Positions 1 through 64,000 of a DNA stretch of 64,000 bases are shown in pieces (the stretch's first letter is position 1; every line of letters starts with the position of its first letter). The stretch covers positions 186,001 through 250,000 of the forward strand of contig NZ_AGFF01000008.1 in NCBI RefSeq assembly GCF_000226215.1. Direction: 5' to 3'. A model generated the notes under the pieces. The model did no database searches. It had not been told where the DNA came from and worked only from the letters and a program-made list of their open reading frames with translations. This DNA comes from Dietzia alimentaria 72 (GTDB taxonomy: Bacteria; Actinomycetota; Actinomycetes; Mycobacteriales; Mycobacteriaceae). The position numbers were made by a program, and so were the translations under genes.

Positions 1-2
1 CA

Positions 3-77
3 GGGAGGCCGGCCGAGGCGCTCCACGGTCACAGCGCCCGCGAGGTCATGCGGCGCGCGCAGGCTATGGCGTTCTGA
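3..77 (+). CDS. Rv2175c-like DNA-binding protein, C-terminal fragment
   Basis: This is only the last 24 codons of a gene that enters from the left edge. The visible end reads AREVMRRAQAMAF and then TGA at 75-77. As I recall it, this matches the typical ending of the mycobacterial Rv2175c family of small helix-turn-helix DNA-binding proteins. The placement supports this: in M. tuberculosis Rv2175c lies convergent to mptA, as here. Its stop lies inside the 3' end of mptA, a 14-nt tail-to-tail overlap (64-77). The assignment rests on a short tail and on synteny. Confidence 0.55.
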   Translation, partial: GRPAEALHGHSAREVMRRAQAMAF

Positions 78-1620
78 AGGAGCCCGACGGGTCGGGCGGA
101 TCCGGCACGTGCGTCGTCGCCCGCCGCCACCACATGCCCGTGAGCAGAGTGGCGGCCAGCGCGATCCCGACGAGCAGAGGACTGTAGAGACTGGTCGAGC
201 CATTGGGGCCGATAGCCATCACGAGGAACACGGTCACACAAACGGCTGCCGTGGTGGCCCGTCGGCCGGGTCGGGCGGGGAACCAGAACGCGGCCACCCA
301 CACGTGGTACCAGGGCCAGGACAGTGTATTGAGCACCACGAACGCCAACATCGCCAGCATGATCCCGCGGAGCGCGTTCCGTGTGTGCTGGCGGTGGAAC
401 CACCACACGAGCACCAGGGTCGTCGCGAGGACCACCTGGCCGACGGTGCGTGCCACGGCGAGGATGTCCTCGAACCCGTGTGCATCCCACACTGCGTGCA
501 CTAGGTGCGCGGCTGCGGTGGGCGCGCTGAGGTAGTTGATCACGCGGTCGGAGACAGAGATGGCATGGATCCACCCGACGCCCGTTCCGGAGGCCACGGT
601 GATCAGAGCGAACACCGTCAGTGCCACCGCGGCGGCGACTGCGGTGTCCGCCGTGGCGCCGAGAACGGGGCGGCTGGTGGCTGACGAGCGGCGCCGGTCG
701 AGGGCGATCCACAGCAGGAACGGAGCCACGATCACGGCTGTGGCTTTGAAGGCGACCGCGATGCCGATCGCCGCCCCGGCCCACGCGTACCTCCGATCGA
801 GGGTGAGAATTACCGCACCCACGCAGGCGACGAGCGGGAAGATCTCGTTGTGCAGCCCGCCCGCCACGTGGATCACCGTCAACGGTGAGGCGCACGCCAG
901 CCAGACCGTTGCGCCAGGGTCGACCCCGGCGCGTCGTGCCGCGATCACCAGCAGCGCCACGAGTCCGGCAAGGGCCGCGAGGACCGCCAATCGAAGGATG
1001 ATGACGCCCACGGCAGGGTGCCCGCCGGACAGGGCCACCACGATCCGCATGGACAGCAGGTGGAGTGGACCGTAGGGGGTGGCGGTGGACTGCCAGTCCG
1101 GGCTGACCTCGGTGGTGAAGGGCCCTGGGTTGGCCTCGGGGCCGAACTTGTACGGGTCGACCCCGGCTGCGGTCATGGCCCCCTGGGCGAGGTAGGACCA
1201 GGCGTCGCGGCTGAAGAGCGGGATCGACGGCAGCATGGGGAGCGACCACAATGCTGTGGCCCAGGCGGCGTCCCGGGCGGGCAGACGTCCGGACACGGCG
1301 CGCGGGCCCAACGCGAGCCACGAAGTCACCATGAGCGTCACGCCGACCCACGTCAGGATCAGCGCGAGGACGCCGCCGTGACCGAAGGTGTATCCGGGAA
1401 GTCCGAGAGCGACGGCCGGGCCACCGTCCACGGGTAGTGCGCCCGCGCCGAAGCCGCCGAGAGTGAGTAGGACCGCACCGATGATTCCGCGCCGCAGTGC
1501 GGGGCCGGAAGGACCGGACAGGGCGCTACGTGCCGACTCCGCCGTCGTCATGGTCACCGTCCGTATCCGTGACGACGACGTGGACGCGATCGTCGGGACC
1601 GTGCCTTTCGCAGGATCCAC
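64..1620 (-). CDS. mptA: Alpha-(1->6)-mannopyranosyltransferase (MptA type)
   Basis: This 518-residue polytopic membrane protein belongs to the GT-C mannosyltransferases that extend the alpha-1,6-mannan backbone of lipomannan and lipoarabinomannan, using polyprenyl-phosphomannose outside the membrane. After a polar N-terminus, hydrophobic segments run through the protein. An early extracytoplasmic loop carries the acidic motif FSRDAWSYLAQG (near residues 135-147), followed by DPYKFGP and YGPLHLLSMR, all typical of MptA/MptB. The GTG start lies 2 nt after the idsA2 stop, suggesting coupled translation; an ATG at 1551 is an alternative. Next to idsA2, as in M. tuberculosis (Rv2173-Rv2174), it is more likely MptA than MptB. 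Confidence 0.85.
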   Translation of the reverse strand: MDPAKGTVPTIASTSSSRIRTVTMTTAESARSALSGPSGPALRRGIIGAVLLTLGGFGAGALPVDGGPAVALGLPGYTFGHGGVLALILTWVGVTLMVTSWLALGPRAVSGRLPARDAAWATALWSLPMLPSIPLFSRDAWSYLAQGAMTAAGVDPYKFGPEANPGPFTTEVSPDWQSTATPYGPLHLLSMRIVVALSGGHPAVGVIILRLAVLAALAGLVALLVIAARRAGVDPGATVWLACASPLTVIHVAGGLHNEIFPLVACVGAVILTLDRRYAWAGAAIGIAVAFKATAVIVAPFLLWIALDRRRSSATSRPVLGATADTAVAAAVALTVFALITVASGTGVGWIHAISVSDRVINYLSAPTAAAHLVHAVWDAHGFEDILAVARTVGQVVLATTLVLVWWFHRQHTRNALRGIMLAMLAFVVLNTLSWPWYHVWVAAFWFPARPGRRATTAAVCVTVFLVMAIGPNGSTSLYSPLLVGIALAATLLTGMWWRRATTHVPDPPDPSGSFRTP

Positions 1621-1622
1621 GC

Positions 1623-2693
1623 TCAGGCCCGTCGTTTTGTCGCAGCCGCCGCCAACGATCGGAGCTCGTCCCGCCCGTGATCGCTGACGGCCTCGGAGGA
1701 GATGGCGTCCAGCGCGCGATCGGTGAGCCCGTCTATCTCCGTCTCGACGGAGGCCACCGCGCCGGACTCCACGAGGATGCCGCGGGCCCGCTCGAGGGTC
1801 GTCGGCGTTGGTGCGGTCCCCAGCACGGACCGGAGGAAGTCGGCATCCACTCGCGGGGCCAGGGCGATGCCCCTGGCGAGTAGCAGAGTGCGTTTGCCCT
1901 CACGCAGGTCATCGCCAGAGGGCTTTCCGGTGATCTCGGGGTCGCCGAACACTCCGAGCATGTCATCGCGCAACTGGAATGCCTGGCCCACAGCTACGCC
2001 GAACTCTCGGAGCGCGGCGATGGTCTCCGGGCGGGCGCCGGCCAGTTCGGCACCGATGTGGAGGGGACGCTCGACCGTGTAAGCCGCGGTCTTGAACCGA
2101 TTGACCCGTGCCGGGGTCTCCTCGTCCGTCGCGTCCGAGGCCTCGGCGAGGATGTCGAGCATCTGCCCCGAGAGGACCTCGGTCTTCATCGAGTACCAGG
2201 GAACCAAGGCTCGGGAAAGCGCGGCCGACTCGACCCCGGATGTCACGAACATTTCATCGGCCCAGGTCAGTGCCAGATCGCCGATGAGGATGGCCTGCGA
2301 TTCGCCGTAACGTCCCGGGTCGCCGTCCCATCCGAGGTCACGGTGCAGGGACTCCACGGAACGGTGCACGGTAGGCCGTCCGCGGCGGGTGTCGGATGCG
2401 TCGATGATGTCGTCGTGGACCAGGGCACACGCCTGGATCAGCTCGAGGGCGGCGCACGCGGTCACGACCTCGTCCGGCACGTGCGCCCCGACGGAGTCGA
2501 CCGCTGCATAACCGGCCAGAGCGAATCGGGGACGCATCCGCTTGCCACCGCCTAGAACGAAGTCGGCAAGGAGTCCCGCCAGGCGGTCGACGCGGTCATC
2601 GATCCCCGCCACGACCGCGCGACGTCCTCCGAGGTGGTGGCGGAGCGCGGCGAGGACGCGTTCTCCGTCGTCCGGTCGGGTCGCCGTGACCAT
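1623..2693 (-). CDS. idsA2: Polyprenyl diphosphate synthase (IdsA2-like)
   Basis: This 356-residue trans-prenyltransferase condenses isopentenyl diphosphate with allylic diphosphates to make C15-C20 or longer chains, precursors of carotenoids, menaquinone side chains or polyprenyl phosphates. Both aspartate-rich motifs are present: the first in HDDIIDASDTRRGRP and the second in LRDDMLGVFGD, followed by the usual GKPSGDDLREGKRT segment. I chose the ATG at 2693 because an AAGGGA-type ribosome binding site sits 8 nt upstream; a GTG at 2699 is too close to it. It is the first gene of a two-gene unit with mptA and is divergent from metF. Chain length cannot be read with certainty. Confidence 0.88.
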   Translation of the reverse strand: MVTATRPDDGERVLAALRHHLGGRRAVVAGIDDRVDRLAGLLADFVLGGGKRMRPRFALAGYAAVDSVGAHVPDEVVTACAALELIQACALVHDDIIDASDTRRGRPTVHRSVESLHRDLGWDGDPGRYGESQAILIGDLALTWADEMFVTSGVESAALSRALVPWYSMKTEVLSGQMLDILAEASDATDEETPARVNRFKTAAYTVERPLHIGAELAGARPETIAALREFGVAVGQAFQLRDDMLGVFGDPEITGKPSGDDLREGKRTLLLARGIALAPRVDADFLRSVLGTAPTPTTLERARGILVESGAVASVETEIDGLTDRALDAISSEAVSDHGRDELRSLAAAATKRRA

Positions 2694-2743
2694 GAGCACC
2701 GTCCCTTCCGGGCGCCCTGTCGCGGGTGCCCTCGTCGTCGATG

Positions 2744-2749
2744 ATCCTA
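2744..2749 (-). promoter_or_regulatory. Candidate -10 box for idsA2-mptA
   Basis: On the minus strand these bases read TAGGAT, a good actinobacterial -10 hexamer, about 50 nt upstream of the idsA2 start. No convincing -35 is seen. Confidence 0.4.
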
Positions 2750-2786
2750 GTGGTCGGGTGGGAGAGGGACCCGTCTCACGTCGGGT

Positions 2787-2792
2787 TACCCT
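2787..2792 (+). promoter_or_regulatory. -10 box of a leaderless metF promoter
   Basis: TACCCT lies 6 nt before the metF GTG, so transcription would start at the first base of the start codon. No ribosome binding site is present, which fits a leaderless mRNA. Confidence 0.5.
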
Positions 2793-2798
2793 GTTCCG

Positions 2799-3776
2799 GT
2801 GACCCAGCTACCCGACTTCGACCCGACGGACGGCGGCCGGCACCCGAGTGTCGTCGCGCAGATCGCCGCGTCGACCTCTCCGAGGGTTCCGTTCTCCGTG
2901 GAGTTCTACCCGCCTCGTGATCAGGCGGCGGAGGAGCGTCTCTGGCGCGCCGCTTCGGTCTTCTCCGAGCTCGGGGCAGCGTTCGCCTCCGTCACGTACG
3001 GGGCCGGTGGATCGACGCGCGACCGTACGGTCCGCGTGGTGGAACGGATCGCCCGCGATACCAACCTGGTACCGATCGCCCACCTCACAGCGGTCGGACA
3101 CACGGTTGCCGAACTGCGCGAGATGATCCGTATGTTCGGTGAGGTCGGGGTCTCCAATATCCTTGCGCTGCGCGGTGATCCACCCGGGGATCCGCTCGGA
3201 GAGTGGACCGCACACCCGGAGGGCCTGCACTACGCGGAGGAGCTCGTTCGCCTTATCCACGAGGTGGGAGACTTCCATGTGGGTGTGGCGTCGTTCCCCG
3301 AGGGCCATTACCGGGCTCGCGACCTGGACCACGACTCCGAGATCTTGATCAACAAGCTGCGTGCCGGGGCCGACTACTCCATCACCCAGATGTTCTGGGA
3401 CGTCGAGGATTACCTGCGCCTGCGCGACCGCGCGGTCGCCGCCGACCCGGAGCAGGGCGCCAAGCCCATCATCCCGGGCCTCATGCCGGTCACGAGTCTG
3501 CGTCAGGTCAAACGGATGGTCGAGCTGTCCGGTTGCGCACTGCCGGACGACCTGTCGACACGGCTGCAGTCCGCGGCGGGCGACGGGCCGGAGGAGAACC
3601 GTGCGGCGGTGCGTGAGGTCGGGATCGATCTGACCACCCGGATGTGCGAGCAGCTGATCTCCGAGGGAGTCCCGTGCCTGCACTTCAATACCCTGAATTT
3701 CTCCAAGGCGACCCACGAGGTCCTGACTAACCTGTCGATGGTGACCCCGTCCGGGGTGTACGCAGGCGGGACCTGA
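2799..3776 (+). CDS. metF: Methylenetetrahydrofolate reductase
   Basis: This 325-residue TIM-barrel flavoprotein of the MetF family reduces 5,10-methylene-tetrahydrofolate to 5-methyl-tetrahydrofolate for methionine synthesis in the cytoplasm. Family motifs are FSVEFYPPRD near residue 30, SVTYGAGGSTRDR near 63, HLTAVG near 94, and NILALRGDPPGDP near 121. The GTG start is set by a -10 box 6 nt upstream and by the absence of a ribosome binding site. The gene is monocistronic and divergent from idsA2, in the same position as M. tuberculosis Rv2172c. The length is close to the bacterial norm of about 300. Confidence 0.88.
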   Translation: MTQLPDFDPTDGGRHPSVVAQIAASTSPRVPFSVEFYPPRDQAAEERLWRAASVFSELGAAFASVTYGAGGSTRDRTVRVVERIARDTNLVPIAHLTAVGHTVAELREMIRMFGEVGVSNILALRGDPPGDPLGEWTAHPEGLHYAEELVRLIHEVGDFHVGVASFPEGHYRARDLDHDSEILINKLRAGADYSITQMFWDVEDYLRLRDRAVAADPEQGAKPIIPGLMPVTSLRQVKRMVELSGCALPDDLSTRLQSAAGDGPEENRAAVREVGIDLTTRMCEQLISEGVPCLHFNTLNFSKATHEVLTNLSMVTPSGVYAGGT

Positions 3777-3797
3777 GCCGACTAACCTCCACTCGGG

Positions 3798-4526
3798 TCA
3801 GTGCACGAGGCGGTCCTCGCGGGCCCGCGAGGTGCGGGCCGCCAGGACGGTACCGATCGAGACGAGCAGTGCCGCGCCGATCCCGACGATCATCCACACC
3901 GCGAAGCCGCGTGCAGCCGGATCCGGATACGACGACGACGCCTGCATACGGGTGATCGAACCGGGCGAGGGGGTCCAGCTGACGGAATTTCCGGCGCCGA
4001 TGGTCCCGTTGCTCTGGCCGATCCGGTTGGGAAACGTCAGGTCCACCTGGGTGGTGGCGGAGTCGGACCGGTCCGCCGGGAGCCCGGACAGGTCGACCGA
4101 TCCACTGAAAGTGACCGTGTCACCGCTCCGGCGGAATCCCATCGTGTACGGGCGCGCCCCCTCGATGTCGACGGCGAGCGTCAGTGCGTCCACCTCGGCG
4201 AAGGTCAACTGGGTGAAGTAGATCTCCCGCCCGGTAAAGCCGTCTGCGGAATACGGGGTGATCCGTACCTTCTGCTCCAGACCGGAAGGGGCTCCGATGC
4301 GTTCAAACGCCGCCGCCTGCTCCGGTTGATCTCCGGCCACGAGGATGCGGCCCGACACCGTGTCGTCCTTCCGCACGCTCATCTGCGCGTTGAGCTGTAG
4401 ACACCCGGTCAACATGAACAGCAGCGTGGCAAGTGCGGTGACCCCCGCCAGACGCCGGGGCACGAGGGAGGCGCCGCGGGGCGGGGCAGTGGTCGCGGAA
4501 GGGTGGGGCTGGGTCACGATCGTCAT
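3798..4526 (-). CDS. lppM: LppM-like lipoprotein
   Basis: This 242-residue protein has an N-terminal signal with lipobox LTGC (the Cys is near residue 42) after a hydrophobic stretch LATLLFML, then a beta-rich extracytoplasmic domain starting LQLNAQMSVRKDDTVSG. It ends in a transmembrane helix (AVWMIVGIGAALLVSIGTVL) and a short basic tail, so it is probably anchored at both ends. This architecture and its neighbours match mycobacterial LppM (Rv2171), an envelope lipoprotein linked to phagosome interaction. Its ATG overlaps the stop of the upstream FAD oxidoreductase (ATGA at 4523-4526), so the two are co-translated. Confidence 0.82.
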   Translation of the reverse strand: MTIVTQPHPSATTAPPRGASLVPRRLAGVTALATLLFMLTGCLQLNAQMSVRKDDTVSGRILVAGDQPEQAAAFERIGAPSGLEQKVRITPYSADGFTGREIYFTQLTFAEVDALTLAVDIEGARPYTMGFRRSGDTVTFSGSVDLSGLPADRSDSATTQVDLTFPNRIGQSNGTIGAGNSVSWTPSPGSITRMQASSSYPDPAARGFAVWMIVGIGAALLVSIGTVLAARTSRAREDRLVH

Positions 4527-6109
4527 TCTGCCCGTGAGCGACGTCGCCGCCGTGCCGACGTGCCGAGACGGCGACTTACGAGACGGGCGACGGTTCGGCC
4601 GCTGGTACCGATGACGCCCCCGCCGGGGTGGGTCGAGGCACCCGCGAGGAACACCCCATCAGCTCCGGGAACGGTGTGACCCCGAAGCTCGGGATGGGGT
4701 CGCATGGGCAGCATCTGATCCAGTGACATCTCGACGTGCATCACGTTGCCACCGATCAGCCCAAGTTCGGACTCCAGATCTTCGGGGGTCTGGACGTGAC
4801 GATGGATGATCGAGTCAGCCAGCCCGGGCGCGTAGCGGTCGGCGGTCGCGATGATGCGGTCGGCCTCGGCCGGGCCGGCCTGTTCCCAGGAGCGTCCGTC
4901 CGCCAGGTGACGGGGATGCCATTGGGACCACAACGTCAGCTCGTGCCGTCCCGCGGGCGCGAGCGAGGGGTCGAGGGCACTGAAACTCATCGCCAGGACG
5001 GCGGGATCGGCGTCGAGTCCGCCTGCCGCCGCGACGCCGTGGCGTCGATCGAGGACACGGCGGTCCGTCACGAGCAGTTGCAATCCATGGGAACTGGTAG
5101 GAGTGTCGATCCCGGGGTATCGGGGAAGGTCGCTGGTCCCGAGACGTACGACCATGCCGAGTCCGAACCCCGGCCGGATTCTCCTGCGCCAACCGTCCAG
5201 GGTCATCTCCGGTAGCACTCCCGCCAGGAGGTCGAGTGTGGTGTGGACGTGGCAGGCGGCCACGACGACCGAGCACTCCAGTGAGGACCCGCTCTCAGTC
5301 TCGACCCGCCATCCGGATCCGGATCTGTGGACGGCGGTGGCACCCGACCCCGGGGTGACGGTCCCGCCATTGGCACGAACGGAAGAGACGAGCGCGTCTG
5401 CGAGCGCGCCCGAGCCGCCGATCGCACGGCCCGGCGGAATGCGATGCATGAGTGCGGCGAATCCGATCATCGGGGCCGTGGCGGGATGCGACATCGGTGG
5501 GCCGGACTGTGCCCCGAACCAGGACAAGGCCGCCTTGAGTCGTTCGGAGGAGAATGTGGCATCGAGGAGCGCGTCTCCCGACGACAGGAAGGTCTGTACC
5601 GCGCCGAACGGGTCCCGGAGGTCGTCGAACCCGAGGAACGCGGACCCCAGTCCGGAGGCCGTGGGCCGGACTGAGAAGCCCTTCATCATCCGACCGGCGA
5701 GCACATCCCATCGGCGCACGAATGAACGGTAGGCATCGGCGTCCTGCGCGCCGCATGCGGCGGCGATACTCACGCAGGTGGCGTCCAGGTCGCGGTGGAA
5801 GACGATGGGTGGAGCGTCGCTCCCCGGTGGCGCTGGTGCGAATCCCCAGGGGTCACAGTCAACGTAGCGCAGACCGTGTGAGGACAGGTCCAACTCTTCC
5901 GGGATGCCGGTGTGTCGGATCATCAGATGAGCGGATGAACCGCGATCCGTGCGGTGGCCCGGGTAGCGCTCGACGGTGGAGGTGGCTCCGCCGAGTACCG
6001 TGTCGCGTTCCACCACGTGCACGTCGAGGCCCGCCCGGGCGAGGTAGGCGGCGCAGACGAGTCCGTTGTGACCCGACCCGATCACCACAACGTCATGTCG
6101 TTGGCTCAC
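4523..6109 (-). CDS. FAD-dependent oxidoreductase, phytoene dehydrogenase/PYROXD2-like
   Basis: This protein of about 528 residues starts with the Rossmann dinucleotide-binding motif VVVIGSGHNGL and VVERD a few residues later. It ends with a FAD-binding C-terminal motif around FLAGASTHPGGGVIGTSGR, the pattern of the phytoene desaturase-like superfamily. The start is the GTG at 6109, which overlaps the stop of the GNAT gene (GTGA). A longer frame reaching 6232 would run through the GNAT gene and is not credible. The substrate is unknown: no phytoene synthase or other carotenoid gene is adjacent, apart from the prenyl synthase 2 kb away. The C-terminus is strongly basic (RRRRRSR). Confidence 0.8.
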   Translation of the reverse strand: MSQRHDVVVIGSGHNGLVCAAYLARAGLDVHVVERDTVLGGATSTVERYPGHRTDRGSSAHLMIRHTGIPEELDLSSHGLRYVDCDPWGFAPAPPGSDAPPIVFHRDLDATCVSIAAACGAQDADAYRSFVRRWDVLAGRMMKGFSVRPTASGLGSAFLGFDDLRDPFGAVQTFLSSGDALLDATFSSERLKAALSWFGAQSGPPMSHPATAPMIGFAALMHRIPPGRAIGGSGALADALVSSVRANGGTVTPGSGATAVHRSGSGWRVETESGSSLECSVVVAACHVHTTLDLLAGVLPEMTLDGWRRRIRPGFGLGMVVRLGTSDLPRYPGIDTPTSSHGLQLLVTDRRVLDRRHGVAAAGGLDADPAVLAMSFSALDPSLAPAGRHELTLWSQWHPRHLADGRSWEQAGPAEADRIIATADRYAPGLADSIIHRHVQTPEDLESELGLIGGNVMHVEMSLDQMLPMRPHPELRGHTVPGADGVFLAGASTHPGGGVIGTSGRTVARLVSRRLGTSARRRRRSRAE

Positions 6110-6702
6110 GCGGGATCCCCTGCCTTCAGGAGCGGGAGCGGGCGCGCGAGGACGGCGAACGGCCTGGCATCGCCTTCGAACCGGTATTGGCGGAGGATGT
6201 CCGTGAAGCCCATCGACCGGTACAGGCGCCACGCACCGTTGGCTTCTCCGTCCACCTCCGGTGTAGACAACAGGACGGTTCCCTCTGGCCTGTCGGCGAG
6301 AAACCGGCTGAGCAGAGTGGAGCCGACCCCCCGTCCCTGGTGGGTGGGGGACACGTGGAGTTCGGTCAGTTCGACGTAGTCGGTGGGCAAATCACGACCC
6401 TGGTCGCGTAACCCGCGGGAGACCTGTTCGTACCACCACTGCCCAGGGCTGCCGTGGTAGCCGTAACAGATCGCCACCAGCGGGCCGCGCGACGGACCGA
6501 GGATCCGGCGTTTCGGAGCCTCGAACGCAGCCCAGCCCGACCATCCCTCGCGGTGGCTGTGCTCGAGCCACGCGGCCGCTCTGGACCGGATCACCTGTGG
6601 CGGGTAGCCCATGGCGTCCACATAGACGCTCAGCGCCTCGGGTAGTCGGTCTCGGAAGTCGGCGGCGTCCAGCCGGGTGATCACGGTGTCCATCCCCACC
6701 AT
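6106..6702 (-). CDS. GNAT family N-acetyltransferase (Rv2170-like)
   Basis: This is a protein of about 198 residues with a GNAT fold. The acetyl-CoA pyrophosphate loop is visible as VSPTHQGRGVGSTLL, preceded by the beta-4 strand YVELTELHV and followed by LYRSMGFTDI. The syntenic M. tuberculosis gene, Rv2170, encodes an acetyltransferase reported to act on isocitrate dehydrogenase; the substrate here is not known. Two in-frame ATGs (6702 and 6693) are possible starts and neither has a clear ribosome binding site. It leads a minus-strand operon with the FAD oxidoreductase and lppM through 4-nt overlaps, and is divergent from the HEPN-family gene. Confidence 0.85.
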   Translation of the reverse strand: MVGMDTVITRLDAADFRDRLPEALSVYVDAMGYPPQVIRSRAAAWLEHSHREGWSGWAAFEAPKRRILGPSRGPLVAICYGYHGSPGQWWYEQVSRGLRDQGRDLPTDYVELTELHVSPTHQGRGVGSTLLSRFLADRPEGTVLLSTPEVDGEANGAWRLYRSMGFTDILRQYRFEGDARPFAVLARPLPLLKAGDPA

Positions 6703-6751
6703 CTCACCACGCGCACGCGTCTGTGGGCCGGGTTGTGTCGTACCCCGGCGA

Positions 6752-6757
6752 TACCTT
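6752..6757 (+). promoter_or_regulatory. Candidate -10 box for the SAV_6107-type gene
   Basis: TACCTT lies about 20 nt before a GGGAGG ribosome binding site (6769-6774) and the start codon at 6779 or 6785. Confidence 0.35.
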
Positions 6758-6778
6758 GCGTTCAGAAAGGGAGGTGCG

Positions 6779-7189
6779 GTGGAGATGGGCACAAGCAACG
6801 GCGGACGAATTCCGGGCGGGTGCGCCGGCAAGTCACTGGGTCGGGCGGGCCGGGCCGAAATCCATAGGGGGCGCGCGGTGGCGGCCTCGGCACCCGAGGA
6901 GCGGTTCGTCGAGGCGTACCGTGCGGCCCGGACGGCGGCCAGTGCCCTTCTCGTCCCCGGGCCGCGTAGGCGGGGCCCGACCGATGTCTGGCACCGCCTC
7001 TCGTCGGAGGTGCCGGACCTCGGGGAGTGGGCGACCGCTTTCGGTGGATATTCCGCTCTGGCGGCCGCGGTTGAGGACGGTCTTCCCCGCACAGTCACGG
7101 ACCGTATGGCGGATGATTTCCTTTGGGCGGTGGGCAGATTCCTCGATCTCGTGGACCAACGGCTGGGGGTCCTGGGGCCCGCGGCGTAA
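6779..7189 (+). CDS. SAV_6107-family HEPN domain protein
   Basis: This is an all-alpha protein of about 136 residues. The segment APEERFVEAYRAARTAASALL and the C-terminal ADDFLWAVGRFLDLVDQRLG match the actinobacterial SAV_6107 family, a HEPN-fold group often encoded beside the division cluster. The GGGAGG at 6769-6774 allows a GTG start at 6779 (4 nt spacing) or an ATG at 6785 (10 nt spacing). HEPN proteins are often RNases with an R-X4-6-H motif. I see no such motif at the C-terminal helix, so catalytic activity is doubtful. Its function is unknown. It stands alone between the divergent GNAT operon and the DUF3040 gene. Confidence 0.7.
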   Translation: MEMGTSNGGRIPGGCAGKSLGRAGRAEIHRGRAVAASAPEERFVEAYRAARTAASALLVPGPRRRGPTDVWHRLSSEVPDLGEWATAFGGYSALAAAVEDGLPRTVTDRMADDFLWAVGRFLDLVDQRLGVLGPAA

Positions 7190-7263
7190 CTAGTTCACGC
7201 GTGTTCGGTGCGGAGGTTTGCCCTCAGTGGGTAATCGTGGTGGTCCTCAAGGCGTTCCGCTCG

Positions 7264-7269
7264 TATGAT
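7264..7269 (+). promoter_or_regulatory. Candidate -10 box for the DUF3040 gene
   Basis: TATGAT is close to the consensus and lies about 100 nt upstream of the DUF3040 start. No clear -35 is seen. Confidence 0.4.
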
Positions 7270-7365
7270 GGGGGGAACCCTTGACCGGCTGATCACCCGA
7301 CACGGTCGATGTCTACCGATCGAGCCGGCTGCGCTCGTCATCACGAGCATTTGAAGGAGGTCGAA

Positions 7366-7782
7366 GTGCCCCTATCTGAGCACGAGCAGCGCATGCTCAA
7401 AGAGATCGAGAGCGCGCTCTACGCCGAAGACCCCAAGTTCGCGTCGTCTGTCCGCAAGACCGGCGCGACCGGACCTCGTCGTCCCACAGGTCTTGTCGTG
7501 GCGCTCGGATTGCTGGGAGTCGCCCTGCTCGTGGGTGGGTTGGCCGTGTTCAAGCTCGGTGGCTTCCCGATCCTCAGCCTCATCGGTTTTCTTATGATGT
7601 TCGCGGCTGGTGTGCTCGCCCTGCGGTCCTCGCCCTCCCACAGGTCCACCGGCAGAGCCAAGCAGGCGGCGGGCTCCAAGGTGCCCGGCGCGGGCCGCGG
7701 AGCCACTCGGTCGTCGGGAGGGCAGTCCTACTCGACGCGTATGGAAGATCGTTTTCGGCGTCGGTTCAATCAGGAGCCATAG
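7366..7782 (+). CDS. DUF3040 membrane protein (Rv2169c-like)
   Basis: This 138-residue protein has an N-terminal soluble segment PLSEHEQRMLKEIESALYAED, the hallmark of DUF3040. Two hydrophobic helices follow (about residues 46-66 and 68-85), then a basic, Ser/Gly-rich cytoplasmic tail. The GTG at 7366 is chosen because AAGGAGG lies at 7354-7360; the frame is open further upstream but has no better start. The gene is conserved just upstream of mraZ in many actinobacteria (Rv2169c in M. tuberculosis). Its function is unknown, and its position suggests a link to envelope or division. A strong terminator follows. Confidence 0.82.
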   Translation: MPLSEHEQRMLKEIESALYAEDPKFASSVRKTGATGPRRPTGLVVALGLLGVALLVGGLAVFKLGGFPILSLIGFLMMFAAGVLALRSSPSHRSTGRAKQAAGSKVPGAGRGATRSSGGQSYSTRMEDRFRRRFNQEP

Positions 7783-7822
7783 CCAGGCCGGTGTAGTAGG
7801 GCCCTGACGGGCCCCGGACCTC

Positions 7823-7866
7823 GAAGGAGGGGTGAGCGCAGATGCGCTCGCCCCTCCTTCTTTGTA
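7823..7866 (+). terminator. Strong intrinsic terminator after DUF3040 gene
   Basis: The left arm at 7823-7840 begins GAAGGAGGGG. It pairs with the right arm at 7843-7860, which ends CCCCTCCTTC. The stem is 16-18 bp with one G-T wobble and is followed by TTTGT. It isolates the dcw cluster from upstream transcription. Confidence 0.85.
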
Positions 7867-8148
7867 TTTGTCCGAGGCGCCGGCTCCACGGTCCAGTCGG
7901 AGCTCTTCCACCTTGGGACACACCAGGGTTGCGGCTCATGCCGCACCGTCCCACTACGCCCCACCCTGTAACCCCACTTCCCCCCACGGGCCTTGCCTCA
8001 CTGATGGTCTTGAGCCGCAGTAGTCACACTGGTACCAATTTCGCGGACTATTCCCGCCCGGTCGGAGGCGTTGGGTGCTCTTTTCGGTGCGGGGCTACAG
8101 TGGATTTGAATAATTTTGTGCGCTGTGAACTGCAGTTAAAGCTGTTGG
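7867..8148 (+). promoter_or_regulatory. Upstream region of mraZ, probable promoter
   Basis: No gene is supported in this stretch. The 3' part (about 8090-8145) is AT-richer than its surroundings. It holds possible -10 boxes such as TACAGT at 8096-8101, which suggests that the promoter of the division cluster lies just before the TGGGG array. The exact promoter cannot be chosen by eye. Confidence 0.4.
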
Positions 8149-8203
8149 TGGGGAGAAGTGGGGCGCAGACCTTGTTTGTGGGGCGTTGTGGGGTAGAGTG
8201 GGG
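8149..8203 (+). promoter_or_regulatory. Putative MraZ operator: phased TGGGG repeats
   Basis: TGGGG occurs at 8149, 8159, 8179, 8189 and 8199. The spacing is exactly 10 bp, with one position (8169) lacking the motif. Direct TGGG-type repeats with a 10-bp period upstream of mraZ are the known binding pattern of MraZ in E. coli and others, so this is very probably the autoregulatory site. It lies 43-97 nt before the mraZ start codon. Confidence 0.75.
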
Positions 8204-8245
8204 CACGCAAGGAGCTCGAAGGGCCTGAACCCCAGGAGGTGGCGG

Positions 8246-8722
8246 GTGACCGACACCGATCCCGTCGACTCCGGACGTGAACGAGCCTTTGTCGGGTACG
8301 GGACACACCGTCCCAAGCTCGACGACAAGGGGCGACTGACGATCCCCGCCAGATTCAGGCCAGGCCTGGCGGACGGGGTGGTGGTGTGTGGGTGGTTCAC
8401 CAACACGCTCTCGGTCTTCCCTGAAGACGAGTTCGACGCGCTGGTCAGAAAGGTCCGGCCGACCGCCAACCTCAGCGAGAGGCACATGGCGTTCTTCCGG
8501 CTCCTGGTGAGCGGCGCGGAAGTCCAGCAGCTGGACTCGCAGGGGCGGATCTCCGTGCCGGCGAGTCAGAGGAACTACGCCGGTCTCGACAAGGACTGTG
8601 TCGTCAACGGCCTCGGGGAACGACTCGAGGTCTGGAACGCCGAGGCGTGGGACCGCTACAGCGCCGAGAACCTACCCGTGTTCTCCGAGATGGAGGGCAC
8701 CTCGCTCGGGATCGAGTTCTGA
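8246..8722 (+). CDS. mraZ: Transcriptional regulator MraZ
   Basis: This 158-residue protein has two tandem AbrB-like MraZ domains, each with the conserved beta-hairpin. The first is PKLDDKGRLTIPARFR and the second is QQLDSQGRISVPASQR. MraZ forms a ring-shaped oligomer that binds repeats in its own promoter and controls the dcw cluster. The GTG at 8246 has AGGAGG at 8234-8239. This start gives about 12 residues more than the usual N-terminus (the segment before AFVGYGTHRPKL), which is common in actinobacteria. A phased TGGGG array lies directly upstream. Confidence 0.93.
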   Translation: MTDTDPVDSGRERAFVGYGTHRPKLDDKGRLTIPARFRPGLADGVVVCGWFTNTLSVFPEDEFDALVRKVRPTANLSERHMAFFRLLVSGAEVQQLDSQGRISVPASQRNYAGLDKDCVVNGLGERLEVWNAEAWDRYSAENLPVFSEMEGTSLGIEF

Positions 8723-8754
8723 TCCAGATCGAGGCATGAGACGAACTAGGCAAC

Positions 8755-8865
8755 AAGCACGACGGACGGAGCCCCCCGGCCCCTGCCCGGCACCACCCTG
8801 ACGTACTTCCCCAACGCCAGGTGGGTACCGGACGGGGACCAGGGGGCTCCACCACAACCGGAGCA
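8755..8865 (+). ncRNA. mraW-type structured RNA leader upstream of rsmH
   Basis: The mraZ-rsmH gap (8723-8898) can fold into a long hairpin. The outer stem pairs GGAGCCCCC (8768-8776) with GGGGGCTCC (8842-8850). An inner stem pairs CCACCCTG (8793-8800, one bulge) with CAGGTGG (8818-8824). The apical loop contains ACTTCCCCAA. A cis-regulatory 'mraW RNA motif' is known from actinobacteria at exactly this place, in the leader of mraW (rsmH) operons. The match rests on position and architecture; I could not run a covariance model. Confidence 0.65.
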
Positions 8866-8898
8866 CTAACGAGAATTTCCGGACGCGAGGGAGGCGAG

Positions 8899-9921
8899 AT
8901 GGCGGCAGAGCCCGATGCCGACCGAGGCGCCGCGCGCTCCGGGCACGTCCCGGTCTTCCTCGAGCGGACCATCGAACTCTTCCGTCCGGTCGTGGAGGGC
9001 GCCGCCGGTGAGGGGCGCACCCCGGTCATCGTGGACGGCACCCTCGGGCTCGGCGGCCACACTTCGCACCTGCTCGCGGAGTTCGATGACCTCCACATCC
9101 TCGGGGTGGACCGCGATCCGGAAGCGCTCGACATCGCCACTCGTCGGCTCACCGCCTACAGGGATCGCTTCACTCCTGTGCACGCACGATTCGACGACTT
9201 CGACGATATCGTCGCTGCGCTTCCCGCGGACGCCCGTGACGAGGCCGGACCGGCGATCGATGGAATCCTGCTGGACTTCGGGGTCTCCTCCATGCAGTTG
9301 GACGTGGCCGAGCGCGGCTTCGCCTACTCGGTCGACGCTCCGCTGGACATGCGGATGGACCCCACCACCGGCCCGACCGCCGCGGACGTGCTGGCCGACT
9401 ACACACACGGGGATCTCGCGCGCATCTTCCGGGTGTACGGCGAGGAGCGGTTCGCCCGGCAGATCGCCGCCGAGATCGTGCGACGGCGGGACACCGATCC
9501 GGTCACCACGAGTACTCAACTCGTCGAACTTCTCTACGACACCATCCCGCATGGGGCCCGCCGCACCGGAGGCCATCCGGGCAAGCGTGTGTTCCAAGCG
9601 CTGCGCATCGAAGTGAACGCGGAACTGGAGGCGGTGGAGAACGCCGTGCCCGGTTATCTCGACCTCGTCCGTGCAGGCGGACGTGCCGTGTTCATGGCCT
9701 ATCACTCGCTCGAGGACAAGATCGTCAAGCGCGAACTTACTTCGAGGATTGCCTCACGTACCCCCGCCGGCCTCCCGGTCGAACTTCCAGGTCACGGCCC
9801 GGAGTTCGCCGCGGTCACCAGGGGTGCGGAGAAGGCGTCACAGGCGGAGATCGATCACAACCCACGCTCGGCCTCGGTCCGGGTGCGTTGCGTCCGGCGA
9901 ATCGACGGGAGAAACCCATGA
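8899..9921 (+). CDS. rsmH: 16S rRNA (cytosine-1402-N4)-methyltransferase RsmH
   Basis: This 340-residue SAM-dependent enzyme (formerly MraW) methylates N4 of C1402 in 16S rRNA. The N-terminus shows HVPVFLERTIELF, and the SAM motif follows in VDGTLGLGGHTSHLL. Later motifs are ILLDFGVSSMQLD, RGFAYSVDAPLDMRMD and GGHPGKRVFQALRIEVN; these are diagnostic. The ATG at 8899 follows GAGGGAGG (8886-8893), and longer in-frame starts would extend into the leader RNA. It is the first gene of a tightly packed run, and its stop overlaps the ftsL start (ATGA at 9918-9921). Confidence 0.95.
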   Translation: MAAEPDADRGAARSGHVPVFLERTIELFRPVVEGAAGEGRTPVIVDGTLGLGGHTSHLLAEFDDLHILGVDRDPEALDIATRRLTAYRDRFTPVHARFDDFDDIVAALPADARDEAGPAIDGILLDFGVSSMQLDVAERGFAYSVDAPLDMRMDPTTGPTAADVLADYTHGDLARIFRVYGEERFARQIAAEIVRRRDTDPVTTSTQLVELLYDTIPHGARRTGGHPGKRVFQALRIEVNAELEAVENAVPGYLDLVRAGGRAVFMAYHSLEDKIVKRELTSRIASRTPAGLPVELPGHGPEFAAVTRGAEKASQAEIDHNPRSASVRVRCVRRIDGRNP

Positions 9922-10706
9922 CGAGCACAATCGATACGCCCGGGTCGATCAACGGGCTCGACACTCTGCCCACGCCCGGCGATGCCGTCGATGGTCCCGA
10001 GACCGCTGGCCGAGCGGTCGGCTTGCGACGTCGACCGGTCACCCGATCCGTACGAGGGCGTCGAACGGTCATAGTTCCCGCGGAGCGACTGAGCGCTGCC
10101 GACCTCGCGGGCCGGGTGCCCTTCGTCGTCGTGCTTCTCCTTCTCATCGGTGCGGGCGTGGGCGGCACACTCCTGCTCTCCGCCCAGACCACTCAGGACA
10201 CTTACGATCTGAAGAACGCCCGAGACTCCAACGTCGAGCTCGTCGAACGGATGGAGTCCCTCCAGGCGTCCAACGAACGCGCCCGCTCCGCTGAGGTTCT
10301 GGCCCAGCGCGCAGAGAAGCTCGGGATGGTCGGCGTGGCCAGCGCACCGATCCTCGCCAGGGGTTCGGACGGGGTCATCGAGATCGTGGGCGAGCCCGAG
10401 GCGAAGCTCGGCGCGCCGATCAAGCCGCTGCAGCCCGCTCCGGTAGCGTCCGATCCGTCGAGGTCGCCTGGCAGGGGCGGGTTCGACATACCGCCCGCGC
10501 AGTCCCCCCAGGACAGGACGCCTCGCGGGGTCGCCCCCGTCCCGTATCCGCCCACCCAGGCGGCTCTACCGGCGCCTCTTGGAGAACCCGTCCCTCCGGC
10601 TCCGGTCGAGCCGGCACCCGCAGTTCCCGAACTCGCCGCCCCGGCGCCGGCCGGCCCCGGCGCGGACACAGCGACACTTGCGCCGGTACCCGGCCAGCCG
10701 TTCTGA
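9918..10706 (+). CDS. ftsL: FtsL-like cell division protein
   Basis: This 262-residue bitopic membrane protein is assigned to FtsL by position between rsmH and ftsI and by its layout. It has a basic cytoplasmic N-terminus, one transmembrane helix (VPFVVVLLLLIGAGVGGTLLL, about residues 69-89) and a short coiled coil (TYDLKNARDSNVELVERMESL). A segment RAEKLGMV, typical of the family, follows. The last 110 residues or so are Pro/Ala-rich, much longer than in E. coli FtsL (121 aa) but usual in Corynebacteriales. FtsL scaffolds FtsQ and FtsB and activates FtsWI. It is translationally coupled to rsmH. Confidence 0.85.
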   Translation: MTSTIDTPGSINGLDTLPTPGDAVDGPETAGRAVGLRRRPVTRSVRGRRTVIVPAERLSAADLAGRVPFVVVLLLLIGAGVGGTLLLSAQTTQDTYDLKNARDSNVELVERMESLQASNERARSAEVLAQRAEKLGMVGVASAPILARGSDGVIEIVGEPEAKLGAPIKPLQPAPVASDPSRSPGRGGFDIPPAQSPQDRTPRGVAPVPYPPTQAALPAPLGEPVPPAPVEPAPAVPELAAPAPAGPGADTATLAPVPGQPF

Positions 10707-10731
10707 CACCTAACCCCGAAAGGCACTCCCG

Positions 10732-12630
10732 ATGACCGATCGACGCAACCCGGGAAGCGGACCCCGCGTCCCATCGGGTGCCCCTCGCGGGGCGGCGCCG
10801 GGCGCAGGGAGGCCACCGACACGCTCCGGCCGGATTCTCACCGCCGCGACCACCGACCGCCGCTTCACCTGGATGCGGTCGGCGTTCGCGGTGATCATGG
10901 TGATCGCACTGGCCAAGCTGTTCTGGGTGCAGACCATAGGCGGTACCGAACTCGCTGCGCGGGCGGAAAGCCAGCGGCAGGTGCACCAGATCCTGCCCGC
11001 GACGCGTGGGGCGATTGTCGACCTCAATGGTGACCCCATCGCGTTCACCCGCGAGGCGCGCGACCTGTCCATCCAGCCGCTCGTCGAGGAACGCAATGCG
11101 GAGGAGCGAAAGAAGCTCGACAGCTCCAAACCCACGTGGGACGAACTGGTCGAGGAGATCGCCGACGAGTTCGAGGCGGTTCTCGGTGATTCAGTGCACC
11201 GCGATGAGATCGAGGCCAAGCTCACCTCCGGCGGAGGATTCACCTATCTCGTCCGCAATGTCGACGTGACCCTGGCCAACACCATCACCAAGAAGTTTCC
11301 GATGGTCGGCGCCGAGCGCGTCGACATCCGCGAGTACCCCGGCGGAGCCCTTGCGGCGAACGTCGTGGGAGCCACGTCCAAAAGTGACGACGGCAAGCTG
11401 ATCGGGCTCCAGGGCATAGAGGCGTTCTTCAACGACCAGCTCGACGGCGAAGACGGCCGACAGACGTTCGACCGAGCCCAGGACAACACCATCATCCCGG
11501 GCACCCTGCGCAACGTCACCGAGCCGCGGGACGGGGACACCGTCCGGCTCACGCTCGACGCAGATCTGCAGTGGCACGTCCAGAAGGCCATCCAGTCGGC
11601 CAAGGACACCTCCGGCGCGGAGAACGCCTCCGCCGTGGTGCTCGACGCTCACACCGGTGAAGTCCGGGCGATGGCCAACGACAATACGTTCAACCCGGCC
11701 GTGGGGGTCGGTACCGAACTCGAGCGGGGCGCCGATCTCGGGAACCAGGCTGTCACCTCACCGTTCGAACCAGGCTCGGTGCAGAAGATCATCACGGCAT
11801 CCGCCGCGATCGAAGGTGGTCTCACCGACCCCCAAGAGGTCCACTCGGTGGACGGCAGTATCAGCATGGAGGGAGTCACCGTCTCCGACGCGTGGCAGCA
11901 CGGCCCCACGCCCTACACGACCACCGGGATATTCGGTAAGTCGTCCAACGTCGGCACCCTGATGCTCGCGCAGCGTATCGGCAAGGAGTCCTTTTCCGAC
12001 TACCTGCACAAGTTCGGCCTGGGCGAACGCACCGGGATCGAACTCGCCGGCGAGTCCGAGGGACTGGTCCCGGACCTACAAAACTGGCAGGGCGGCAGCT
12101 TTGCCAACTTGCCCATCGGGCAGGGGCTGTCCATGACCACACTCCAGATGGCCGGGGTCTACCAGACCATCGCCAACGACGGACTGCGGGTTCCTCCACG
12201 GATCGTCGCCGAGACTGTCGGTCCGGACGGCGAATCCAAGGCCACCGAGAGGCCCGAGGGCGAGCGTGTGGTGAGCGAGGAGACGGCACGAACGGTTCGC
12301 GACATGTTCCGCTCGGTCACACAGTCCGGCGGAACCGGGCCCCAGGCCGCGGTCGCCGGCTACCAGATCAGCGGCAAGACCGGTACGGCTCAGCAGATCG
12401 ATCCCGGCTGCTCCTGTTATTCCAACTCGCGGTACTGGATCACCTTCGCGGGAATCCTCCCCGCCGATGACCCCGAGTACGTGATCGCCATCATGCTCGA
12501 CGCGCCCCAGCGCGGAGTGCTCGGCGCTTCCGCCGCGCCCCTCTTCCACGACATCGCCTCGTGGCTGGTCAACAGGGACAACATCCCGCCGTCCGCGCCC
12601 GCGCCGGAACTGGTCCTGCAGGCGGGGTGA
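10732..12630 (+). CDS. ftsI: Penicillin-binding protein FtsI/PbpB (class B transpeptidase)
   Basis: This 632-residue bitopic division transpeptidase crosslinks septal peptidoglycan together with FtsW. There is one transmembrane helix at about residues 48-66 and a pedestal domain beginning with RGAIVDLNGDPIA. The catalytic transpeptidase domain has active-site serine S349 in SVQK, S404-S405-N406 (SSN) and K549-T-G. The ATG follows GAAAGGCACTCCCG with a weak ribosome binding site, 25 nt after ftsL. Length matches mycobacterial PbpB (about 680) with a shorter N-terminal tail. It belongs to the dcw operon. Confidence 0.95.
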   Translation: MTDRRNPGSGPRVPSGAPRGAAPGAGRPPTRSGRILTAATTDRRFTWMRSAFAVIMVIALAKLFWVQTIGGTELAARAESQRQVHQILPATRGAIVDLNGDPIAFTREARDLSIQPLVEERNAEERKKLDSSKPTWDELVEEIADEFEAVLGDSVHRDEIEAKLTSGGGFTYLVRNVDVTLANTITKKFPMVGAERVDIREYPGGALAANVVGATSKSDDGKLIGLQGIEAFFNDQLDGEDGRQTFDRAQDNTIIPGTLRNVTEPRDGDTVRLTLDADLQWHVQKAIQSAKDTSGAENASAVVLDAHTGEVRAMANDNTFNPAVGVGTELERGADLGNQAVTSPFEPGSVQKIITASAAIEGGLTDPQEVHSVDGSISMEGVTVSDAWQHGPTPYTTTGIFGKSSNVGTLMLAQRIGKESFSDYLHKFGLGERTGIELAGESEGLVPDLQNWQGGSFANLPIGQGLSMTTLQMAGVYQTIANDGLRVPPRIVAETVGPDGESKATERPEGERVVSEETARTVRDMFRSVTQSGGTGPQAAVAGYQISGKTGTAQQIDPGCSCYSNSRYWITFAGILPADDPEYVIAIMLDAPQRGVLGASAAPLFHDIASWLVNRDNIPPSAPAPELVLQAG

Positions 12631-12704
12631 CCGTCGCCGGGCAGGGTAGCGTGTAGCGGGTTCACGGGAGGGTGCGAGTACGGAAAGCGGGGCGAGGACA
12701 GGCG

Positions 12705-14264
12705 ATGACCACAGCAGCAGAGCTGGCTGACGGGGCGGGGGCGACGCTGCTCGGAAACAGGGACGGGGCCGATGTCGTCCTGACAGGCGCCACCATCCGG
12801 GCCCAGGACGCCGGGCCCGGGATCCTGTTCGCGGCGCTCCCCGGCACCCGGTTACACGGCGCGGCCTTCGGTGCCACCGCTATCGAAGCGGGGGCGTCGG
12901 CGATTCTCACCGACGCCGAGGGCATGGAGACGATGGCTGCGGTCGCCGGCCGGGTCCCTGTTCTCGTTCATCCCGACCCCAGATCCGTCCTGGGTGAGGT
13001 ATCCGCGTCGGTGGCCGGGGACCCTTCGGCGGATCTCGACGTGGTGGGCATCACCGGCACCTCCGGCAAAACCACCACGTCCTATCTTGTCGAGGCCGCG
13101 CTCGAAGGGTGCGGTCACACCGCCGGGCTCATCGGCACCACCGGCAGCCGCGTCGGTGGCCGAGCTTTGCCCAGCCGACTCACCACCCCCGAAGCCCCCG
13201 ATCTCCAGGCACTGCTTGCCCGCATGCGCCAAGACGGGGCGAGGGCTGTGGCCGCAGAGGTCTCCAGCCATGCACTGCGCCTCGGGCGGGTCGACGGAAC
13301 CCGCTTCGCAGTGGGCGCGTTCCTCAACCTGTCTCAGGACCACCTGGACTTCCACCCGGATATGGAGGACTACTTCCGGGCGAAATGTCGACTGTTCGAC
13401 GCCGATGTGGACCCCGGCTCGTCGGTGCGCCCGGCGACGAAGGCAGTCGTGGTGATCGATGACGACTGGGGGCGACGTCTCCATGCGATGCGCCCGGACG
13501 CGGTGACCGTCTCCGCCGAATCCGGGGTCGACGCCGACTGGACGGCGGGGGAGTCCGCCACTACCGACCACGGCACCCAGATCTTCACCGTTCACGGACC
13601 GGACGCGTTCACCGTCGAGGTGGAGTTGCCCCTGCTGGGGCGTTTCAATGCGGCCAACGCGTTGGTGGCCCTCGCGATAATGGATGCCCTCGGCGAGGAC
13701 GTCACCGCGGCCGCGACGGGTTTGGCGAATGTGCGTGTCCCCGGTCGCCTCGAGCCGGTGGTGCGCGGCCAGGATTTCCGGGTGCTGGTTGATTACGCCC
13801 ATAAGCCGGGGGCCGTGGCCGCTGTCCTGCGGTCCGTGCGCGCCCAGACCACGGGGCGTGTGGCTGTGGTACTCGGTGCCGGGGGTGACCGTGATCCGGG
13901 CAAGCGCTCGCTGATGGGGGCCGCTGCGGCGGAGATCGCCGACTTTGTGGTGGTGACCGACGACAATCCCAGGTCAGAGGATCCGGCCACCATCCGGTCC
14001 GCTGTGCGCGCGGGGGCTGAAGGCAGGGCCGGGAAAGACACCGTGGTCGAGGAGATCGGGGACCGCGGTGCCGCGATCGCGGCGGCCGTCGACTGGGCGC
14101 GCACCGGTGACGCCGTGGTGATTGCCGGCAAGGGGCATGAGACCGGCCAGGAGATCAACGGGACCGTGTACCCGTTCGACGACCGGACCCGGGCAGCCGA
14201 AGAACTCGTACGTCGACTCGAATACACCGCCCCGACGGGCGAGACGGAGGACAGCACGTCATGA
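12705..14264 (+). CDS. murE: UDP-MurNAc-tripeptide synthetase MurE (meso-DAP adding)
   Basis: This 519-residue cytoplasmic Mur ligase adds the third residue to UDP-MurNAc-L-Ala-D-Glu. The ATP loop is GTSGKTTT (residues 118-125). The amino-acid specificity motif is D420-N-P-R423, which selects meso-diaminopimelate and fits a mycolic-acid actinobacterium. The ATG at 12705 is preceded by a GAGGA-type site; a GTG at 12672 is in frame but sits directly against GGGAGG. The 3' end overlaps murF by 4 nt (ATGA at 14261-14264). Confidence 0.94.
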
Positions 14265-15763
14265 TCGACCTCACCCTCGGCGAGATCGCCGGGATAGTCG
14301 GCGGGCGGTTGGTCGGAGGAGAGCCGTCCACCGCGGTCACCGGATCAGTGGAGTTCGATTCTCGACGCCTCGGCCCCGGTGGACTGTTCCTGGCGCTGCC
14401 CGGCGAACGCGTTGACGGTCACGACTTCGTCGCCCGCGCGATCGATGCCGGTGCGGCCGCGGCCCTCGTCGCCCGTGAGGTCGACGGGGTGGACGGCGCT
14501 CAGATCGTCGTCCCCGCCGTCGACCGGCGCGAGACCAACGCGATGGCGCTCGCGGCTGACACGGACGGCTCCGGCGCGGCTGTGCTTACCGCACTGGGTG
14601 CGCTCGCCCGCGCCAGCGTCGACCGACTGGTCGCCGACCACGGGCTCGTGGTGGTGGGGGTGACGGGCTCATCCGGCAAGACCAGCACCAAAGACCTCAT
14701 CGGGGCGGTCCTCTCGGCGAAGGGCACTGTCGTGGCCCCGCCGGGATCGTTCAACAACGAGATCGGTCACCCGTGGACCGCCCTACGGGCCGATGAGACC
14801 ACCGACTTCCTTGTGTTGGAGCTCAGCGCCCGTGCTCCCGGGAACATCACCGAACTCGCAGCCATCGCGCCGCCCCGCGTCGGGGTGGTGCTCAACGTGG
14901 GCACCGCGCACCTCGGCGAGTTCGGATCCCGAGACGTCATCGCCGCCACGAAGGGTGAGCTCGTCGAGGCGCTGCCCCCGCGGGCCATGGGAGGTGTCGC
15001 CGTTCTCAACGCCGACGATGATCGCGTCTCCGCCATGGCGCCGCGCACCAGTGCCGAGGTGGTGACGGTCGGCCACGACGGTTCCGCCGACGTGCGTGCG
15101 GAGGATGTGCGGCTCGACGACGAGGTCCGCGCCACCTTCCGCCTGATCACACCGCAGGGGGACGCAGACGTCGCGCTCCGGGTCCACGGCGAGCACCAGG
15201 TGGGCAACGCGCTGTCCGCCGCCGCCGTCGGCCTGGCCTGTGGCATGGAAGTCGAGCAGATCGCCGCAGCACTCGGCACTGCAGAGGCCGCCTCAGAGCG
15301 CCGGATGGACGTGCGCGTGACCGCGGACGGCGTGACCGTGATCAATGACTCGTACAACGCCAACCCCGATTCCATGCGGGCCGCCCTCAAGTCCCTGGCC
15401 GTGATGGCCCGGTCGGGAGGGCGTCCGCGACGGACGTGGGCCGTGCTCGGCGAGATGGGTGAACTGGGCGACGACTCGGTGATCGAGCACGACCTGGTGG
15501 GACGATTCCTCGTTCGTCTGGACGTATCCCAGCTCGTGGTGGTGGGCATAGGCCGTCCCCAACGAGCGATGTTCCAGGGCGCGATCCAGGAGGGTTCGTG
15601 GGGTTCCGAGGCCGACCATGTGGGTTCGGCGGAGGAGGCGATGGCGATCCTCGACGAGCGGGTGGAACCCGGCGACATCGTCCTGGTCAAGGCCTCGGCG
15701 GCCGTCGGTTTGTGGAGCGTCGCGGAGCACCTGCTCGCGGCGCGTGGTGAGGAGAAGTCGTAA
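14261..15763 (+). CDS. murF: UDP-MurNAc-tripeptide--D-Ala-D-Ala ligase MurF
   Basis: This 500-residue ATP-dependent ligase attaches D-Ala-D-Ala to UDP-MurNAc-tripeptide, the last cytoplasmic step before the lipid stage. The N-terminal domain starts [12 protein letters not shown]. The P-loop is GSSGKTSTK (residues 136-144). Other Mur ligase motifs are [10 protein letters not shown], the central-domain AGEHQ-like segment [15 protein letters not shown], and [16 protein letters not shown] in the C-terminal domain. It overlaps murE by 4 nt, and mraY begins at the very next base. No ddl gene lies in this cluster, so the D-Ala-D-Ala supply is encoded elsewhere. Confidence 0.94.
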
Positions 15764-16858
15764 ATGACACAGATCATGGTCGCCGGCATCGTGGCCTTTG
15801 TCGTGAGCATCTTCCTGACGCCACTGCTCATCATCTACTTCCGCCGCCACGGATACGGGCAGGAGATCCGTCTCGAGGGACCGCAGTCCCACATGAGCAA
15901 GCGCGGAACCCCCAATATGGGCGGCATCGCGATCCTTGCCGCGGTGTGGCTCGGGTACATCGTGGCGGGGGTGATCGGACAGATCACCGTGGGTGGTGGC
16001 GGGTTCACCGCATCGGGCCTGCTCATCCTGGGCCTGGCCACCGCACTGGCTTTCGTGGGCCTGATCGATGACGGTCTCAAAGTGTTCAAGCGTCAGAACA
16101 AGGGCCTGGGCATCCTTTCCAAGACCATCGGTCAGATCCTCGCGGCGGTGGCTTTCGGCATCCTCGTCCTGCAGTTCCGCAACGGGGACGGGCTCACCCC
16201 GGCTAGCAGGTCGCTGAGCTACGTGCGTGACTTCGTGGCGGTGAGTTTCCCCGTCGTCGTCTTCCTCGTCTTTATCGTCTTCCTCGTCTACGGCTGGTCC
16301 AACGCGGTCAACTTCACCGACGGACTCGACGGACTGGCCGCTGGTTCCATGGCGATGGTCATGGGTACGTACGTGGTGTTCAGCTTCTGGCAGTTCCGCT
16401 ACTCGTGCTTCTCCACCGCCGAGGGCGTTGACCTCTCCGGCTGCTACCAGGTACGCGACCCGCTGGACATCGCCGTGGTGTGTTCGGCCGCGCTCGGTGC
16501 GTGCCTGGGTTTCCTGTGGTGGAACGCCGCCCCGGCCAAGATCTTCATGGGCGACACCGGCTCCATGTTCCTCGGAGGCATCGTCGCGGGCGTGTCCGTG
16601 GTCTCGCGGACCGAACTTCTGATGGTCGTGGTGGGTGCCGTCTTCGTGATGGAGTTCGTCTCCGTACTCATCCAGGTCATCTCATTCCGCACCACCGGAC
16701 GTCGCCCTTTCCGGATGACGCCCATCCACCACCACTTCGAGAATGGCGGCTGGAAGGAGACCACGGTGACCATCCGCTTCTGGCTGCTCGTCGCGATCTC
16801 CTGTGGTCTGGCCATCGCGCTGTTCTACGGCGACTGGCTCGCGAGCTCGACGGGATGA
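15764..16858 (+). CDS. mraY: Phospho-MurNAc-pentapeptide translocase MraY
   Basis: This 364-residue polytopic enzyme transfers phospho-MurNAc-pentapeptide to undecaprenyl phosphate, making lipid I. About ten hydrophobic helices are visible. The signature motifs are [11 protein letters not shown] near residue 47, the aspartate-rich LIDDGLKV near 100, [15 protein letters not shown] near 181, and [12 protein letters not shown] near 260. MTPIHHHFE near residue 320 is the family histidine motif. The start codon follows the murF stop without a gap, and its stop overlaps the murD start (ATGA). Confidence 0.96.
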
Positions 16859-18393
16859 CAGACGTGACCGACAGGAGCGAATTGGCAGCAGTACAGGGCC
16901 CCGACGTGCGCGGACTCGCCGGCCTGCGCGTGCTGGTGCTGGGCGCCGGAGTCTCCGGTCCGGGCGCGGTCCGCATCCTCCATGCGCTGGGGGCCGACCC
17001 CGTGGTGGCGGACTCACGGCCCGACGCCCTCGCACGGCTGCGTGAGGCGCTGCCCGACGACGCTGAATTCGTCGGCATCGATCTGGACCACGCCGCCGAG
17101 CTGCTCGATGGTTCTGCCGGTGGTCCCGAGGTGGACCTGGTAGTGACCAGCCCGGGCTGGCGGCCGGACTCCCCGCTCCTCCTCGCCGCCGCGGCCGGTG
17201 ACGTCGCGGTGTGGGGCGATGTCGAGCTGGCATGGCGTGCCGATGCCGCCGAACTGTTCGGTCCCCGCCGCACCTGGCTCGCGGTGACCGGGACGAACGG
17301 CAAAACCACCACCACCTCGATGCTCGAGGCGATCTGCCTCGAGGCGGGCATGGCGGCCCGGGCGTGCGGAAACATTGGTCTGCCGGTGACGGACGTCCTG
17401 CTGGCCGAGCCGCGCGTCGACGTGCTGGCCGCCGAACTCTCGAGTTTTCAGCTGCACTGGGCGCCGAGTTGCCGGCCCGACGTGGGACTGGTGCTCAACA
17501 TCGCCGAGGACCACCTGGACTGGCACGGTTCCCTGCAGGCGTATGCCGCTGCCAAGGCCCGGGTGCTGACCGGACGCGTGGCCGTGGCCGGCGCCGACGA
17601 CGAGATCGCCGCGCGACTCCTCGCCGCCGCGCCCGCCGCCACGCGCATCGGATTCCGTCTCGGCGTGCCGTCGCCGGGGGAGTACGGAGTGGTCGACGAT
17701 GTGCTCACCGCGAGGGTCGGCGGTGTGGGTCACCCGGACACTCATGTGGATCACCCCGAGAACGGCTCAGCCCCCGCGGTGGCGCTGCTACCGGCAGCGG
17801 ACGTCCGCCCGGGCGGGCCCGCCGGCATCCTCGATGCGCTGGCGGCCTCGGCCGTGGCGATGTCTGTGGGTGCGCGACCCGAGCACGTGGCAGCGGCCCT
17901 GCGGTCATTCACGGTCGGGGCGCACCGTGCCGAGCCGGTTGAGACGATCGACGGGGTCCATTACGTGGACGACTCCAAGGCCACCAACCCCCACGCGGCC
18001 CGCACCTCGCTGCTCGGTGGTGGGGGACGGGTGTGGATCGCCGGAGGCCTGCTCAAAGGCGCCGACGTCGACCCCCTGGTCGCCGAGGTCGCCGACGTCC
18101 TGCGGGGCGTGGTGCTGATCGGCCGGGATCGGGGCCTGATCGCCGAGGCATTGGCCCGACACGCGCCCTCGGTGCCGGTCGTTGAGCTGGCCTCGGGAGA
18201 CGATGACGGTGCCACGGCTCCCGACGAGCCGCAGCAGACGATGGACCGGGCGGTCGAGGAGGCCGCACGGATGGCCAACGGTGGCGACACGGTACTGCTC
18301 GCCCCCGCAGCCGCATCGATGGACATGTTCACCGATTACGGCCACCGCGGGCGAAGCTTCGTCCTCGCTGTGGGCCGTGTGGCCGGGAGGTAG
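16855..18393 (+). CDS. murD: UDP-MurNAc-L-alanine--D-glutamate ligase MurD
   Basis: This 512-residue ligase adds D-glutamate to UDP-MurNAc-L-Ala. The N-terminal Rossmann-like domain has [15 protein letters not shown], the ATP loop is GTNGKTTTT (residues 146-154), and the acidic motif [11 protein letters not shown] follows. The C-terminal domain carries [14 protein letters not shown] and [12 protein letters not shown]. The ATG at 16855 overlaps the mraY stop by 4 nt; a longer frame starting at 16480 lies inside mraY and is not real. About 60 residues longer than E. coli MurD, largely through loops in the C-terminal half. Confidence 0.95.
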
Positions 18394-18397
18394 GGAC

Positions 18398-20119
18398 ATG
18401 GCAGTGAAAGAGACCGCCGGCAGGGGCGCACGCCCCGCACCCGCGTCCGGCGCGCGGGCGGGAACCGATACCGGCTCCGAGGCCCGACCGGACGTGCTCG
18501 CCCGCATCGCCGGGCCGCTGGCCGCCATCAGTCGCGCACCTCTGACCTCGTACCACGTGGTCATGGTCGTCACCGCCCTGCTCACCGTGATCGGGCTGGG
18601 AATGGTGCTGTCCAGCTCCAACGTCCTGGCCATCTCCGGTGGGGGTACACCGTTCGATATCTTCCTCCGCCAGGCACTGTTCGTGGTGATCGGCTGGGCC
18701 GGCTTCATGGTGGCCCTGCGGATGCGGATCGAAGCACTGCGCGCGCTCGCTTTTCCGCTGCTCGCGGTGTCCGTCCTGCTGCTGGTAGCGGTGCTCGTGC
18801 CCGGCGTGGGTTCCGAGGTGAACGGCTCACGCGGCTGGATAAGCCTCGGGTTCTTCTCGATACAGCCCGCGGAGATCGCGAAACTCGCCTTCATCGTCTG
18901 GGCCTCGTCGGTGATCGCCAAGCGGATGCGGACGGGTTATTGGCTCGATCTGCTCTTCCCGGCCGTGATCGGCTACGCCGTGGTGGCGGCGCTCATCGTC
19001 GTCGCCCCGGACCTGGGTATGGCGACAGCCGTCACCATCGCCTTCCTCTGCGTGCTCTGGTTCGCCGGTTACCCCACGCGGCATTTCCTGTGGGTGATCG
19101 CGTTCGGAGTCGTCGTGTTTGGCATTCTCGCGGCGGCGTTCGCCTACCGCTTCGAGCGGATCCGCACCTTCGTCGACACCTTTCGCGGTGACTTCTCCAA
19201 CCCTCAGGGCTCGGCGTACCAGTCGTATCAAGGCATGCTCTCCCTGGCAGACGGCGGACTCTTCGGGGTCGGGCTCGGGCAATCCAGCGCCAAGTGGTTC
19301 TACCTCCCCGAGGCGACCAACGACTTCATCTTTGCGATCATCGGCGAGGAACTCGGCTGGTTCGGTGCCGCCGTGGTGGTCTCGCTGTACCTGACCCTCG
19401 GCTGGGTGGGCATGCGGATCTCGACCCGCTCGGTCGACCCCTTCCGTCGGCTGCTCGCCGGGACCATCACGGCGACGATCGTCCTGCAGGCGTTCATCAA
19501 CATCGGTTACGTGGTGGGCCTGCTGCCGGTGACCGGACTGCAGCTGCCGTTGATCTCCAACGGCGGTACCTCGGCCGTTATCACCCTGGCCTCCCTCGGA
19601 ATCCTCGCCAACTGTGCCCGGCACGAGCCCGAGGCGATCTCCGCGATCCTCAGTTCGTCGCATCGGCGTCGTCGTTGGTTCTCGTTGCCGGCCCCTCGCC
19701 CCTACACACCCGAGCGTCCGGTGCCAGCCTCGTCCACGCCCGGCCGTTCCAGCGCCGGCACCCGCCGGTACGGCGAGCCCGTCACCCGGCAGCAACCTCC
19801 TCGACCCGCAGGGTCCGCACCGCGCGGCAACAACGGTTCGCGACGTACCGCACAGCCGGCACCCGTCCCGCGACCGCCTCGGGGCACGCCCCGGGCTCCC
19901 GCGTACGAGAGCATGCCGATCCCCGCAGACGCAGCCCGTGACCGGCGCCGTGGTGCCACCGCGATGACCGGCCGCACCGCGCGTCCCGTGCGTGGACGTG
20001 AGGCGGAACGTACCCAACCGCGGCGCCCGGCTCCTGACGCGACCCGTCAGCCGCCCGGCTCTCGTCAGGCGCCCGCCGCCGGTAAGCCGAGCCCGATTCA
20101 CAGGGGAAGGGACCGATGA
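18398..20119 (+). CDS. ftsW: Septal peptidoglycan polymerase FtsW with long C-terminal tail
   Basis: This 573-residue SEDS-family glycosyltransferase polymerises lipid II at the septum together with FtsI. The N-terminus is cytoplasmic (about 45 residues). Ten transmembrane helices are expected up to about residue 410; key segments are GSEVNGSRGWISLGFFSIQP, VAPDLGMATA, and the catalytic-aspartate-type PEATNDFIFAIIGEELGW. From about residue 417 a Pro/Arg/Ser-rich tail of about 155 residues follows. It is basic, low in complexity and probably disordered. A GGGAGG site at 18385-18390 precedes the ATG, and the stop overlaps murG (ATGA at 20116-20119). Confidence 0.93.
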   Translation: MAVKETAGRGARPAPASGARAGTDTGSEARPDVLARIAGPLAAISRAPLTSYHVVMVVTALLTVIGLGMVLSSSNVLAISGGGTPFDIFLRQALFVVIGWAGFMVALRMRIEALRALAFPLLAVSVLLLVAVLVPGVGSEVNGSRGWISLGFFSIQPAEIAKLAFIVWASSVIAKRMRTGYWLDLLFPAVIGYAVVAALIVVAPDLGMATAVTIAFLCVLWFAGYPTRHFLWVIAFGVVVFGILAAAFAYRFERIRTFVDTFRGDFSNPQGSAYQSYQGMLSLADGGLFGVGLGQSSAKWFYLPEATNDFIFAIIGEELGWFGAAVVVSLYLTLGWVGMRISTRSVDPFRRLLAGTITATIVLQAFINIGYVVGLLPVTGLQLPLISNGGTSAVITLASLGILANCARHEPEAISAILSSSHRRRRWFSLPAPRPYTPERPVPASSTPGRSSAGTRRYGEPVTRQQPPRPAGSAPRGNNGSRRTAQPAPVPRPPRGTPRAPAYESMPIPADAARDRRRGATAMTGRTARPVRGREAERTQPRRPAPDATRQPPGSRQAPAAGKPSPIHRGRDR

Positions 20120-21252
20120 GTAGTCCGACAGCCTCGGGACCTTCCGTCCTCGTGGTGGGCGGCGGCACCGCCGGCCACATCGAACCCGCCCTCGCGGTGG
20201 GGGAGGCGGTCAACGCTCTCGACCCGACCGCACGCGTCACCGCCGTCGGCACCCCCCGCGGACTCGAGACCGAGATCGTCCCGCGTCGCGGCGTGCCCCT
20301 CGAACTGGTCGACCCCGTCCCGCTGCCCCGCACCATCGGCGGCGACCTGTTCCGGCTCCCCGGACGGATGATTCGCGCCGTACGCGGCGCCCGGGAGATG
20401 CTGCGCCGAACCGAGGCCGATGTCGTGGTGGGCTTCGGCGGGTACGCCTGCGTACCCGTCTACCTGGCAGCAGCCGTCCCTATCGGCCGCGGTCGTTCGC
20501 GTCGCCGAGTGCCGATCGTCGTCCACGAGGCCAACTCCCGTGCCGGGATCGCCAACAAGCTCGGAGCCCGCTTCGCCGTCGCGACGCTGGCCGCCGTCAC
20601 CGACTCCGGCCTCGACGCCCGCGTGGTGGGTAACCCGGTCAAACGCTCTGTCGCCACGCTGGACCGGGCCTCGCTTCGGCCGCAGGCCCGGGCAGCGTTC
20701 GATCTGGACCCCGACGCCCCTACGTTGCTGGTCGTGGGTGGCTCGCAGGGCGCCCAGTCACTCAACACCGCCATGGCGGGAGTGGCGGAGGAGTTCTCCC
20801 GCGCCGGGGTGGCCGTTCTCCATGCGGTGGGGCCGAAGAACGTCGACGACGCGCCCGCGCCCGGCAACGACGGCGCGCCGTATGTCACCGTCCCCTACCT
20901 GGACAGGATGGATCTGGCCTACGCCGCCGCCGACCTGATCCTGTGTCGTGCCGGCGCCATCACCGTGGCCGAGGTCTCCGCGGTCGGACTGCCCGCGGTC
21001 TTCGTCCCGTTGCCGCACGGCAACGGTGAGCAGGCCCTCAACGCCCGAGACCTCGTGGCCGGAGGTGCTGCGCTGATCGTGGACGACGCCGACCTGAACG
21101 CCGACTACCTGCGGTCGGAGGTCCTGCAGCTCGCGCTGGACGCCGACCGCCTCCAGACGATGTCCGCGGCCGCCGTCAGCGGTGGCTCCCGAGATGCGGC
21201 GGAGGTCGTGGCGCGAATCGCGCTCGACGCCGCCGGAAAGGCCGCTCGTTGA
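20116..21252 (+). CDS. murG: N-acetylglucosaminyltransferase MurG
   Basis: This 378-residue peripheral membrane GT28 enzyme adds GlcNAc from UDP-GlcNAc to lipid I to form lipid II. The N-terminal glycine-rich loop is VVGGGTAGHIEPALA, where the more usual GGTGGHI reads GGTAGHI. The acceptor loop FGGYACVPVYLAA and VHEANSRAGIANK follow. The C-terminal UDP-GlcNAc domain contains VVGGSQGAQSLN, CRAGAITVAEV and PLPHGNGEQALNA. It overlaps ftsW by 4 nt, and its stop overlaps the TTG start of murC. Confidence 0.95.
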   Translation: MSSPTASGPSVLVVGGGTAGHIEPALAVGEAVNALDPTARVTAVGTPRGLETEIVPRRGVPLELVDPVPLPRTIGGDLFRLPGRMIRAVRGAREMLRRTEADVVVGFGGYACVPVYLAAAVPIGRGRSRRRVPIVVHEANSRAGIANKLGARFAVATLAAVTDSGLDARVVGNPVKRSVATLDRASLRPQARAAFDLDPDAPTLLVVGGSQGAQSLNTAMAGVAEEFSRAGVAVLHAVGPKNVDDAPAPGNDGAPYVTVPYLDRMDLAYAAADLILCRAGAITVAEVSAVGLPAVFVPLPHGNGEQALNARDLVAGGAALIVDDADLNADYLRSEVLQLALDADRLQTMSAAAVSGGSRDAAEVVARIALDAAGKAAR

Positions 21253-22793
21253 CCGAGAGCACCCCGCCCGCAGCCACGCCGTCACCCGGCGCCGTACCCG
21301 TCGGCGAAGCCCCCGTCGACGACGTTCCTTCGGCGCTCACACGCGTGCATATGATCGGCATCGGCGGCGCCGGGATGTCCGGTGTCGCGCGCATCTTGCT
21401 CGACCACGGCGTGGCCGTCTCGGGCAGCGACGCCCGCGACTCGGTGGACCTGCGCGCACTCCAGGCCCGCGGCGCCGTCGTGCGGGTGGGCCACCACGCC
21501 GAGGCGCTCGGCGACCCCGCGACCCCGCCGGACGCGGTGGTGGTATCCAAGGCCGCGATACCGACGGACAACCCCGAGCTCGTCGCGGCCCGCGCCGCCG
21601 GGATTCCCGTGGTCACCCGGTCGCAGGTCCTGGGCTCACTGGCCCGGGCGGGCCGGTCGATCATGGTGTGCGGAACCCACGGGAAGACCTCCACCACCTC
21701 GATGCTCATCGCGGGAATGCTGGCTTCCGGGTCAGATCCCTCCTTCGCGGTGGGCGGCACGGTCCTGCAGTTCGGCACCAACGCGCGTGGCGGCGCCGAC
21801 CCGGTGTTCGTGGCCGAGGTCGACGAGTCCGACGGTTCGCTCGTACACTACGAGCCCGACGTGGTGATCCTCACCAACGCCGAGCCCGACCACCTTGACC
21901 ACTTCGGCACCGCCGAGGCGTACTACGAGGTCTTTGACACCTTCCTCGCCCGCATCCCCTCGACCGGCGCGCTGGTGGTGTGCCTCGATGACGAGGGCGC
22001 GTCCGAGCGCGCACGCCGCGCCGCGACCGCCGGGGTCCGTGTGGTGGGCTACCGGACCTCGACCGGCCCCGCGACCGACCTGCCGGTGGTGGGGGAACTG
22101 TCGGCGATCACGGTTGACTCCGATGGTGCCCGAGCCCGGCTCACGCTCGACGGCGCGGACCGCGGTGAACTGCATATCGGTACCCCGGGTGAGCACATGG
22201 CGCTTAACGCCCTCGCAGCGCTCCTGGCCGCACGCGAGGTCGCAGGCAGCACCGACACCGATGTCGCCGGCTTCCTCTCGGGGCTGTCCGGCTTCGGGGG
22301 AGTGGGACGTCGCTTCGAACCCAAGGGCACCGCGGCCGTCGGTGACGGCGAGGTCCGGGTGTTCGACGACTACGCACACCACCCGACCGAGGTCACCGCT
22401 GTGCTGGGCGCTGCCCGCGAGATCGTGGCCACCGAGGGTGGCCGCCTGATCGCGGTGTTCCAGCCCCACCTGTACTCGCGGACCCGCATCTTCGCCGAGG
22501 AGTTCGGGCAGGCGCTCTCCCTCGCGGACGAGGTGGTGGTGCTCGATGTGTACGGGGCGCGCGAGCAGCCCGAGCCCGGCGTCGACGGCGGCCTGGTGGC
22601 CCGGTACGTGACCTCGTCGGCCCACCACGTTCCCGACCTCGATGCGGCACTGGCCGCGGTGTTCGGCATCATCCGGCCGGGCGACGTGGTGTTCACCCTC
22701 GGCGCCGGTGACATCACCACGCTCGGCGCTCGTATCGTCGCGGGCCCTCGTCACGGAGAGGCGGCCTCCGCCGCCTCCGGCCCGGGGTCGTGA
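21249..22793 (+). CDS. murC: UDP-MurNAc--L-alanine ligase MurC
   Basis: This 514-residue ligase adds L-alanine to UDP-MurNAc, the first committed step of the stem peptide. The N-terminal MIGIGGAGMSGVA motif binds the nucleotide sugar, and the ATP loop is GTHGKTSTT (residues 142-150). Further motifs are VAEVDESDGS, NAEPDHLDHF and DDYAHHPTEV. The best start is a TTG whose last two bases overlap the murG stop (TTGA at 21249-21252); the first internal ATG (near residue 34, MIGIGGAG) would cut off the N-terminus. A rare start in a coupled position may lower its expression. Confidence 0.94.
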   Translation: MTESTPPAATPSPGAVPVGEAPVDDVPSALTRVHMIGIGGAGMSGVARILLDHGVAVSGSDARDSVDLRALQARGAVVRVGHHAEALGDPATPPDAVVVSKAAIPTDNPELVAARAAGIPVVTRSQVLGSLARAGRSIMVCGTHGKTSTTSMLIAGMLASGSDPSFAVGGTVLQFGTNARGGADPVFVAEVDESDGSLVHYEPDVVILTNAEPDHLDHFGTAEAYYEVFDTFLARIPSTGALVVCLDDEGASERARRAATAGVRVVGYRTSTGPATDLPVVGELSAITVDSDGARARLTLDGADRGELHIGTPGEHMALNALAALLAAREVAGSTDTDVAGFLSGLSGFGGVGRRFEPKGTAAVGDGEVRVFDDYAHHPTEVTAVLGAAREIVATEGGRLIAVFQPHLYSRTRIFAEEFGQALSLADEVVVLDVYGAREQPEPGVDGGLVARYVTSSAHHVPDLDAALAAVFGIIRPGDVVFTLGAGDITTLGARIVAGPRHGEAASAASGPGS

Positions 22794-22805
22794 GGGATAC
22801 ACACC

Positions 22806-23627
22806 ATGATCGACGACCCTGTCGACCGGCCGAACGACGAGCCGGAGTCCATGACGGACGACCCGGACCGCCGCCTCGACGCCGCCACCGTGCGCAGCTC
22901 CGACGAGCGTGTGCGGCACTCCGACCCGACCGTGCGTGCCCGGCTGCGGCGGCGTCGGCGACGCACCAATCGCATCTACGCGGGCCTCGGCGCGACCCTG
23001 GTTGTGCTGCTGATCGGCTACGTGGCGTTGTACTTTCTGCCCGTGTTCTCCGTCCGTGAGGTCAAGGTGGTCGGGACGACGTCTATCCCGCAGGAGATCG
23101 TGACCGAACGTGCCGCGGTGATCCCCGGCACGCCGCTGCTGCAGGTGGACACCCACAAGATCGCCCGGCGCGTCGCGGGCATCCCGAGGGTCGATCAGGT
23201 GACGGTCAAGCGTGACTACCCGTCGGGTTTACGGATCCAACTCGTCGAGCGGACTGCGCTCGTGATGGTGGAGGTCGACGGTGCCCTGCACCTCGTCGAC
23301 GCCCAGGGCATTGACTTCGGCGAAGGGGAACCCCCGCCCGGTACGCCATTGCTGACGGTGGGGGAGTCGGCGAGAGCCGAACTGCCCGGGGTCGTCCGCG
23401 ATCTGGCCTCGGTCTTCGACGAGGTCCGTGGCACGGCGGGCCAGGAGATCACCTCGGTCGAGGTGCAGACGCCGGCGTCCATCGTGCTGACGCTGGCCGA
23501 TGGACGGATCGTGGAATGGGGGGCCGCCGGACGAGACCACGAGAAGGCGGTGGCCCTGCAGATGGTGCTCGAGCAGCCCGGCGAGATCTGGAACGTGTCG
23601 AACCCCGCCCTTCCGGCCTCCCGGTAA
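22806..23627 (+). CDS. ftsQ: Cell division protein FtsQ
   Basis: This 273-residue bitopic divisome protein has a cytoplasmic N-terminus rich in Arg and Asp (about 60 residues) and one transmembrane helix (LGATLVVLLIGYVALYFL). A POTRA domain starts VREVKVVGTTSIPQEIV, and an FtsQ beta domain follows through LVMVEVDGALHLVDAQGIDF and beyond. It links FtsL/FtsB to the divisome and regulates FtsWI. The gene follows murC by 12 nt and ends the tightly coupled part of the cluster; ftsZ is separated by 233 nt with its own regulatory region. Confidence 0.93.
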   Translation: MIDDPVDRPNDEPESMTDDPDRRLDAATVRSSDERVRHSDPTVRARLRRRRRRTNRIYAGLGATLVVLLIGYVALYFLPVFSVREVKVVGTTSIPQEIVTERAAVIPGTPLLQVDTHKIARRVAGIPRVDQVTVKRDYPSGLRIQLVERTALVMVEVDGALHLVDAQGIDFGEGEPPPGTPLLTVGESARAELPGVVRDLASVFDEVRGTAGQEITSVEVQTPASIVLTLADGRIVEWGAAGRDHEKAVALQMVLEQPGEIWNVSNPALPASR

Positions 23628-23760
23628 AATCCCAACGAACGAATTTTCAGTCCCTCGGGACGCGGTAGACACGACACGCCCGCGAGCCTCGTGGACGTGC
23701 GGGGCCGGTGCCCCTACCGTGTGTTTCGACGGCGGAAAAGGCCTCTGACCAGCAAGTTTA

Positions 23761-23777
23761 ACCCTCAACTAGAGGGT
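23761..23777. promoter_or_regulatory. Palindrome in the ftsZ upstream region
   Basis: ACCCTC (23761-23766) and GAGGGT (23772-23777) form perfect 6-bp inverted arms around AACTA, 84 nt before the ftsZ ATG. AT-richer sequence (AAGTTTA) precedes it. This is a candidate operator or start-proximal element of an ftsZ promoter. The 23628-23860 region holds no gene. Confidence 0.4.
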
Positions 23778-23860
23778 GAGACTTCAGGCTCCTGGAACTA
23801 TCGCCCGAGACAAACTCACCTGAACCGAGCACGACACCCCCATAGGAAGGCCGGGCCTCG

Positions 23861-25054
23861 ATGAGCTCACCGCACAACTACCTCGCAGTCATCAAGGTCG
23901 TCGGGATCGGCGGCGGCGGCGTCAACGCCGTCAACCGGATGATCGACGAGGGGCTGAAGGGTGTCGAGTTCATCGCGGTGAACACCGACGCACAAGCCCT
24001 CCTCATGTCCGACGCCGACGTCAAGCTCGATGTGGGCCGCGAACTCACGCGCGGACTCGGCGCCGGCGCTGACCCGGAGGTCGGGCGCAAAGCTGCCGAG
24101 GACCACAAAGACGAGATCGAAGAGGTCCTCAAGGGTGCCGACATGGTGTTCGTCACCGCCGGCGAGGGCGGCGGCACCGGTACCGGTGGTGCGCCCGTGG
24201 TGGCGGCCATCGCCCGCAAGCTGGGCGCGCTCACGGTCGGCGTGGTCACACGCCCGTTCTCGTTCGAGGGCAAGCGTCGCGGCGGTCAGGCCGACTCGGG
24301 CATCGATCAACTGCGCGAGGCCTGCGACACGCTGATCGTGATCCCCAACGACCGGCTCCTCCAGTTGGGTGACGCCGGGGTGTCGATGATGGAGGCCTTC
24401 AAGACGGCCGACGAGGTCCTGCTCAACGGTGTCCAGGGCATCACCGACCTCATCACCACGCCGGGCGTGATCAACGTCGACTTTGCCGACGTCAAGGGCG
24501 TCATGTCCGGTGCCGGGAGCGCTCTGATGGGTATCGGCTCCTCGCGTGGCGAGGGTCGGGCCTACAAGGCGGCCGAGGCCGCCATCAACTCGCCGCTGCT
24601 CGAGACGACGATGGAGGGCGCCAAGGGCGTGCTCATGTCGATCGCCGGTGGTAGCGACCTGGGGCTGTTCGAGATCAACGAGGCCGCCACGCTCGTGCAG
24701 GAGGAGGCGCACCCGGACGCCAATATCATCTTCGGCACCGTCGTGGACGATTCGCTGGGCGACGAGGTCCGCGTGACCGTCATTGCCGCCGGTTTCGACG
24801 GCGGTTCGCGTCCGGTCACGGCTGGTTCCGCGCAGCCGCGCCGTGGACGCCACCACCTCGGCGACGACGAGTCCGTGCCCGGCGCCTCCGGAGACACCGG
24901 CGGCGCCTCCGAGCTCGGATCGACCCCCCTCGGCAGCGGGCGCCGCGAGGAGTCGGCGTATCCGGCGTCCTCCGGCTCGTCCACGACCGCGTCCTCGTCG
25001 CGCCGTCGTGATGACGACGACGACATCGACGTCCCGCCCTTTATGCGGCACTGA
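23861..25054 (+). CDS. ftsZ: Cell division GTPase FtsZ
   Basis: This 397-residue tubulin-like GTPase polymerises into the Z-ring. The N-terminus shows [18 protein letters not shown], the GTPase signature is GGGTGTG (residues 103-109), and NTDAQAL and [12 protein letters not shown] follow. After the globular domain (about residue 315) a Gly/Ser/Asp-rich linker leads to the C-terminal peptide [10 protein letters not shown], the conserved docking site for SepF and FtsW in actinobacteria. A GGAAGG site precedes the ATG. It has its own upstream region of 233 nt. Confidence 0.97.
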
Positions 25055-25062
25055 CTCCTGAG

Positions 25063-25803
25063 ATGTCGCCTCATGCCCCGGGGCGCGTCCGCCGGGTGGT
25101 CACCGACCGCCGCGGCGGAGCGTCTTCCGGTGACTTCGACTCGTTCAACCTTGGCGATCACGTCGGGGACGCCCCCGCCGCGGTGGCGGCAAACCGGACC
25201 CGCCTCGCCCGCCGGATAGGGCTGCCCGCCTCGGACGTGGTGTGGATGGACCAGGTCCACGGCACCCGCATCGCCCGCGTCACACGCCCGACCGGCGGCG
25301 CGGTGCCCGCCACCGACGGGCTCGTCACCGACCGGCCGGGTCTGGCGCTGGCGGTTCTCACCGCGGACTGTGTCCCGGTGCTGGCCGCCGACGAGCAGGC
25401 CGGCGTGATCGGTGCCGTGCACGCGGGACGAGTGGGGGCTGTCGGCGGGATCGTGCCGTCTCTGATCGGGGCCATGACCTCTCTCGGTGCAGACCCGGCG
25501 AGGATCACCGTCCTGCTCGGACCCGCCGCGGCGGGGGAACATTACGAACTGCCCGATCACCTGGCAGACGAGGTCGAGGCCGCACTTCCAGGCAGTCGCG
25601 CCCGGACCGTCGCGGGCACCGCCGGAGTGGATCTGCGCAAGGGCATCACGCGCCAACTGGCCGGGCTCGGCGTCACCCGTGTCGACTCGGATCCGCGGTG
25701 CACCATCGCCGAGGAGAGTCTGTTCTCGTATCGGCGTCAGGGGCGGACCGGACGACAGGCCTCGGTCATCTGGAGGCAGACGCAGGACGGAGGACGGACA
25801 TGA
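25063..25803 (+). CDS. pgeF: Peptidoglycan editing factor PgeF / YfiH family
   Basis: This 246-residue zinc-dependent purine nucleosidase/laccase-fold family protein is related to E. coli YfiH (PgeF), which removes misplaced residues from peptidoglycan precursors. Metal ligands are visible as MDQVHG, LTADCVPVL and GAVHAGRVG; a conserved C-terminal DPRCTIAEESLFSYRR follows. The HAGRVG form replaces the enterobacterial HAGWRG. It lies 8 nt after ftsZ and overlaps yggS by 4 nt. Older names such as polyphenol oxidase or multicopper oxidase are less likely. Confidence 0.88.
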   Translation: MSPHAPGRVRRVVTDRRGGASSGDFDSFNLGDHVGDAPAAVAANRTRLARRIGLPASDVVWMDQVHGTRIARVTRPTGGAVPATDGLVTDRPGLALAVLTADCVPVLAADEQAGVIGAVHAGRVGAVGGIVPSLIGAMTSLGADPARITVLLGPAAAGEHYELPDHLADEVEAALPGSRARTVAGTAGVDLRKGITRQLAGLGVTRVDSDPRCTIAEESLFSYRRQGRTGRQASVIWRQTQDGGRT

Positions 25804-26528
25804 CGGACACCCGATCGGACGAACTGGCGACGCGTCTCGCCGCGACCAGGGAACGCGTGGATGCGGCCCGGGCCGCGGCCGGCCGGACGGACCCGGTCGA
25901 CCTCGTCGTCGTGACAAAATTCCACCCGGTCACCGACGTGCTCCACCTGGCCCGCCTCGGGGTGCGCGACGTGGGCGAGAACCGCGTCCAGGAGGCCGCC
26001 GCCAAGGTCGACGAGCTCGCGACCGCCGACGCTGAACTGGCCGCGGCGGTGCGCTGGAACATGGTCGGCCACATCCAGTCCAACAAGGCTGCCGCCGTGG
26101 CTGGCTGGGCAGATCGTGTGCACTCGGTGGACTCCGTCAAGGTTGCCAACGGGCTGCAGAAGGGGCGCGCCCGCGCCGCGGACGAGCGCGAGGGTGTGGC
26201 CGCGCTGTCGGTGCTGCTGCAGTTGAGCCTCGACGGAGACACCTCCCGTGGCGGCGTCACCCGTGACGATCTCGGGCCCCTCGCCGACCACGTGGCCGGA
26301 CTGGACCACCTCCGCCTGGCGGGGCTCATGGTGGTGCCGCCCCTGGAGGGTGAAGCCGCTGCGCACTTCGCCGACGCCGCGCGTGTCCACGCCGAACTGC
26401 TCCGGTCACACCCGGATGCGGTGGACTTCTCCGCCGGCATGTCCGGGGATATCGAAGAGGCGATCGCGGCGGGTTCGACATGCGTGCGTGTCGGAACGGC
26501 GATACTCGGCCCCCGACCAGTAGTTTGA
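25800..26528 (+). CDS. yggS: YggS/PLPBP family PLP homeostasis protein
   Basis: This 242-residue single-domain protein has the alanine racemase-like TIM barrel. It binds pyridoxal 5'-phosphate and controls its cellular pool. The PLP lysine is in VVVTKFHP near residue 38. Conserved segments GENRVQEAAAKV, MVGHIQSNK and FSAGMSGDIEEAIAAGSTCVRVGT are present. The ATG overlaps the pgeF stop (ATGA at 25800-25803). The location between ftsZ and sepF is a conserved arrangement in Gram-positive bacteria. Confidence 0.92.
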   Translation: MTDTRSDELATRLAATRERVDAARAAAGRTDPVDLVVVTKFHPVTDVLHLARLGVRDVGENRVQEAAAKVDELATADAELAAAVRWNMVGHIQSNKAAAVAGWADRVHSVDSVKVANGLQKGRARAADEREGVAALSVLLQLSLDGDTSRGGVTRDDLGPLADHVAGLDHLRLAGLMVVPPLEGEAAAHFADAARVHAELLRSHPDAVDFSAGMSGDIEEAIAAGSTCVRVGTAILGPRPVV

Positions 26529-26599
26529 GTTCCAGCCTCGTGGGACGGATCCCGCGAAGAGAAGCCCGCGACGCCCCGTTATCAGGAAGGTCCCGGAAG

Positions 26600-27310
26600 A
26601 TGAGTGCAATCGCCCGGTTCAAGGAGTACTTCGGAATGGCGCCCGTCGCGGCGTACGAGGACGAGTACCTGGACGACTATGACCGCCCGGTCCACCACGA
26701 CGTCCGCGCCCCCCGCGGGCTGCACGACGAGGATGGCCTGGGGCCCGTCGCGCGCGATCGTCGGGACGACTACGGCTACGCCGAGGACCGCTATACCGAA
26801 GACCGCTACGCCGAGGAGCCCGCGCCGCGGGCCCGCGTGTCCGACCTCGACGCGGTCGACGAGCGGATCGCCATGCGCTCACGTGGCGGCCTCGATGAGC
26901 CGGCGCCCCGTACGCGCCGCTACCATGCCGCAGAGGCCGGAGCTCGCGCCTCGCTGCGCGGTGTCCCCGCCACCAGAGGTGCCGTGGCGCTCGCGCCCGA
27001 GGAGGAGTTCGTGGAAGACGGCCTCGTGACCGTGCCCGAGACAGTGGTCGAGCGTCCCCGCGGTTTCGGCGACGGCAAAAGCCTCGGCGAACACTTTCGC
27101 GCCGGCCGCGCCGTCGTTCTGGACCTGTCCACCATGGCCGGTGGAGACGCCCGCCGCATGGTCGACTTCGCCGCCGGACTCGTCTTTGGGCTCGACGGGC
27201 GGATGGAGAAGGTGGCCGATCGTGAGCGCACCTTCCTGCTCCAGCCTGCCGGCATGGACCTCACCGAGGCCGAGATCCGCGACGCGGTCAATGGCGCCTT
27301 CCGGCGTTGA
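26600..27310 (+). CDS. sepF: Cell division protein SepF
   Basis: This 236-residue FtsZ membrane anchor begins with an amphipathic helix (MSAIARFKEYFGMAP). A long, charged, probably disordered linker follows, with Tyr/Asp/Glu repeats DDYGYAEDRYTEDRYAEE at about residues 57-74. The SepF core domain comes last, with AVVLDLSTMAGGDARRMVDFAAGLVFGL. It binds the FtsZ C-terminal peptide; in actinobacteria, which lack ftsA, it is the main Z-ring anchor. The ATG at 26600 follows a GGAAG-type site. Length is typical of the group. Confidence 0.93.
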   Translation: MSAIARFKEYFGMAPVAAYEDEYLDDYDRPVHHDVRAPRGLHDEDGLGPVARDRRDDYGYAEDRYTEDRYAEEPAPRARVSDLDAVDERIAMRSRGGLDEPAPRTRRYHAAEAGARASLRGVPATRGAVALAPEEEFVEDGLVTVPETVVERPRGFGDGKSLGEHFRAGRAVVLDLSTMAGGDARRMVDFAAGLVFGLDGRMEKVADRERTFLLQPAGMDLTEAEIRDAVNGAFRR

Positions 27311-27376
27311 TACAGCTCACCGAAGCAGTGGCAGGTATCGACGGGGTGCCCTCGGCGCGGTGTCACCGAGTGCCAG

Positions 27377-27382
27377 TAGGGT
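27377..27382 (+). promoter_or_regulatory. -10 box of a leaderless yggT promoter
   Basis: TAGGGT lies 6 nt before the yggT GTG start, with no ribosome binding site between them. Confidence 0.45.
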
Positions 27383-27388
27383 TGGGCC

Positions 27389-27688
27389 GTGCTTGAAACC
27401 CTGAAGGTTCTCGACGTCATCATCCAGGTCTTCTGGTACATGCTCCTGGCCCGGATCGTGGTGGAGATGATCGCCTCGTTTTCCCGCGGCTGGAGCCCGA
27501 AGGGCTTCTTCGCCGTGGTGGCGGAAGTGCTGTTCACCATCACCGACCCGCCGGTCAAGGCCCTGCGCAGGGTGATCAAGCCGGTACGGCTCGGCCAGGT
27601 TTCCCTGGATCTCTCGGTGCTGGTGTTGTTCCTGATCCTGATGGTTCTCCGAATGGTTTTGGGCATAATGATTGGAACATTGCGGTAG
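27389..27688 (+). CDS. YggT family membrane protein
   Basis: This 99-residue protein has two hydrophobic regions. The first is VLDVIIQVFWYMLLARIVVE near the N-terminus, and the second is SLDLSVLVLFLILMVLRMVL near the C-terminus. Between them is the family motif TDPPVKALRRVIKP. YggT proteins sit between sepF and divIVA in many Gram-positive bacteria (Rv2146c in M. tuberculosis) and are linked to envelope or ion homeostasis; their role is not settled. The GTG start is placed by a -10 box 6 nt upstream. Confidence 0.88.
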   Translation: MLETLKVLDVIIQVFWYMLLARIVVEMIASFSRGWSPKGFFAVVAEVLFTITDPPVKALRRVIKPVRLGQVSLDLSVLVLFLILMVLRMVLGIMIGTLR

Positions 27689-27740
27689 TCAGTCGCGACC
27701 AGTAGGTGACGCGCGGGCCGAATGTGACTAGATTGGCACG

Positions 27741-27760
27741 CGTTAAGGTAGTAATTAAGT
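27741..27760 (+). promoter_or_regulatory. Probable wag31 promoter region
   Basis: An AT-rich stretch CGTTAAGGTAGTAATTAAGT about 60-75 nt before the wag31 ATG stands out from the GC-rich surroundings. TAAGGT (27744-27749) is a reasonable -10 box. Confidence 0.4.
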
Positions 27761-27817
27761 CGTGGGTCCGGTGCGAATTCGCCGGGCCGGCACCCGAGAC
27801 GACCACGAGGGGTATCC

Positions 27818-28765
27818 ATGCCGTTGACTCCAGCCGATGTGCACAACGTCGCTTTCTCCAAGCCGCCGATCGGCAAGCGGGGCTATAACGAGGACGAGGT
27901 CGACACGTTCCTTGACCTGGTCGAGACCGAGCTGTCCCAGCTCGTCTCGGACAATGAGGAGCTCCGCCACCGGGTGGACGAACTGAGCAAGGACCTCGAG
28001 AAGGCTCGCAAGGAGAAGGCCTCCAAGGCTGACGCTGCGAGCGCCTCGGTCGCCGGCGATCAGACTTCAGCCCCCGCTGCGGCGGCTGCGCCGGCCGCGG
28101 CAGCCGCGCCCACCACTCCGGCGCCCGCCGCTGCTGCAACGCCGTCGTTGGCCAAGAGCGAGGACAGTGGCGCCGCGAACTCCGATACCCACCTTCGCGC
28201 CGCCCGCGTGCTGGCCATGGCGCAGGAGATGGCCGACCGGCTCACGGGTGAGGCCAAGAAGGAGTCCGACGGGCTCATGACCAAGGCGCGCGGCGAGTCC
28301 GACCGTCTGGTCGGCGACGCCAAGTCGCAGTCCGACAAGATGGTCGGAGACGCCCGCAAGGAAGCCGATAAGATCCTCGGCGACGCCAAGGCCAAGTCGG
28401 ACGGCATCGTGAAGGACGCGCAGACCCGCTCCGAGCAGCAGGTCAAGGAGGCGCAGTCCAAGGCCGACGCGCTGCAGGCCGACGCCGAGCGCAAGCACAC
28501 CGAGATCATGGCCACCATCAACCAGCAGCGTGGTGTTCTCGAGGGCCGGATCGACCAGCTACGCACGTTCGAGAAGGACTACCGCAGCCGGCTCACCAGC
28601 TACCTGGAGAACCAGCTCAGCGAGCTCGGCAAGTCCGGCTCGGCGGCTCCCGCCTCGCCCACATCGTCCTCCGCGGCCACCGCGTCCTCCGCGTCCCCCT
28701 CGGACAGCAGCACTGGTTCGTCCGTCCAGGGCTCTAACAAGGACGGCGGCCACCGCGCCGAGTGA
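27818..28765 (+). CDS. wag31: Polar growth scaffold DivIVA/Wag31
   Basis: This 315-residue cytoplasmic coiled-coil protein marks cell poles and directs tip growth in Mycobacteriales. The N-terminal DivIVA domain contains [20 protein letters not shown] and [13 protein letters not shown], then a first coiled coil. An Ala/Pro-rich linker lies at about residues 84-108. A second coiled coil at residues 142-229 is built of eight near-perfect 11-residue repeats such as [11 protein letters not shown] and [12 protein letters not shown] Ser/Ala-rich tail ends the protein. It closes the dcw region and is probably transcribed from its own promoter in the 129-nt gap after yggT. Confidence 0.94.
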
Positions 28766-28818
28766 TCCTCGTAGAGCGACGCGTCGGTCCCCGCCCCTAC
28801 CCAGGTGCGGGGATCGAC

Positions 28819-28824
28819 GTATAT
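28819..28824 (+). promoter_or_regulatory. Candidate -10 box for the small membrane protein
   Basis: TATATT is a strong -10-like hexamer in the 126-nt gap after wag31, about 68 nt before the next start codon. It is preceded by a weak GC hairpin. Confidence 0.35.
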
Positions 28825-28891
28825 TCGATGACAAAGTAGGGGCCGCCGTGAGCCATGTGACCCCGCGACGCCACAGGGGCAGGAGGCACGA

Positions 28892-29104
28892 ATGCTCATC
28901 GCAGCACTCGGACTGACCGTTCTCGGTTTCGCCTTTCTGGTGGCCGCCGTTGCGACAGGGCAGATCGGCTGGGCCTGGGCCTGCATCCTGGTGGGTGCGG
29001 TGGGACTGCTACTGCTGGTCGTCGACCTTGTCCGAGGTCGCGGCGGGCGCGGCCGCGATGCCGGCAGAACGCCTGAAGAGGCGGAGACTCGGGCCGAGGG
29101 GTAA
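28892..29104 (+). CDS. Small two-helix membrane protein (Rv2144c position)
   Basis: This 70-residue protein has two hydrophobic helices, ALGLTVLGFAFLVAAVATG and GWAWACILVGAVGLLLLVVD. A short Arg/Gly-rich tail ending in acidic residues follows. A GGCAGGAGG ribosome binding site lies 5-13 nt upstream of the ATG. It sits just after wag31, where mycobacteria carry a small membrane protein gene (Rv2144c). I do not recognise a named family or a function. Confidence 0.72.
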   Translation: MLIAALGLTVLGFAFLVAAVATGQIGWAWACILVGAVGLLLLVVDLVRGRGGRGRDAGRTPEEAETRAEG

Positions 29105-29144
29105 TATCGACCTCATGTCCGGCCATGAGCCGGATGCGCACTGA

Positions 29145-29375
29145 ACCGGCCATCACCGGGGAGCGCTCGGAAGAACGGTCGGCCCCGCGTGGGACGGCTC
29201 AGTAGAACCGAACGGGGGAGCCCGTCACAGCCCGACCCACGAGTGGGCGTCGCATGTCGTCGCCAAACGGGGTGGTACCGCGGACGGAGCGCGCCAGACG
29301 CGATCCGGATCGTCCCCGAGCGCAGGCCAGACGGCCCCACGGACGCGACTCGTGAGGGCCCCGTACGCGAGGAGT
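29145..29375 (+). promoter_or_regulatory. ileS T-box riboswitch (translational type)
   Basis: The leader of ileS contains the diagnostic T-box GGGGTGGTACCGCGG at 29269-29283, whose TGGT pairs with the uncharged tRNA 3' end. The likely specifier codon is ATC (isoleucine) at 29152-29154, in the context GGCCATCACCGGGGAGCG typical of actinobacterial T-boxes. A ribosome binding site GCGAGGAG near 29366-29374 would be sequestered when Ile-tRNA is charged. No terminator is seen, which fits the translational mechanism shown for mycobacterial ileS leaders. Outer boundaries are approximate. Confidence 0.88.
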
Positions 29376-29384
29376 CCGCCCCAC

Positions 29385-32300
29385 ATGAGCACAGACCCGG
29401 CCAACCATGTGCCCGCCGCCACCGGCAGCGCGTACCCGATCCTCGACCTGACCGGAGGGACCACGGCGCAGACGCCGTCGTTCCCCGCACTCGAGGAGAC
29501 CGTCCTGAAACGGTGGGACGAGCGCGACACCTTCCGCGAATCCATCCGCAACCGTGCTGATGCCGAGGAGTACGTCTTCTACGACGGCCCCCCGTTCGCC
29601 AACGGCCTGCCCCACTACGGTCACCTGCTCACCGGATACGTCAAGGACGTGATCCCGCGCTACCGGACCATGCGCGGCTACAAGGTGGACCGCCGCTTCG
29701 GCTGGGATTGCCACGGCCTTCCCGCCGAGTTAGAGGCGGAGAAGCAGCTGGGGATCACCGAGAAGTCGCAGATCCTCGAGATGGGGCTGGCCGAGTTCAA
29801 CGAGGCCTGCAGGACCTCGGTCCTCCAGTACACCGACGACTGGGAGGAGTACGTCCACCGCCAGGCCCGCTGGGTGGACTTCGAGAACGACTACAAGACC
29901 CTGGACATCGACTTCACCGAATCCGTCCTGTGGGCCTTCAAACAGCTGTACGACAAGGGCCTGGTCTACAAGGGATTCCGCGTGCTGCCCTACTCCTGGT
30001 ACGAGCAGACGCCGCTGTCCAACCAGGAGACGCGACTCGACGACGCCTACAAGATGCGGCAGGATCCGGCCGTCACCGTGGCACTTCCGCTGGAGGCGTC
30101 GCAGGACAGCCCGTTCCACGGCGCCGAGGCCCTGGTCTGGACCACCACTCCGTGGACCTTGCCGTCGAACCTCGCGGCCGCCGTGCACCCCGACACCGAC
30201 TACGCGGTGGTGCGGGTGAACACCGGTGATCTGGCCGGACGGACGTTCGTGCTGGCCGAGGCCCGCCGTGACGTGTACTCCGCCGAGTTCGGCGAGGATG
30301 CCGAAGTCGTGGCCACCGTCAAGGGCTCCGAGCTCGTGGGCACCCCGTACATCCCGCCCTTCGACTTCTTCGCCGGCCACGCCAACGCGCACGTGGTGCT
30401 CTCCGCCGACTACGTGACGACCGAGTCCGGTACCGGTGTCGTTCACCTGGCGCCCGCCTTCGGCGAGGAGGACAAGGACGCCTGCGACGCCGCCGGCATC
30501 GAGCTGGTCATCCCTGTGGGTCCCGACGGCAAGTTCACTGCCGAGGTGCCGCCGTACGCGGGCCAGTTGGTCTTTGATGCGAACGCGCCCATCTCCCGGG
30601 ACCTCAGGGCCGCGGGCAAGCTGGTGCGGCACGAGACCATCGAGCACTCCTACCCGCACTCCTGGCGCTCCGGGCAGCCGCTCATCTACATGGCGCTGCC
30701 CGCGTGGTTCGTCAAGGTCACCGCATTCCGGGATCGCATGGTGGAGCTCAACCGTGAGCACATCACATGGATGCCGGAGCACGTGCGGGACGGCCAGTTC
30801 GGCAAGTGGCTCGAGGGTGCCCGCGACTGGAACATCAACCGCAACCGATACTGGGGTGCCCCGATCCCGGTGTGGGAATCCGACGACCCGGCCTACCCAC
30901 GCGTCGACGTGTACGGGTCGCTCGACGAGCTCGAGGCCGACTTCGGTGTCCGCCCCACAGACCTGCACCGCCCGTACATCGACGAGCTCACCCGACCCAA
31001 CCCGGACGACCCGACCGGCAGGTCCACCATGCGCCGCGTGGCGGACGTGTTCGACTGCTGGTTCGAATCCGGCTCGATGCCGTTCGCCCAGGTGCACTAC
31101 CCGTTCGAGAACAAGGAGTGGTTCGACTCCCACTTCCCGGGCGACTTCATCGTGGAGTACAACGGTCAGACCCGCGGCTGGTTCTACACCCTGCATGTAT
31201 TGGCCACGGCCCTGTTCGACCGCCCGGCGTTCACGCACGTCGCGGCCCACGGCATCGTCCTGGGCAGCGACGGGCTCAAGATGAGCAAGTCCAAGGGCAA
31301 CTATCCGGACGTCATGGAGGTGTTCTCCCGCGACGGCTCGGACGCCATGCGGTGGTTCCTCATGAGCTCCCCGATCCTGCGGGGCGGCAACTTGGTGGTG
31401 ACCGAGCAGGGCATCCGCGAGGGCGTTCGCCAGGCCATGCTTCCGCTGTGGAACTCGTACAGCTTCTTCCAGCTGTACGCCGCCGAGCGGGCCACCTGGC
31501 GCACCGATTCACCGCACGTGTTGGACCGCTACATCCTGTCCCGGCTGTCCTCGACCCGCGACGCCATGACCCAGGCGCTCGATGTGACCGATATCGCGGC
31601 GGCGTGCGACGAACTCCGCCTGTTCGCCGACGCCCTGACCAACTGGTACGTCCGCCGTTCGCGCTCGCGTTTCTGGGCCGGCGAGTCCTCGGGGCAGGAC
31701 TCCCGCGACGCCTTTGACACCCTCTACACGCTGCTCGAGACCACCATGCGGTTGGCGGCCCCGCTGCTGCCGCTGATGAGCGAGGTCGTGTGGACCGGGC
31801 TCACCGGTGAGGAGTCGGTGCATCTCACGGACTGGCCGGCGGCCGACGAGCTTCCCGGCGACGACGAGTTGGTGGAAACCATGGAGGCCGTGCGCGCGGT
31901 GTGTTCGACCGTGTCCTCGGTCCGCAAGGCAAAGCAGCTGCGCGTGCGCCTTCCGCTGAATTCGCTGACCGTCGCGATGCCGGACGCCGAGCGCCTGCGC
32001 CCGTTCGTCGGGCTCATCGCCGACGAGGTCAACGTGCGCGAGGTGCACCTGACCAGCGATGTGGCTGCCCACGGCCGGATGGAGTTGGCCGTCAACGCCC
32101 GCGCCGCCGGCCCTCGCCTGGGCAAGCAGGTGCAGGTCTGCATCAAGGCGTCCAAGTCCGGGGACTGGACCGACGAGGACGGCGTGGTCACCGCCGGTGG
32201 CATCCGCCTCGAGGACGGCGAGTTCGAGCACCGATTGGTCGCCGCGGATCCGGAGTCCACGGCAGCTTTGCCGGGTGGCGCCGGACTGGTGGTCCTGGAT

Positions 32301-32579
32301 CTGACGGTCACCGAGGAGCTGGAGGCCGAGGGCTGGGCCAAGGACCGGGTCCGCGAGATCCAGGAGGCCCGACGTGCGGCCGGCTTCGACATCTCCGACC
32401 GCATCCGCGTGCGTATGGAGGTGCCCGCAGCTCGACGTGAGTGGGCCGACCGCCACGCGCAGCTGATCGCCGGCGAGGTCCTGGCCACCGATTTCGCGGT
32501 GGTGGACGCGCTCGACCCAGCGGACGGGGATCCCGTGGACCTGGCTGAGGGCGTCCGGATGACGCTGGCTCGGAATTGA
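29385..32579 (+). CDS. ileS: Isoleucyl-tRNA synthetase
   Basis: This 1064-residue class I synthetase charges tRNA-Ile. The HIGH motif appears as HYGH (residues 77-80) in [14 protein letters not shown], and KMSKS is at 632-636. Editing-domain features include [14 protein letters not shown]. The C-terminal anticodon-binding part is long. The sequence is of the large, eukaryote-like IleS class that is often naturally resistant to mupirocin; M. tuberculosis IleS is of the same class. The ATG at 29385 has GCGAGGAG upstream. Translation is probably controlled by the T-box leader. dinB follows 15 nt after the stop. Confidence 0.96.
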
Positions 32580-32594
32580 CGGGGTAGGGCCGCC

Positions 32595-34034
32595 GTGACC
32601 GGCGGGCAGGATCGGTGGGTCCTGCACGTGGACATGGACGCCTTCTTCGCGTCCTGTGAGCAGCTGACCCGCCCGACCCTGCGGGGCCGGCCGGTGCTTG
32701 TGGGCGGGGTCGGCGGCCGTGGCGTGGTGGCGGGCTGTTCGTACGAGGCGCGTGCGTTCGGGGCTCGTTCGGCCATGCCGTCGCACCAGGCGCGCAGGCT
32801 GATCGGTCCGTCGGCGGTATTCCTGCCACCGCGGATGGCGGTGTACCGCGCGTTGAGCCGCCGGGTGTTCGAGGTGTTCGCCGAGAACGCCCCGGTGGTG
32901 GAGCAGGTGTCGGTAGACGAGGCGTTCCTCGAGCCCCCTGAGCTGCGCGGCGCCGATTCGGAGCGGACCCGCGCGTGGGCGCAGGCCCTGCGGGCGGCGA
33001 TCCGCGAGGCCACCGGGCTGCCGGCGTCGGTGGGGGCGGGCGCCGGCAAGCAATACGCCAAGATCGCCTCGGAGCTGGCCAAGCCGGATGGGGTCGCGGT
33101 GGTCTCGCGCCGTGATCACGCCCGGATCCTGGACCCGTTGCCGGTGCGCAGCCTGTGGGGGGTGGGTCCGGTGGCGGGGGAGCGGCTCGCCCAGTTCGGG
33201 ATCGCCACAATAGGCGACTTGGCGGCAATGGACCACGACGACGTGACTCACGCCCTCGGCAAGACCGTGGGCCCGGCGATCGCCCGGATCGCGCGCGGCT
33301 ACGACGACCGGCCCGTCCACGAGCGGGCCGAGGCCAAGCAGATCAGTGCGGAGAGCACTTTCGCTGCCGATCTCACTACCGCGGGTCAGGTCGCGGCGGC
33401 GGTCCGGCGGTCGGCAGAGGGGGCGCACCGCCGCCTGCTCGTCGACGGCCGCGCTGCGCGCACGGTGACGGTCAAGGTCCGGCGGTCCGATTTCACCTCC
33501 ATCACCCGCTCGTACACGTTGCCGGAGGGCACAACCTCTCTCGAGACGATCATCTCGGTGGCCCGCTCACTGGCGCCGGACCCGGTCGACTTCGGCGCGA
33601 TCCGCCTGCTCGGCGTGGGCGTGTCGGGTCTGACAGAGTTTTACCAGGACGCGTTGTTCGAGCAGGAGTTCGCACCCGGCCCACGGACATCCGATGACGA
33701 CGGCGAGGACCTGCCCGACATCGTGGGAGTAGGCACCACCGTCACCACGGAGGATTCCGGCTCAGCAGATCCCGACGACCGTGCCGCGGACGGGTCGGCT
33801 GTCGACGCGCCCCCGGCGATCGGCGCGTGGCGGACCGGTGAGCAGGAACGGTTCCGGACCGGGGCGGATGTGCGGCATCCGGATTTCGGTCACGGCTGGG
33901 TCCAGGGCTCGGGGCACGGCCGCGTCTCGGTGCGTTTCGAGACGGCGGCCACCGGGCCGGGCCGTATGCGCACCTTCGCCGACGACGACCCCGCCCTCGA
34001 ACCGGCCGATCCCCTCGACTCACTTGGCTGGTGA
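32595..34034 (+). CDS. dinB: DNA polymerase IV (Y family, DinB)
   Basis: This 479-residue translesion polymerase has catalytic segments [14 protein letters not shown] near the N-terminus (metal-binding aspartates) and SVDEAFLE near residue 111. The little-finger domain ends near residue 360. A linker of about 50 acidic residues follows, then a small C-terminal module [20 protein letters not shown], as in the mycobacterial DinX group (Rv1537, also next to ileS). The GTG start is 15 nt downstream of ileS and lacks a strong ribosome binding site, so it may depend on coupling. No LexA-like box is seen upstream. Confidence 0.92.
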
Positions 34035-34068
34035 CCACCCGCCGCGCAAGCCCCGAGGTCACGGCTCA

Positions 34069-35112
34069 TCAGCTGTAGAGGTGGTACCGGCCCCACCGGC
34101 GTCGGACCTCTGCGGCCCCGGAGTCAGTGGCGCCGGAGTCAGAGGCTCCGGCCACGGAGAGTAGCGCGGCCAGGAGGACGCGAGCCTGTCCCGAGCGGAG
34201 GTAGCCGCTGCTCAGCACGCCGCGGGCTTCGAGTTCGGCCCCGCCTCCCTGGCCCCCGTAGGTCGCTGAGGCCTCCCCTCGGGGGACTCGCGTGCTGGCC
34301 ACCACCACTATCTCGGGGCGATCTTCGGCCAACTCAGCGACGGCCTCCGCGACGAGTGGAGGAAGGTTGCCGGAGCCCGTCCCCTCGAGGACCAGCCCGC
34401 GGGCCCCGGCATCGACGCAGGCGCGCAGCGCGGCGGCGTCGGAGCCCGGCGGGCACGCCACCACGTCCACGCGGGTGTCGGTGAAGCGGGCGCGACCGGC
34501 CAGCGTGGGCCGATCGAGCTCGGGTGGGAGATCCTCGACGGGATGCTCGGGCGAGTTCCGGGCAAACGCGACGGGGTCGGTGGTGTGCCATTTCCGGACG
34601 CCGCGGGCCTGGAGGATCGCACGTCCCAGGACCACCAGCACGCCGAGGTCGCGGGAGACGGGGTCGGCGGCGAGCAGCACCGCGTCGAGCAGGTTGGCGG
34701 GGCCGTCTGCTTGCGGATGATCGGCTGGGAGCTGTGCTCCGGTCAGTGCGACGGGCCGTGGGTCGGCGTGGTGGAGGTCGATCGCCATGGCGGTCTCCTC
34801 GAGGGAATCCGTCCCGTGGGTGATCACCACCCCGCAGACCCCGGGGTCGGCCAGGACATCGGTTACCGCCTCGACGAGACGGTCCCATTCTTTGGGCCCG
34901 AAGCTGTACGAGTCGCCGTCCAGGACGGCGCGCGCGCTCACCTGAACCTGCTCCGGCAGCACGGCCCGAAGACCGTCGAGCATTGCTTGCGTCGCGGGGT
35001 CGGAGTCACCGGCCACGACCGTCCCGTCGGGGCCCGTCGAGGCCGTGATCGTGCCTCCGGTGGTGCAGATCACTACGTGGGGGGTGTCTGTGCTGGTCTC
35101 GGCGCTGTTCAC
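34069..35112 (-). CDS. ansA: L-asparaginase
   Basis: This 347-residue amidohydrolase converts asparagine to aspartate and ammonia. The first catalytic threonine is T18 in CTTGGTITAS. The second motif is HGTDSLEETA with T101 and D102, and the conserved lysine is probably in RGVRKWHT. There is no signal peptide with the start chosen, so it is cytoplasmic. The GTG at 35112 is preferred since the frame upstream is antisense to the next gene; a GTG at 35121 is possible, and neither has a clear ribosome binding site. It is convergent with dinB, as in M. tuberculosis (Rv1538c). Confidence 0.9.
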   Translation of the reverse strand: MNSAETSTDTPHVVICTTGGTITASTGPDGTVVAGDSDPATQAMLDGLRAVLPEQVQVSARAVLDGDSYSFGPKEWDRLVEAVTDVLADPGVCGVVITHGTDSLEETAMAIDLHHADPRPVALTGAQLPADHPQADGPANLLDAVLLAADPVSRDLGVLVVLGRAILQARGVRKWHTTDPVAFARNSPEHPVEDLPPELDRPTLAGRARFTDTRVDVVACPPGSDAAALRACVDAGARGLVLEGTGSGNLPPLVAEAVAELAEDRPEIVVVASTRVPRGEASATYGGQGGGAELEARGVLSSGYLRSGQARVLLAALLSVAGASDSGATDSGAAEVRRRWGRYHLYS

Positions 35113-35274
35113 CCGGTCCACAGTGGTGGGCGGACGGCCCGTCGTCAACCATCCCGGCCGCTGTCGATGGAACAATGACGATTCCGTGTTCGTTGGGCCG
35201 GTGACGCGGTCAGCGAACCGCACCGGGCCCGCACGCTCTTGCTCGGAATCGCACATACGACGAAAGGACCACGC

Positions 35275-35766
35275 GTGAGTCTTCGACGGACCATCGCCGC
35301 AGTCTCCCTGTCCGCCTTCGCGCTGGGTGGCCTGGCCGCCTGCGGGGGCGAGGACAACACCCGGGAGACGGCACCGGCCCCCACCACGTCCGCGCAGGAA
35401 GTCGCCGCCGTGCCCACCGCCGAGGAGCTGACCCAGCTGCTCGACCGCGCGTCCGACCCCGCAGTGCCCGTGGAGGAGAAGGTCGACCTGGTCGAGGGCG
35501 GCGCCGAGGCCCCGGAGATCTTTGACCAGATCGCCGCGCTCAAGTCCGAGCAGGGCGCGAGCGTGACCATCACCGGTGTGGCCGAGGGCGATATCCCCGG
35601 CACGTTGATCGCCAACGCCGTGATCGCGCAGCCCGGCCAAGAGGACATCAACGTCCAGGCCCAGTTCATCAACCAGGGCGGCCAGTGGCAGCTGCAGAAG
35701 GCGTTCGCCTGCGCGCTGATCACCAACGCCGGCCTCGAGCCGCCGGCGACCTGCGCAGCGGCCTGA
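35275..35766 (+). CDS. Mtb12-like secreted lipoprotein
   Basis: This 163-residue protein has a lipoprotein signal ending in LGGLAAC. A short acidic, Thr/Pro-rich spacer follows. The domain starting PTAEELTQLLDRASDPAVPV and continuing EEKVDLVEGG resembles the low-molecular-weight antigen Mtb12 family of mycobacteria. Two cysteines near the C-terminus (residues about 146 and 160) could form a disulfide. The GTG at 35275 has GAAAGGA upstream. It is divergent from ansA and stands alone. The family's molecular role is unknown. Confidence 0.75.
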   Translation: MSLRRTIAAVSLSAFALGGLAACGGEDNTRETAPAPTTSAQEVAAVPTAEELTQLLDRASDPAVPVEEKVDLVEGGAEAPEIFDQIAALKSEQGASVTITGVAEGDIPGTLIANAVIAQPGQEDINVQAQFINQGGQWQLQKAFACALITNAGLEPPATCAAA

Positions 35767-35817
35767 CAGGCCTCTCGCGATCTGACCAGCCCACCGCGGC
35801 CGACTGATGCCAACTGA

Positions 35818-36816
35818 TCAGTCGACGCTGCGGAACTGCAAAACCGAGTCCTCGTCGTAGGACGTCTTCCGACCCGACTCGGGGTCGGTGTAGACGGCCC
35901 GCGTCGAGGACTCGGTTTTTCCGTCCACGGGCAGTGCTGCGCGCAGGTCGATGGTGAGTTCGCCGGAGCCGCTGACGGCGTAGGTCTCTACGTCCAGCGT
36001 CACGCCGGGACCGCCGTCGGGTGCGGGGGCGGTGAGGGTGTCGGCGGTGTCGGGGGCGTCGTACTCCACCCGGACGGTGGCCACGTCGCCGTCGAGGGCT
36101 GTGAGTTCGTAGGTGACCACGCGGGTCGGTGCCACTGCGTCGTCGACCTGCCGGGTGACGGTCCAGCGGGCGCCCACGCCGATCGCCTCGGTGGGCCAGG
36201 CGACGGTGGCCTCCGAGACGGCGTTGGCGGTGATCTCCACCCCGGCCCGGGCGGCGTCGGTGGCGCCGGTGGGTGCTTCGAGCGAGAGTTCGCGCACGAT
36301 GCCGTTCGAGCTGCGGTTCCAGGTGACGGTGAAGCCGGGCGCGGTGGCGAACTGGGCGTTGCGCAGTTCGTCCACGGAGGTGAACTCCTCGGCCACGACC
36401 GTGGCGCGCTGCGCCCCGTCGACGTCGGGTTCGGACTCCCCCTTGAGGGTGAGGGTCTGCGCGGGAGTGGTGTCGGTCCGCGGCTCCGTTCCCGGCACGG
36501 AGGTGCTGGAGTTCCCCGAGCGGGTGACGTCGACCACCGCAGGTTCGCGAGAGGGTGCGTATTCGAGGACGCGGCGCTCGCCTCCACCGGCATCGATCAG
36601 GGAAACGTCGGGTGCCGGCCCCGGGTCGACCTTTACTGCGGGTTCGAGGCCCTGGGTGTCCGCGGAGCTGCTGGGCGCCCGGTCGGCGGCCTCATCGGAT
36701 TCAGCGCACGCCGCCGCGCCCACCAGGAGAGCGGCGGCCAGCGCGGCGGCCACCAGACGGCGGCCGCGGTGAACGGGTCGGAAGAGGCCGGGGGCAGGGA
36801 GCGATCGCGGGTCCAC
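35818..36816 (-). CDS. Putative lipoprotein of unknown function (DUF6263-like)
   Basis: This protein of about 332 residues has a signal peptide RRLVAAALAAALLVGAAAC, where the last residue is a lipobox-type cysteine. A Ser/Asp-rich spacer and a beta-rich domain of about 250 residues follow, containing VGARWTVTRQVDDAV and YELTALDGDVATV. The pattern recalls the DUF6263 group of secreted proteins, a low-certainty link. The start is chosen as the GTG at 36816 because TAGGCT (minus strand, 36829-36824) lies 7 nt upstream; longer frames would run into lspA. It is convergent with the Mtb12-like gene and divergent from lspA. Confidence 0.6.
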   Translation of the reverse strand: MDPRSLPAPGLFRPVHRGRRLVAAALAAALLVGAAACAESDEAADRAPSSSADTQGLEPAVKVDPGPAPDVSLIDAGGGERRVLEYAPSREPAVVDVTRSGNSSTSVPGTEPRTDTTPAQTLTLKGESEPDVDGAQRATVVAEEFTSVDELRNAQFATAPGFTVTWNRSSNGIVRELSLEAPTGATDAARAGVEITANAVSEATVAWPTEAIGVGARWTVTRQVDDAVAPTRVVTYELTALDGDVATVRVEYDAPDTADTLTAPAPDGGPGVTLDVETYAVSGSGELTIDLRAALPVDGKTESSTRAVYTDPESGRKTSYDEDSVLQFRSVD

Positions 36817-36823
36817 GGGCACG

Positions 36824-36829
36824 AGCCTA
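36824..36829 (-). promoter_or_regulatory. -10 box of leaderless lipoprotein gene
   Basis: On the minus strand this is TAGGCT, 7 nt before the GTG at 36816. It decides between two nearby GTG codons (36822 and 36816). Confidence 0.4.
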
Positions 36830-36873
36830 GAGGGTCGCCACCCCGGGGCCACGGCGTCCGCGAGCTCATCAGC

Positions 36874-36879
36874 GATACT
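36874..36879 (+). promoter_or_regulatory. -10 box upstream of lspA
   Basis: GATACT lies 7 nt before the lspA ATG. The same arrangement GCGATACTGGAGCC is found before yigZ at 47121-47134, so both may be leaderless. Confidence 0.35.
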
Positions 36880-36886
36880 GGAGCCC

Positions 36887-37477
36887 ATGACTGAGACCAA
36901 CGAGCCGCGGTCCGATGCGCCGACGCAGACGCCCGGGTACTTCCGGGCCGGGCCGGTACTCATGCTGGGTCTGGGTGCGGGGATCGTGATCCTCGATCAG
37001 ATCACCAAGGTCCTGGCGGTGGCGAAGCTCGAGAATGCAGCGCCGATCCGCCTCGTGGGGGACACGGTTCGTCTGGTGTTATTGCGCAACCCGGGCGCTG
37101 CGTTCTCTATGGCGACAGAGCTGACCGTGGTGCTGAGTGTCGTGGCGACCGTCGTGGTCCTGGGACTGCTCTGGTTCTCGCGTCGGGTGCATTCAACGTG
37201 GTGGGCCTGCGGACTCGGCTTGATCCTGGGCGGCGCCGCCGGCAATCTGATTGACCGCTACTTCCGGTCGCCGGGGATCCTGGAGGGCCACGTGGTGGAC
37301 TTCATGTCGATCGGCTGGTGGCCGGTATTCAACGTGGCGGACTCGTCTCTGGTCGCCGGGGTGATCGTGGTGGCCGTGGCGGTGCTGCGGAGCATCGACT
37401 ATGACGGTGCACCGGTCGCGCTCGCGAACTCCACGGGCCCTGTGGACGCCGACGAGGAGGATCCCACCGATGGGTGA
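36887..37477 (+). CDS. lspA: Lipoprotein signal peptidase LspA
   Basis: This 196-residue membrane aspartyl protease (signal peptidase II) cleaves prolipoproteins after lipidation. Four hydrophobic helices are visible. The conserved motifs are [11 protein letters not shown] near residue 30, RNPGAAFSM near 65, and the two catalytic aspartates D123 (NLIDRYF) and D152 (FNVADSS). The N- and C-terminal tails are polar extensions typical of actinobacteria. rluD begins 8 nt before its stop, so the two genes are coupled. Two lipoprotein genes lie just upstream. Confidence 0.95.
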
Positions 37478-38396
37478 GGTACGGACGTTCCCCGTCCCCG
37501 ACGGCCTCGACGGCATGCGCGTCGACGCCGGAGTCTCCCGGCTGCTGGGGCTGTCCCGGACCGCGGTCGCCGATCTGGCGGTCGAGGGCAAGGTTCTGCT
37601 CGACGGCCGCGCCGTGGGTAAGTCCGACAGACTCACGGGGATGAGCTGGATCGAGGTCGAGATGCCGGCGCCGCGGGCCGAGCCGGCGGTGGTGGCCGAG
37701 CCCGTCGAGGGGATGGCGGTGCTGTATTCGGATGCGGACATCGTCGTCGTCGACAAGCCCGTCGGCGTGGCCGCCCACGCCTCCGTGGGCTGGACCGGCC
37801 CCACGGTCATCGGCGGTCTCGCGGCGGCCGGGTACCGCATCTCCACCTCCGGCCCGCCCGAGCGCAAGGGGATCGTCCACCGTCTGGACGTGGGCACCTC
37901 AGGGCTGATGGTGGTGGCGGCCTCCGAGCGGGCGTACACGCTGCTCAAGCGGGCCTTCCGTGACAGGACGGTCGACAAGACCTACCACGCGCTGGTGCAG
38001 GGCCATCCCGATCCGCTGGCAGGGACCATCGATGCCCCGATCGGCAGGCACACATCGTCGGACTGGCGGTTCGCCGTGACCTCCGACGGCAAGCACTCCA
38101 TCACCCACTACGACACGCTCGAGGCGCACCAGGCCGCGACGTTGGTGGAGGTGAAACTCGAGACCGGGCGGACCCATCAGATCCGCGTGCACTTCTCGGC
38201 ACTGCACCACCCGTGCGCGGGCGATCTCACCTACGGCGCCGATCCGGTGCTGGCCAAGCGGCTGGGGCTGGAGCGTCAGTGGTTGCACGCCGTGGGGCTC
38301 GGGTTCGAGCATCCGGGCACGGGGTCGCGCGTCGACTTCACCAGTACCTACCCCGACGATCTCCAGAGCGCGATCGACGTCCTGCGCTCGGCATGA
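37470..38396 (+). CDS. rluD: RluA-family 23S rRNA pseudouridine synthase
   Basis: This 308-residue enzyme has an N-terminal S4 domain ([20 protein letters not shown]) and the RluA catalytic domain. The active-site aspartate is D140 in [24 protein letters not shown] and [10 protein letters not shown] follow as family signatures. It converts uridines in 23S rRNA to pseudouridine; the RluD-type target (positions 1911/1915/1917) is inferred from the S4 domain and length. The ATG at 37470 has GAGGAGG (37454-37460) and overlaps lspA by 8 nt, the same pairing as Rv1539-Rv1540. Confidence 0.93.
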
Positions 38397-39142
38397 GTTC
38401 GCCGGCTCGGGCACCCCTGCCGCTGCGGGTGCTCAAGGTAGCCGGTGTGGGCGTGGTGATCGTGCTGGCGTTGGTGGCGATCCTCACTGCCCTGCGTACT
38501 GATCCGCCGCGTAGCCCGGGCGTGATGAGTGACGCCGTGGGGCCCGAGCATGATGAGCCCGTCGACGACTATGCCGCGCGTGTGTCCGACACCCTGGCCA
38601 CCGCAGACGGCGACCGGGACACAGCACGCTGGGCGCTCGTGTCCTTGACGGATCCGTGGTCGGTTGCCGAGGCGGCGGACGTGGTTCGCGACCTGCCGCG
38701 GGTCTCGCGGATGTTCGTGCAGGTGCCGGTGGACGGTGTCGCGATGCCCGTCACCGGCGCCACCCTGCCCGAGCCGATCGCGGGGGACAGCGGGCGCGGG
38801 GAGGTATTTGACCGGGGGCTGCGGCAGGTGAGTGCCGTACTCGGGGCGGGCACGGCACCCACCGACCGGGCTGGCGAGAACGTGGCCGGCGAGGGCCGAG
38901 CCGCCGCCGTGGCCTCGCTCACTGTCTCCCGCATCCGCGCCAGCGACCCCGCGATCATCGGGCTCCTCGCCCGCGGTACCAGTGAGCAGCTGCGCGTGGT
39001 GGCCGAGCACCCGCGGGTCCGCGCGGTCGAGGCGTTGCCGCCGGACGCGGTGTGGGGTCGCTTCGCCATCCGCCCACTGCTGCCACAGCAGACTGAGGTG
39101 GCATCGCCGCTGCCCGACACGGCCCCCGTTCCGGCCGGCTGA
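38393..39142 (+). CDS. Single-pass membrane protein of unknown function
   Basis: This 249-residue protein starts in an ATGA overlap with rluD. One transmembrane helix ([19 protein letters not shown], about residues 17-35) is followed by an extracytoplasmic domain of about 210 residues without cysteines. Segments such as [20 protein letters not shown] and [13 protein letters not shown] suggest an alpha/beta fold. I recognise no family. The position at the end of the lspA-rluD operon suggests co-expression, not function. Confidence 0.7.
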
Positions 39143-39215
39143 ACCTGCCGGGCGCATGAGCTGGGGCCACCTCTGGCCGCACCCCCGCCCGAGGGCCCGG
39201 GGCTGGGTCCGGGGC

Positions 39216-39221
39216 TAGGGT
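39216..39221 (+). promoter_or_regulatory. -10 box of a leaderless rarD promoter
   Basis: TAGGGT lies 7 nt before the rarD GTG, and there is no ribosome binding site. Confidence 0.45.
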
Positions 39222-39228
39222 TGCGCCG

Positions 39229-40161
39229 GTGAACGGCAGACGGGCGGTCGGAGCGGACTCAGCGATGGCGGGCGGGATGCTCGCCGGAGTCCTGGCCTAC
39301 ACCCTGTGGGGATTCTTCCCCGCCTTCTTCCCGCTCCTCGAGCCCGCCGGGGCGGTGGAGATCGTCGGCCACCGCATCGTCTGGTCCCTCGTGGTGATGG
39401 CACTGGTGCTCACCGCCCTGCGCCGATGGCGTGAACTGTGGGCGCTCGACCGCGCCGCCTGGACCCGGATCAGCGGCGCCGCGGTGTTCATCACCGTCAA
39501 CTGGGGCGTGTACGTCTACACGGTCAACTCCGAGCGGGTCACCGAGGCGGCGCTGGGGTACACCATCAACCCGCTCGTCAGCGTGCTGCTGGGCGTCGTC
39601 CTGTTCCGCGAACGCCTCACCCGCGCGCAGTGGTGGGCGGTGGGCCTCGCCGTCGTCGCCGTGGGGGTTCTCACCGCCGGATACGGACACTTCCCGTACC
39701 TGTCCGTGATCCTCGCGCTGAGTTTCGGGCTGTACGGCGCGCTCAAGAAGGGGCTGCGCGTGGACCCGGTGATCGGGATGACGGGTGAGGTCCTGGTGAT
39801 CGCCCCGTTCGCGCTCGCGCTGCTGGTGTGGCTGGGCGTGACCGGCGTGGGCACGTTCACCGGCCACGGCGCGGGGCACTCGGTCCTGCTGGCCGCCGCC
39901 GGCCTGGTGACGGTGGTGCCGCTGCTGCTGTTCGCACGCGCCGCGCAACGCATCCCGCTGGCGATGGTGGGGATGCTGCAGTACATCGTCCCGGTCCTGC
40001 AGATGGCGTGGGGACTGATCGTGGTGGGGGAGCGACTCGACGCTGTGCAGTGGGTCGGGTTCGGGCTTATCTGGGTAGCGGTGATCGCGTTCACGCTGGC
40101 CGGGCGGTCGCCGCGGATGCCGCGTGCTGCGGGTTCGAGGCCTGTCGTAGATCCGACCTAG
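39229..40161 (+). CDS. rarD: EamA/RarD family transporter
   Basis: This 310-residue inner membrane protein of the drug/metabolite transporter superfamily (two EamA repeats) has about ten hydrophobic helices. RarD signatures are AYTLWGFFPAFFPLLEPAG, EIVGHRIVWS and YVYTVNSERVTEAALGY in the first half, and PLLLFARAAQRIPLAMVGMLQYIVP in the second. The substrate is unknown; the historical chloramphenicol link of Pseudomonas RarD is not firm. The GTG start is set by the -10 box 7 nt upstream. dnaE follows after 33 nt. Confidence 0.9.
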   Translation: MNGRRAVGADSAMAGGMLAGVLAYTLWGFFPAFFPLLEPAGAVEIVGHRIVWSLVVMALVLTALRRWRELWALDRAAWTRISGAAVFITVNWGVYVYTVNSERVTEAALGYTINPLVSVLLGVVLFRERLTRAQWWAVGLAVVAVGVLTAGYGHFPYLSVILALSFGLYGALKKGLRVDPVIGMTGEVLVIAPFALALLVWLGVTGVGTFTGHGAGHSVLLAAAGLVTVVPLLLFARAAQRIPLAMVGMLQYIVPVLQMAWGLIVVGERLDAVQWVGFGLIWVAVIAFTLAGRSPRMPRAAGSRPVVDPT

Positions 40162-40164
40162 ACT
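40159..40164 (+). promoter_or_regulatory. Candidate -10 box for dnaE
   Basis: TAGACT overlaps the rarD stop codon and lies about 20 nt before the AGGAGG ribosome binding site (40181-40186) of dnaE. Confidence 0.35.
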
Positions 40165-40194
40165 GAGGCGGACAAGTTGTAGGAGGAATGCTGC

Positions 40195-43100
40195 GTGGGC
40201 GGATCCCAGTTCGTGCATCTGCACAATCACACCGAGTTCTCGATGCTCGACGGGATGGCACAGATCGACCCACTGTTCGCCGAGGCCTCCCGTCTCGGCA
40301 TGCCGGCGGTGGGGATGACGGACCACGGCAACATGTACGGGTCCTCGGACTTCTACAGGCAGGCCGTCAAGACCGGCATCAAGCCGATCATCGGGATCGA
40401 GGCCTACGTCGCCCCCGAATCGCGTTTCAACAAGAAGCGCGTCCTGTGGGGCGAGAAGAACCAGAAGAGCGACGACGTTGCGGGCTCGGGCGCCTACACG
40501 CACATGACGATGGTCGCGGAGAACGCCACCGGCCTGCGCAACCTCTTCCTGCTGTCCTCCCTGGCCTCGTACGAGGGGCAGCTCGGCAAATGGGCCCGCA
40601 TGGACGCGGAGATCCTCGCCGAGCACGCCGAGGGCATCATCGCCACCTCCGGCTGTCCGTCCGGTGAGATCCAGACGCGGCTGCGACTGGGCCACAAGAA
40701 GGAGGCCTACGAGGCCGCCGAGAAGTGGCAGTCCATCTTCGGCAAGGACAACTTCTTCCTCGAGCTGATGGACCACGGCATCGACATCGAGCGCCGGGTT
40801 CGCGAGGACCTCATCAAGCTCGGCAAGGACCTCGGCATGCCGCCGTTGGTCACGAACGACTGCCACTACGTCACCCGCGATCAGGCCCACGCGCACGAGG
40901 CCATGCTGTGTGTGCAGACCGGCAAGACGTTGGCCGACGAGAACCGCTTCAAGTTCGACGGCGACGGCTACTTCCTCAAATCCGCCGAGGAGATGCGCGC
41001 GCAATGGGACTCCGAGGTGCCGGGCGGCTGCGACAACACACTCTGGGTCGCCGAGCGCGTGCAGCCGTACGACGACATCTGGGCGCCCAAGGACCGGATG
41101 CCCAAGTTCCCCGTCCCCGAGGGCGAGACCGAAGACACCTGGCTGGCCCGGGAGGTCCACAAGGGTCTGCAATGGCGCTTCCCCGACGGGATCCCGCAGG
41201 AGTACCTCGACCGCGCCGAGTTCGAGCTCGAGGTGATCAAGGGCAAGGGCTACCCGGGCTACTTCCTCGTGGTCGGTGACCTCATCGAGCACGCCCGCTC
41301 CATCGGCATCAAGGTCGGTCCCGGCCGAGGCTCCGCCGCCGGTGCGCTGGTCGCGTACGCGCTCAAGATCACCAATATCGACCCCATCGAACACGGCCTG
41401 CTGTTCGAGAGATTCCTCAACCCGGAGCGACCGTCCGCACCGGATATCGATATCGACTTCGACGACCGGCGCCGCGGGGAGATGATCCGCTACGCCTCCG
41501 ACAAGTGGGGATCGGACAAGATCGCCCAGGTCATCACCTTTGGCACCATCAAGACAAAGGCCGCCATCAAGGACGCCGCCCGCGTGAACTTCGGTCAACC
41601 CGGCTACGCGATCGCCGACCGCATCACCAAGGCGCTGCCGCCGCCGATCATGGCCAAGGACATCCCGCTGTCGGGCATCACCGACCCGAAGCACGAGCGC
41701 TACGGCGAAGCCGCCGAGGTCCGCCAGCTCCTCGAGACCGACCCCGACGTCAAGCGGATCTACGAGACCGCCCGCGGTTTCGAGGGCATGGTCCGCCAGG
41801 CGGGCGTCCACGCGTGCGCGGTGATCATGTCCTCTGAGCCGCTGCTCGACGTGATCCCCATGTGGAAGCGCGCGCAGGACGGGGCCCTGATCACCGGATG
41901 GGACTACCCCTCCTGTGAGGACATCGGCCTGCTCAAGATGGACTTCCTGGGCCTGCGCAACCTCACCGTGATCGGTGACTGCCTGGAGAACATCAAGCTC
42001 AACCGCGGCGAGGACATCGACCTCGACACCCTGAGCACCGACGACCTGCCCACCTACGACCTGCTGGCCCGCGGCGATACCCTCGGCGTGTTCCAGCTCG
42101 ACTCGGGCGGCATGCGCGAGCTGCTCAAGCGGATGAAGCCCACCGGTTTCAACGACATCGTGGCCGCCCTCGCGCTCTACCGCCCCGGACCCATGGGTAT
42201 GGGTACGCACTGGAACTACGCCGACCGTAAGAACGGCAGGCAGGAACCGGTGCCCATCCATCCCGAGCTGGAGGAGCCGCTGCGCGAGATCCTCGGCGAG
42301 ACGCACGGCCTGATCGTGTACCAGGAGCAGATCATGGCCATCTCCCGCGAACTCGCGGGGTACACGGCCGGTGAAGCCGATGGCTTCCGTAAGGCCATGG
42401 GCAAGAAGAAGGCCGAGGTGCTGGCCGCGGAGTACGAGAAGTTCTCCGGGGGGATGTTCGAGCGGGGCTTCTCGAAGGACGCCGTGGACGCACTCTGGGG
42501 CACCATCGAGCCGTTCGCCTCGTACGCGTTCAACAAATCCCACGCCGCCGGCTACGGACTGGTCTCCTTCTGGACCGGCTATCTCAAGGCCAATTACCCG
42601 GCCGAGTACATGGCTGCGCTGCTCACCTCGGTGGGCGACGACAAGGACAAGGCCGCCCTATATCTATCAAACTGTCGGCAGATGGGCATCCGTGTCCTGC
42701 CGCCGTCGGTCAACGACTCGCTCACCAACTTCGCCTCCGTGGGCACCGACATCCGTTTTGGCCTCGGCGCCGTGCGCAACGTCGGCGCCCATGTGGTGGA
42801 CTCCGTGGTGGCCGCCCGCGAGGCCAAGGGGACGTTCTCCGATTTCTCCGACTACCTGGCCAAGATCGACCAGACCGCCTGCACCAAGAAAGTCACCGAG
42901 TCGCTGATCAAGGCCGGTGCGTTCGACGCGCTCGATCACCCGCGCAAGGGCCTGTTCCTGGTTCACGCGGATGCCGTGGAATCGGTGATGTCCACCAAGA
43001 AGGCCGAGGCCGTGGGCCAGTTCGACCTCTTCGGTGGGGGAGACGACGCAGCCGCCGACACCGGCTTCGGCGACGTCTTTGCCGTCCGCGTCCCCGACGA

Positions 43101-43743
43101 GGAATGGGACACCAAGCAGAAGCTCGCCCTGGAGCGCGAGATGCTCGGCCTGTACGTCTCCGGGCACCCGCTCGACGGACTCGAGGCGGCACTCGAGGCG
43201 AAGACCGACACCTCCATCGCCACCATCCACGGCGGCGAACTGCCCCACGGCACTCCCGTGACGATCGGCGGGATCATCTCCGGCGTCGACCGACGGGTGA
43301 ACAAGAACGGTGAGCCGTGGGCGATCGTCACAATCGAGGACTTCAACGGTGGCGTGGAAGTCCTGTTCTTCCCCAAGACCTACCGGATCGCCGCCCTCGA
43401 CATCGCCGAGGACGCCGTGGTGCTGGTCAAGGCCCGCATCAACATCCGTGAGGACCGCGTCTCAGTGTTCGGCGACACCCTCGAGGTTCCCGACCTGGTG
43501 GTGGGCGGAAACGGGGCCCCGCTGGCACTGACCCTGCCCACCCGCGTGTGCACCATCGAGACCGTCACCGCCCTCAAGCAGGTTCTGAGCAGGCACCCCG
43601 GGCCATCGGATGTGCACCTGCGATTGGTGAACGGCAAATCGTCAACCGTCCTGCGGCTGGACGATCACCTGCGGGTAGAGACGTCGTCGTCGCTCATGGG
43701 TGACCTCAAGGCGCTGCTCGGGCCGGGGTGCCTCGCAGGCTGA
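40195..43743 (+). CDS. dnaE: DNA polymerase III alpha subunit DnaE
   Basis: This 1182-residue replicative polymerase catalytic subunit (DnaE1 type, cytoplasmic replisome) starts with an intact PHP domain: [20 protein letters not shown] and [10 protein letters not shown]. In actinobacterial DnaE1 this domain provides proofreading. Family C polymerase motifs include [17 protein letters not shown] and the catalytic-acid segment [16 protein letters not shown]. The HhH and OB domains follow (ITIGGIISG-like segment [14 protein letters not shown]). The GTG has AGGAGG 8 nt upstream. An ATG at 40188 is out of frame and touches the ribosome binding site. Confidence 0.97.
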
Positions 43744-43804
43744 CCGGCCGGGGGCGCGGGCGCGCTGACCGGTTGGCAGCGCGAGCGGGCGCGGTGGGAC
43801 ACTG

Positions 43805-45100
43805 GTGGTTGTGACCGCCACTGATCCCGCCGCGACCCATCCCGCCGCGACCCAGGTCGTGACCCCCGACGACATCGATACCGCAGCCCGACGGATCGGC
43901 GACGTGATCCAGTTGACCAATCTCAAGGTGAGCGAACGGCTCAGTGAACAGACCGGCGCGCGCATCCTCCTTAAGCGGGAGGACCAGCAGCACGTCCGCT
44001 CCTACAAGATCCGCGGCGCCTACAACCTCATGGCCCAGCTGAATTCTGACGAACGCAGCGCGGGAGTCGTGACCGCCAGCGCCGGAAACCACGCCCAGGG
44101 CGTCGCTTTTGCGTGCCGCGTCCTCGGGATCAACGGGCGCATCTACGTGCCCAACAACACTCCCAAGCAGAAGCGCGACCGCATCCTCGACCACGGCCGC
44201 AACTGGGTGGAGCTCGTAGTGACCGGCATCAATTTCGATGCCGCCCAGACCGCTGCCCGCGCGGATGCCGAGCGCACAGGCGCGACCATGGTCCCGCCAT
44301 TCGACCACCCCGACACCATGGCCGGTCAGGGCACTATTGCCGCGGAGATCCTCGCTCAGCTCGACGAGACGCCGGACGCCGTGGTGGTCCCGGTTGGAGG
44401 CGGCGGGCTGGTGGGCGGAATGGCCACCTACCTGGCGGAGTACGCGCCCGATTGCAAGATCATTGCCGTGGAGCCCGCCGGTGCAGCGTCGCTCACCAGG
44501 GCGCTCGAGGCGGGGGAGCCGGTCACTCTCGAGACCGTGGACACCTTTGTCGACGGCGCCTCCGTGGCACGGCTGGGCGATTTCCCGTTCGGGGTGATCT
44601 CGTCCATGACCGAGCGGATTCAAGTTTTGACGGTGGACGAGGGCGCCGTGTGCACCGCCATGCTGGAGCTGTACCAGAACGAGGGCGTGATCTCCGAGCC
44701 CGCCGGGGCACTGTCGGTGACGGCGCTCGAGCAGCTGGACATCGAACCCGGTGCGACCGTCGTGTGCGTGATCTCGGGTGGCAACAACGACGTGTCCCGC
44801 TATAGCGAGATCATCGAGCGGTCCCTGGTGCATAAGGGTCTCAAGCACTACTTCCTGGTGAAGTTCCCGCAGGAGCCCGGCCAACTGCGTCGCTTCCTGG
44901 ACGAAGTCTTAGGGCCCGAGGACGACATCACGCAGTTCGAGTACCTCAAGCGAAACAACCGCGAATACGGCGCTGCTCTGGTGGGCATCGAGCTCGGCTC
45001 CGCCACCGGGCTGCATTCCCTACTCGAGCGGATGGACGCCTCCCGCATTGAGTGTGAGCGCCTCGAGCCTGGGACCGCGGCGTACGAGTACTTGACCTGA
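43805..45100 (+). CDS. ilvA: Threonine ammonia-lyase (threonine deaminase) IlvA
   Basis: This PLP enzyme of about 430 residues converts threonine to 2-oxobutanoate, the first step to isoleucine. The PLP lysine is in VRSYKIRGAYN, the phosphate loop is VPVGGGGLVGGM, and SAGNHAQGVAFA binds substrate. One ACT-like regulatory domain at the C-terminus (HYFLVKFPQEPGQLRRFLDE) is expected to sense isoleucine; E. coli IlvA has two, so this is the shorter actinobacterial form. Starts at GTG 43805 or 43811 are both possible. Gene order dnaE...ilvA...treZ follows M. tuberculosis. Confidence 0.94.
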   Translation: MVVTATDPAATHPAATQVVTPDDIDTAARRIGDVIQLTNLKVSERLSEQTGARILLKREDQQHVRSYKIRGAYNLMAQLNSDERSAGVVTASAGNHAQGVAFACRVLGINGRIYVPNNTPKQKRDRILDHGRNWVELVVTGINFDAAQTAARADAERTGATMVPPFDHPDTMAGQGTIAAEILAQLDETPDAVVVPVGGGGLVGGMATYLAEYAPDCKIIAVEPAGAASLTRALEAGEPVTLETVDTFVDGASVARLGDFPFGVISSMTERIQVLTVDEGAVCTAMLELYQNEGVISEPAGALSVTALEQLDIEPGATVVCVISGGNNDVSRYSEIIERSLVHKGLKHYFLVKFPQEPGQLRRFLDEVLGPEDDITQFEYLKRNNREYGAALVGIELGSATGLHSLLERMDASRIECERLEPGTAAYEYLT

Positions 45101-45272
45101 CATTGCGACTGGCGGGCCGTGTAGGTTCTGCGTCGCGCAGTGGGAATGGCGGGGATCTGAGGCCCGCGCTCGTCATCTCAATTAAACAAGGATCGCACTT
45201 GCCCGGTGGCAGCTCAGGAGAGATGAGCACTCTGTCCGTGGAAACGGGTAAGTAGGCGGCGCGTAAACCCGA
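45101..45272. other. Convergent intergenic region ilvA/treZ
   Basis: There are 172 nt between two converging genes. I see no gene, tRNA or clear terminator hairpin. A locally AT-rich patch (TCAATTAAACAAGG near 45178) is the only compositional change. Confidence 0.4.
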
Positions 45273-47096
45273 TCAGCGGGTCCGCAGCACGGCGAACCCG
45301 AACGCCTGACAGAACACCGAGTCAGTGTCGACGACCGCCCCTGAGGTCAGCACAGCCCCGCCAGCCAGCGGGACCCGACACGGCTCGGTGCCCAGGTTCA
45401 GTACCAGCGCCAGCGGCCCGCGATGGACGATCAGCCACCGATTGTCGGCCGCCTCAGTGCCGGCCTCTACGTGCACTGAGTTCAGCCATGGGTCGCTCAA
45501 TGCCGGTTCGGCCCGGCGCAGCGCGATCAACTCGCGATAACCCCGCAGGATCTGCGAGTGCGGCTCTGCTGACTGCTCCGAGCGATTGAGCACCGAGCGG
45601 TGGAAAGTCTCCGGATCCTGCGGGTCGGCCACCGCATCCGCATCCCAGCCTGTCGCCGCGAACTCCCTGCGCCTGCCCTCACGCACGGCCTCGGCCAGCT
45701 CAGGCTCGGGATGCGAGGTGAAATAGCAGAACGGCGTCTGCGCGCCCCACTCCTCGCCCTGGAACAACATGGGCGTGAACGGCGAACACAACACCAGCGC
45801 AGCCTTGGCCAACTGCTGCTGCGGAGTCAGAGTCATCGACGGCCGATCGCCGGCAGCTCGGTTACCAACCTGATCATGGGTCAGCGTGTACGCCACGAAC
45901 CGTGAACCCGGCACCCGGCCTACATCCACCGGACGCCCGTGCACGCGGCCGCGGAACGACGAATACGTCCCCGTGTGCAGGAACGCCCCCGTTAGCACCT
46001 GCTTCAGATTCTCGAGCGACCCGAAGTCCGCGAAGTAGCCCTGACGTTCCGCGGAGATCGCGGCGTGGATGGCGTGGTGTACGTCGTCGTCCCACTGCCC
46101 GTCTAGCCCCAGACCGCCTCCCTCACGCGCCGTGACCAGCCGCGGGTCGTTCTGATCCGACTCCGCCACCAGCGACAACGGCCGCCCCAGATGCGTGGAC
46201 AGCGACTCCACCGCCACCGCCAACTCCTCCAGCAGATGCACTGCCGAGCCGTCGTGCAGTGCGTGCACGGCATCCAGCCGCAGCGCATCCACATGGAACT
46301 CGGAGAACCAGCGCAGGGCGTTGTCGATGATGTAGCGCCGCACCTCCCCGGAGTCGGGCCCATCCAGGTTGAGCCCCGAGCCCCACGGCCCGTCAGCAGC
46401 GGACAGATACGGCCCGAACTCCGGAAGGTAGTTCCCCGACGGCCCCAGGTGGTTGTAGACCACGTCCAGACACACCCCCAGACCCCGCGCATGGCAGGCG
46501 TCCACGAAGTCCTGGAACGCGTCCGGCCCGCCGTAGGGCTCGTGCACTGCGAACCACGCCACGCCGTCGTAGCCCCAGCCGTACTCGCCGTTGAACGCGT
46601 TCACCGGCATCACCTCGACCATGTCCACGCCCAGCTCGACGAGCTCATCGAGATGCTCGATCGCGCTGCTCAGTGTCCCGCCGGTCGAGAACGTGCCCAC
46701 ATGCATCTCGTAGATCACCGACCCCGCCAGCTGGCGACCCGTCCACGCCGCATCGGTCCAGCGGGACGGGTCCACGCGATGCACCCGGGACAGTCCGTGC
46801 ACGCCGTCCGGCTGACGCGGCGACCGCGGGTCCGGTCGGGGTGGGCTGACCTCGTCGTCGTCGCCCGTCACCACGAATCCGTAGTCCCTGCCCTGCTCTC
46901 GGAGAACATCACTGGTCCACCAGCCGTCCGCGGCGCGACGCAGGGGAAGCGGGTCGGCATCGGGGGAGTCGAGCACCAGGCCCACCGCACGCGCCGACGG
47001 CGCCCAGACAGAGAACACAGCGTCGGGATCGCAGGTGGCGAGTTCGGCGGAGGCGGCGTTGCCGGCGGACGGGGACTGCTCACTCGAGGGGGTCAC
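45273..47096 (-). CDS. treZ: Malto-oligosyltrehalose trehalohydrolase TreZ
   Basis: This 607-residue GH13 enzyme releases trehalose from maltooligosyltrehalose made by TreY. The N-terminal CBM48-like domain starts FSVWAPSARAVGLVL. The catalytic barrel has LDVVYNHLGPSGN, the nucleophile in DALRLDAVHALHD, the acid in LVAESDQNDPRLV, and TLTHDQVGNRAAGDR. The GTG at 47096 is chosen since TACGCT (minus strand, 47109-47104) lies 7 nt upstream, a leaderless arrangement. Unlike M. tuberculosis, it is not adjacent to treY; 3.7 kb of other genes lie between. Confidence 0.93.
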   Translation of the reverse strand: MTPSSEQSPSAGNAASAELATCDPDAVFSVWAPSARAVGLVLDSPDADPLPLRRAADGWWTSDVLREQGRDYGFVVTGDDDEVSPPRPDPRSPRQPDGVHGLSRVHRVDPSRWTDAAWTGRQLAGSVIYEMHVGTFSTGGTLSSAIEHLDELVELGVDMVEVMPVNAFNGEYGWGYDGVAWFAVHEPYGGPDAFQDFVDACHARGLGVCLDVVYNHLGPSGNYLPEFGPYLSAADGPWGSGLNLDGPDSGEVRRYIIDNALRWFSEFHVDALRLDAVHALHDGSAVHLLEELAVAVESLSTHLGRPLSLVAESDQNDPRLVTAREGGGLGLDGQWDDDVHHAIHAAISAERQGYFADFGSLENLKQVLTGAFLHTGTYSSFRGRVHGRPVDVGRVPGSRFVAYTLTHDQVGNRAAGDRPSMTLTPQQQLAKAALVLCSPFTPMLFQGEEWGAQTPFCYFTSHPEPELAEAVREGRRREFAATGWDADAVADPQDPETFHRSVLNRSEQSAEPHSQILRGYRELIALRRAEPALSDPWLNSVHVEAGTEAADNRWLIVHRGPLALVLNLGTEPCRVPLAGGAVLTSGAVVDTDSVFCQAFGFAVLRTR

Positions 47097-47103
47097 GCCG
47101 CCC

Positions 47104-47128
47104 AGCGTAGGGAATGCCCGGCGATACT
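47104..47128. promoter_or_regulatory. Divergent leaderless promoters of treZ and yigZ
   Basis: The two start codons are 38 nt apart. TACGCT on the minus strand (47109-47104) serves treZ, and GATACT on the plus strand (47123-47128) serves yigZ. They lie 7 and 6 nt from their start codons. Polymerases would overlap here, so the promoters probably compete. Confidence 0.45.
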
Positions 47129-47134
47129 GGAGCC

Positions 47135-47812
47135 ATGGACCACACCGGCACCCGCCCACTCCGGCTCACCGCCGGACCGGACGTGACGGCTGAGTACGAG
47201 GAGAAGCGCTCCAAGTTTGTGGCGGTACTGAGACGGAGCGACGACGAGGACGACGCCCGCGCCCTGATCTCCGATCTCCGGGCAGAGCACCCCTCCGCTC
47301 GCCATCACTGCAGTGCCTTCCTGGTAGACGTGGCCGGGGCCAACCGCATCGAGCGCAGCAGTGACGACGGCGAGCCGTCCGGCACAGCAGGAATCCCCAT
47401 GCTGGACGTCCTGCGGGGAAGTGGTCTGACCGGCGTGAGCGCGGTGGTGGTCCGATGGTTCGGCGGGACCAAACTCGGCACCGGCGGACTCGTGCGCGCG
47501 TACTCCACCGCGGTGACTGCGGCGATCGACGAAGCCTGGAGGACAGGCCGCGTGGTGGAGGTGGTGCAAACCCCTGCCTGGACCGCCGACGTGGACCATG
47601 CTGTAGCCGGCGGACTCGAATCCGCGCTCCGGGCGGCCGGGGCACAGGTGCTCGACATCGCCTACGGCCGACGGGTCGCGATGACAGTGGCGGGGAAGCA
47701 CGAGGTGCTCGGGCCGATACTCGCCGCCCGTACCTCAGGGGGCGTCGAATGGGAGTCCGCGGGCGTCGCGACCACCGAGAACGCGGCGACGCGCCGGGGT
47801 ATGGAATCCTGA
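47135..47812 (+). CDS. YigZ/IMPACT family protein
   Basis: This 225-residue protein has the UPF0029 (Impact N-terminal) domain and a C-terminal ferredoxin-like DUF1949-type domain. Signature segments are EYEEKRSKFVAVLRR near the N-terminus, SSDDGEPSGTAGIPMLDVL, and VVVRWFGGTKLGTGGLVRAY. Family members act in translation or stress response in eukaryotes and may bind nucleic acid; the bacterial role is unclear. It lies in the stretch separating treZ from treY. Confidence 0.88.
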   Translation: MDHTGTRPLRLTAGPDVTAEYEEKRSKFVAVLRRSDDEDDARALISDLRAEHPSARHHCSAFLVDVAGANRIERSSDDGEPSGTAGIPMLDVLRGSGLTGVSAVVVRWFGGTKLGTGGLVRAYSTAVTAAIDEAWRTGRVVEVVQTPAWTADVDHAVAGGLESALRAAGAQVLDIAYGRRVAMTVAGKHEVLGPILAARTSGGVEWESAGVATTENAATRRGMES

Positions 47813-47816
47813 AGCC

Positions 47817-48053
47817 ATGAGCATGCAGCCCTACCAACCGAACTCGATCGAGCTCCAGAAGCAGCAGGTCCGCAAGAATTCGCGGAACACCGCGATCGCG
47901 TTGGGTGCGGTTGTGGTGTCTGTGCCCCTGATGTTGGTGCTCGACACGGCCTTTCTCCTGGTGGCGATCATCGCCGGAATCGCGACGGTCTACTACGGCC
48001 TCAAGGTCAAAAAGGCCATCTCCGGAGGGCCGGACCAGGGCCAGCTGTACTGA
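47817..48053 (+). CDS. Small two-helix membrane protein
   Basis: This 78-residue protein starts with a polar segment (SMQPYQPNSIELQKQQVRKN). Two hydrophobic stretches (ALGAVVVSVPLMLVL and AFLLVAIIAGIATVYYGL) follow, with a short tail. It begins 5 nt after yigZ, and its ATG overlaps the end of a TCCTGAAGCC spacer. No family is recognised. It is convergent with the nitroreductase, only 2 nt between the stops. Confidence 0.65.
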   Translation: MSMQPYQPNSIELQKQQVRKNSRNTAIALGAVVVSVPLMLVLDTAFLLVAIIAGIATVYYGLKVKKAISGGPDQGQLY

Positions 48054-48055
48054 CC

Positions 48056-48799
48056 TCAGCCGTGGCGGCGCACGACATCCGCTAGATCCGCGCGCTCGGT
48101 TCGAAACGCGTTGGCGGGATGCTCGGCGTCGGCGTACCCGAACGCGATTCCGCACACGATCAGCCGGTCCTCCGGAATTCCCAGGTGCTCGCGGATCCCG
48201 TCCGAGTACAGCGCCAGCGCCGCCTGCGCGCACGTGGCCACACCGACCGACGTGGCCGCCGCTAGGAACGTGGACACATAGGCGCCGCAGTCGACCGCGC
48301 CGTACGTGCCAAGGCCGGCGTCAGAGGTGATGATTGCGACGTGTGGCGCTCCGAAGAACCGGTAGTTCTCGAGCATCTGGCGGGTCCGCGCGTCATGGTC
48401 GGACCGCTCGATCCCGAGCGCCGAGTAAAGTCCGAAGCCGCTTGCCCTGCGCCTGTCGGAGTACACGCCGTCGTAGCGCTCGGGCGCCGGCAGGTCCGAC
48501 TTCATCGGGTTGGTCACCACGTGATCGGTGAGCGCCTTGCCGAACGCGGCCGTCGCCTCGCCAGAGACCAGGTCGACCTGCCAGGCCTGCGAATTGCACC
48601 ACGATGCCGTGCGCTGCGCCATCCGCAGGATCTGGTCAATCGTCTCCTCCGGCACCAGGTCCGAGGTGAAGCTACGGCAACTGTGGCGGTCGTCCAGGAT
48701 CTGCTCGAGAACGGCGGCCGCGCTGCCAGCGGATTCAGTGGTGCTGGCGGTTGCAACGTCGCTGGCAGGGACAGCGGGCATAACGGTGGCGTCGGGCAT
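48056..48799 (-). CDS. Nitroreductase family flavoprotein
   Basis: This 247-residue protein of the FMN-dependent nitroreductase superfamily shows the N-terminal RHSCRSFTSDLVPEETIDQI motif and QRTASWCNSQAWQVDLVSG. A C-terminal FMN-phosphate region is recognisable around LIVCGIAFGYADAEHPAN. These are typical of NAD(P)H-dependent reductases for nitro or quinone substrates, usually cytoplasmic dimers. The ATG at 48799 has a CTCTGGAG site upstream. Its substrate cannot be inferred. It stands between treZ-side genes and the repeat-flanked AbiEi-like gene. Confidence 0.85.
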   Translation of the reverse strand: MPDATVMPAVPASDVATASTTESAGSAAAVLEQILDDRHSCRSFTSDLVPEETIDQILRMAQRTASWCNSQAWQVDLVSGEATAAFGKALTDHVVTNPMKSDLPAPERYDGVYSDRRRASGFGLYSALGIERSDHDARTRQMLENYRFFGAPHVAIITSDAGLGTYGAVDCGAYVSTFLAAATSVGVATCAQAALALYSDGIREHLGIPEDRLIVCGIAFGYADAEHPANAFRTERADLADVVRRHG

Positions 48800-48896
48800 T
48801 GGCACTCCAGAGGGGAATTCGCGGGTTGTGACTTCAGTCTCGCACGGACGCAGGCGCGCCCTGCCGCCGCCATCGAGCAGCCTCTGCCTCACGACA

Positions 48897-48952
48897 CCTA
48901 TCCGATCGCGCGGGACCTATCGGATCCCATAGGCATGGTGAATTCGGATAGG
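48897..48952 (+). repeat. 56-bp palindromic repeat, copy 1
   Basis: This element begins CCTATCCGA and ends TCGGATAGG, which pair as a perfect 9-bp stem (11 bp with flanking CA/TG). An inner inverted pair CCTAT/ATAGG lies at its positions 20-37. It aligns with the reverse complement of copy 2 at 43 of 56 positions without gaps, and at 38 of 56 in direct orientation. It lies in the 337-nt gap between the nitroreductase and AbiEi-like starts; the rest of that gap holds no gene I can support. Confidence 0.7.
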
Positions 48953-49136
48953 TGCGGGGCGCGGAAGAGGATGCGTCGTCTATTCGAAATGAGCTCGCCA
49001 CGGCGAATCCGCTGCTCCCTCGGCGTGAATCGGCTGCGGTCAGTCGAATTCCCCAGTGCTGCCGTTCTCCACAGCCCGCTCACATTAGGAGGCATACGGC
49101 GGGGATCGCCGTCTTGAGCTGCCTGATGATCTGGCT

Positions 49137-50066
49137 ATGAACGCCATCGAAGAACTTCGTCCCATGCTCATCACCACCGATCAGCTACTTAGTCGAGGCA
49201 TGACGAGTCAGAAAGTTAGCCAGTCAGTGGCATCCGGCGAGCTGATCAGGATCAGGCCCGGCTTCTACGTCGAAGGCCGAGCGCGTGAGCTCCGCAGGAA
49301 AGACCGCCATCTGCTCTCAGTTCTCGCTGCGAACTCCGCGCTGGACGGCCCCATCTTCTCGCATTCGTCGGCGGCGCTTGTTCATGGATTGCCGGGCTGG
49401 GGACTGCCTCTCAGGAAAGTGTCGGTGTCTGAGGACTGCGCTAGGGCGCGTTCCCGCACTAGCAGGCTGGTGGATTTCCACTGTGTCCCGAACCTCCACG
49501 ATGACGTGAGCACAGTGAACGGTCTACGGGTCACCAACGCCGAGCGGACAGTGACTGAGGTCGCGATGACGGCGGGACGAGACGCGAGCGTGGCGGTCGC
49601 TGACGCGGCTCTGAACAGCGGAACTACAACGCCAGAGTCTCTGGATCTGGCGATGCGCCGAGCTGCCGGCCGGCCAGGGATTAAACGCGCTCGTCTGGCG
49701 ATGAGTCTTGGCGATGCCAAAAGTGAAAGCGTGGCGGAATCGTTGAGCCGGCTCACCTTTCGGGACTTCGGTCTGCCCGAGCCCGAGTCCCAGGTCGAGA
49801 TCTTCACCCCCAGTGGCGCCCGGGTTGCCCGCGTTGACTTCCTCTGGCATGAATACGGCGTTGTGGGCGAATGCGACGGGTTCGGCAAGTATTTCGACAG
49901 CGCGAGCCCGGCAGAATCCAGACACCGGCTCGGAATGGAGAAGGACCGCGACGCAGAACTCACGGCCCTCGGATACCGGGTCCTGCATTGGCGATGGCGA
50001 GACCTCGAGGAGCCCCATCTCCTCGCTGCGCGGATTCGGAGGGTGCTGTTTTCTGCTGCCGCTTGA
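49137..50066 (+). CDS. AbiEi antitoxin-like / DUF559 (VSR-type) protein
   Basis: This 309-residue protein starts with a winged-helix region like that of AbiEi antitoxins: LITTDQLLSRGMTSQKVSQS and then ELIRIRPGFYVEG. FSHSSAALVHGLPGW follows. The C-terminal 100 residues match the DUF559/very-short-patch-repair endonuclease-like fold, with VDFLWHEYGVVGECDG as the acidic core and ELTALGYRVLHWRWRDL at the end. Such proteins are common and mobile in actinobacteria. No AbiEii nucleotidyltransferase toxin is adjacent, so it is an orphan. Its base composition looks less GC-rich than neighbours. The start codon lacks a ribosome binding site. Confidence 0.72.
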   Translation: MNAIEELRPMLITTDQLLSRGMTSQKVSQSVASGELIRIRPGFYVEGRARELRRKDRHLLSVLAANSALDGPIFSHSSAALVHGLPGWGLPLRKVSVSEDCARARSRTSRLVDFHCVPNLHDDVSTVNGLRVTNAERTVTEVAMTAGRDASVAVADAALNSGTTTPESLDLAMRRAAGRPGIKRARLAMSLGDAKSESVAESLSRLTFRDFGLPEPESQVEIFTPSGARVARVDFLWHEYGVVGECDGFGKYFDSASPAESRHRLGMEKDRDAELTALGYRVLHWRWRDLEEPHLLAARIRRVLFSAAA

Positions 50067-50175
50067 AAGATGGTTCGCCGAGACAACAGAACCGGTCGAA
50101 TTCTTTGCTAACCCCAGCAGGAGAGCCGCGACGCCCCAGAAGCAGTCCCACGGCCCCGACACGAGGCCCACGGCG

Positions 50176-50231
50176 CCTATCGGATTCCGCGACGCCCATG
50201 GGATCCGTTAGGTCTATCGCAATCCGATAGG
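50176..50231 (-). repeat. 56-bp palindromic repeat, copy 2
   Basis: CCTATCGGATT (50176-50186) and AATCCGATAGG (50221-50231) form a perfect 11-bp inverted pair. Compared with copy 1, the pair at element positions 7 and 50 changes from C-G to G-C, so the stem is kept by a compensatory change. The octamer GGCAGAGG at 50245-50252 mirrors CCTCTGCC at 48881-48888 outside copy 1, extending the inverted relation beyond the core. Confidence 0.7.
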
Positions 50232-50295
50232 TCTCGCGGGGAGGGGCAGAGGTTCGCGGAGTTGGGCGTTGGTCTCGGGGAGTCAGGCAGACCGA

Positions 50296-50301
50296 TAGTC
50301 T
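50296..50301 (+). promoter_or_regulatory. -10 box of a leaderless S4-protein promoter
   Basis: TAGTCT lies 6 nt before the ATG at 50308 with no ribosome binding site. Confidence 0.45.
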
Positions 50302-50307
50302 GGATTC

Positions 50308-50679
50308 ATGGGTGTGCGGGTCGATGCGTGGACATGGTCGGTGCGACTGTTCCCGTCGCGGACCAAGGCCGCCGCTGCGTGTCGGGGCGGCCATGTCAAG
50401 GTCAACGGTGAGGCGGTGCAGCCATCGAAGAACGTCGTACCCGGCGATCGCGTGCAGGTGACGGGCACGCTGGGGCGCATCCGCATCCTCGAGGTGGTGC
50501 AGACCGTCAGTAAGCGGGTCGGCGCTCCGGTGGCTGCGACCTGCTACATCGATCATTCGCCCGCGCCGCCGCCCAAAGAGGTCCTCGCCTCGCAACCGCG
50601 CAGAGACCGCGGAGCGGGACGGCCGACCAAGCGCGAGCGCCGCGAGACCGATTGGCTGCTGGGCAGAGACCCGGTCTGA
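50308..50679 (+). CDS. S4-domain RNA-binding protein (Hsp15-like)
   Basis: This 123-residue protein has an N-terminal S4 RNA-binding domain: VRVDAWTWSVRLFPSRTKAA, then CRGGHVKVNGEAVQPSKNV and VPGDRVQVTG. The C-terminal half is basic (QPRRDRGAGRPTKRERRETD). It resembles Hsp15 (HslR), which binds free 50S subunits carrying nascent chains. The role here is inferred from domain architecture. A -10 box directly upstream suggests a leaderless mRNA. It is convergent with treY. Confidence 0.85.
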   Translation: MGVRVDAWTWSVRLFPSRTKAAAACRGGHVKVNGEAVQPSKNVVPGDRVQVTGTLGRIRILEVVQTVSKRVGAPVAATCYIDHSPAPPPKEVLASQPRRDRGAGRPTKRERRETDWLLGRDPV

Positions 50680-50797
50680 GCCTCGGACCGAGACCCGGGC
50701 TGAGCGGCGAATGAAGCTGCGCCAGCGAAAGCCAGTGCCAGCCGCGGTAGCTGAGCCTGCGCCATCGCCATCGGAAACTGAGCCCGCGTCACCCGAG

Positions 50798-53284
50798 TCA
50801 GCCGCGCGCCCGCTCGATCACCACCAGCGCCGCATCGGCGAGCAGTTCGCCCACGTCAACGCGGCCGGAGATGCGGACACCGCTGCCTGAACCGCCGCCC
50901 AAACCGGAGCCGGACGAGCCGATCGCGCTCACCGCCCATGACCCGGGGGGCAGGTCCACCGCGGTGCCGACGAAGTCCTCGGGAGGCATCACCGCGGTGC
51001 GCCGCCGGGCGATCATGCCGACCACCGGCCGGCCGTCGACCTCCCGCGTGAACGACACCACCTCGGAGCCTGCGGGACCGTGGACCGGAATCGGCACGTG
51101 GGCACCTCCCGCGAGGGCGTCCGGATACTCGCGACGCACCCGCAACAGCTGGCGGACCAGCAGGAACTTGGGATGCCCTGCGCGCGCCACGGCTCCGGAC
51201 CGAAGCGGGCCGTAGTCCACGAACCGGCGGTTGTCCGGATCGACCAGCGAGTCCTCCCAGACCTCCGTGCCCTGGTAGACATCCGGCACACCTGGCGCGA
51301 GCAATTGCAGGGCCTTGGCGAGCAGCGCGGTGTCGCGGCCCGCGGGGGCGATGCGCTCCACGAACGAGCTCACCATCCCGGCACCTGAGTCGATGAGTCC
51401 GTCGACCCACCGATGCATGGCGGACTCGAACTGCGCATCCTGATCGGTCCACGTGGTGTGCACCGCGGCCTCGCGTAGCGCTTTGTCGGCATAAGCATGC
51501 AGACGCGACCGCAGTTCCTTCGACGGCCCACCCAGCTCCGGCCACACGCCCACGATCACCTGCAGCAGGAAGTAGCCGGCGTCCGCGGCGGGCGGCGGGA
51601 ACTTGGCGAACACCTCCCCGACGAACTCCGCCCACTCGTCCGGCACCTGCGAGAACACCGAAATGCGGGCGCGTACGTCCTCACCGCGCTTGGTGTCGTG
51701 CGTGCTCAGCGCGGACATCGCCAGCGGTGTGGCCCGAGCTCGCTCGGCCATCGCCAGATGGAACGCGTCCGTGGATAGCCCCATGAGCCCGGGTGAGCCG
51801 CCCACCTCGTTGAGCGAGACGAGCCGGCCCAGCCGGTAGAACAGTCGGTCCTCCTCGGCTTTGGCGGTAGCGGCACCGGTGACCTGCGCGAGCCTGACCG
51901 ACGTCTCACCACCGCGGGCCAGGGCCCCGGCCACGAGCGCGAGCGGCACTGCCAGTTCCGGCCGCTGCCGCCGCAGCTCCTCCACGATCGCCGGGAGCGT
52001 GCCACGCAGGACGGGGTAGTCGGCCCGATAGAACGGCGTCTGCGCGATCACCGAGATCAGCGCTTCGCGGAGGAGGGCCTCGTCGTCGTCGATCCCGACG
52101 TCGTCGGGGCTCCGTTCGCCCCCGCTGCCACCGACCCCGCTGCCCGCGCCGTTGCTAGCACCACCGTCGCGACGTACCGCCCGCACCAACCGCGCCAATT
52201 CGGGCGCCAGATCCTCGGCCACGATCTGCCGCTTGAGCTCGGCGGACTGCGCGTGCACCTGGGCGTCGTCCCCTGGCCCGTCGCAGTACTGCTCGGCCAG
52301 CTCCGACAGCCGACCTTCGCCGCGGGTGTCCACGAGCAGCTGGTCGATCAACCGAAGCATGTCGTAGCCCGTGGTGCCGTCGACTCCCATGGCGGGCTCG
52401 AGCACCTCAGGCGGCGTGATGCGAGTTCCGGGCGCGAGGATCTTCTCGACCAGCAGCCACCGGTCCGGGCCGGCGAGCTCACGCAGTCTGCGCGCGTAGT
52501 CCACGGGGTCGGCGAGGCCGTCGGGGTGATCGACGCGGATGCCGTCCACCAGATCCTCCTCGCACCAGCGGCGCACCTGGGCATGCGTGGCCTCAAAGAC
52601 CTCGGGATCCTCCTGCCGCAGCCCGGCCAGCTCGGTCACGGTGAAGAACCTCCGATATCCCAGCAGCGGCTCACGCCAGTGGACCAGGCGGTAGTGCTGC
52701 CGGTCGTGCACCTGCTGAGCCGTGCCGCCCTCGGTGCCGGGAGCGATCGGGAACCGGTGCTCGTAGAAGTGCAGTTCGTGGGTACCTGCCCCTGTGTCGA
52801 CGACGACGAGGTCCGCCACGTCGTCCGGCGAGCCGAGCACCGGGATCGCGATCCGCCCGCCGACGCCATTGTCGGGCGCGGTGTCGAAGTCGAAGAACGA
52901 GAAGTACGACGAGTCCGGGCCCCGCCGCAGCGCGTCCCACCACCACGGGTTGGCGGCGGGCTGCTCCACGCCCAGGTGATTGGGCACGATGTCCACCACC
53001 AGACCCAGACCGTGCTCCCGGCACGCGGCCCGCAGCTCGCGCAGTCCGTCGATCCCGCCGAGTTCTGCAGAAACAGTGGTCGGATCCACCACGTCGTAGC
53101 CGTGCGTCGAGCCGGGCGTGGCCGTGAGAATCGGCGAGAGGTACACGGCCCCCACCCCGAGCTCGGCCAGATAGGGGAGCAGCTCCTGCGCGTCGGTCAG
53201 GGTGAAGCCGCGACCGTCCGGGTCGGAGGCCGGGGTACGTAGCTGGAGCCGGTAGGTGCTGGAGGGCGTCGCGCGGCGGTCCAC
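50798..53284 (-). CDS. treY: Malto-oligosyltrehalose synthase TreY
   Basis: This 828-residue GH13 enzyme isomerises the reducing-end glucose of maltodextrins from alpha-1,4 to alpha,alpha-1,1. Motifs are STYRLQL at the N-terminus, VVDIVPNHLGVEQPAA, the nucleophile in DGIRVDHPDGLADP, the acid in LLVEKILAPG, and ALSTHDTKRGEDVRARI. A Gly/Ser-rich insertion (GAGSGVGGSGGERSPDD, about residues 380-396) interrupts the central domain. The GTG start lies 3 nt after the treX stop, so the genes form an operon. Confidence 0.94.
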   Translation of the reverse strand: MDRRATPSSTYRLQLRTPASDPDGRGFTLTDAQELLPYLAELGVGAVYLSPILTATPGSTHGYDVVDPTTVSAELGGIDGLRELRAACREHGLGLVVDIVPNHLGVEQPAANPWWWDALRRGPDSSYFSFFDFDTAPDNGVGGRIAIPVLGSPDDVADLVVVDTGAGTHELHFYEHRFPIAPGTEGGTAQQVHDRQHYRLVHWREPLLGYRRFFTVTELAGLRQEDPEVFEATHAQVRRWCEEDLVDGIRVDHPDGLADPVDYARRLRELAGPDRWLLVEKILAPGTRITPPEVLEPAMGVDGTTGYDMLRLIDQLLVDTRGEGRLSELAEQYCDGPGDDAQVHAQSAELKRQIVAEDLAPELARLVRAVRRDGGASNGAGSGVGGSGGERSPDDVGIDDDEALLREALISVIAQTPFYRADYPVLRGTLPAIVEELRRQRPELAVPLALVAGALARGGETSVRLAQVTGAATAKAEEDRLFYRLGRLVSLNEVGGSPGLMGLSTDAFHLAMAERARATPLAMSALSTHDTKRGEDVRARISVFSQVPDEWAEFVGEVFAKFPPPAADAGYFLLQVIVGVWPELGGPSKELRSRLHAYADKALREAAVHTTWTDQDAQFESAMHRWVDGLIDSGAGMVSSFVERIAPAGRDTALLAKALQLLAPGVPDVYQGTEVWEDSLVDPDNRRFVDYGPLRSGAVARAGHPKFLLVRQLLRVRREYPDALAGGAHVPIPVHGPAGSEVVSFTREVDGRPVVGMIARRRTAVMPPEDFVGTAVDLPPGSWAVSAIGSSGSGLGGGSGSGVRISGRVDVGELLADAALVVIERARG

Positions 53285-53287
53285 GGG

Positions 53288-55479
<2,192 letters not shown>

Positions 55480-55483
<4 letters not shown>

Positions 55484-57675
55484 CACCAGCCGGTTGCGGG
55501 GCCCATCTGACGTGCGAGTTCGCCGGAGGCCGAGCGCACCCACGAGCCGGAGAGGTGGTGCGAATCGTGGTAGACGATCACGTTGCCCACCACCACGGGG
55601 CAGTTCACGGGGTTGCAGAGTCCGTCGGTGAGGTCGAGAAGCCGGAGGGAGTCGATCCCGGCGCCGGCCAGTGAGGCCGGGTTGACGGGGGAGATGGACA
55701 GCTCGCGCGGCATACCGCATTCCGCAGGGGTTCCGCCGTCCCCCAGGCAGTCGCCGGCACGGATCGGGCCACGCCCGTTGTTGAGCCAGGGGGTGTCGCG
55801 GACGGCGATCACGCCGATGCCCTGCTGATCGAGCGCGCGCCACAGGTCGACGTACTGGCGGGGCGCGAAGTCCGGCCCCACCACGCCGACGGGCCGGGTG
55901 GCGGTGGTGAACACGAAATCCGGGGCGAGGCCGGCGAGTGCGGCAAGCGCCCTGGGGGTCCACTCGGTGCAGCTCGGGTAGATCTCGCCGTCGTCGGAGA
56001 CGGTGGCATCGAGGGTGAGCGGGCAGCCCATCTTGAGCACGGTCACCACGCGGAAGCCGTAGTGGCGTCCGACCTCGTCGAGGCCGCTGATCCAGTGCTC
56101 GGCGTGGGAGCCTCCGACCAGGGCGATGGTGCGGGGGGAGGCGGTGTCGCCGTAGACGCACATCTCGACCTCGGAGGACTCGAAGTCCGAAATGCAGCCG
56201 TCCAGGGTGCTGGCGGGCAGGTCGTTGGCCACCTGGATCAGGGAGGGAACGTACGGCGCGTCGGGGGTGGGGATGCCCTCCAGGTAGGCGCGGGCGCCCG
56301 GGTGGTCGGGGTCGGTGAGGGAGTCGATGTAGGGGACCGAGGACCGGGATCCGGCGGTGGCACTCCACCAGCCGACGGTGCCGAGACTCGCCACGGCGGC
56401 GACGACGACGAGAGCGGTCGCGCCCACGAACCGCCTCTGCTCGAGAACGGACCGTTTCGGGCCGCTGTCTCGCATATCCCGTGCGATTGCCGCGGGGGTC
56501 TTGTTTCCGCGTGCCCGGCTTGCCATTCGGATCGGCCGTTCGACGTACTTCTCCGTGATGAGCGCCAGCACGATGGAGATCGCGATGATCGTCAGACCGG
56601 AGGTCACGGTGATCTCGGCCTCGCGGTCGGAGGACAACCACAGGATCAGCAACGGCCAGTGCCACAGGTACAGCGAATAGGAGATGTCGCCGAGGCGGCG
56701 GAAGGCTTTGGCGGACAGGAGCCAGGAGACGGGGTCCTTGGCCGGGGTCGCGCGTTCCCCCGGAGGCAGGTTGCCGCCGAGGATGATGAGCAGTGCGCCG
56801 CCGATCGGGTACCAGGCCATCGGGCCGGGGAAGTAGGCGGCGCCGTCAAAGAAGAATCCGGTGCTCACCACGAGGAACAGTCCGGCGACCGTGGCGATCC
56901 ACCGCAGCGGCCAGGGCAGGACGATCCCGGCAAGCAGGATCGCCACCAGGCCGCCGATGAGCAGTTCCCACATACGGGCGGCGGTGTCGTAGTAGTTCAA
57001 CTGCTGGTTGGCGGCCTGACCCAGGATCGACCACCACACCGACGCGGCGGTGCTGGCGGCGACGATCACCACGAGCGGCCACTTGGGCGATCCGCGACGG
57101 ATGATCAGACGCCACAGGGCGGTGAACCCGAGGATCACCGCGAGGAGCACAACGTAGAACTGTCCCTGCACGGACATCGACCAGAGATGCTGCAGGGGCG
57201 AGATGGTGGCGTCCGCTGCCGCATAGTCTGAGGCGGTGCTGGCCAGCTCCCAGTTCTGGTAGTAGAGCAGTGAGGCCACTGTCTGCTCGAAGATCGCCGA
57301 CCACTGGGTGGGCGGCTTGATGAGCACGGTTCCCAGGACGGTGGCCGCGATGGTCACGACAAGTGCCGGGTAGAGGCGTCGTATGAGCCGTTGCAGGTGT
57401 GGGAGCGGGTTCAGCGAGGTGGCAGGGTTGTCGGCACCACGCAGCAGCGAGCCCAGGAAGAAGAATCCGGACAGGGTGAGGAACACGTCCACGCCGCCGG
57501 AGACGCGGCCCATCCAGATGTGGAAGACCACCACCAGCCCGATTGCGAGACCGCGCAACCCGTCGATGTCGTGCCGATAGGCCATCTTTCCGGGTTTCCG
57601 CCAGACCGTCACCGTCTGCAGCCAGGTCGTCCCGCGTCCGCGCTCAGCGGGCTCGGGAGGAGAAGGGGTGGCCAC
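55480..57675 (-). CDS. Membrane acyltransferase with SGNH domain (Rv1565c-like)
   Basis: This 731-residue protein has an N-terminal acyltransferase-3 domain (DGLRGLAIGLVVVFHIW and about ten transmembrane helices to about residue 435) and a periplasmic SGNH hydrolase-like domain. The SGNH part has the catalytic serine in ALVGGSHAEHWISGLD and the His block in YHDSHHLSG. Such OafB-type enzymes O-acetylate envelope glycans. The same gene precedes treX in M. tuberculosis (Rv1565c). The GTG at 57675 has AGGAAG 9 nt upstream; an ATG at 57585 is an alternative. Its acceptor is unknown. Confidence 0.88.
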
Positions 57676-57799
57676 TGGCGGGTACTTCCTGACGTCTCAT
57701 CCGGGGTTCGGCAGGCGGTCCGACTCGCCGCTGGTCGATTCTGGGCGGAGCGGAGCCGGGTCCGATTAGACCACAGACGATCGGCTCAACCAGCGTTGG

Positions 57800-57805
57800 T
57801 ACAGT
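57800..57805 (+). promoter_or_regulatory. -10 box of leaderless membrane-protein gene
   Basis: TACAGT lies 6 nt before the ATG at 57812. Confidence 0.45.
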
Positions 57806-57811
57806 CCGCGC

Positions 57812-58435
57812 ATGACCAGCCCGTCGTCGTCGTCCCGGGTCGCGAACCTACCCGGCGCACTCTTACGCGCGGCGGGAACCCTCGTGGGCGTGGTGCTTCC
57901 CTATCTCGTGGCCGTGCTGGTGTGGATCGTCGCCGCGCCCCGGGCCGAATTGCTCTCGGTGGGAAACGGACGCGGAATACGGCTGGTGGATTCCGGCGTG
58001 GACGGCGGTAGTCAGCTCCTGATTCTCGTGATCCTGTTCATCTTTGCGACGGTCTGTGCGGCCCTGGTGCTGTGGCACCGGCACCCGCGGTTACGACGTC
58101 CCGGTGGAGTTGTGGTCCTCGCCCTCGTGCCGGGGCTCGTCTGTTCGATCGCCGCGGCGAACGCCACCCGGGTGGCAGATCTACTGGCCTCTCCGCCGCC
58201 GGACGCTCCGTACGGCGTGGTGGTGGCCCAGGCGCCCGCCGTGGGCGCGTTGTTCTTCGACCGACTGATCTATGGCGAGTCCGGCCCGTCGTGGGACTGG
58301 CTCCCGCCCGGTGCGGGATGGCTGGTCCTGGGCGCGATGATCGCCGCTTTCACGGTGGCCTTGCTGGCCTATTTCAGCGACTCGCCGGGCTTGGTCGGGG
58401 AGGCAGCCGCAGAGGATCCGAGTTGGGCGGCCTGA
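57812..58435 (+). CDS. Membrane protein of unknown function (possibly DUF2567)
   Basis: This 207-residue protein has four hydrophobic stretches: GTLVGVVLPYLVAVLVWIVA, LLILVILFIFATVCAALVLW, VVVLALVPGLVCSIAAANA and GWLVLGAMIAAFTVALLAYF. Between the first two is an extracytoplasmic loop. The layout recalls mycobacterial DUF2567 membrane proteins, but I am not certain. Its 3' end overlaps the end of nrtR by 62 nt on the opposite strand. It is divergent from the acyltransferase. Confidence 0.65.
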   Translation: MTSPSSSSRVANLPGALLRAAGTLVGVVLPYLVAVLVWIVAAPRAELLSVGNGRGIRLVDSGVDGGSQLLILVILFIFATVCAALVLWHRHPRLRRPGGVVVLALVPGLVCSIAAANATRVADLLASPPPDAPYGVVVAQAPAVGALFFDRLIYGESGPSWDWLPPGAGWLVLGAMIAAFTVALLAYFSDSPGLVGEAAAEDPSWAA

Positions 58436-59114
58436 GTGTGGCGAACTGGTCGGTGATCCGTAGTCGGCGTTCGGCAAACCGGTAGAGCGCGGCCGGCCGA
58501 CCTCCGGACGGGCCGGGGGGAGCGCTTCGCCCGCATCGCACCAGTTCGCCGCGCCGGGTGAGGATCCGCTGGAGGTTCGTCGGGTCCACCTGGTGTCCGA
58601 GGGCGGCGCCGTAGAGCTGCGCGAGCCAGGACAGGGTGAACTCGTCGGGTGCCAGGGCGAAGCCGAGCGTGGAGTAAGAGAGTTTGGCGGCCAGGCGGTC
58701 GCGGGCGCGGGCCACGATGTCGGCGTGGTCGTAGACGGTGTCGGGCAGTGCATCGACCCGGAACCAGGCTGTGTCGTCAGGCAGGTCGGGGTCGGCGTCG
58801 CTGGGGAGCACTCCGAGAAAGCCCGAGGCGAAGACCCGGCGGCCGGGGATGCGGGCGGGGTCGGAGAATTCGGACACGGACTCCAGGTGACTCAGTGACC
58901 GCACGTCCACCTTCTCCGCGAGTTGGCGCGTTGCGGAGGCGGGCAGGTCCTCGTCGTGTCGGACCTCGCCTCCGGGGAGGGCCCAGCGGCCGGCTTCGGG
59001 ACCCAACGAGTGCTGCCACAGCAGCACATGAAGGACGGGGACGTCGGCGCCCGGGACGGGGCGCACCTGGCCCACGACGACAAGCACTTCGTGAACGCTG
59101 TTACACTCTGACAT
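58374..59114 (-). CDS. nrtR: Nudix-related NAD biosynthesis regulator NrtR
   Basis: This 246-residue protein has an N-terminal Nudix domain and a C-terminal winged helix. The Nudix region reads ALPGGEVRHDEDLPASATRQ then LAEKVDV, so the catalytic REUXEE has become RQLAEK. The loss of two glutamates indicates a binding, not hydrolysing, domain, as in many NrtR proteins. The C-terminal part LAPDEFTLSWLAQLYGAALG and GRPAALYRF is the NrtR DNA-binding domain. ADP-ribose or NAD-derived ligands usually release it from DNA. It is divergent from nadA, as Rv1593c is. The ATG at 59114 abuts a palindromic operator. Confidence 0.9.
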   Translation of the reverse strand: MSECNSVHEVLVVVGQVRPVPGADVPVLHVLLWQHSLGPEAGRWALPGGEVRHDEDLPASATRQLAEKVDVRSLSHLESVSEFSDPARIPGRRVFASGFLGVLPSDADPDLPDDTAWFRVDALPDTVYDHADIVARARDRLAAKLSYSTLGFALAPDEFTLSWLAQLYGAALGHQVDPTNLQRILTRRGELVRCGRSAPPGPSGGRPAALYRFAERRLRITDQFATLRPPNSDPLRLPPRPSPASR

Positions 59115-59129
59115 GTTTTCGATTGTAAG
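59101..59129 (+). promoter_or_regulatory. Possible nadA promoter
   Basis: TTACAC (59101-59106) and TGTAAG (59124-59129) are separated by 17 nt and could form the -35 and -10 of nadA. The -10 lies inside the NrtR palindrome. Both matches are weak. Confidence 0.3.
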
Positions 59130-59137
59130 TCGAAAAC
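59115..59137. promoter_or_regulatory. NrtR operator with nrtR -10 box inside
   Basis: GTTTTCGA (59115-59122) and TCGAAAAC (59130-59137) form perfect 8-bp inverted arms around TTGTAAG. On the minus strand the spacer side reads TACAAT (59127-59122), a near-consensus -10, 7 nt before the nrtR ATG. A regulator bound here would block the leaderless nrtR promoter and also the nadA promoter. The assignment to NrtR is by location and symmetry. Confidence 0.7.
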
Positions 59138-59185
59138 GGGCCGGTGGCGTATCGGCTCGCAGGAACAACCCGGGAAGGGGCAGCG

Positions 59186-60256
59186 ATGAGCTCTGCCACT
59201 GGACTGAACACCGCCACTGAACTCACCGGTCGGCTCGACTCGCCGCTGGCCGCGAAGGTCTACCACGACGGATCCATCTACACCGGCGTCGAGCCGAACG
59301 ACGAGTGGGCGGCCGAGATCCGCCGCCTCGCCTCCGAGCGCGACGCCGTGATCCTCGCCCACAACTACGAGATCCCCGCGATCCAGGACATCGCCCACCA
59401 CGTGGGTGACTCTCTCGCCCTGTCGCGGATCGCGGCGAGCGCCGAGCAGTCCACCATCATCTTCTGCGGTGTCCACTTCATGGCGGAGACGGCCAAGATC
59501 CTCTCGCCGGACAAGACCGTCCTCATCCCGGATGAGGCCGCCGGCTGCTCGCTCGCGGATTCGATCACCGCCGAGCAGCTCGCCGAGTGGAAGTCCGAGC
59601 ACCCGGACGCCGTGGTGGTCTCCTACGTCAACACCACCGCCGCGGTGAAGGCTCTGACGGATATCTGCTGCACCAGCTCCAACGCCGTGGAGGTCGTGGA
59701 GTCCATCGACCCGAGTCGTGAGGTCCTCTTCCTGCCCGACCAGTTCCTCGGAGCCCACGTGCGCCGTAAGACCGGTCGCGAGAACGTGCTGGTCTGGGCC
59801 GGGGAGTGCCACGTCCACGCCGCGATCAACGGTGATCACCTGACCGCCAAGTCCGAGGCGCACCCGGGCGCGGAACTGTTCGTCCACCCGGAGTGCGGCT
59901 GCGCCACGAGTGCGCTCCACCTGGCCACCGAGGGCGCGGTGCCCGCGGATCAGGTCAAGATCCTGTCCACCGGCGGCATGGTCGAGGCCGCCCGCTCCTC
60001 GGGAGCGCGCGAGGTCCTGGTGGCCACCGAGGTCGGAATGATCCACCAGCTGCGCAAGGCCGCCCCGGAGATCGACTTCCTGCCGGTCAACGAGGACGCC
60101 AGCTGCCCCTACATGAAGATGATCACTCCGGCAGCCCTGCTGCGCGCACTGGTGGAGGGAGCGGACGAGGTCAACGTGGACCCCGCCACCGCCGAGGCCG
60201 CGCGCGGGTCTGTGGAGCGGATGATCGCCATCGGGAACCCGGGGTCGGGCGAGTGA
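59186..60256 (+). CDS. nadA: Quinolinate synthase NadA
   Basis: This 356-residue [4Fe-4S] enzyme condenses iminoaspartate with dihydroxyacetone phosphate to quinolinate in de novo NAD synthesis. Cluster cysteines are expected in [22 protein letters not shown] and [19 protein letters not shown] and MVEAARSS are further conserved segments. The ATG at 59186 has GGAAGGGG (59173-59180). It heads an operon with nadC (GTGA overlap at 60253-60256). Expression is probably repressed by NrtR. Confidence 0.95.
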
Positions 60257-61170
60257 GCGTGGCACCGTCCGGGCACGACGACCACGACGACCACGACGAC
60301 AAAGCCCTCGATCCCGACACCCGTGCAGACGCCCTGATCGCGATCCGTCGCGCACTCGACGAGGACCTGCGATACGGCCCGGATGCCACGTCGCTGGCCA
60401 CCGTCCCCGCGGACGCCCGGGCCACGGCACGGCTCGCCTCGCGGGCCGCGGGAGTGGTGGCGGGGCTGCCAATGATCGAGATGGTGCTCGCGGAGGTGCT
60501 CGGCAATGATGCCGACACCGGCGAATTCTCGGTCACCCTGCACGCCCGCGACGGCGACCGTGTGTCCGCTGGCGATGTGGTGGCCGAGATCTCCGCTCCC
60601 ACACTGGGACTGCTCACCGCCGAGCGCACGATGCTCAACCTTGTGTGTCACCTGTCCGGAGTGGCCACGGCGACACGCGCCTGGGCCGACGAGATGGAGG
60701 GCACGCGCTGTGCAGTCCGGGACACCCGCAAGACCATGCCCGGGATGCGCCTGTTGCAGAAGTACGCGGTGCGCTGCGGCGGCGGCGTCAACCACCGCAT
60801 GGGGCTGGGCGACGCGGTGCTGGTGAAGGACAACCACGTCGTGGCCGCCGGCGGCGTCGGTCCCGCGTTGGACGCGGTCCGCTCACGCTTCCCGGATCTA
60901 CCGTGCGAGGTGGAGGTGGACTCGCTCGAGCAGCTCGACGAGATGCTGGATGCCGGGGTGGACCTGGTGCTTCTGGACAATTTCCCGCTGTGGCAGACCC
61001 AGAGCGCCGTTCAGCGGCGGGACAAGCTCTCGCCCGGCACGCGGCTGGAGTCCAGCGGCGGACTGACGCTGGACGTGGCCGCCGACTATGCCCGCTGTGG
61101 TGTCGACTTTGTGGCCGTGGGAGGCCTCACACACTCGGTCGGGGTGCTCGATCTCGGACTGGATATGTGA
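60253..61170 (+). CDS. nadC: Nicotinate-nucleotide pyrophosphorylase NadC
   Basis: This 305-residue enzyme (quinolinate phosphoribosyltransferase) makes nicotinate mononucleotide from quinolinate and PRPP. Active-site segments are [40 protein letters not shown] and SSGGLTLD. The start is the GTG overlapping the nadA stop. The extra N-terminus carries a His/Asp repeat [11 protein letters not shown] (residues 8-18), unusual for the family and possibly metal-binding. In most relatives nadB lies between nadA and nadC; here they overlap directly. Confidence 0.95.
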
Positions 61171-61231
61171 GGTCCGCCCCAATGGGCCCCCACCCGGGTC
61201 TTCGGGCTCGGGCCAACGGCACCTGTCCGCG

Positions 61232-61237
61232 TAGGGT
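61232..61237 (+). promoter_or_regulatory. -10 box upstream of 61246 gene
   Basis: TAGGGT lies 8 nt before the ATG at 61246, with no ribosome binding site, suggesting a leaderless mRNA. Confidence 0.4.
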
Positions 61238-61245
61238 CAATCATC

Positions 61246-61761
61246 ATGACGGGCTTCTGGGACTCGGGCGAGAACATGACGGCGGCGGAACGCCGTCAAC
61301 AGCGGATGGCGGAGGCTCGCCGCCGCGTTGAGACGGGGGAGAATTCGCCGCCCCCACCGCCTCCCGCCAAGCCCACCCGGGCGCGCACGGTGCGCACACC
61401 CAAGGCCGTGACGGTTGATCCCAAGGCGGTGACCGGAGCCCAGTTCGCGGTATGGCGCAGTGTTCAGCACTTCTGCACCACCGATTCCACGCCCGACGCC
61501 CGTAGCGACGACCTCGACCTGCTGGTTGCGTGGTCCGACTCGATCCAGCAGTTCCGGCTGCGGCAGAGGATCGTGGCGCGCCTGGACCACGAGGGCGCCT
61601 GGCTGCCGGTCTGTTATGCCAAGGACGGCGCCCGTGAGGCGATCACCCAGGCACAGGCCGAGCGCTACCGCGAGGTCCGACTTGGCGAATCGACCCTCTC
61701 CGGCGGCGCCCAGAAGCCGCTCAAAGAGACCGACCACCCGGAGAGCACCACCACGCTCTGA
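61246..61761 (+). CDS. Hypothetical soluble protein
   Basis: This 171-residue protein has no signal or membrane helix. The N-terminal part is charged (TAAERRQQRMAEARRRVETG) and followed by a poly-proline run. From about residue 62 a helical domain contains AQFAVWRSVQHFCTTD and SIQQFRLRQRIVARLDHEG. I recognise no family. It follows nadC by 75 nt and is convergent with the next gene, 34 nt apart. Confidence 0.65.
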   Translation: MTGFWDSGENMTAAERRQQRMAEARRRVETGENSPPPPPPAKPTRARTVRTPKAVTVDPKAVTGAQFAVWRSVQHFCTTDSTPDARSDDLDLLVAWSDSIQQFRLRQRIVARLDHEGAWLPVCYAKDGAREAITQAQAERYREVRLGESTLSGGAQKPLKETDHPESTTTL

Positions 61762-61795
61762 GAATGCCCTCGGCGGCGTTCCGGGCGAGCGGTGC

Positions 61796-62278
61796 TCATC
61801 GTGAGGCGAGCGCGAACCGCTGTCCCTCCGGCTGCGGGCCCGTGATCACCACGAGCTCGTCCGCTCCTGCCTTCTCGGCTGCCGGGTCGGTGGTCTCTTT
61901 GGCGACGGTGGCCGGTTCGTCGTCGTCGTTGTCGTCGTACGTATATCCTCCCGGGTCGCCCGGCTGCGGTTCTACGGCGACCACCGTGTTCTCCTCGAGC
62001 AGGTCGATGATCGCGGTTCGGGCCGCCCGGGCGTAGCGCAGATTCCGCAGTGCGGGGGTGTCGGTCTCAAGCGCGGAAGGGTCGACGTCGACCGCGCTCA
62101 GTGGCTCGCCGGACGGCGCCTCGTAGGCCTCGCACACGGACTCGACCAACTCGTCGATCCCCAGGCTGTCCGACTCGCTGAGCTTGTCCACCACGATCAT
62201 CTTCGCCCGCTCCAGCACATCCTGCTCGGGCACTGTGGCGGCGTCGATCGCGTTTCGGATGTCATCGGATGAAGTCAT
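61796..62278 (-). CDS. Hypothetical acidic protein
   Basis: This 160-residue, strongly acidic protein has no signal peptide. The N-terminal half is predicted helical (DVLERAKMIVVDKLSESDS, then ALRNLRYARAARTAIIDLLE), followed by VVAVEPQPGDPGGYTYDDND, an Asp-rich stretch and a C-terminal ELVVITGPQPEGQRFA. The mix resembles a small winged-helix-like fold, but no family can be named. It stands alone, 77 nt from the dehydrogenase stop. Confidence 0.6.
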   Translation of the reverse strand: MTSSDDIRNAIDAATVPEQDVLERAKMIVVDKLSESDSLGIDELVESVCEAYEAPSGEPLSAVDVDPSALETDTPALRNLRYARAARTAIIDLLEENTVVAVEPQPGDPGGYTYDDNDDDEPATVAKETTDPAAEKAGADELVVITGPQPEGQRFALASR

Positions 62279-62355
62279 GATTCCAGCGTGCCAGCCCTCC
62301 CGTGCGCCTGCATCCGGAGCCGCCGTCTGCTCGGCGTTCCGCCGCGGGGCTCAGG

Positions 62356-63537
62356 TCACGGCTCGAGCACGATCTTTACCGCGCCGTCCTCCTTCTTCTG
62401 GAACATCTCGTACGCGCGCGGTGCCTCCGCCAGAGGCAGGCGGTGTGTGGCGAAATCGTCGACGCCGAGAGGGTCGTCGTCGGTGAGCAGGGGCAGGATC
62501 TCCGGAACCCATCGCATGACGTTCGCCTGGCCCATCTTCATCGTCACCTGCTTGTCGAACAGGGTCAGCATCGGAATCGGGTCGGCAGTGCCGCCGTACA
62601 CGCCTGACAGGGAGATGGTGCCGCCGCGGCGGACGATGTCGATCGCCGAGTAGAACGCCCCCAACCTGTCGACGCCCGCGTGCTCCATCATTTTCTTACC
62701 GAAGAACTTGGGCATCAGGCCGACCGCGGCCTGGGCGGCGCCCGCGGCAGGGGAGCCGTGGGCCTCCATGCCCACCGCGTCGATCACCGAGTGCGGCCCG
62801 CGGCCGTCGGTCATGTCGCGGATCACGTCCCCCACCTCGCCGGGCATGTCCGTCGGGTCCAGCACCTCTACGCCGCGATGTGCTTGCCGGGCCCGACGTT
62901 CGGGCACGGGATCCACGCCGATCACGCGGTGCCCCCGGTGCGCCGCGATCCGCGCGGCCATGTCCCCGATGGGGCCTAAACCGAGGACGACGACGACACC
63001 GCCCTTCGGGATCTGTGCGTATTCCACGCCCTGCCAAGCCGTCGGCAGGACATCCGACAGGTAGAGGTAGCGGTCGTCGGCGTGGTCGTGCGGGACTTTG
63101 ATATGCGTGTTCTGCACCTGTGGGACCCGCAGATACTCGGCCTGCCCGCCCGGGACGCTGCCGTAGAGCTCTGAGTAGCCAAACAAAGCCGCGCCCATGC
63201 CCTGGTCTCGTACCTGGGTGGTCTCGCACTGGGTGTTCAGACCTTCGCCACACATGTGGCAGTGGCCGCACGAGATCTGGAAGGGCATCACCACCCGGTC
63301 ACCGGGCTTCAGGTCGGTCACTTCCGAGCCGACCTCCTCGACGATTCCCATCGGTTCGTGACCCAGGATGTCGCCCTCATTCATGAACGGGCCCAGCACC
63401 TCGTACAGGTGTAGATCCGATCCGCAGATGTTGGTGCTGGTGATCTTGACGATCGCGTCGGTGGGCTCCTCGATTCGTGGATCGGGGACATCGTCCACGC
63501 GGACGTCTCGCTTACCGTGCCAGGTAACCGCCTTCAT
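62356..63537 (-). CDS. Zinc-dependent alcohol/formaldehyde dehydrogenase
   Basis: This 393-residue medium-chain dehydrogenase has the catalytic zinc ligands in NICGSDLHLYE and GHEPMG. The structural zinc site is SCGHCHMCGEGLNTQCE. The nucleotide-binding motif is VVVLGLGPIGDMAARIA. Its length and the HLYEVLGPFM segment match the glutathione-independent formaldehyde dehydrogenase-like group. The ATG has GAGAGAGGA upstream. The substrate is not known, and no partner genes are near. Confidence 0.88.
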   Translation of the reverse strand: MKAVTWHGKRDVRVDDVPDPRIEEPTDAIVKITSTNICGSDLHLYEVLGPFMNEGDILGHEPMGIVEEVGSEVTDLKPGDRVVMPFQISCGHCHMCGEGLNTQCETTQVRDQGMGAALFGYSELYGSVPGGQAEYLRVPQVQNTHIKVPHDHADDRYLYLSDVLPTAWQGVEYAQIPKGGVVVVLGLGPIGDMAARIAAHRGHRVIGVDPVPERRARQAHRGVEVLDPTDMPGEVGDVIRDMTDGRGPHSVIDAVGMEAHGSPAAGAAQAAVGLMPKFFGKKMMEHAGVDRLGAFYSAIDIVRRGGTISLSGVYGGTADPIPMLTLFDKQVTMKMGQANVMRWVPEILPLLTDDDPLGVDDFATHRLPLAEAPRAYEMFQKKEDGAVKIVLEP

Positions 63538-63612
63538 GTTTCGGCTCCTCTCTCGTCAGTCGGTCGCCGTCACGGACGGCGGCGTCGGTGGTGATGCCGA
63601 CCGTAGTAACGA

Positions 63613-64000
63613 GTGAGGTCGATCGCATCCGGTGGCGGCCGCACGTCTCGCCCGGGCGTGCCGTCAGACCGTTGTCACGGAGACTGGGCGCTGGCACACG
63701 TGTACGTGCCTCCGGGCGAGCCGGCGGGGGACACTCAGTACATCGTCAATCGTGTCGGTGGATCCTGGCAGCGGTACACGGGCATCCCTTCCACAAAGTG
63801 TCGCGACGATGCCATCCGCGATGGGATGCCCACTGCGATCGCCACGGTTCTCGATGCCTGCCGGGCCCCGGAGTCCGGAGTCGGAGATCTGGGACTATCC
63901 ACCGCGATGAGCCGACCGAGCTGTGACGGCAGGGGGATCGTGGTGCTCTACTCCGCGGTGACCCCGGGAAGCTACGCACAGGAGATCTCGTCCGCGCTGA
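63613..64000 (+). CDS. Open frame running off the right edge, extracellular-type domain
   Basis: The frame opens after TAGTAA (63604-63609) and has a GTG at 63613. It remains open for 129 codons to the edge, so the 3' end is not seen. The product includes CHGDWALAHVYVPPGEPAGD and PSCDGRGIVVLYSAVTPGSY, with paired cysteines. This resembles Cys-paired secreted modules often found as ectodomains of actinobacterial membrane or lipoproteins, but no signal peptide or membrane helix is present at its start. It could be a truncated gene or one with a different start. Confidence 0.4.
   Translation, partial: MRSIASGGGRTSRPGVPSDRCHGDWALAHVYVPPGEPAGDTQYIVNRVGGSWQRYTGIPSTKCRDDAIRDGMPTAIATVLDACRAPESGVGDLGLSTAMSRPSCDGRGIVVLYSAVTPGSYAQEISSAL

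Follow-up and report, generated by a model that had tools for sequence, protein, structure and literature searches.

Why should a solitary gene of Dietzia alimentaria 72 lie between two long palindromes, and do gene and palindromes belong together? The window (the whole 64,000-nucleotide stretch of DNA analysed here) holds such an arrangement, for which a first-pass annotation made from the sequence alone had left three options: a mobile cassette, a REP-like repeat family of this genome, or the recognition sites of the encoded protein. The evidence says that these are aspects of one thing. In our best reading, the locus has the organisation of the REP/TnpA_REP 'REPtron', with an unrelated nuclease at its core. 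Gene and palindromes would form one system, in which the nuclease binds, cuts and spreads its cognate palindrome, and we put the probability of this at about 0.64.

The second palindrome is related to the first in inverted orientation (43 of 56 positions against 38 of 56 in direct orientation, counts that we reproduce), and a repeat search finds the pair to be the longest inverted repeat in 46000–53000, with 76-nt arms that are 74% complementary (Table 1). The recomputed positions of both copies agree with those first annotated; the unit, originally drawn as 56 bp, is better drawn as 66 bp from alignment with other genomic copies, in which it is symmetrical about its own centre. Each copy is an imperfect palindrome (19/28 and 20/28 pairs), and each arm in the window carries the motif ACCTATCSGAT/ACCTATSGGAT twice, ~19 bp apart, a two-arm pattern that gave 0 matches in 100 shuffles. 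CCTCTGCC and GGCAGAGG do extend the inverted relation locally, as had been noted, and lie outside the repeat-family alignment. The ORF list confirms a single orphan gene between the copies, and the nitroreductase ORF to its left probably has its true start near 48801. No transposase (DDE, HUH, Y or S) occurs among the listed neighbours of the gene, in keeping with the earlier observation, or in the Pfam matches of its relatives.

Table 1. Features of the AbiEi-Vsr locus and its surroundings (window coordinates).
Feature	Position	Strand	Remarks
Palindrome 1, upstream of gene	48892..48957	.	66 bp; centre 212 bp 5' of start codon
AbiEi-Vsr fusion gene	49137..50066	+	309 aa; stand-alone ORF
Palindrome 2, downstream of gene	50171..50236	.	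66 bp; centre 137 bp 3' of stop codon
CCTCTGCC	48881..48888	+	Local extension of the inverted relation between both palindromes
GGCAGAGG	50245..50252	+	Partner of CCTCTGCC
Left neighbour, nitroreductase	48056..48892	-	ORF as listed; outside the unit; marks insertion locus common to Dietzia species
Right neighbour, S4-domain protein	50308..50679	+	Outside the unit; marks insertion locus

Bracketing by palindromes recurs in relatives of the gene. We scanned 35 evaluable Dietzia homologues, which share 30–69% identity with the window protein, independently of the window's sequence and at a fixed threshold (score at least 12); palindromes lie on both sides in 23/35, on one side in 8 and on neither in 4, which places at least one in 31/35. 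Random 930-bp brackets in the same DNA were both-sided in 15/12,621, and chance palindromes were rejected on this comparison. A covariance model detects related palindromes at some loci below threshold (for example, L080, L086 and L096). The same architecture is found in other genera and other classes of the phylum, where 7/29 loci are both-sided at the same threshold over a background of 1/57,740 positions; 20/29 have no palindrome above it, in a scan that misses odd-centred or gapped palindromes. At L083 7600-7740 (= L129 start) and L095 near 9135-9220, the gene-side palindromes contain extra tandem copies of the 19-bp unit, as if they had grown by unit duplication.

The product was first described as AbiEi/DUF559-like, and domain and structure searches bear this out. 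Pfam places AbiEi_4 at its N-terminus, PADLOC an AbiEi match over residues 11–200, and 8/43 aligned relatives match DUF559 in Pfam. The AlphaFold2 model is confident (pLDDT 92.7), and Foldseek searches of the PDB relate it to the AbiEi antitoxin (6y8q, E 4.6e-6) and, with weaker E-values, to Vsr (1vsr, prob 1.00) and the homing endonuclease I-Bth0305I (3r3p, prob 1.00, TM 0.71 on target). From these matches we read the protein as an AbiEi-like module fused to a Vsr-like nuclease; on the predicted model, it is formed by a winged-helix DNA-binding N-terminal part and a Vsr/I-Bth0305I-like nuclease C-terminal part. A sequence-only search of the PDB returned a weak match alone (3hrl, 'Endonuclease-Like Protein', E 0.68), and NCBIfam has no name for proteins of the family. 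Across 43 homologues, sixteen positions never vary; these include E201, D234, E245, D247 and K251, as expected of a kept active site in which the five would be the catalytic residues. The HUH (Y1) TnpA_REP domain is absent: Pfam detects only AbiEi_4 in the window protein and AbiEi/DUF559-type domains in its relatives, and Foldseek AbiEi, Vsr and I-Bth0305I.

The palindrome changes wholly in sequence between protein clades and keeps a similar layout, with a repeat inside each arm. The window clade has CACCTATCGGAT, and other clades have TCCGCTACTCC, GCCGCTCCTGG, CAACAGCGGTG and AAACGCAGGC, among others. Copy numbers come from sequence searches, which find seven copies of the family in the window genome (two at the gene and five elsewhere) and the family itself in 16/23 Dietzia genomes, supporting in part the idea of a REP-like family, as one aspect of a single system. 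Scattered copies had been foreseen as a possible mark of a general repeat unrelated to the gene; scattered they are, yet on sequence comparison the repeat family of a genome follows its gene clade, with exceptions. Genomes without a close gene homologue (G012, G013, G014, G018 and G020) are also without window-family copies. The exceptions are G003 and G005, where the gene is present, the gene-side palindromes are degenerate or absent and no dispersed copies are recognisable, and G004, where window-type palindromes (L313-L316) occur and no window-type gene was found in a 95%-complete genome. The G004 palindromes thus stand as orphan repeats. Family copies are also present in G006 and G022, whose genomes are just 64% and 83% complete.

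Other families behave alike. With seven cognate palindromes from other Dietzia clades used jointly as query, the repeat families match, among the matches listed, genomes that carry the cognate gene: G000 alone has the F family, G004 alone the L119 family and G018 alone the B family, and G012 has no match among them to any of the seven. Beyond Dietzia, ten genomes from other genera and classes of Actinomycetota were each searched with the ten palindromes taken from them; by eye, we count ~80 matches to a genome's own palindrome and a single marginal match (E 3e-4) to a foreign one. Copies lie away from the gene in nine of these ten non-Dietzia genomes, reaching 16–17 in G076 and G112; with gene-side copies included, the by-eye counts are 19 (G112), 18 (G076), 11 (G167), 8 (G068 and G023), 4 (G031, G033 and G027) and 2 (G120 and G145). 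Two paralogous genes of the window clade, each with its own palindrome, occur in G017, and both palindrome types recur among the dispersed copies there (3/4 of those examined match one gene's type and 1/4 the other's). At the level of sequence, then, gene and palindrome are associated and have co-diversified.

The anatomy of the copies suggests how they are recognised. In G112 and G076, the genomes with most copies in that comparison, the arms are near invariant and the centre or mid-arm varies. The first-pass annotation took a switch from C-G to G-C at stem pair 7/50 to mean that the hairpin is under selection; the switch is real, but selection does not follow from it, since the covariation over seven genomic copies was reached by 374/500 shuffles. 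Pair counts give modest to weak hairpin covariation in G112 and none above shuffles in G076 or the window family, so we reject selection on the hairpin for the latter two and find weak support in G112. Near-invariant arms with little covariation fit double-stranded motif recognition better than hairpin upkeep, and a single-strand, REP-like mechanism is not supported, covariation being absent in two families and weak in one.

By heuristic gene calls, 24/27 dispersed copies lie between genes (15 convergent, 8 tandem and 1 divergent). Two C-family copies in G015 sit in open frame, in variable linkers of membrane-protein genes, and are missing from other Dietzia: one lies within a LysE-like transporter (L163 around base 1183; G015 C1:107183) and the other within another membrane protein (L165 around base 10296; G015 C1:417296), and the linkers that hold them are missing from several relatives. 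At the site orthologous to G015 C1:873657 (L228/L229), G015 has a C-family palindrome and G013 and G017 a different long palindrome (~CGCGCAANNACTGCAGCCGCAC...), perhaps of another repeat family. Contigs often end at or near palindromes or genes (G000:C36:28-93; G000:C21, both ends; G011:C24; G010:C32/C21; G021:C30), which suggests that the repeats break short-read assemblies and are under-counted.

This placement bears on the chief rival to our reading, a regulatory regulon. The protein would here be an AbiEi-like regulator and the dispersed palindromes its operators or terminators, spread by ordinary selection or another mechanism, with the nuclease domain otherwise employed. AbiEi is an autorepressor that binds inverted repeats (PMC7319586), most dispersed copies are intergenic, the 15/27 between convergent genes occupy a terminator or insulator position, and close species retain the palindromes, in many cases better than the flanking DNA. 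We nevertheless consider a regulon unlikely: just 1/27 copies falls between divergent promoters, bracketing of the gene is as consistent downstream as upstream, copies in frame within coding genes make poor operators, and it would be unusual for operators to multiply as 66-bp units with a sequence replaced outright from clade to clade.

Less probable again is a role in defence or as a toxin–antitoxin, with an AbiEi-like antitoxin/nuclease protecting the host and the palindromes serving as control or self-marking sites. PADLOC AbiEi models do match, and Vsr-like nucleases resemble restriction-type enzymes, but no AbiEii nucleotidyltransferase toxin gene lies beside the window gene, whose neighbours are the nitroreductase and the S4 protein. 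A toxin–antitoxin operon was dropped for want of a partner toxin. Relatives occur in no phage records and four weak plasmid records, against a defence role and equally against phage or plasmid cargo, and the nitroreductase–S4 locus is common to many species rather than a defence island. The PLSDB 'plasmids' of Tsukamurella NCTC13231 (L242, L244 and L245) carry pdxS, hadAB, rpmG and dTMP kinase genes and are therefore probably chromosome pieces.

Comparison of species indicates that the system has moved. The window locus is filled in many species and empty in G004, G010, G013, G016 and G018. Two further gene loci exist in the window clade, and the tree makes the window gene sister to locus-2 genes and not to the other locus-1 genes (98, starred); the gene therefore changed place or was copied. 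All of the ten dispersed G015 copies tested recur at identical positions in one or more of the close relatives G007, G008 and G011 (by palindrome-level alignment for most); in more distant Dietzia, dispersed G015 copies are missing at several orthologous sites. We reject recent mobility between close species on these shared sites, which imply slow or halted movement; at the scale that separates species, movement is real but slow. Six sites tried for empty and filled borders and target-site duplication yielded no readable junction or duplication, because the intergenic DNA is too diverged. The first-pass suggestion of a mobile cassette survives in its broader part, with empty counterparts and a family that moved position in evolution; recent mobility of the window cassette, whose site is common to many species, is unsupported. 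Some genes have probably decayed: the locus-2 homologues L096 8185-8977 (G015) and L100 7461-8388 (G008) are split between reading frames, likely by frameshift, while palindromes and dispersed copies persist in both genomes, and one G013 homologue carries an in-frame TAA.

A non-autonomous cassette or MITE, moved by an unrelated transposase in trans with the nuclease gene as passenger, could explain inverted terminal palindromes that resemble those of a composite element, and the lack of a local transposase; it is very improbable, as a transposase in trans leaves unexplained why the palindrome follows the passenger's protein clade across many families. Chance, or a general repeat unlinked to the gene, can practically be discarded: the window pair is weak when taken by itself (19–20/28 pairs), but the bracketing frequencies and genome-by-genome cognate matching refute it.

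How might a palindrome-spreading nuclease work? In experiments, AbiEi and Rv2827c, its homologue from Mycobacterium, each bound 23-bp inverted repeats close to its own gene and not those of the other protein (PMC7319586). Homology to these proteins means that the N-terminal part should bind the palindrome arms, and binding of the protein to its cognate palindrome is very probable; the option of recognition sites thus holds in part, with palindromes that are cognate to the protein's clade. Four motif copies, two per arm, inverted and with ~19–20 bp spacing, could seat several protomers on one palindrome. The Vsr-like domain would, we infer, nick or cut DNA at the palindrome, and host repair or replication after cutting would copy it to new sites, mostly intergenic; more rarely, the whole palindrome-gene-palindrome unit would relocate. 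The upstream palindrome is probably also an autoregulatory operator, as in AbiEi. A kept active site, private palindromes on both sides and copies that track the clade would be expected of an enzyme that acts on the palindrome and causes it to spread, and such nuclease-driven dissemination is likely.

Several known systems share parts of this design. Vsr targets T:G mismatches, and I-Bth0305I works as a stand-alone homing enzyme; the C-terminal domain here has the Vsr-like fold with invariant acidic and Lys residues, and neither enzyme is known to pair with dispersed palindromes. Rickettsia palindromic elements resemble the C-family palindromes that lie in frame within genes, in variable linkers, but have no known cognate gene, unlike the palindromes described here. 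Type IV AbiE shares the AbiEi fold with its N-terminal winged helix and has inverted repeats adjoining the AbiEi gene (PMC7319586), whereas the window gene has no AbiEii beside it, an extra C-terminal nuclease, and palindromes on both sides and genome-wide; with no toxin, it is not a type IV toxin–antitoxin pair. The closest parallel is the REPtron, in which REPs directly adjoin a tnpA_REP gene and cognate REPs are spread throughout the genome (PMC8266576). In both, cognate palindromes lie beside the gene and are dispersed mostly between genes, the gene is usually vertically inherited, a genome can hold several independent gene/palindrome pairs, and repeat and protein co-diversify. The REPtron uses an HUH tyrosine transposase and 20–50-nt hairpins after GTAG, whereas here an AbiEi-Vsr fusion accompanies ~50–70 bp double palindromes with a repeated motif; in the arms it is the sequence that is conserved, and constraint on a hairpin is hardly apparent; by inspection, no GTAG-like tetranucleotide is common to the clade-specific palindromes. 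Having neither HUH enzyme nor GTAG-type tag, the system works like a REPtron without being one. In the open-access literature we found no paper linking AbiEi-Vsr or DUF559 to palindromic repeats, only papers on REP/RAYT and on AbiEi, an absence that is not proof.

The system looks like an unrecognised counterpart of the E. coli REP repeats, run by an unrelated enzyme. We consider it somewhat better than an even bet that it represents a phylum-wide class in Actinomycetota, selfish or domesticated, whose AbiEi-Vsr nucleases each recognise and spread a clade-specific palindrome of their own; this would be a second, independently evolved instance of the REPtron-like principle and would give 'orphan antitoxin' AbiEi/DUF559 proteins a role in mobile DNA. 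Actinobacterial genomes commonly encode proteins annotated as 'AbiEi antitoxin domain' or DUF559, which have no known role outside toxin–antitoxin pairs, and the AbiEi-Vsr fusions among them gain a testable one, together with a natural set of matched protein/DNA-site pairs of changing specificity. Our findings suggest that families of REP-like repeats have more than one origin and rely on different enzymes. The means by which REP-type repeats spread have long been in question, and a second, unrelated palindrome-spreading enzyme would, if true, offer a strong comparison.
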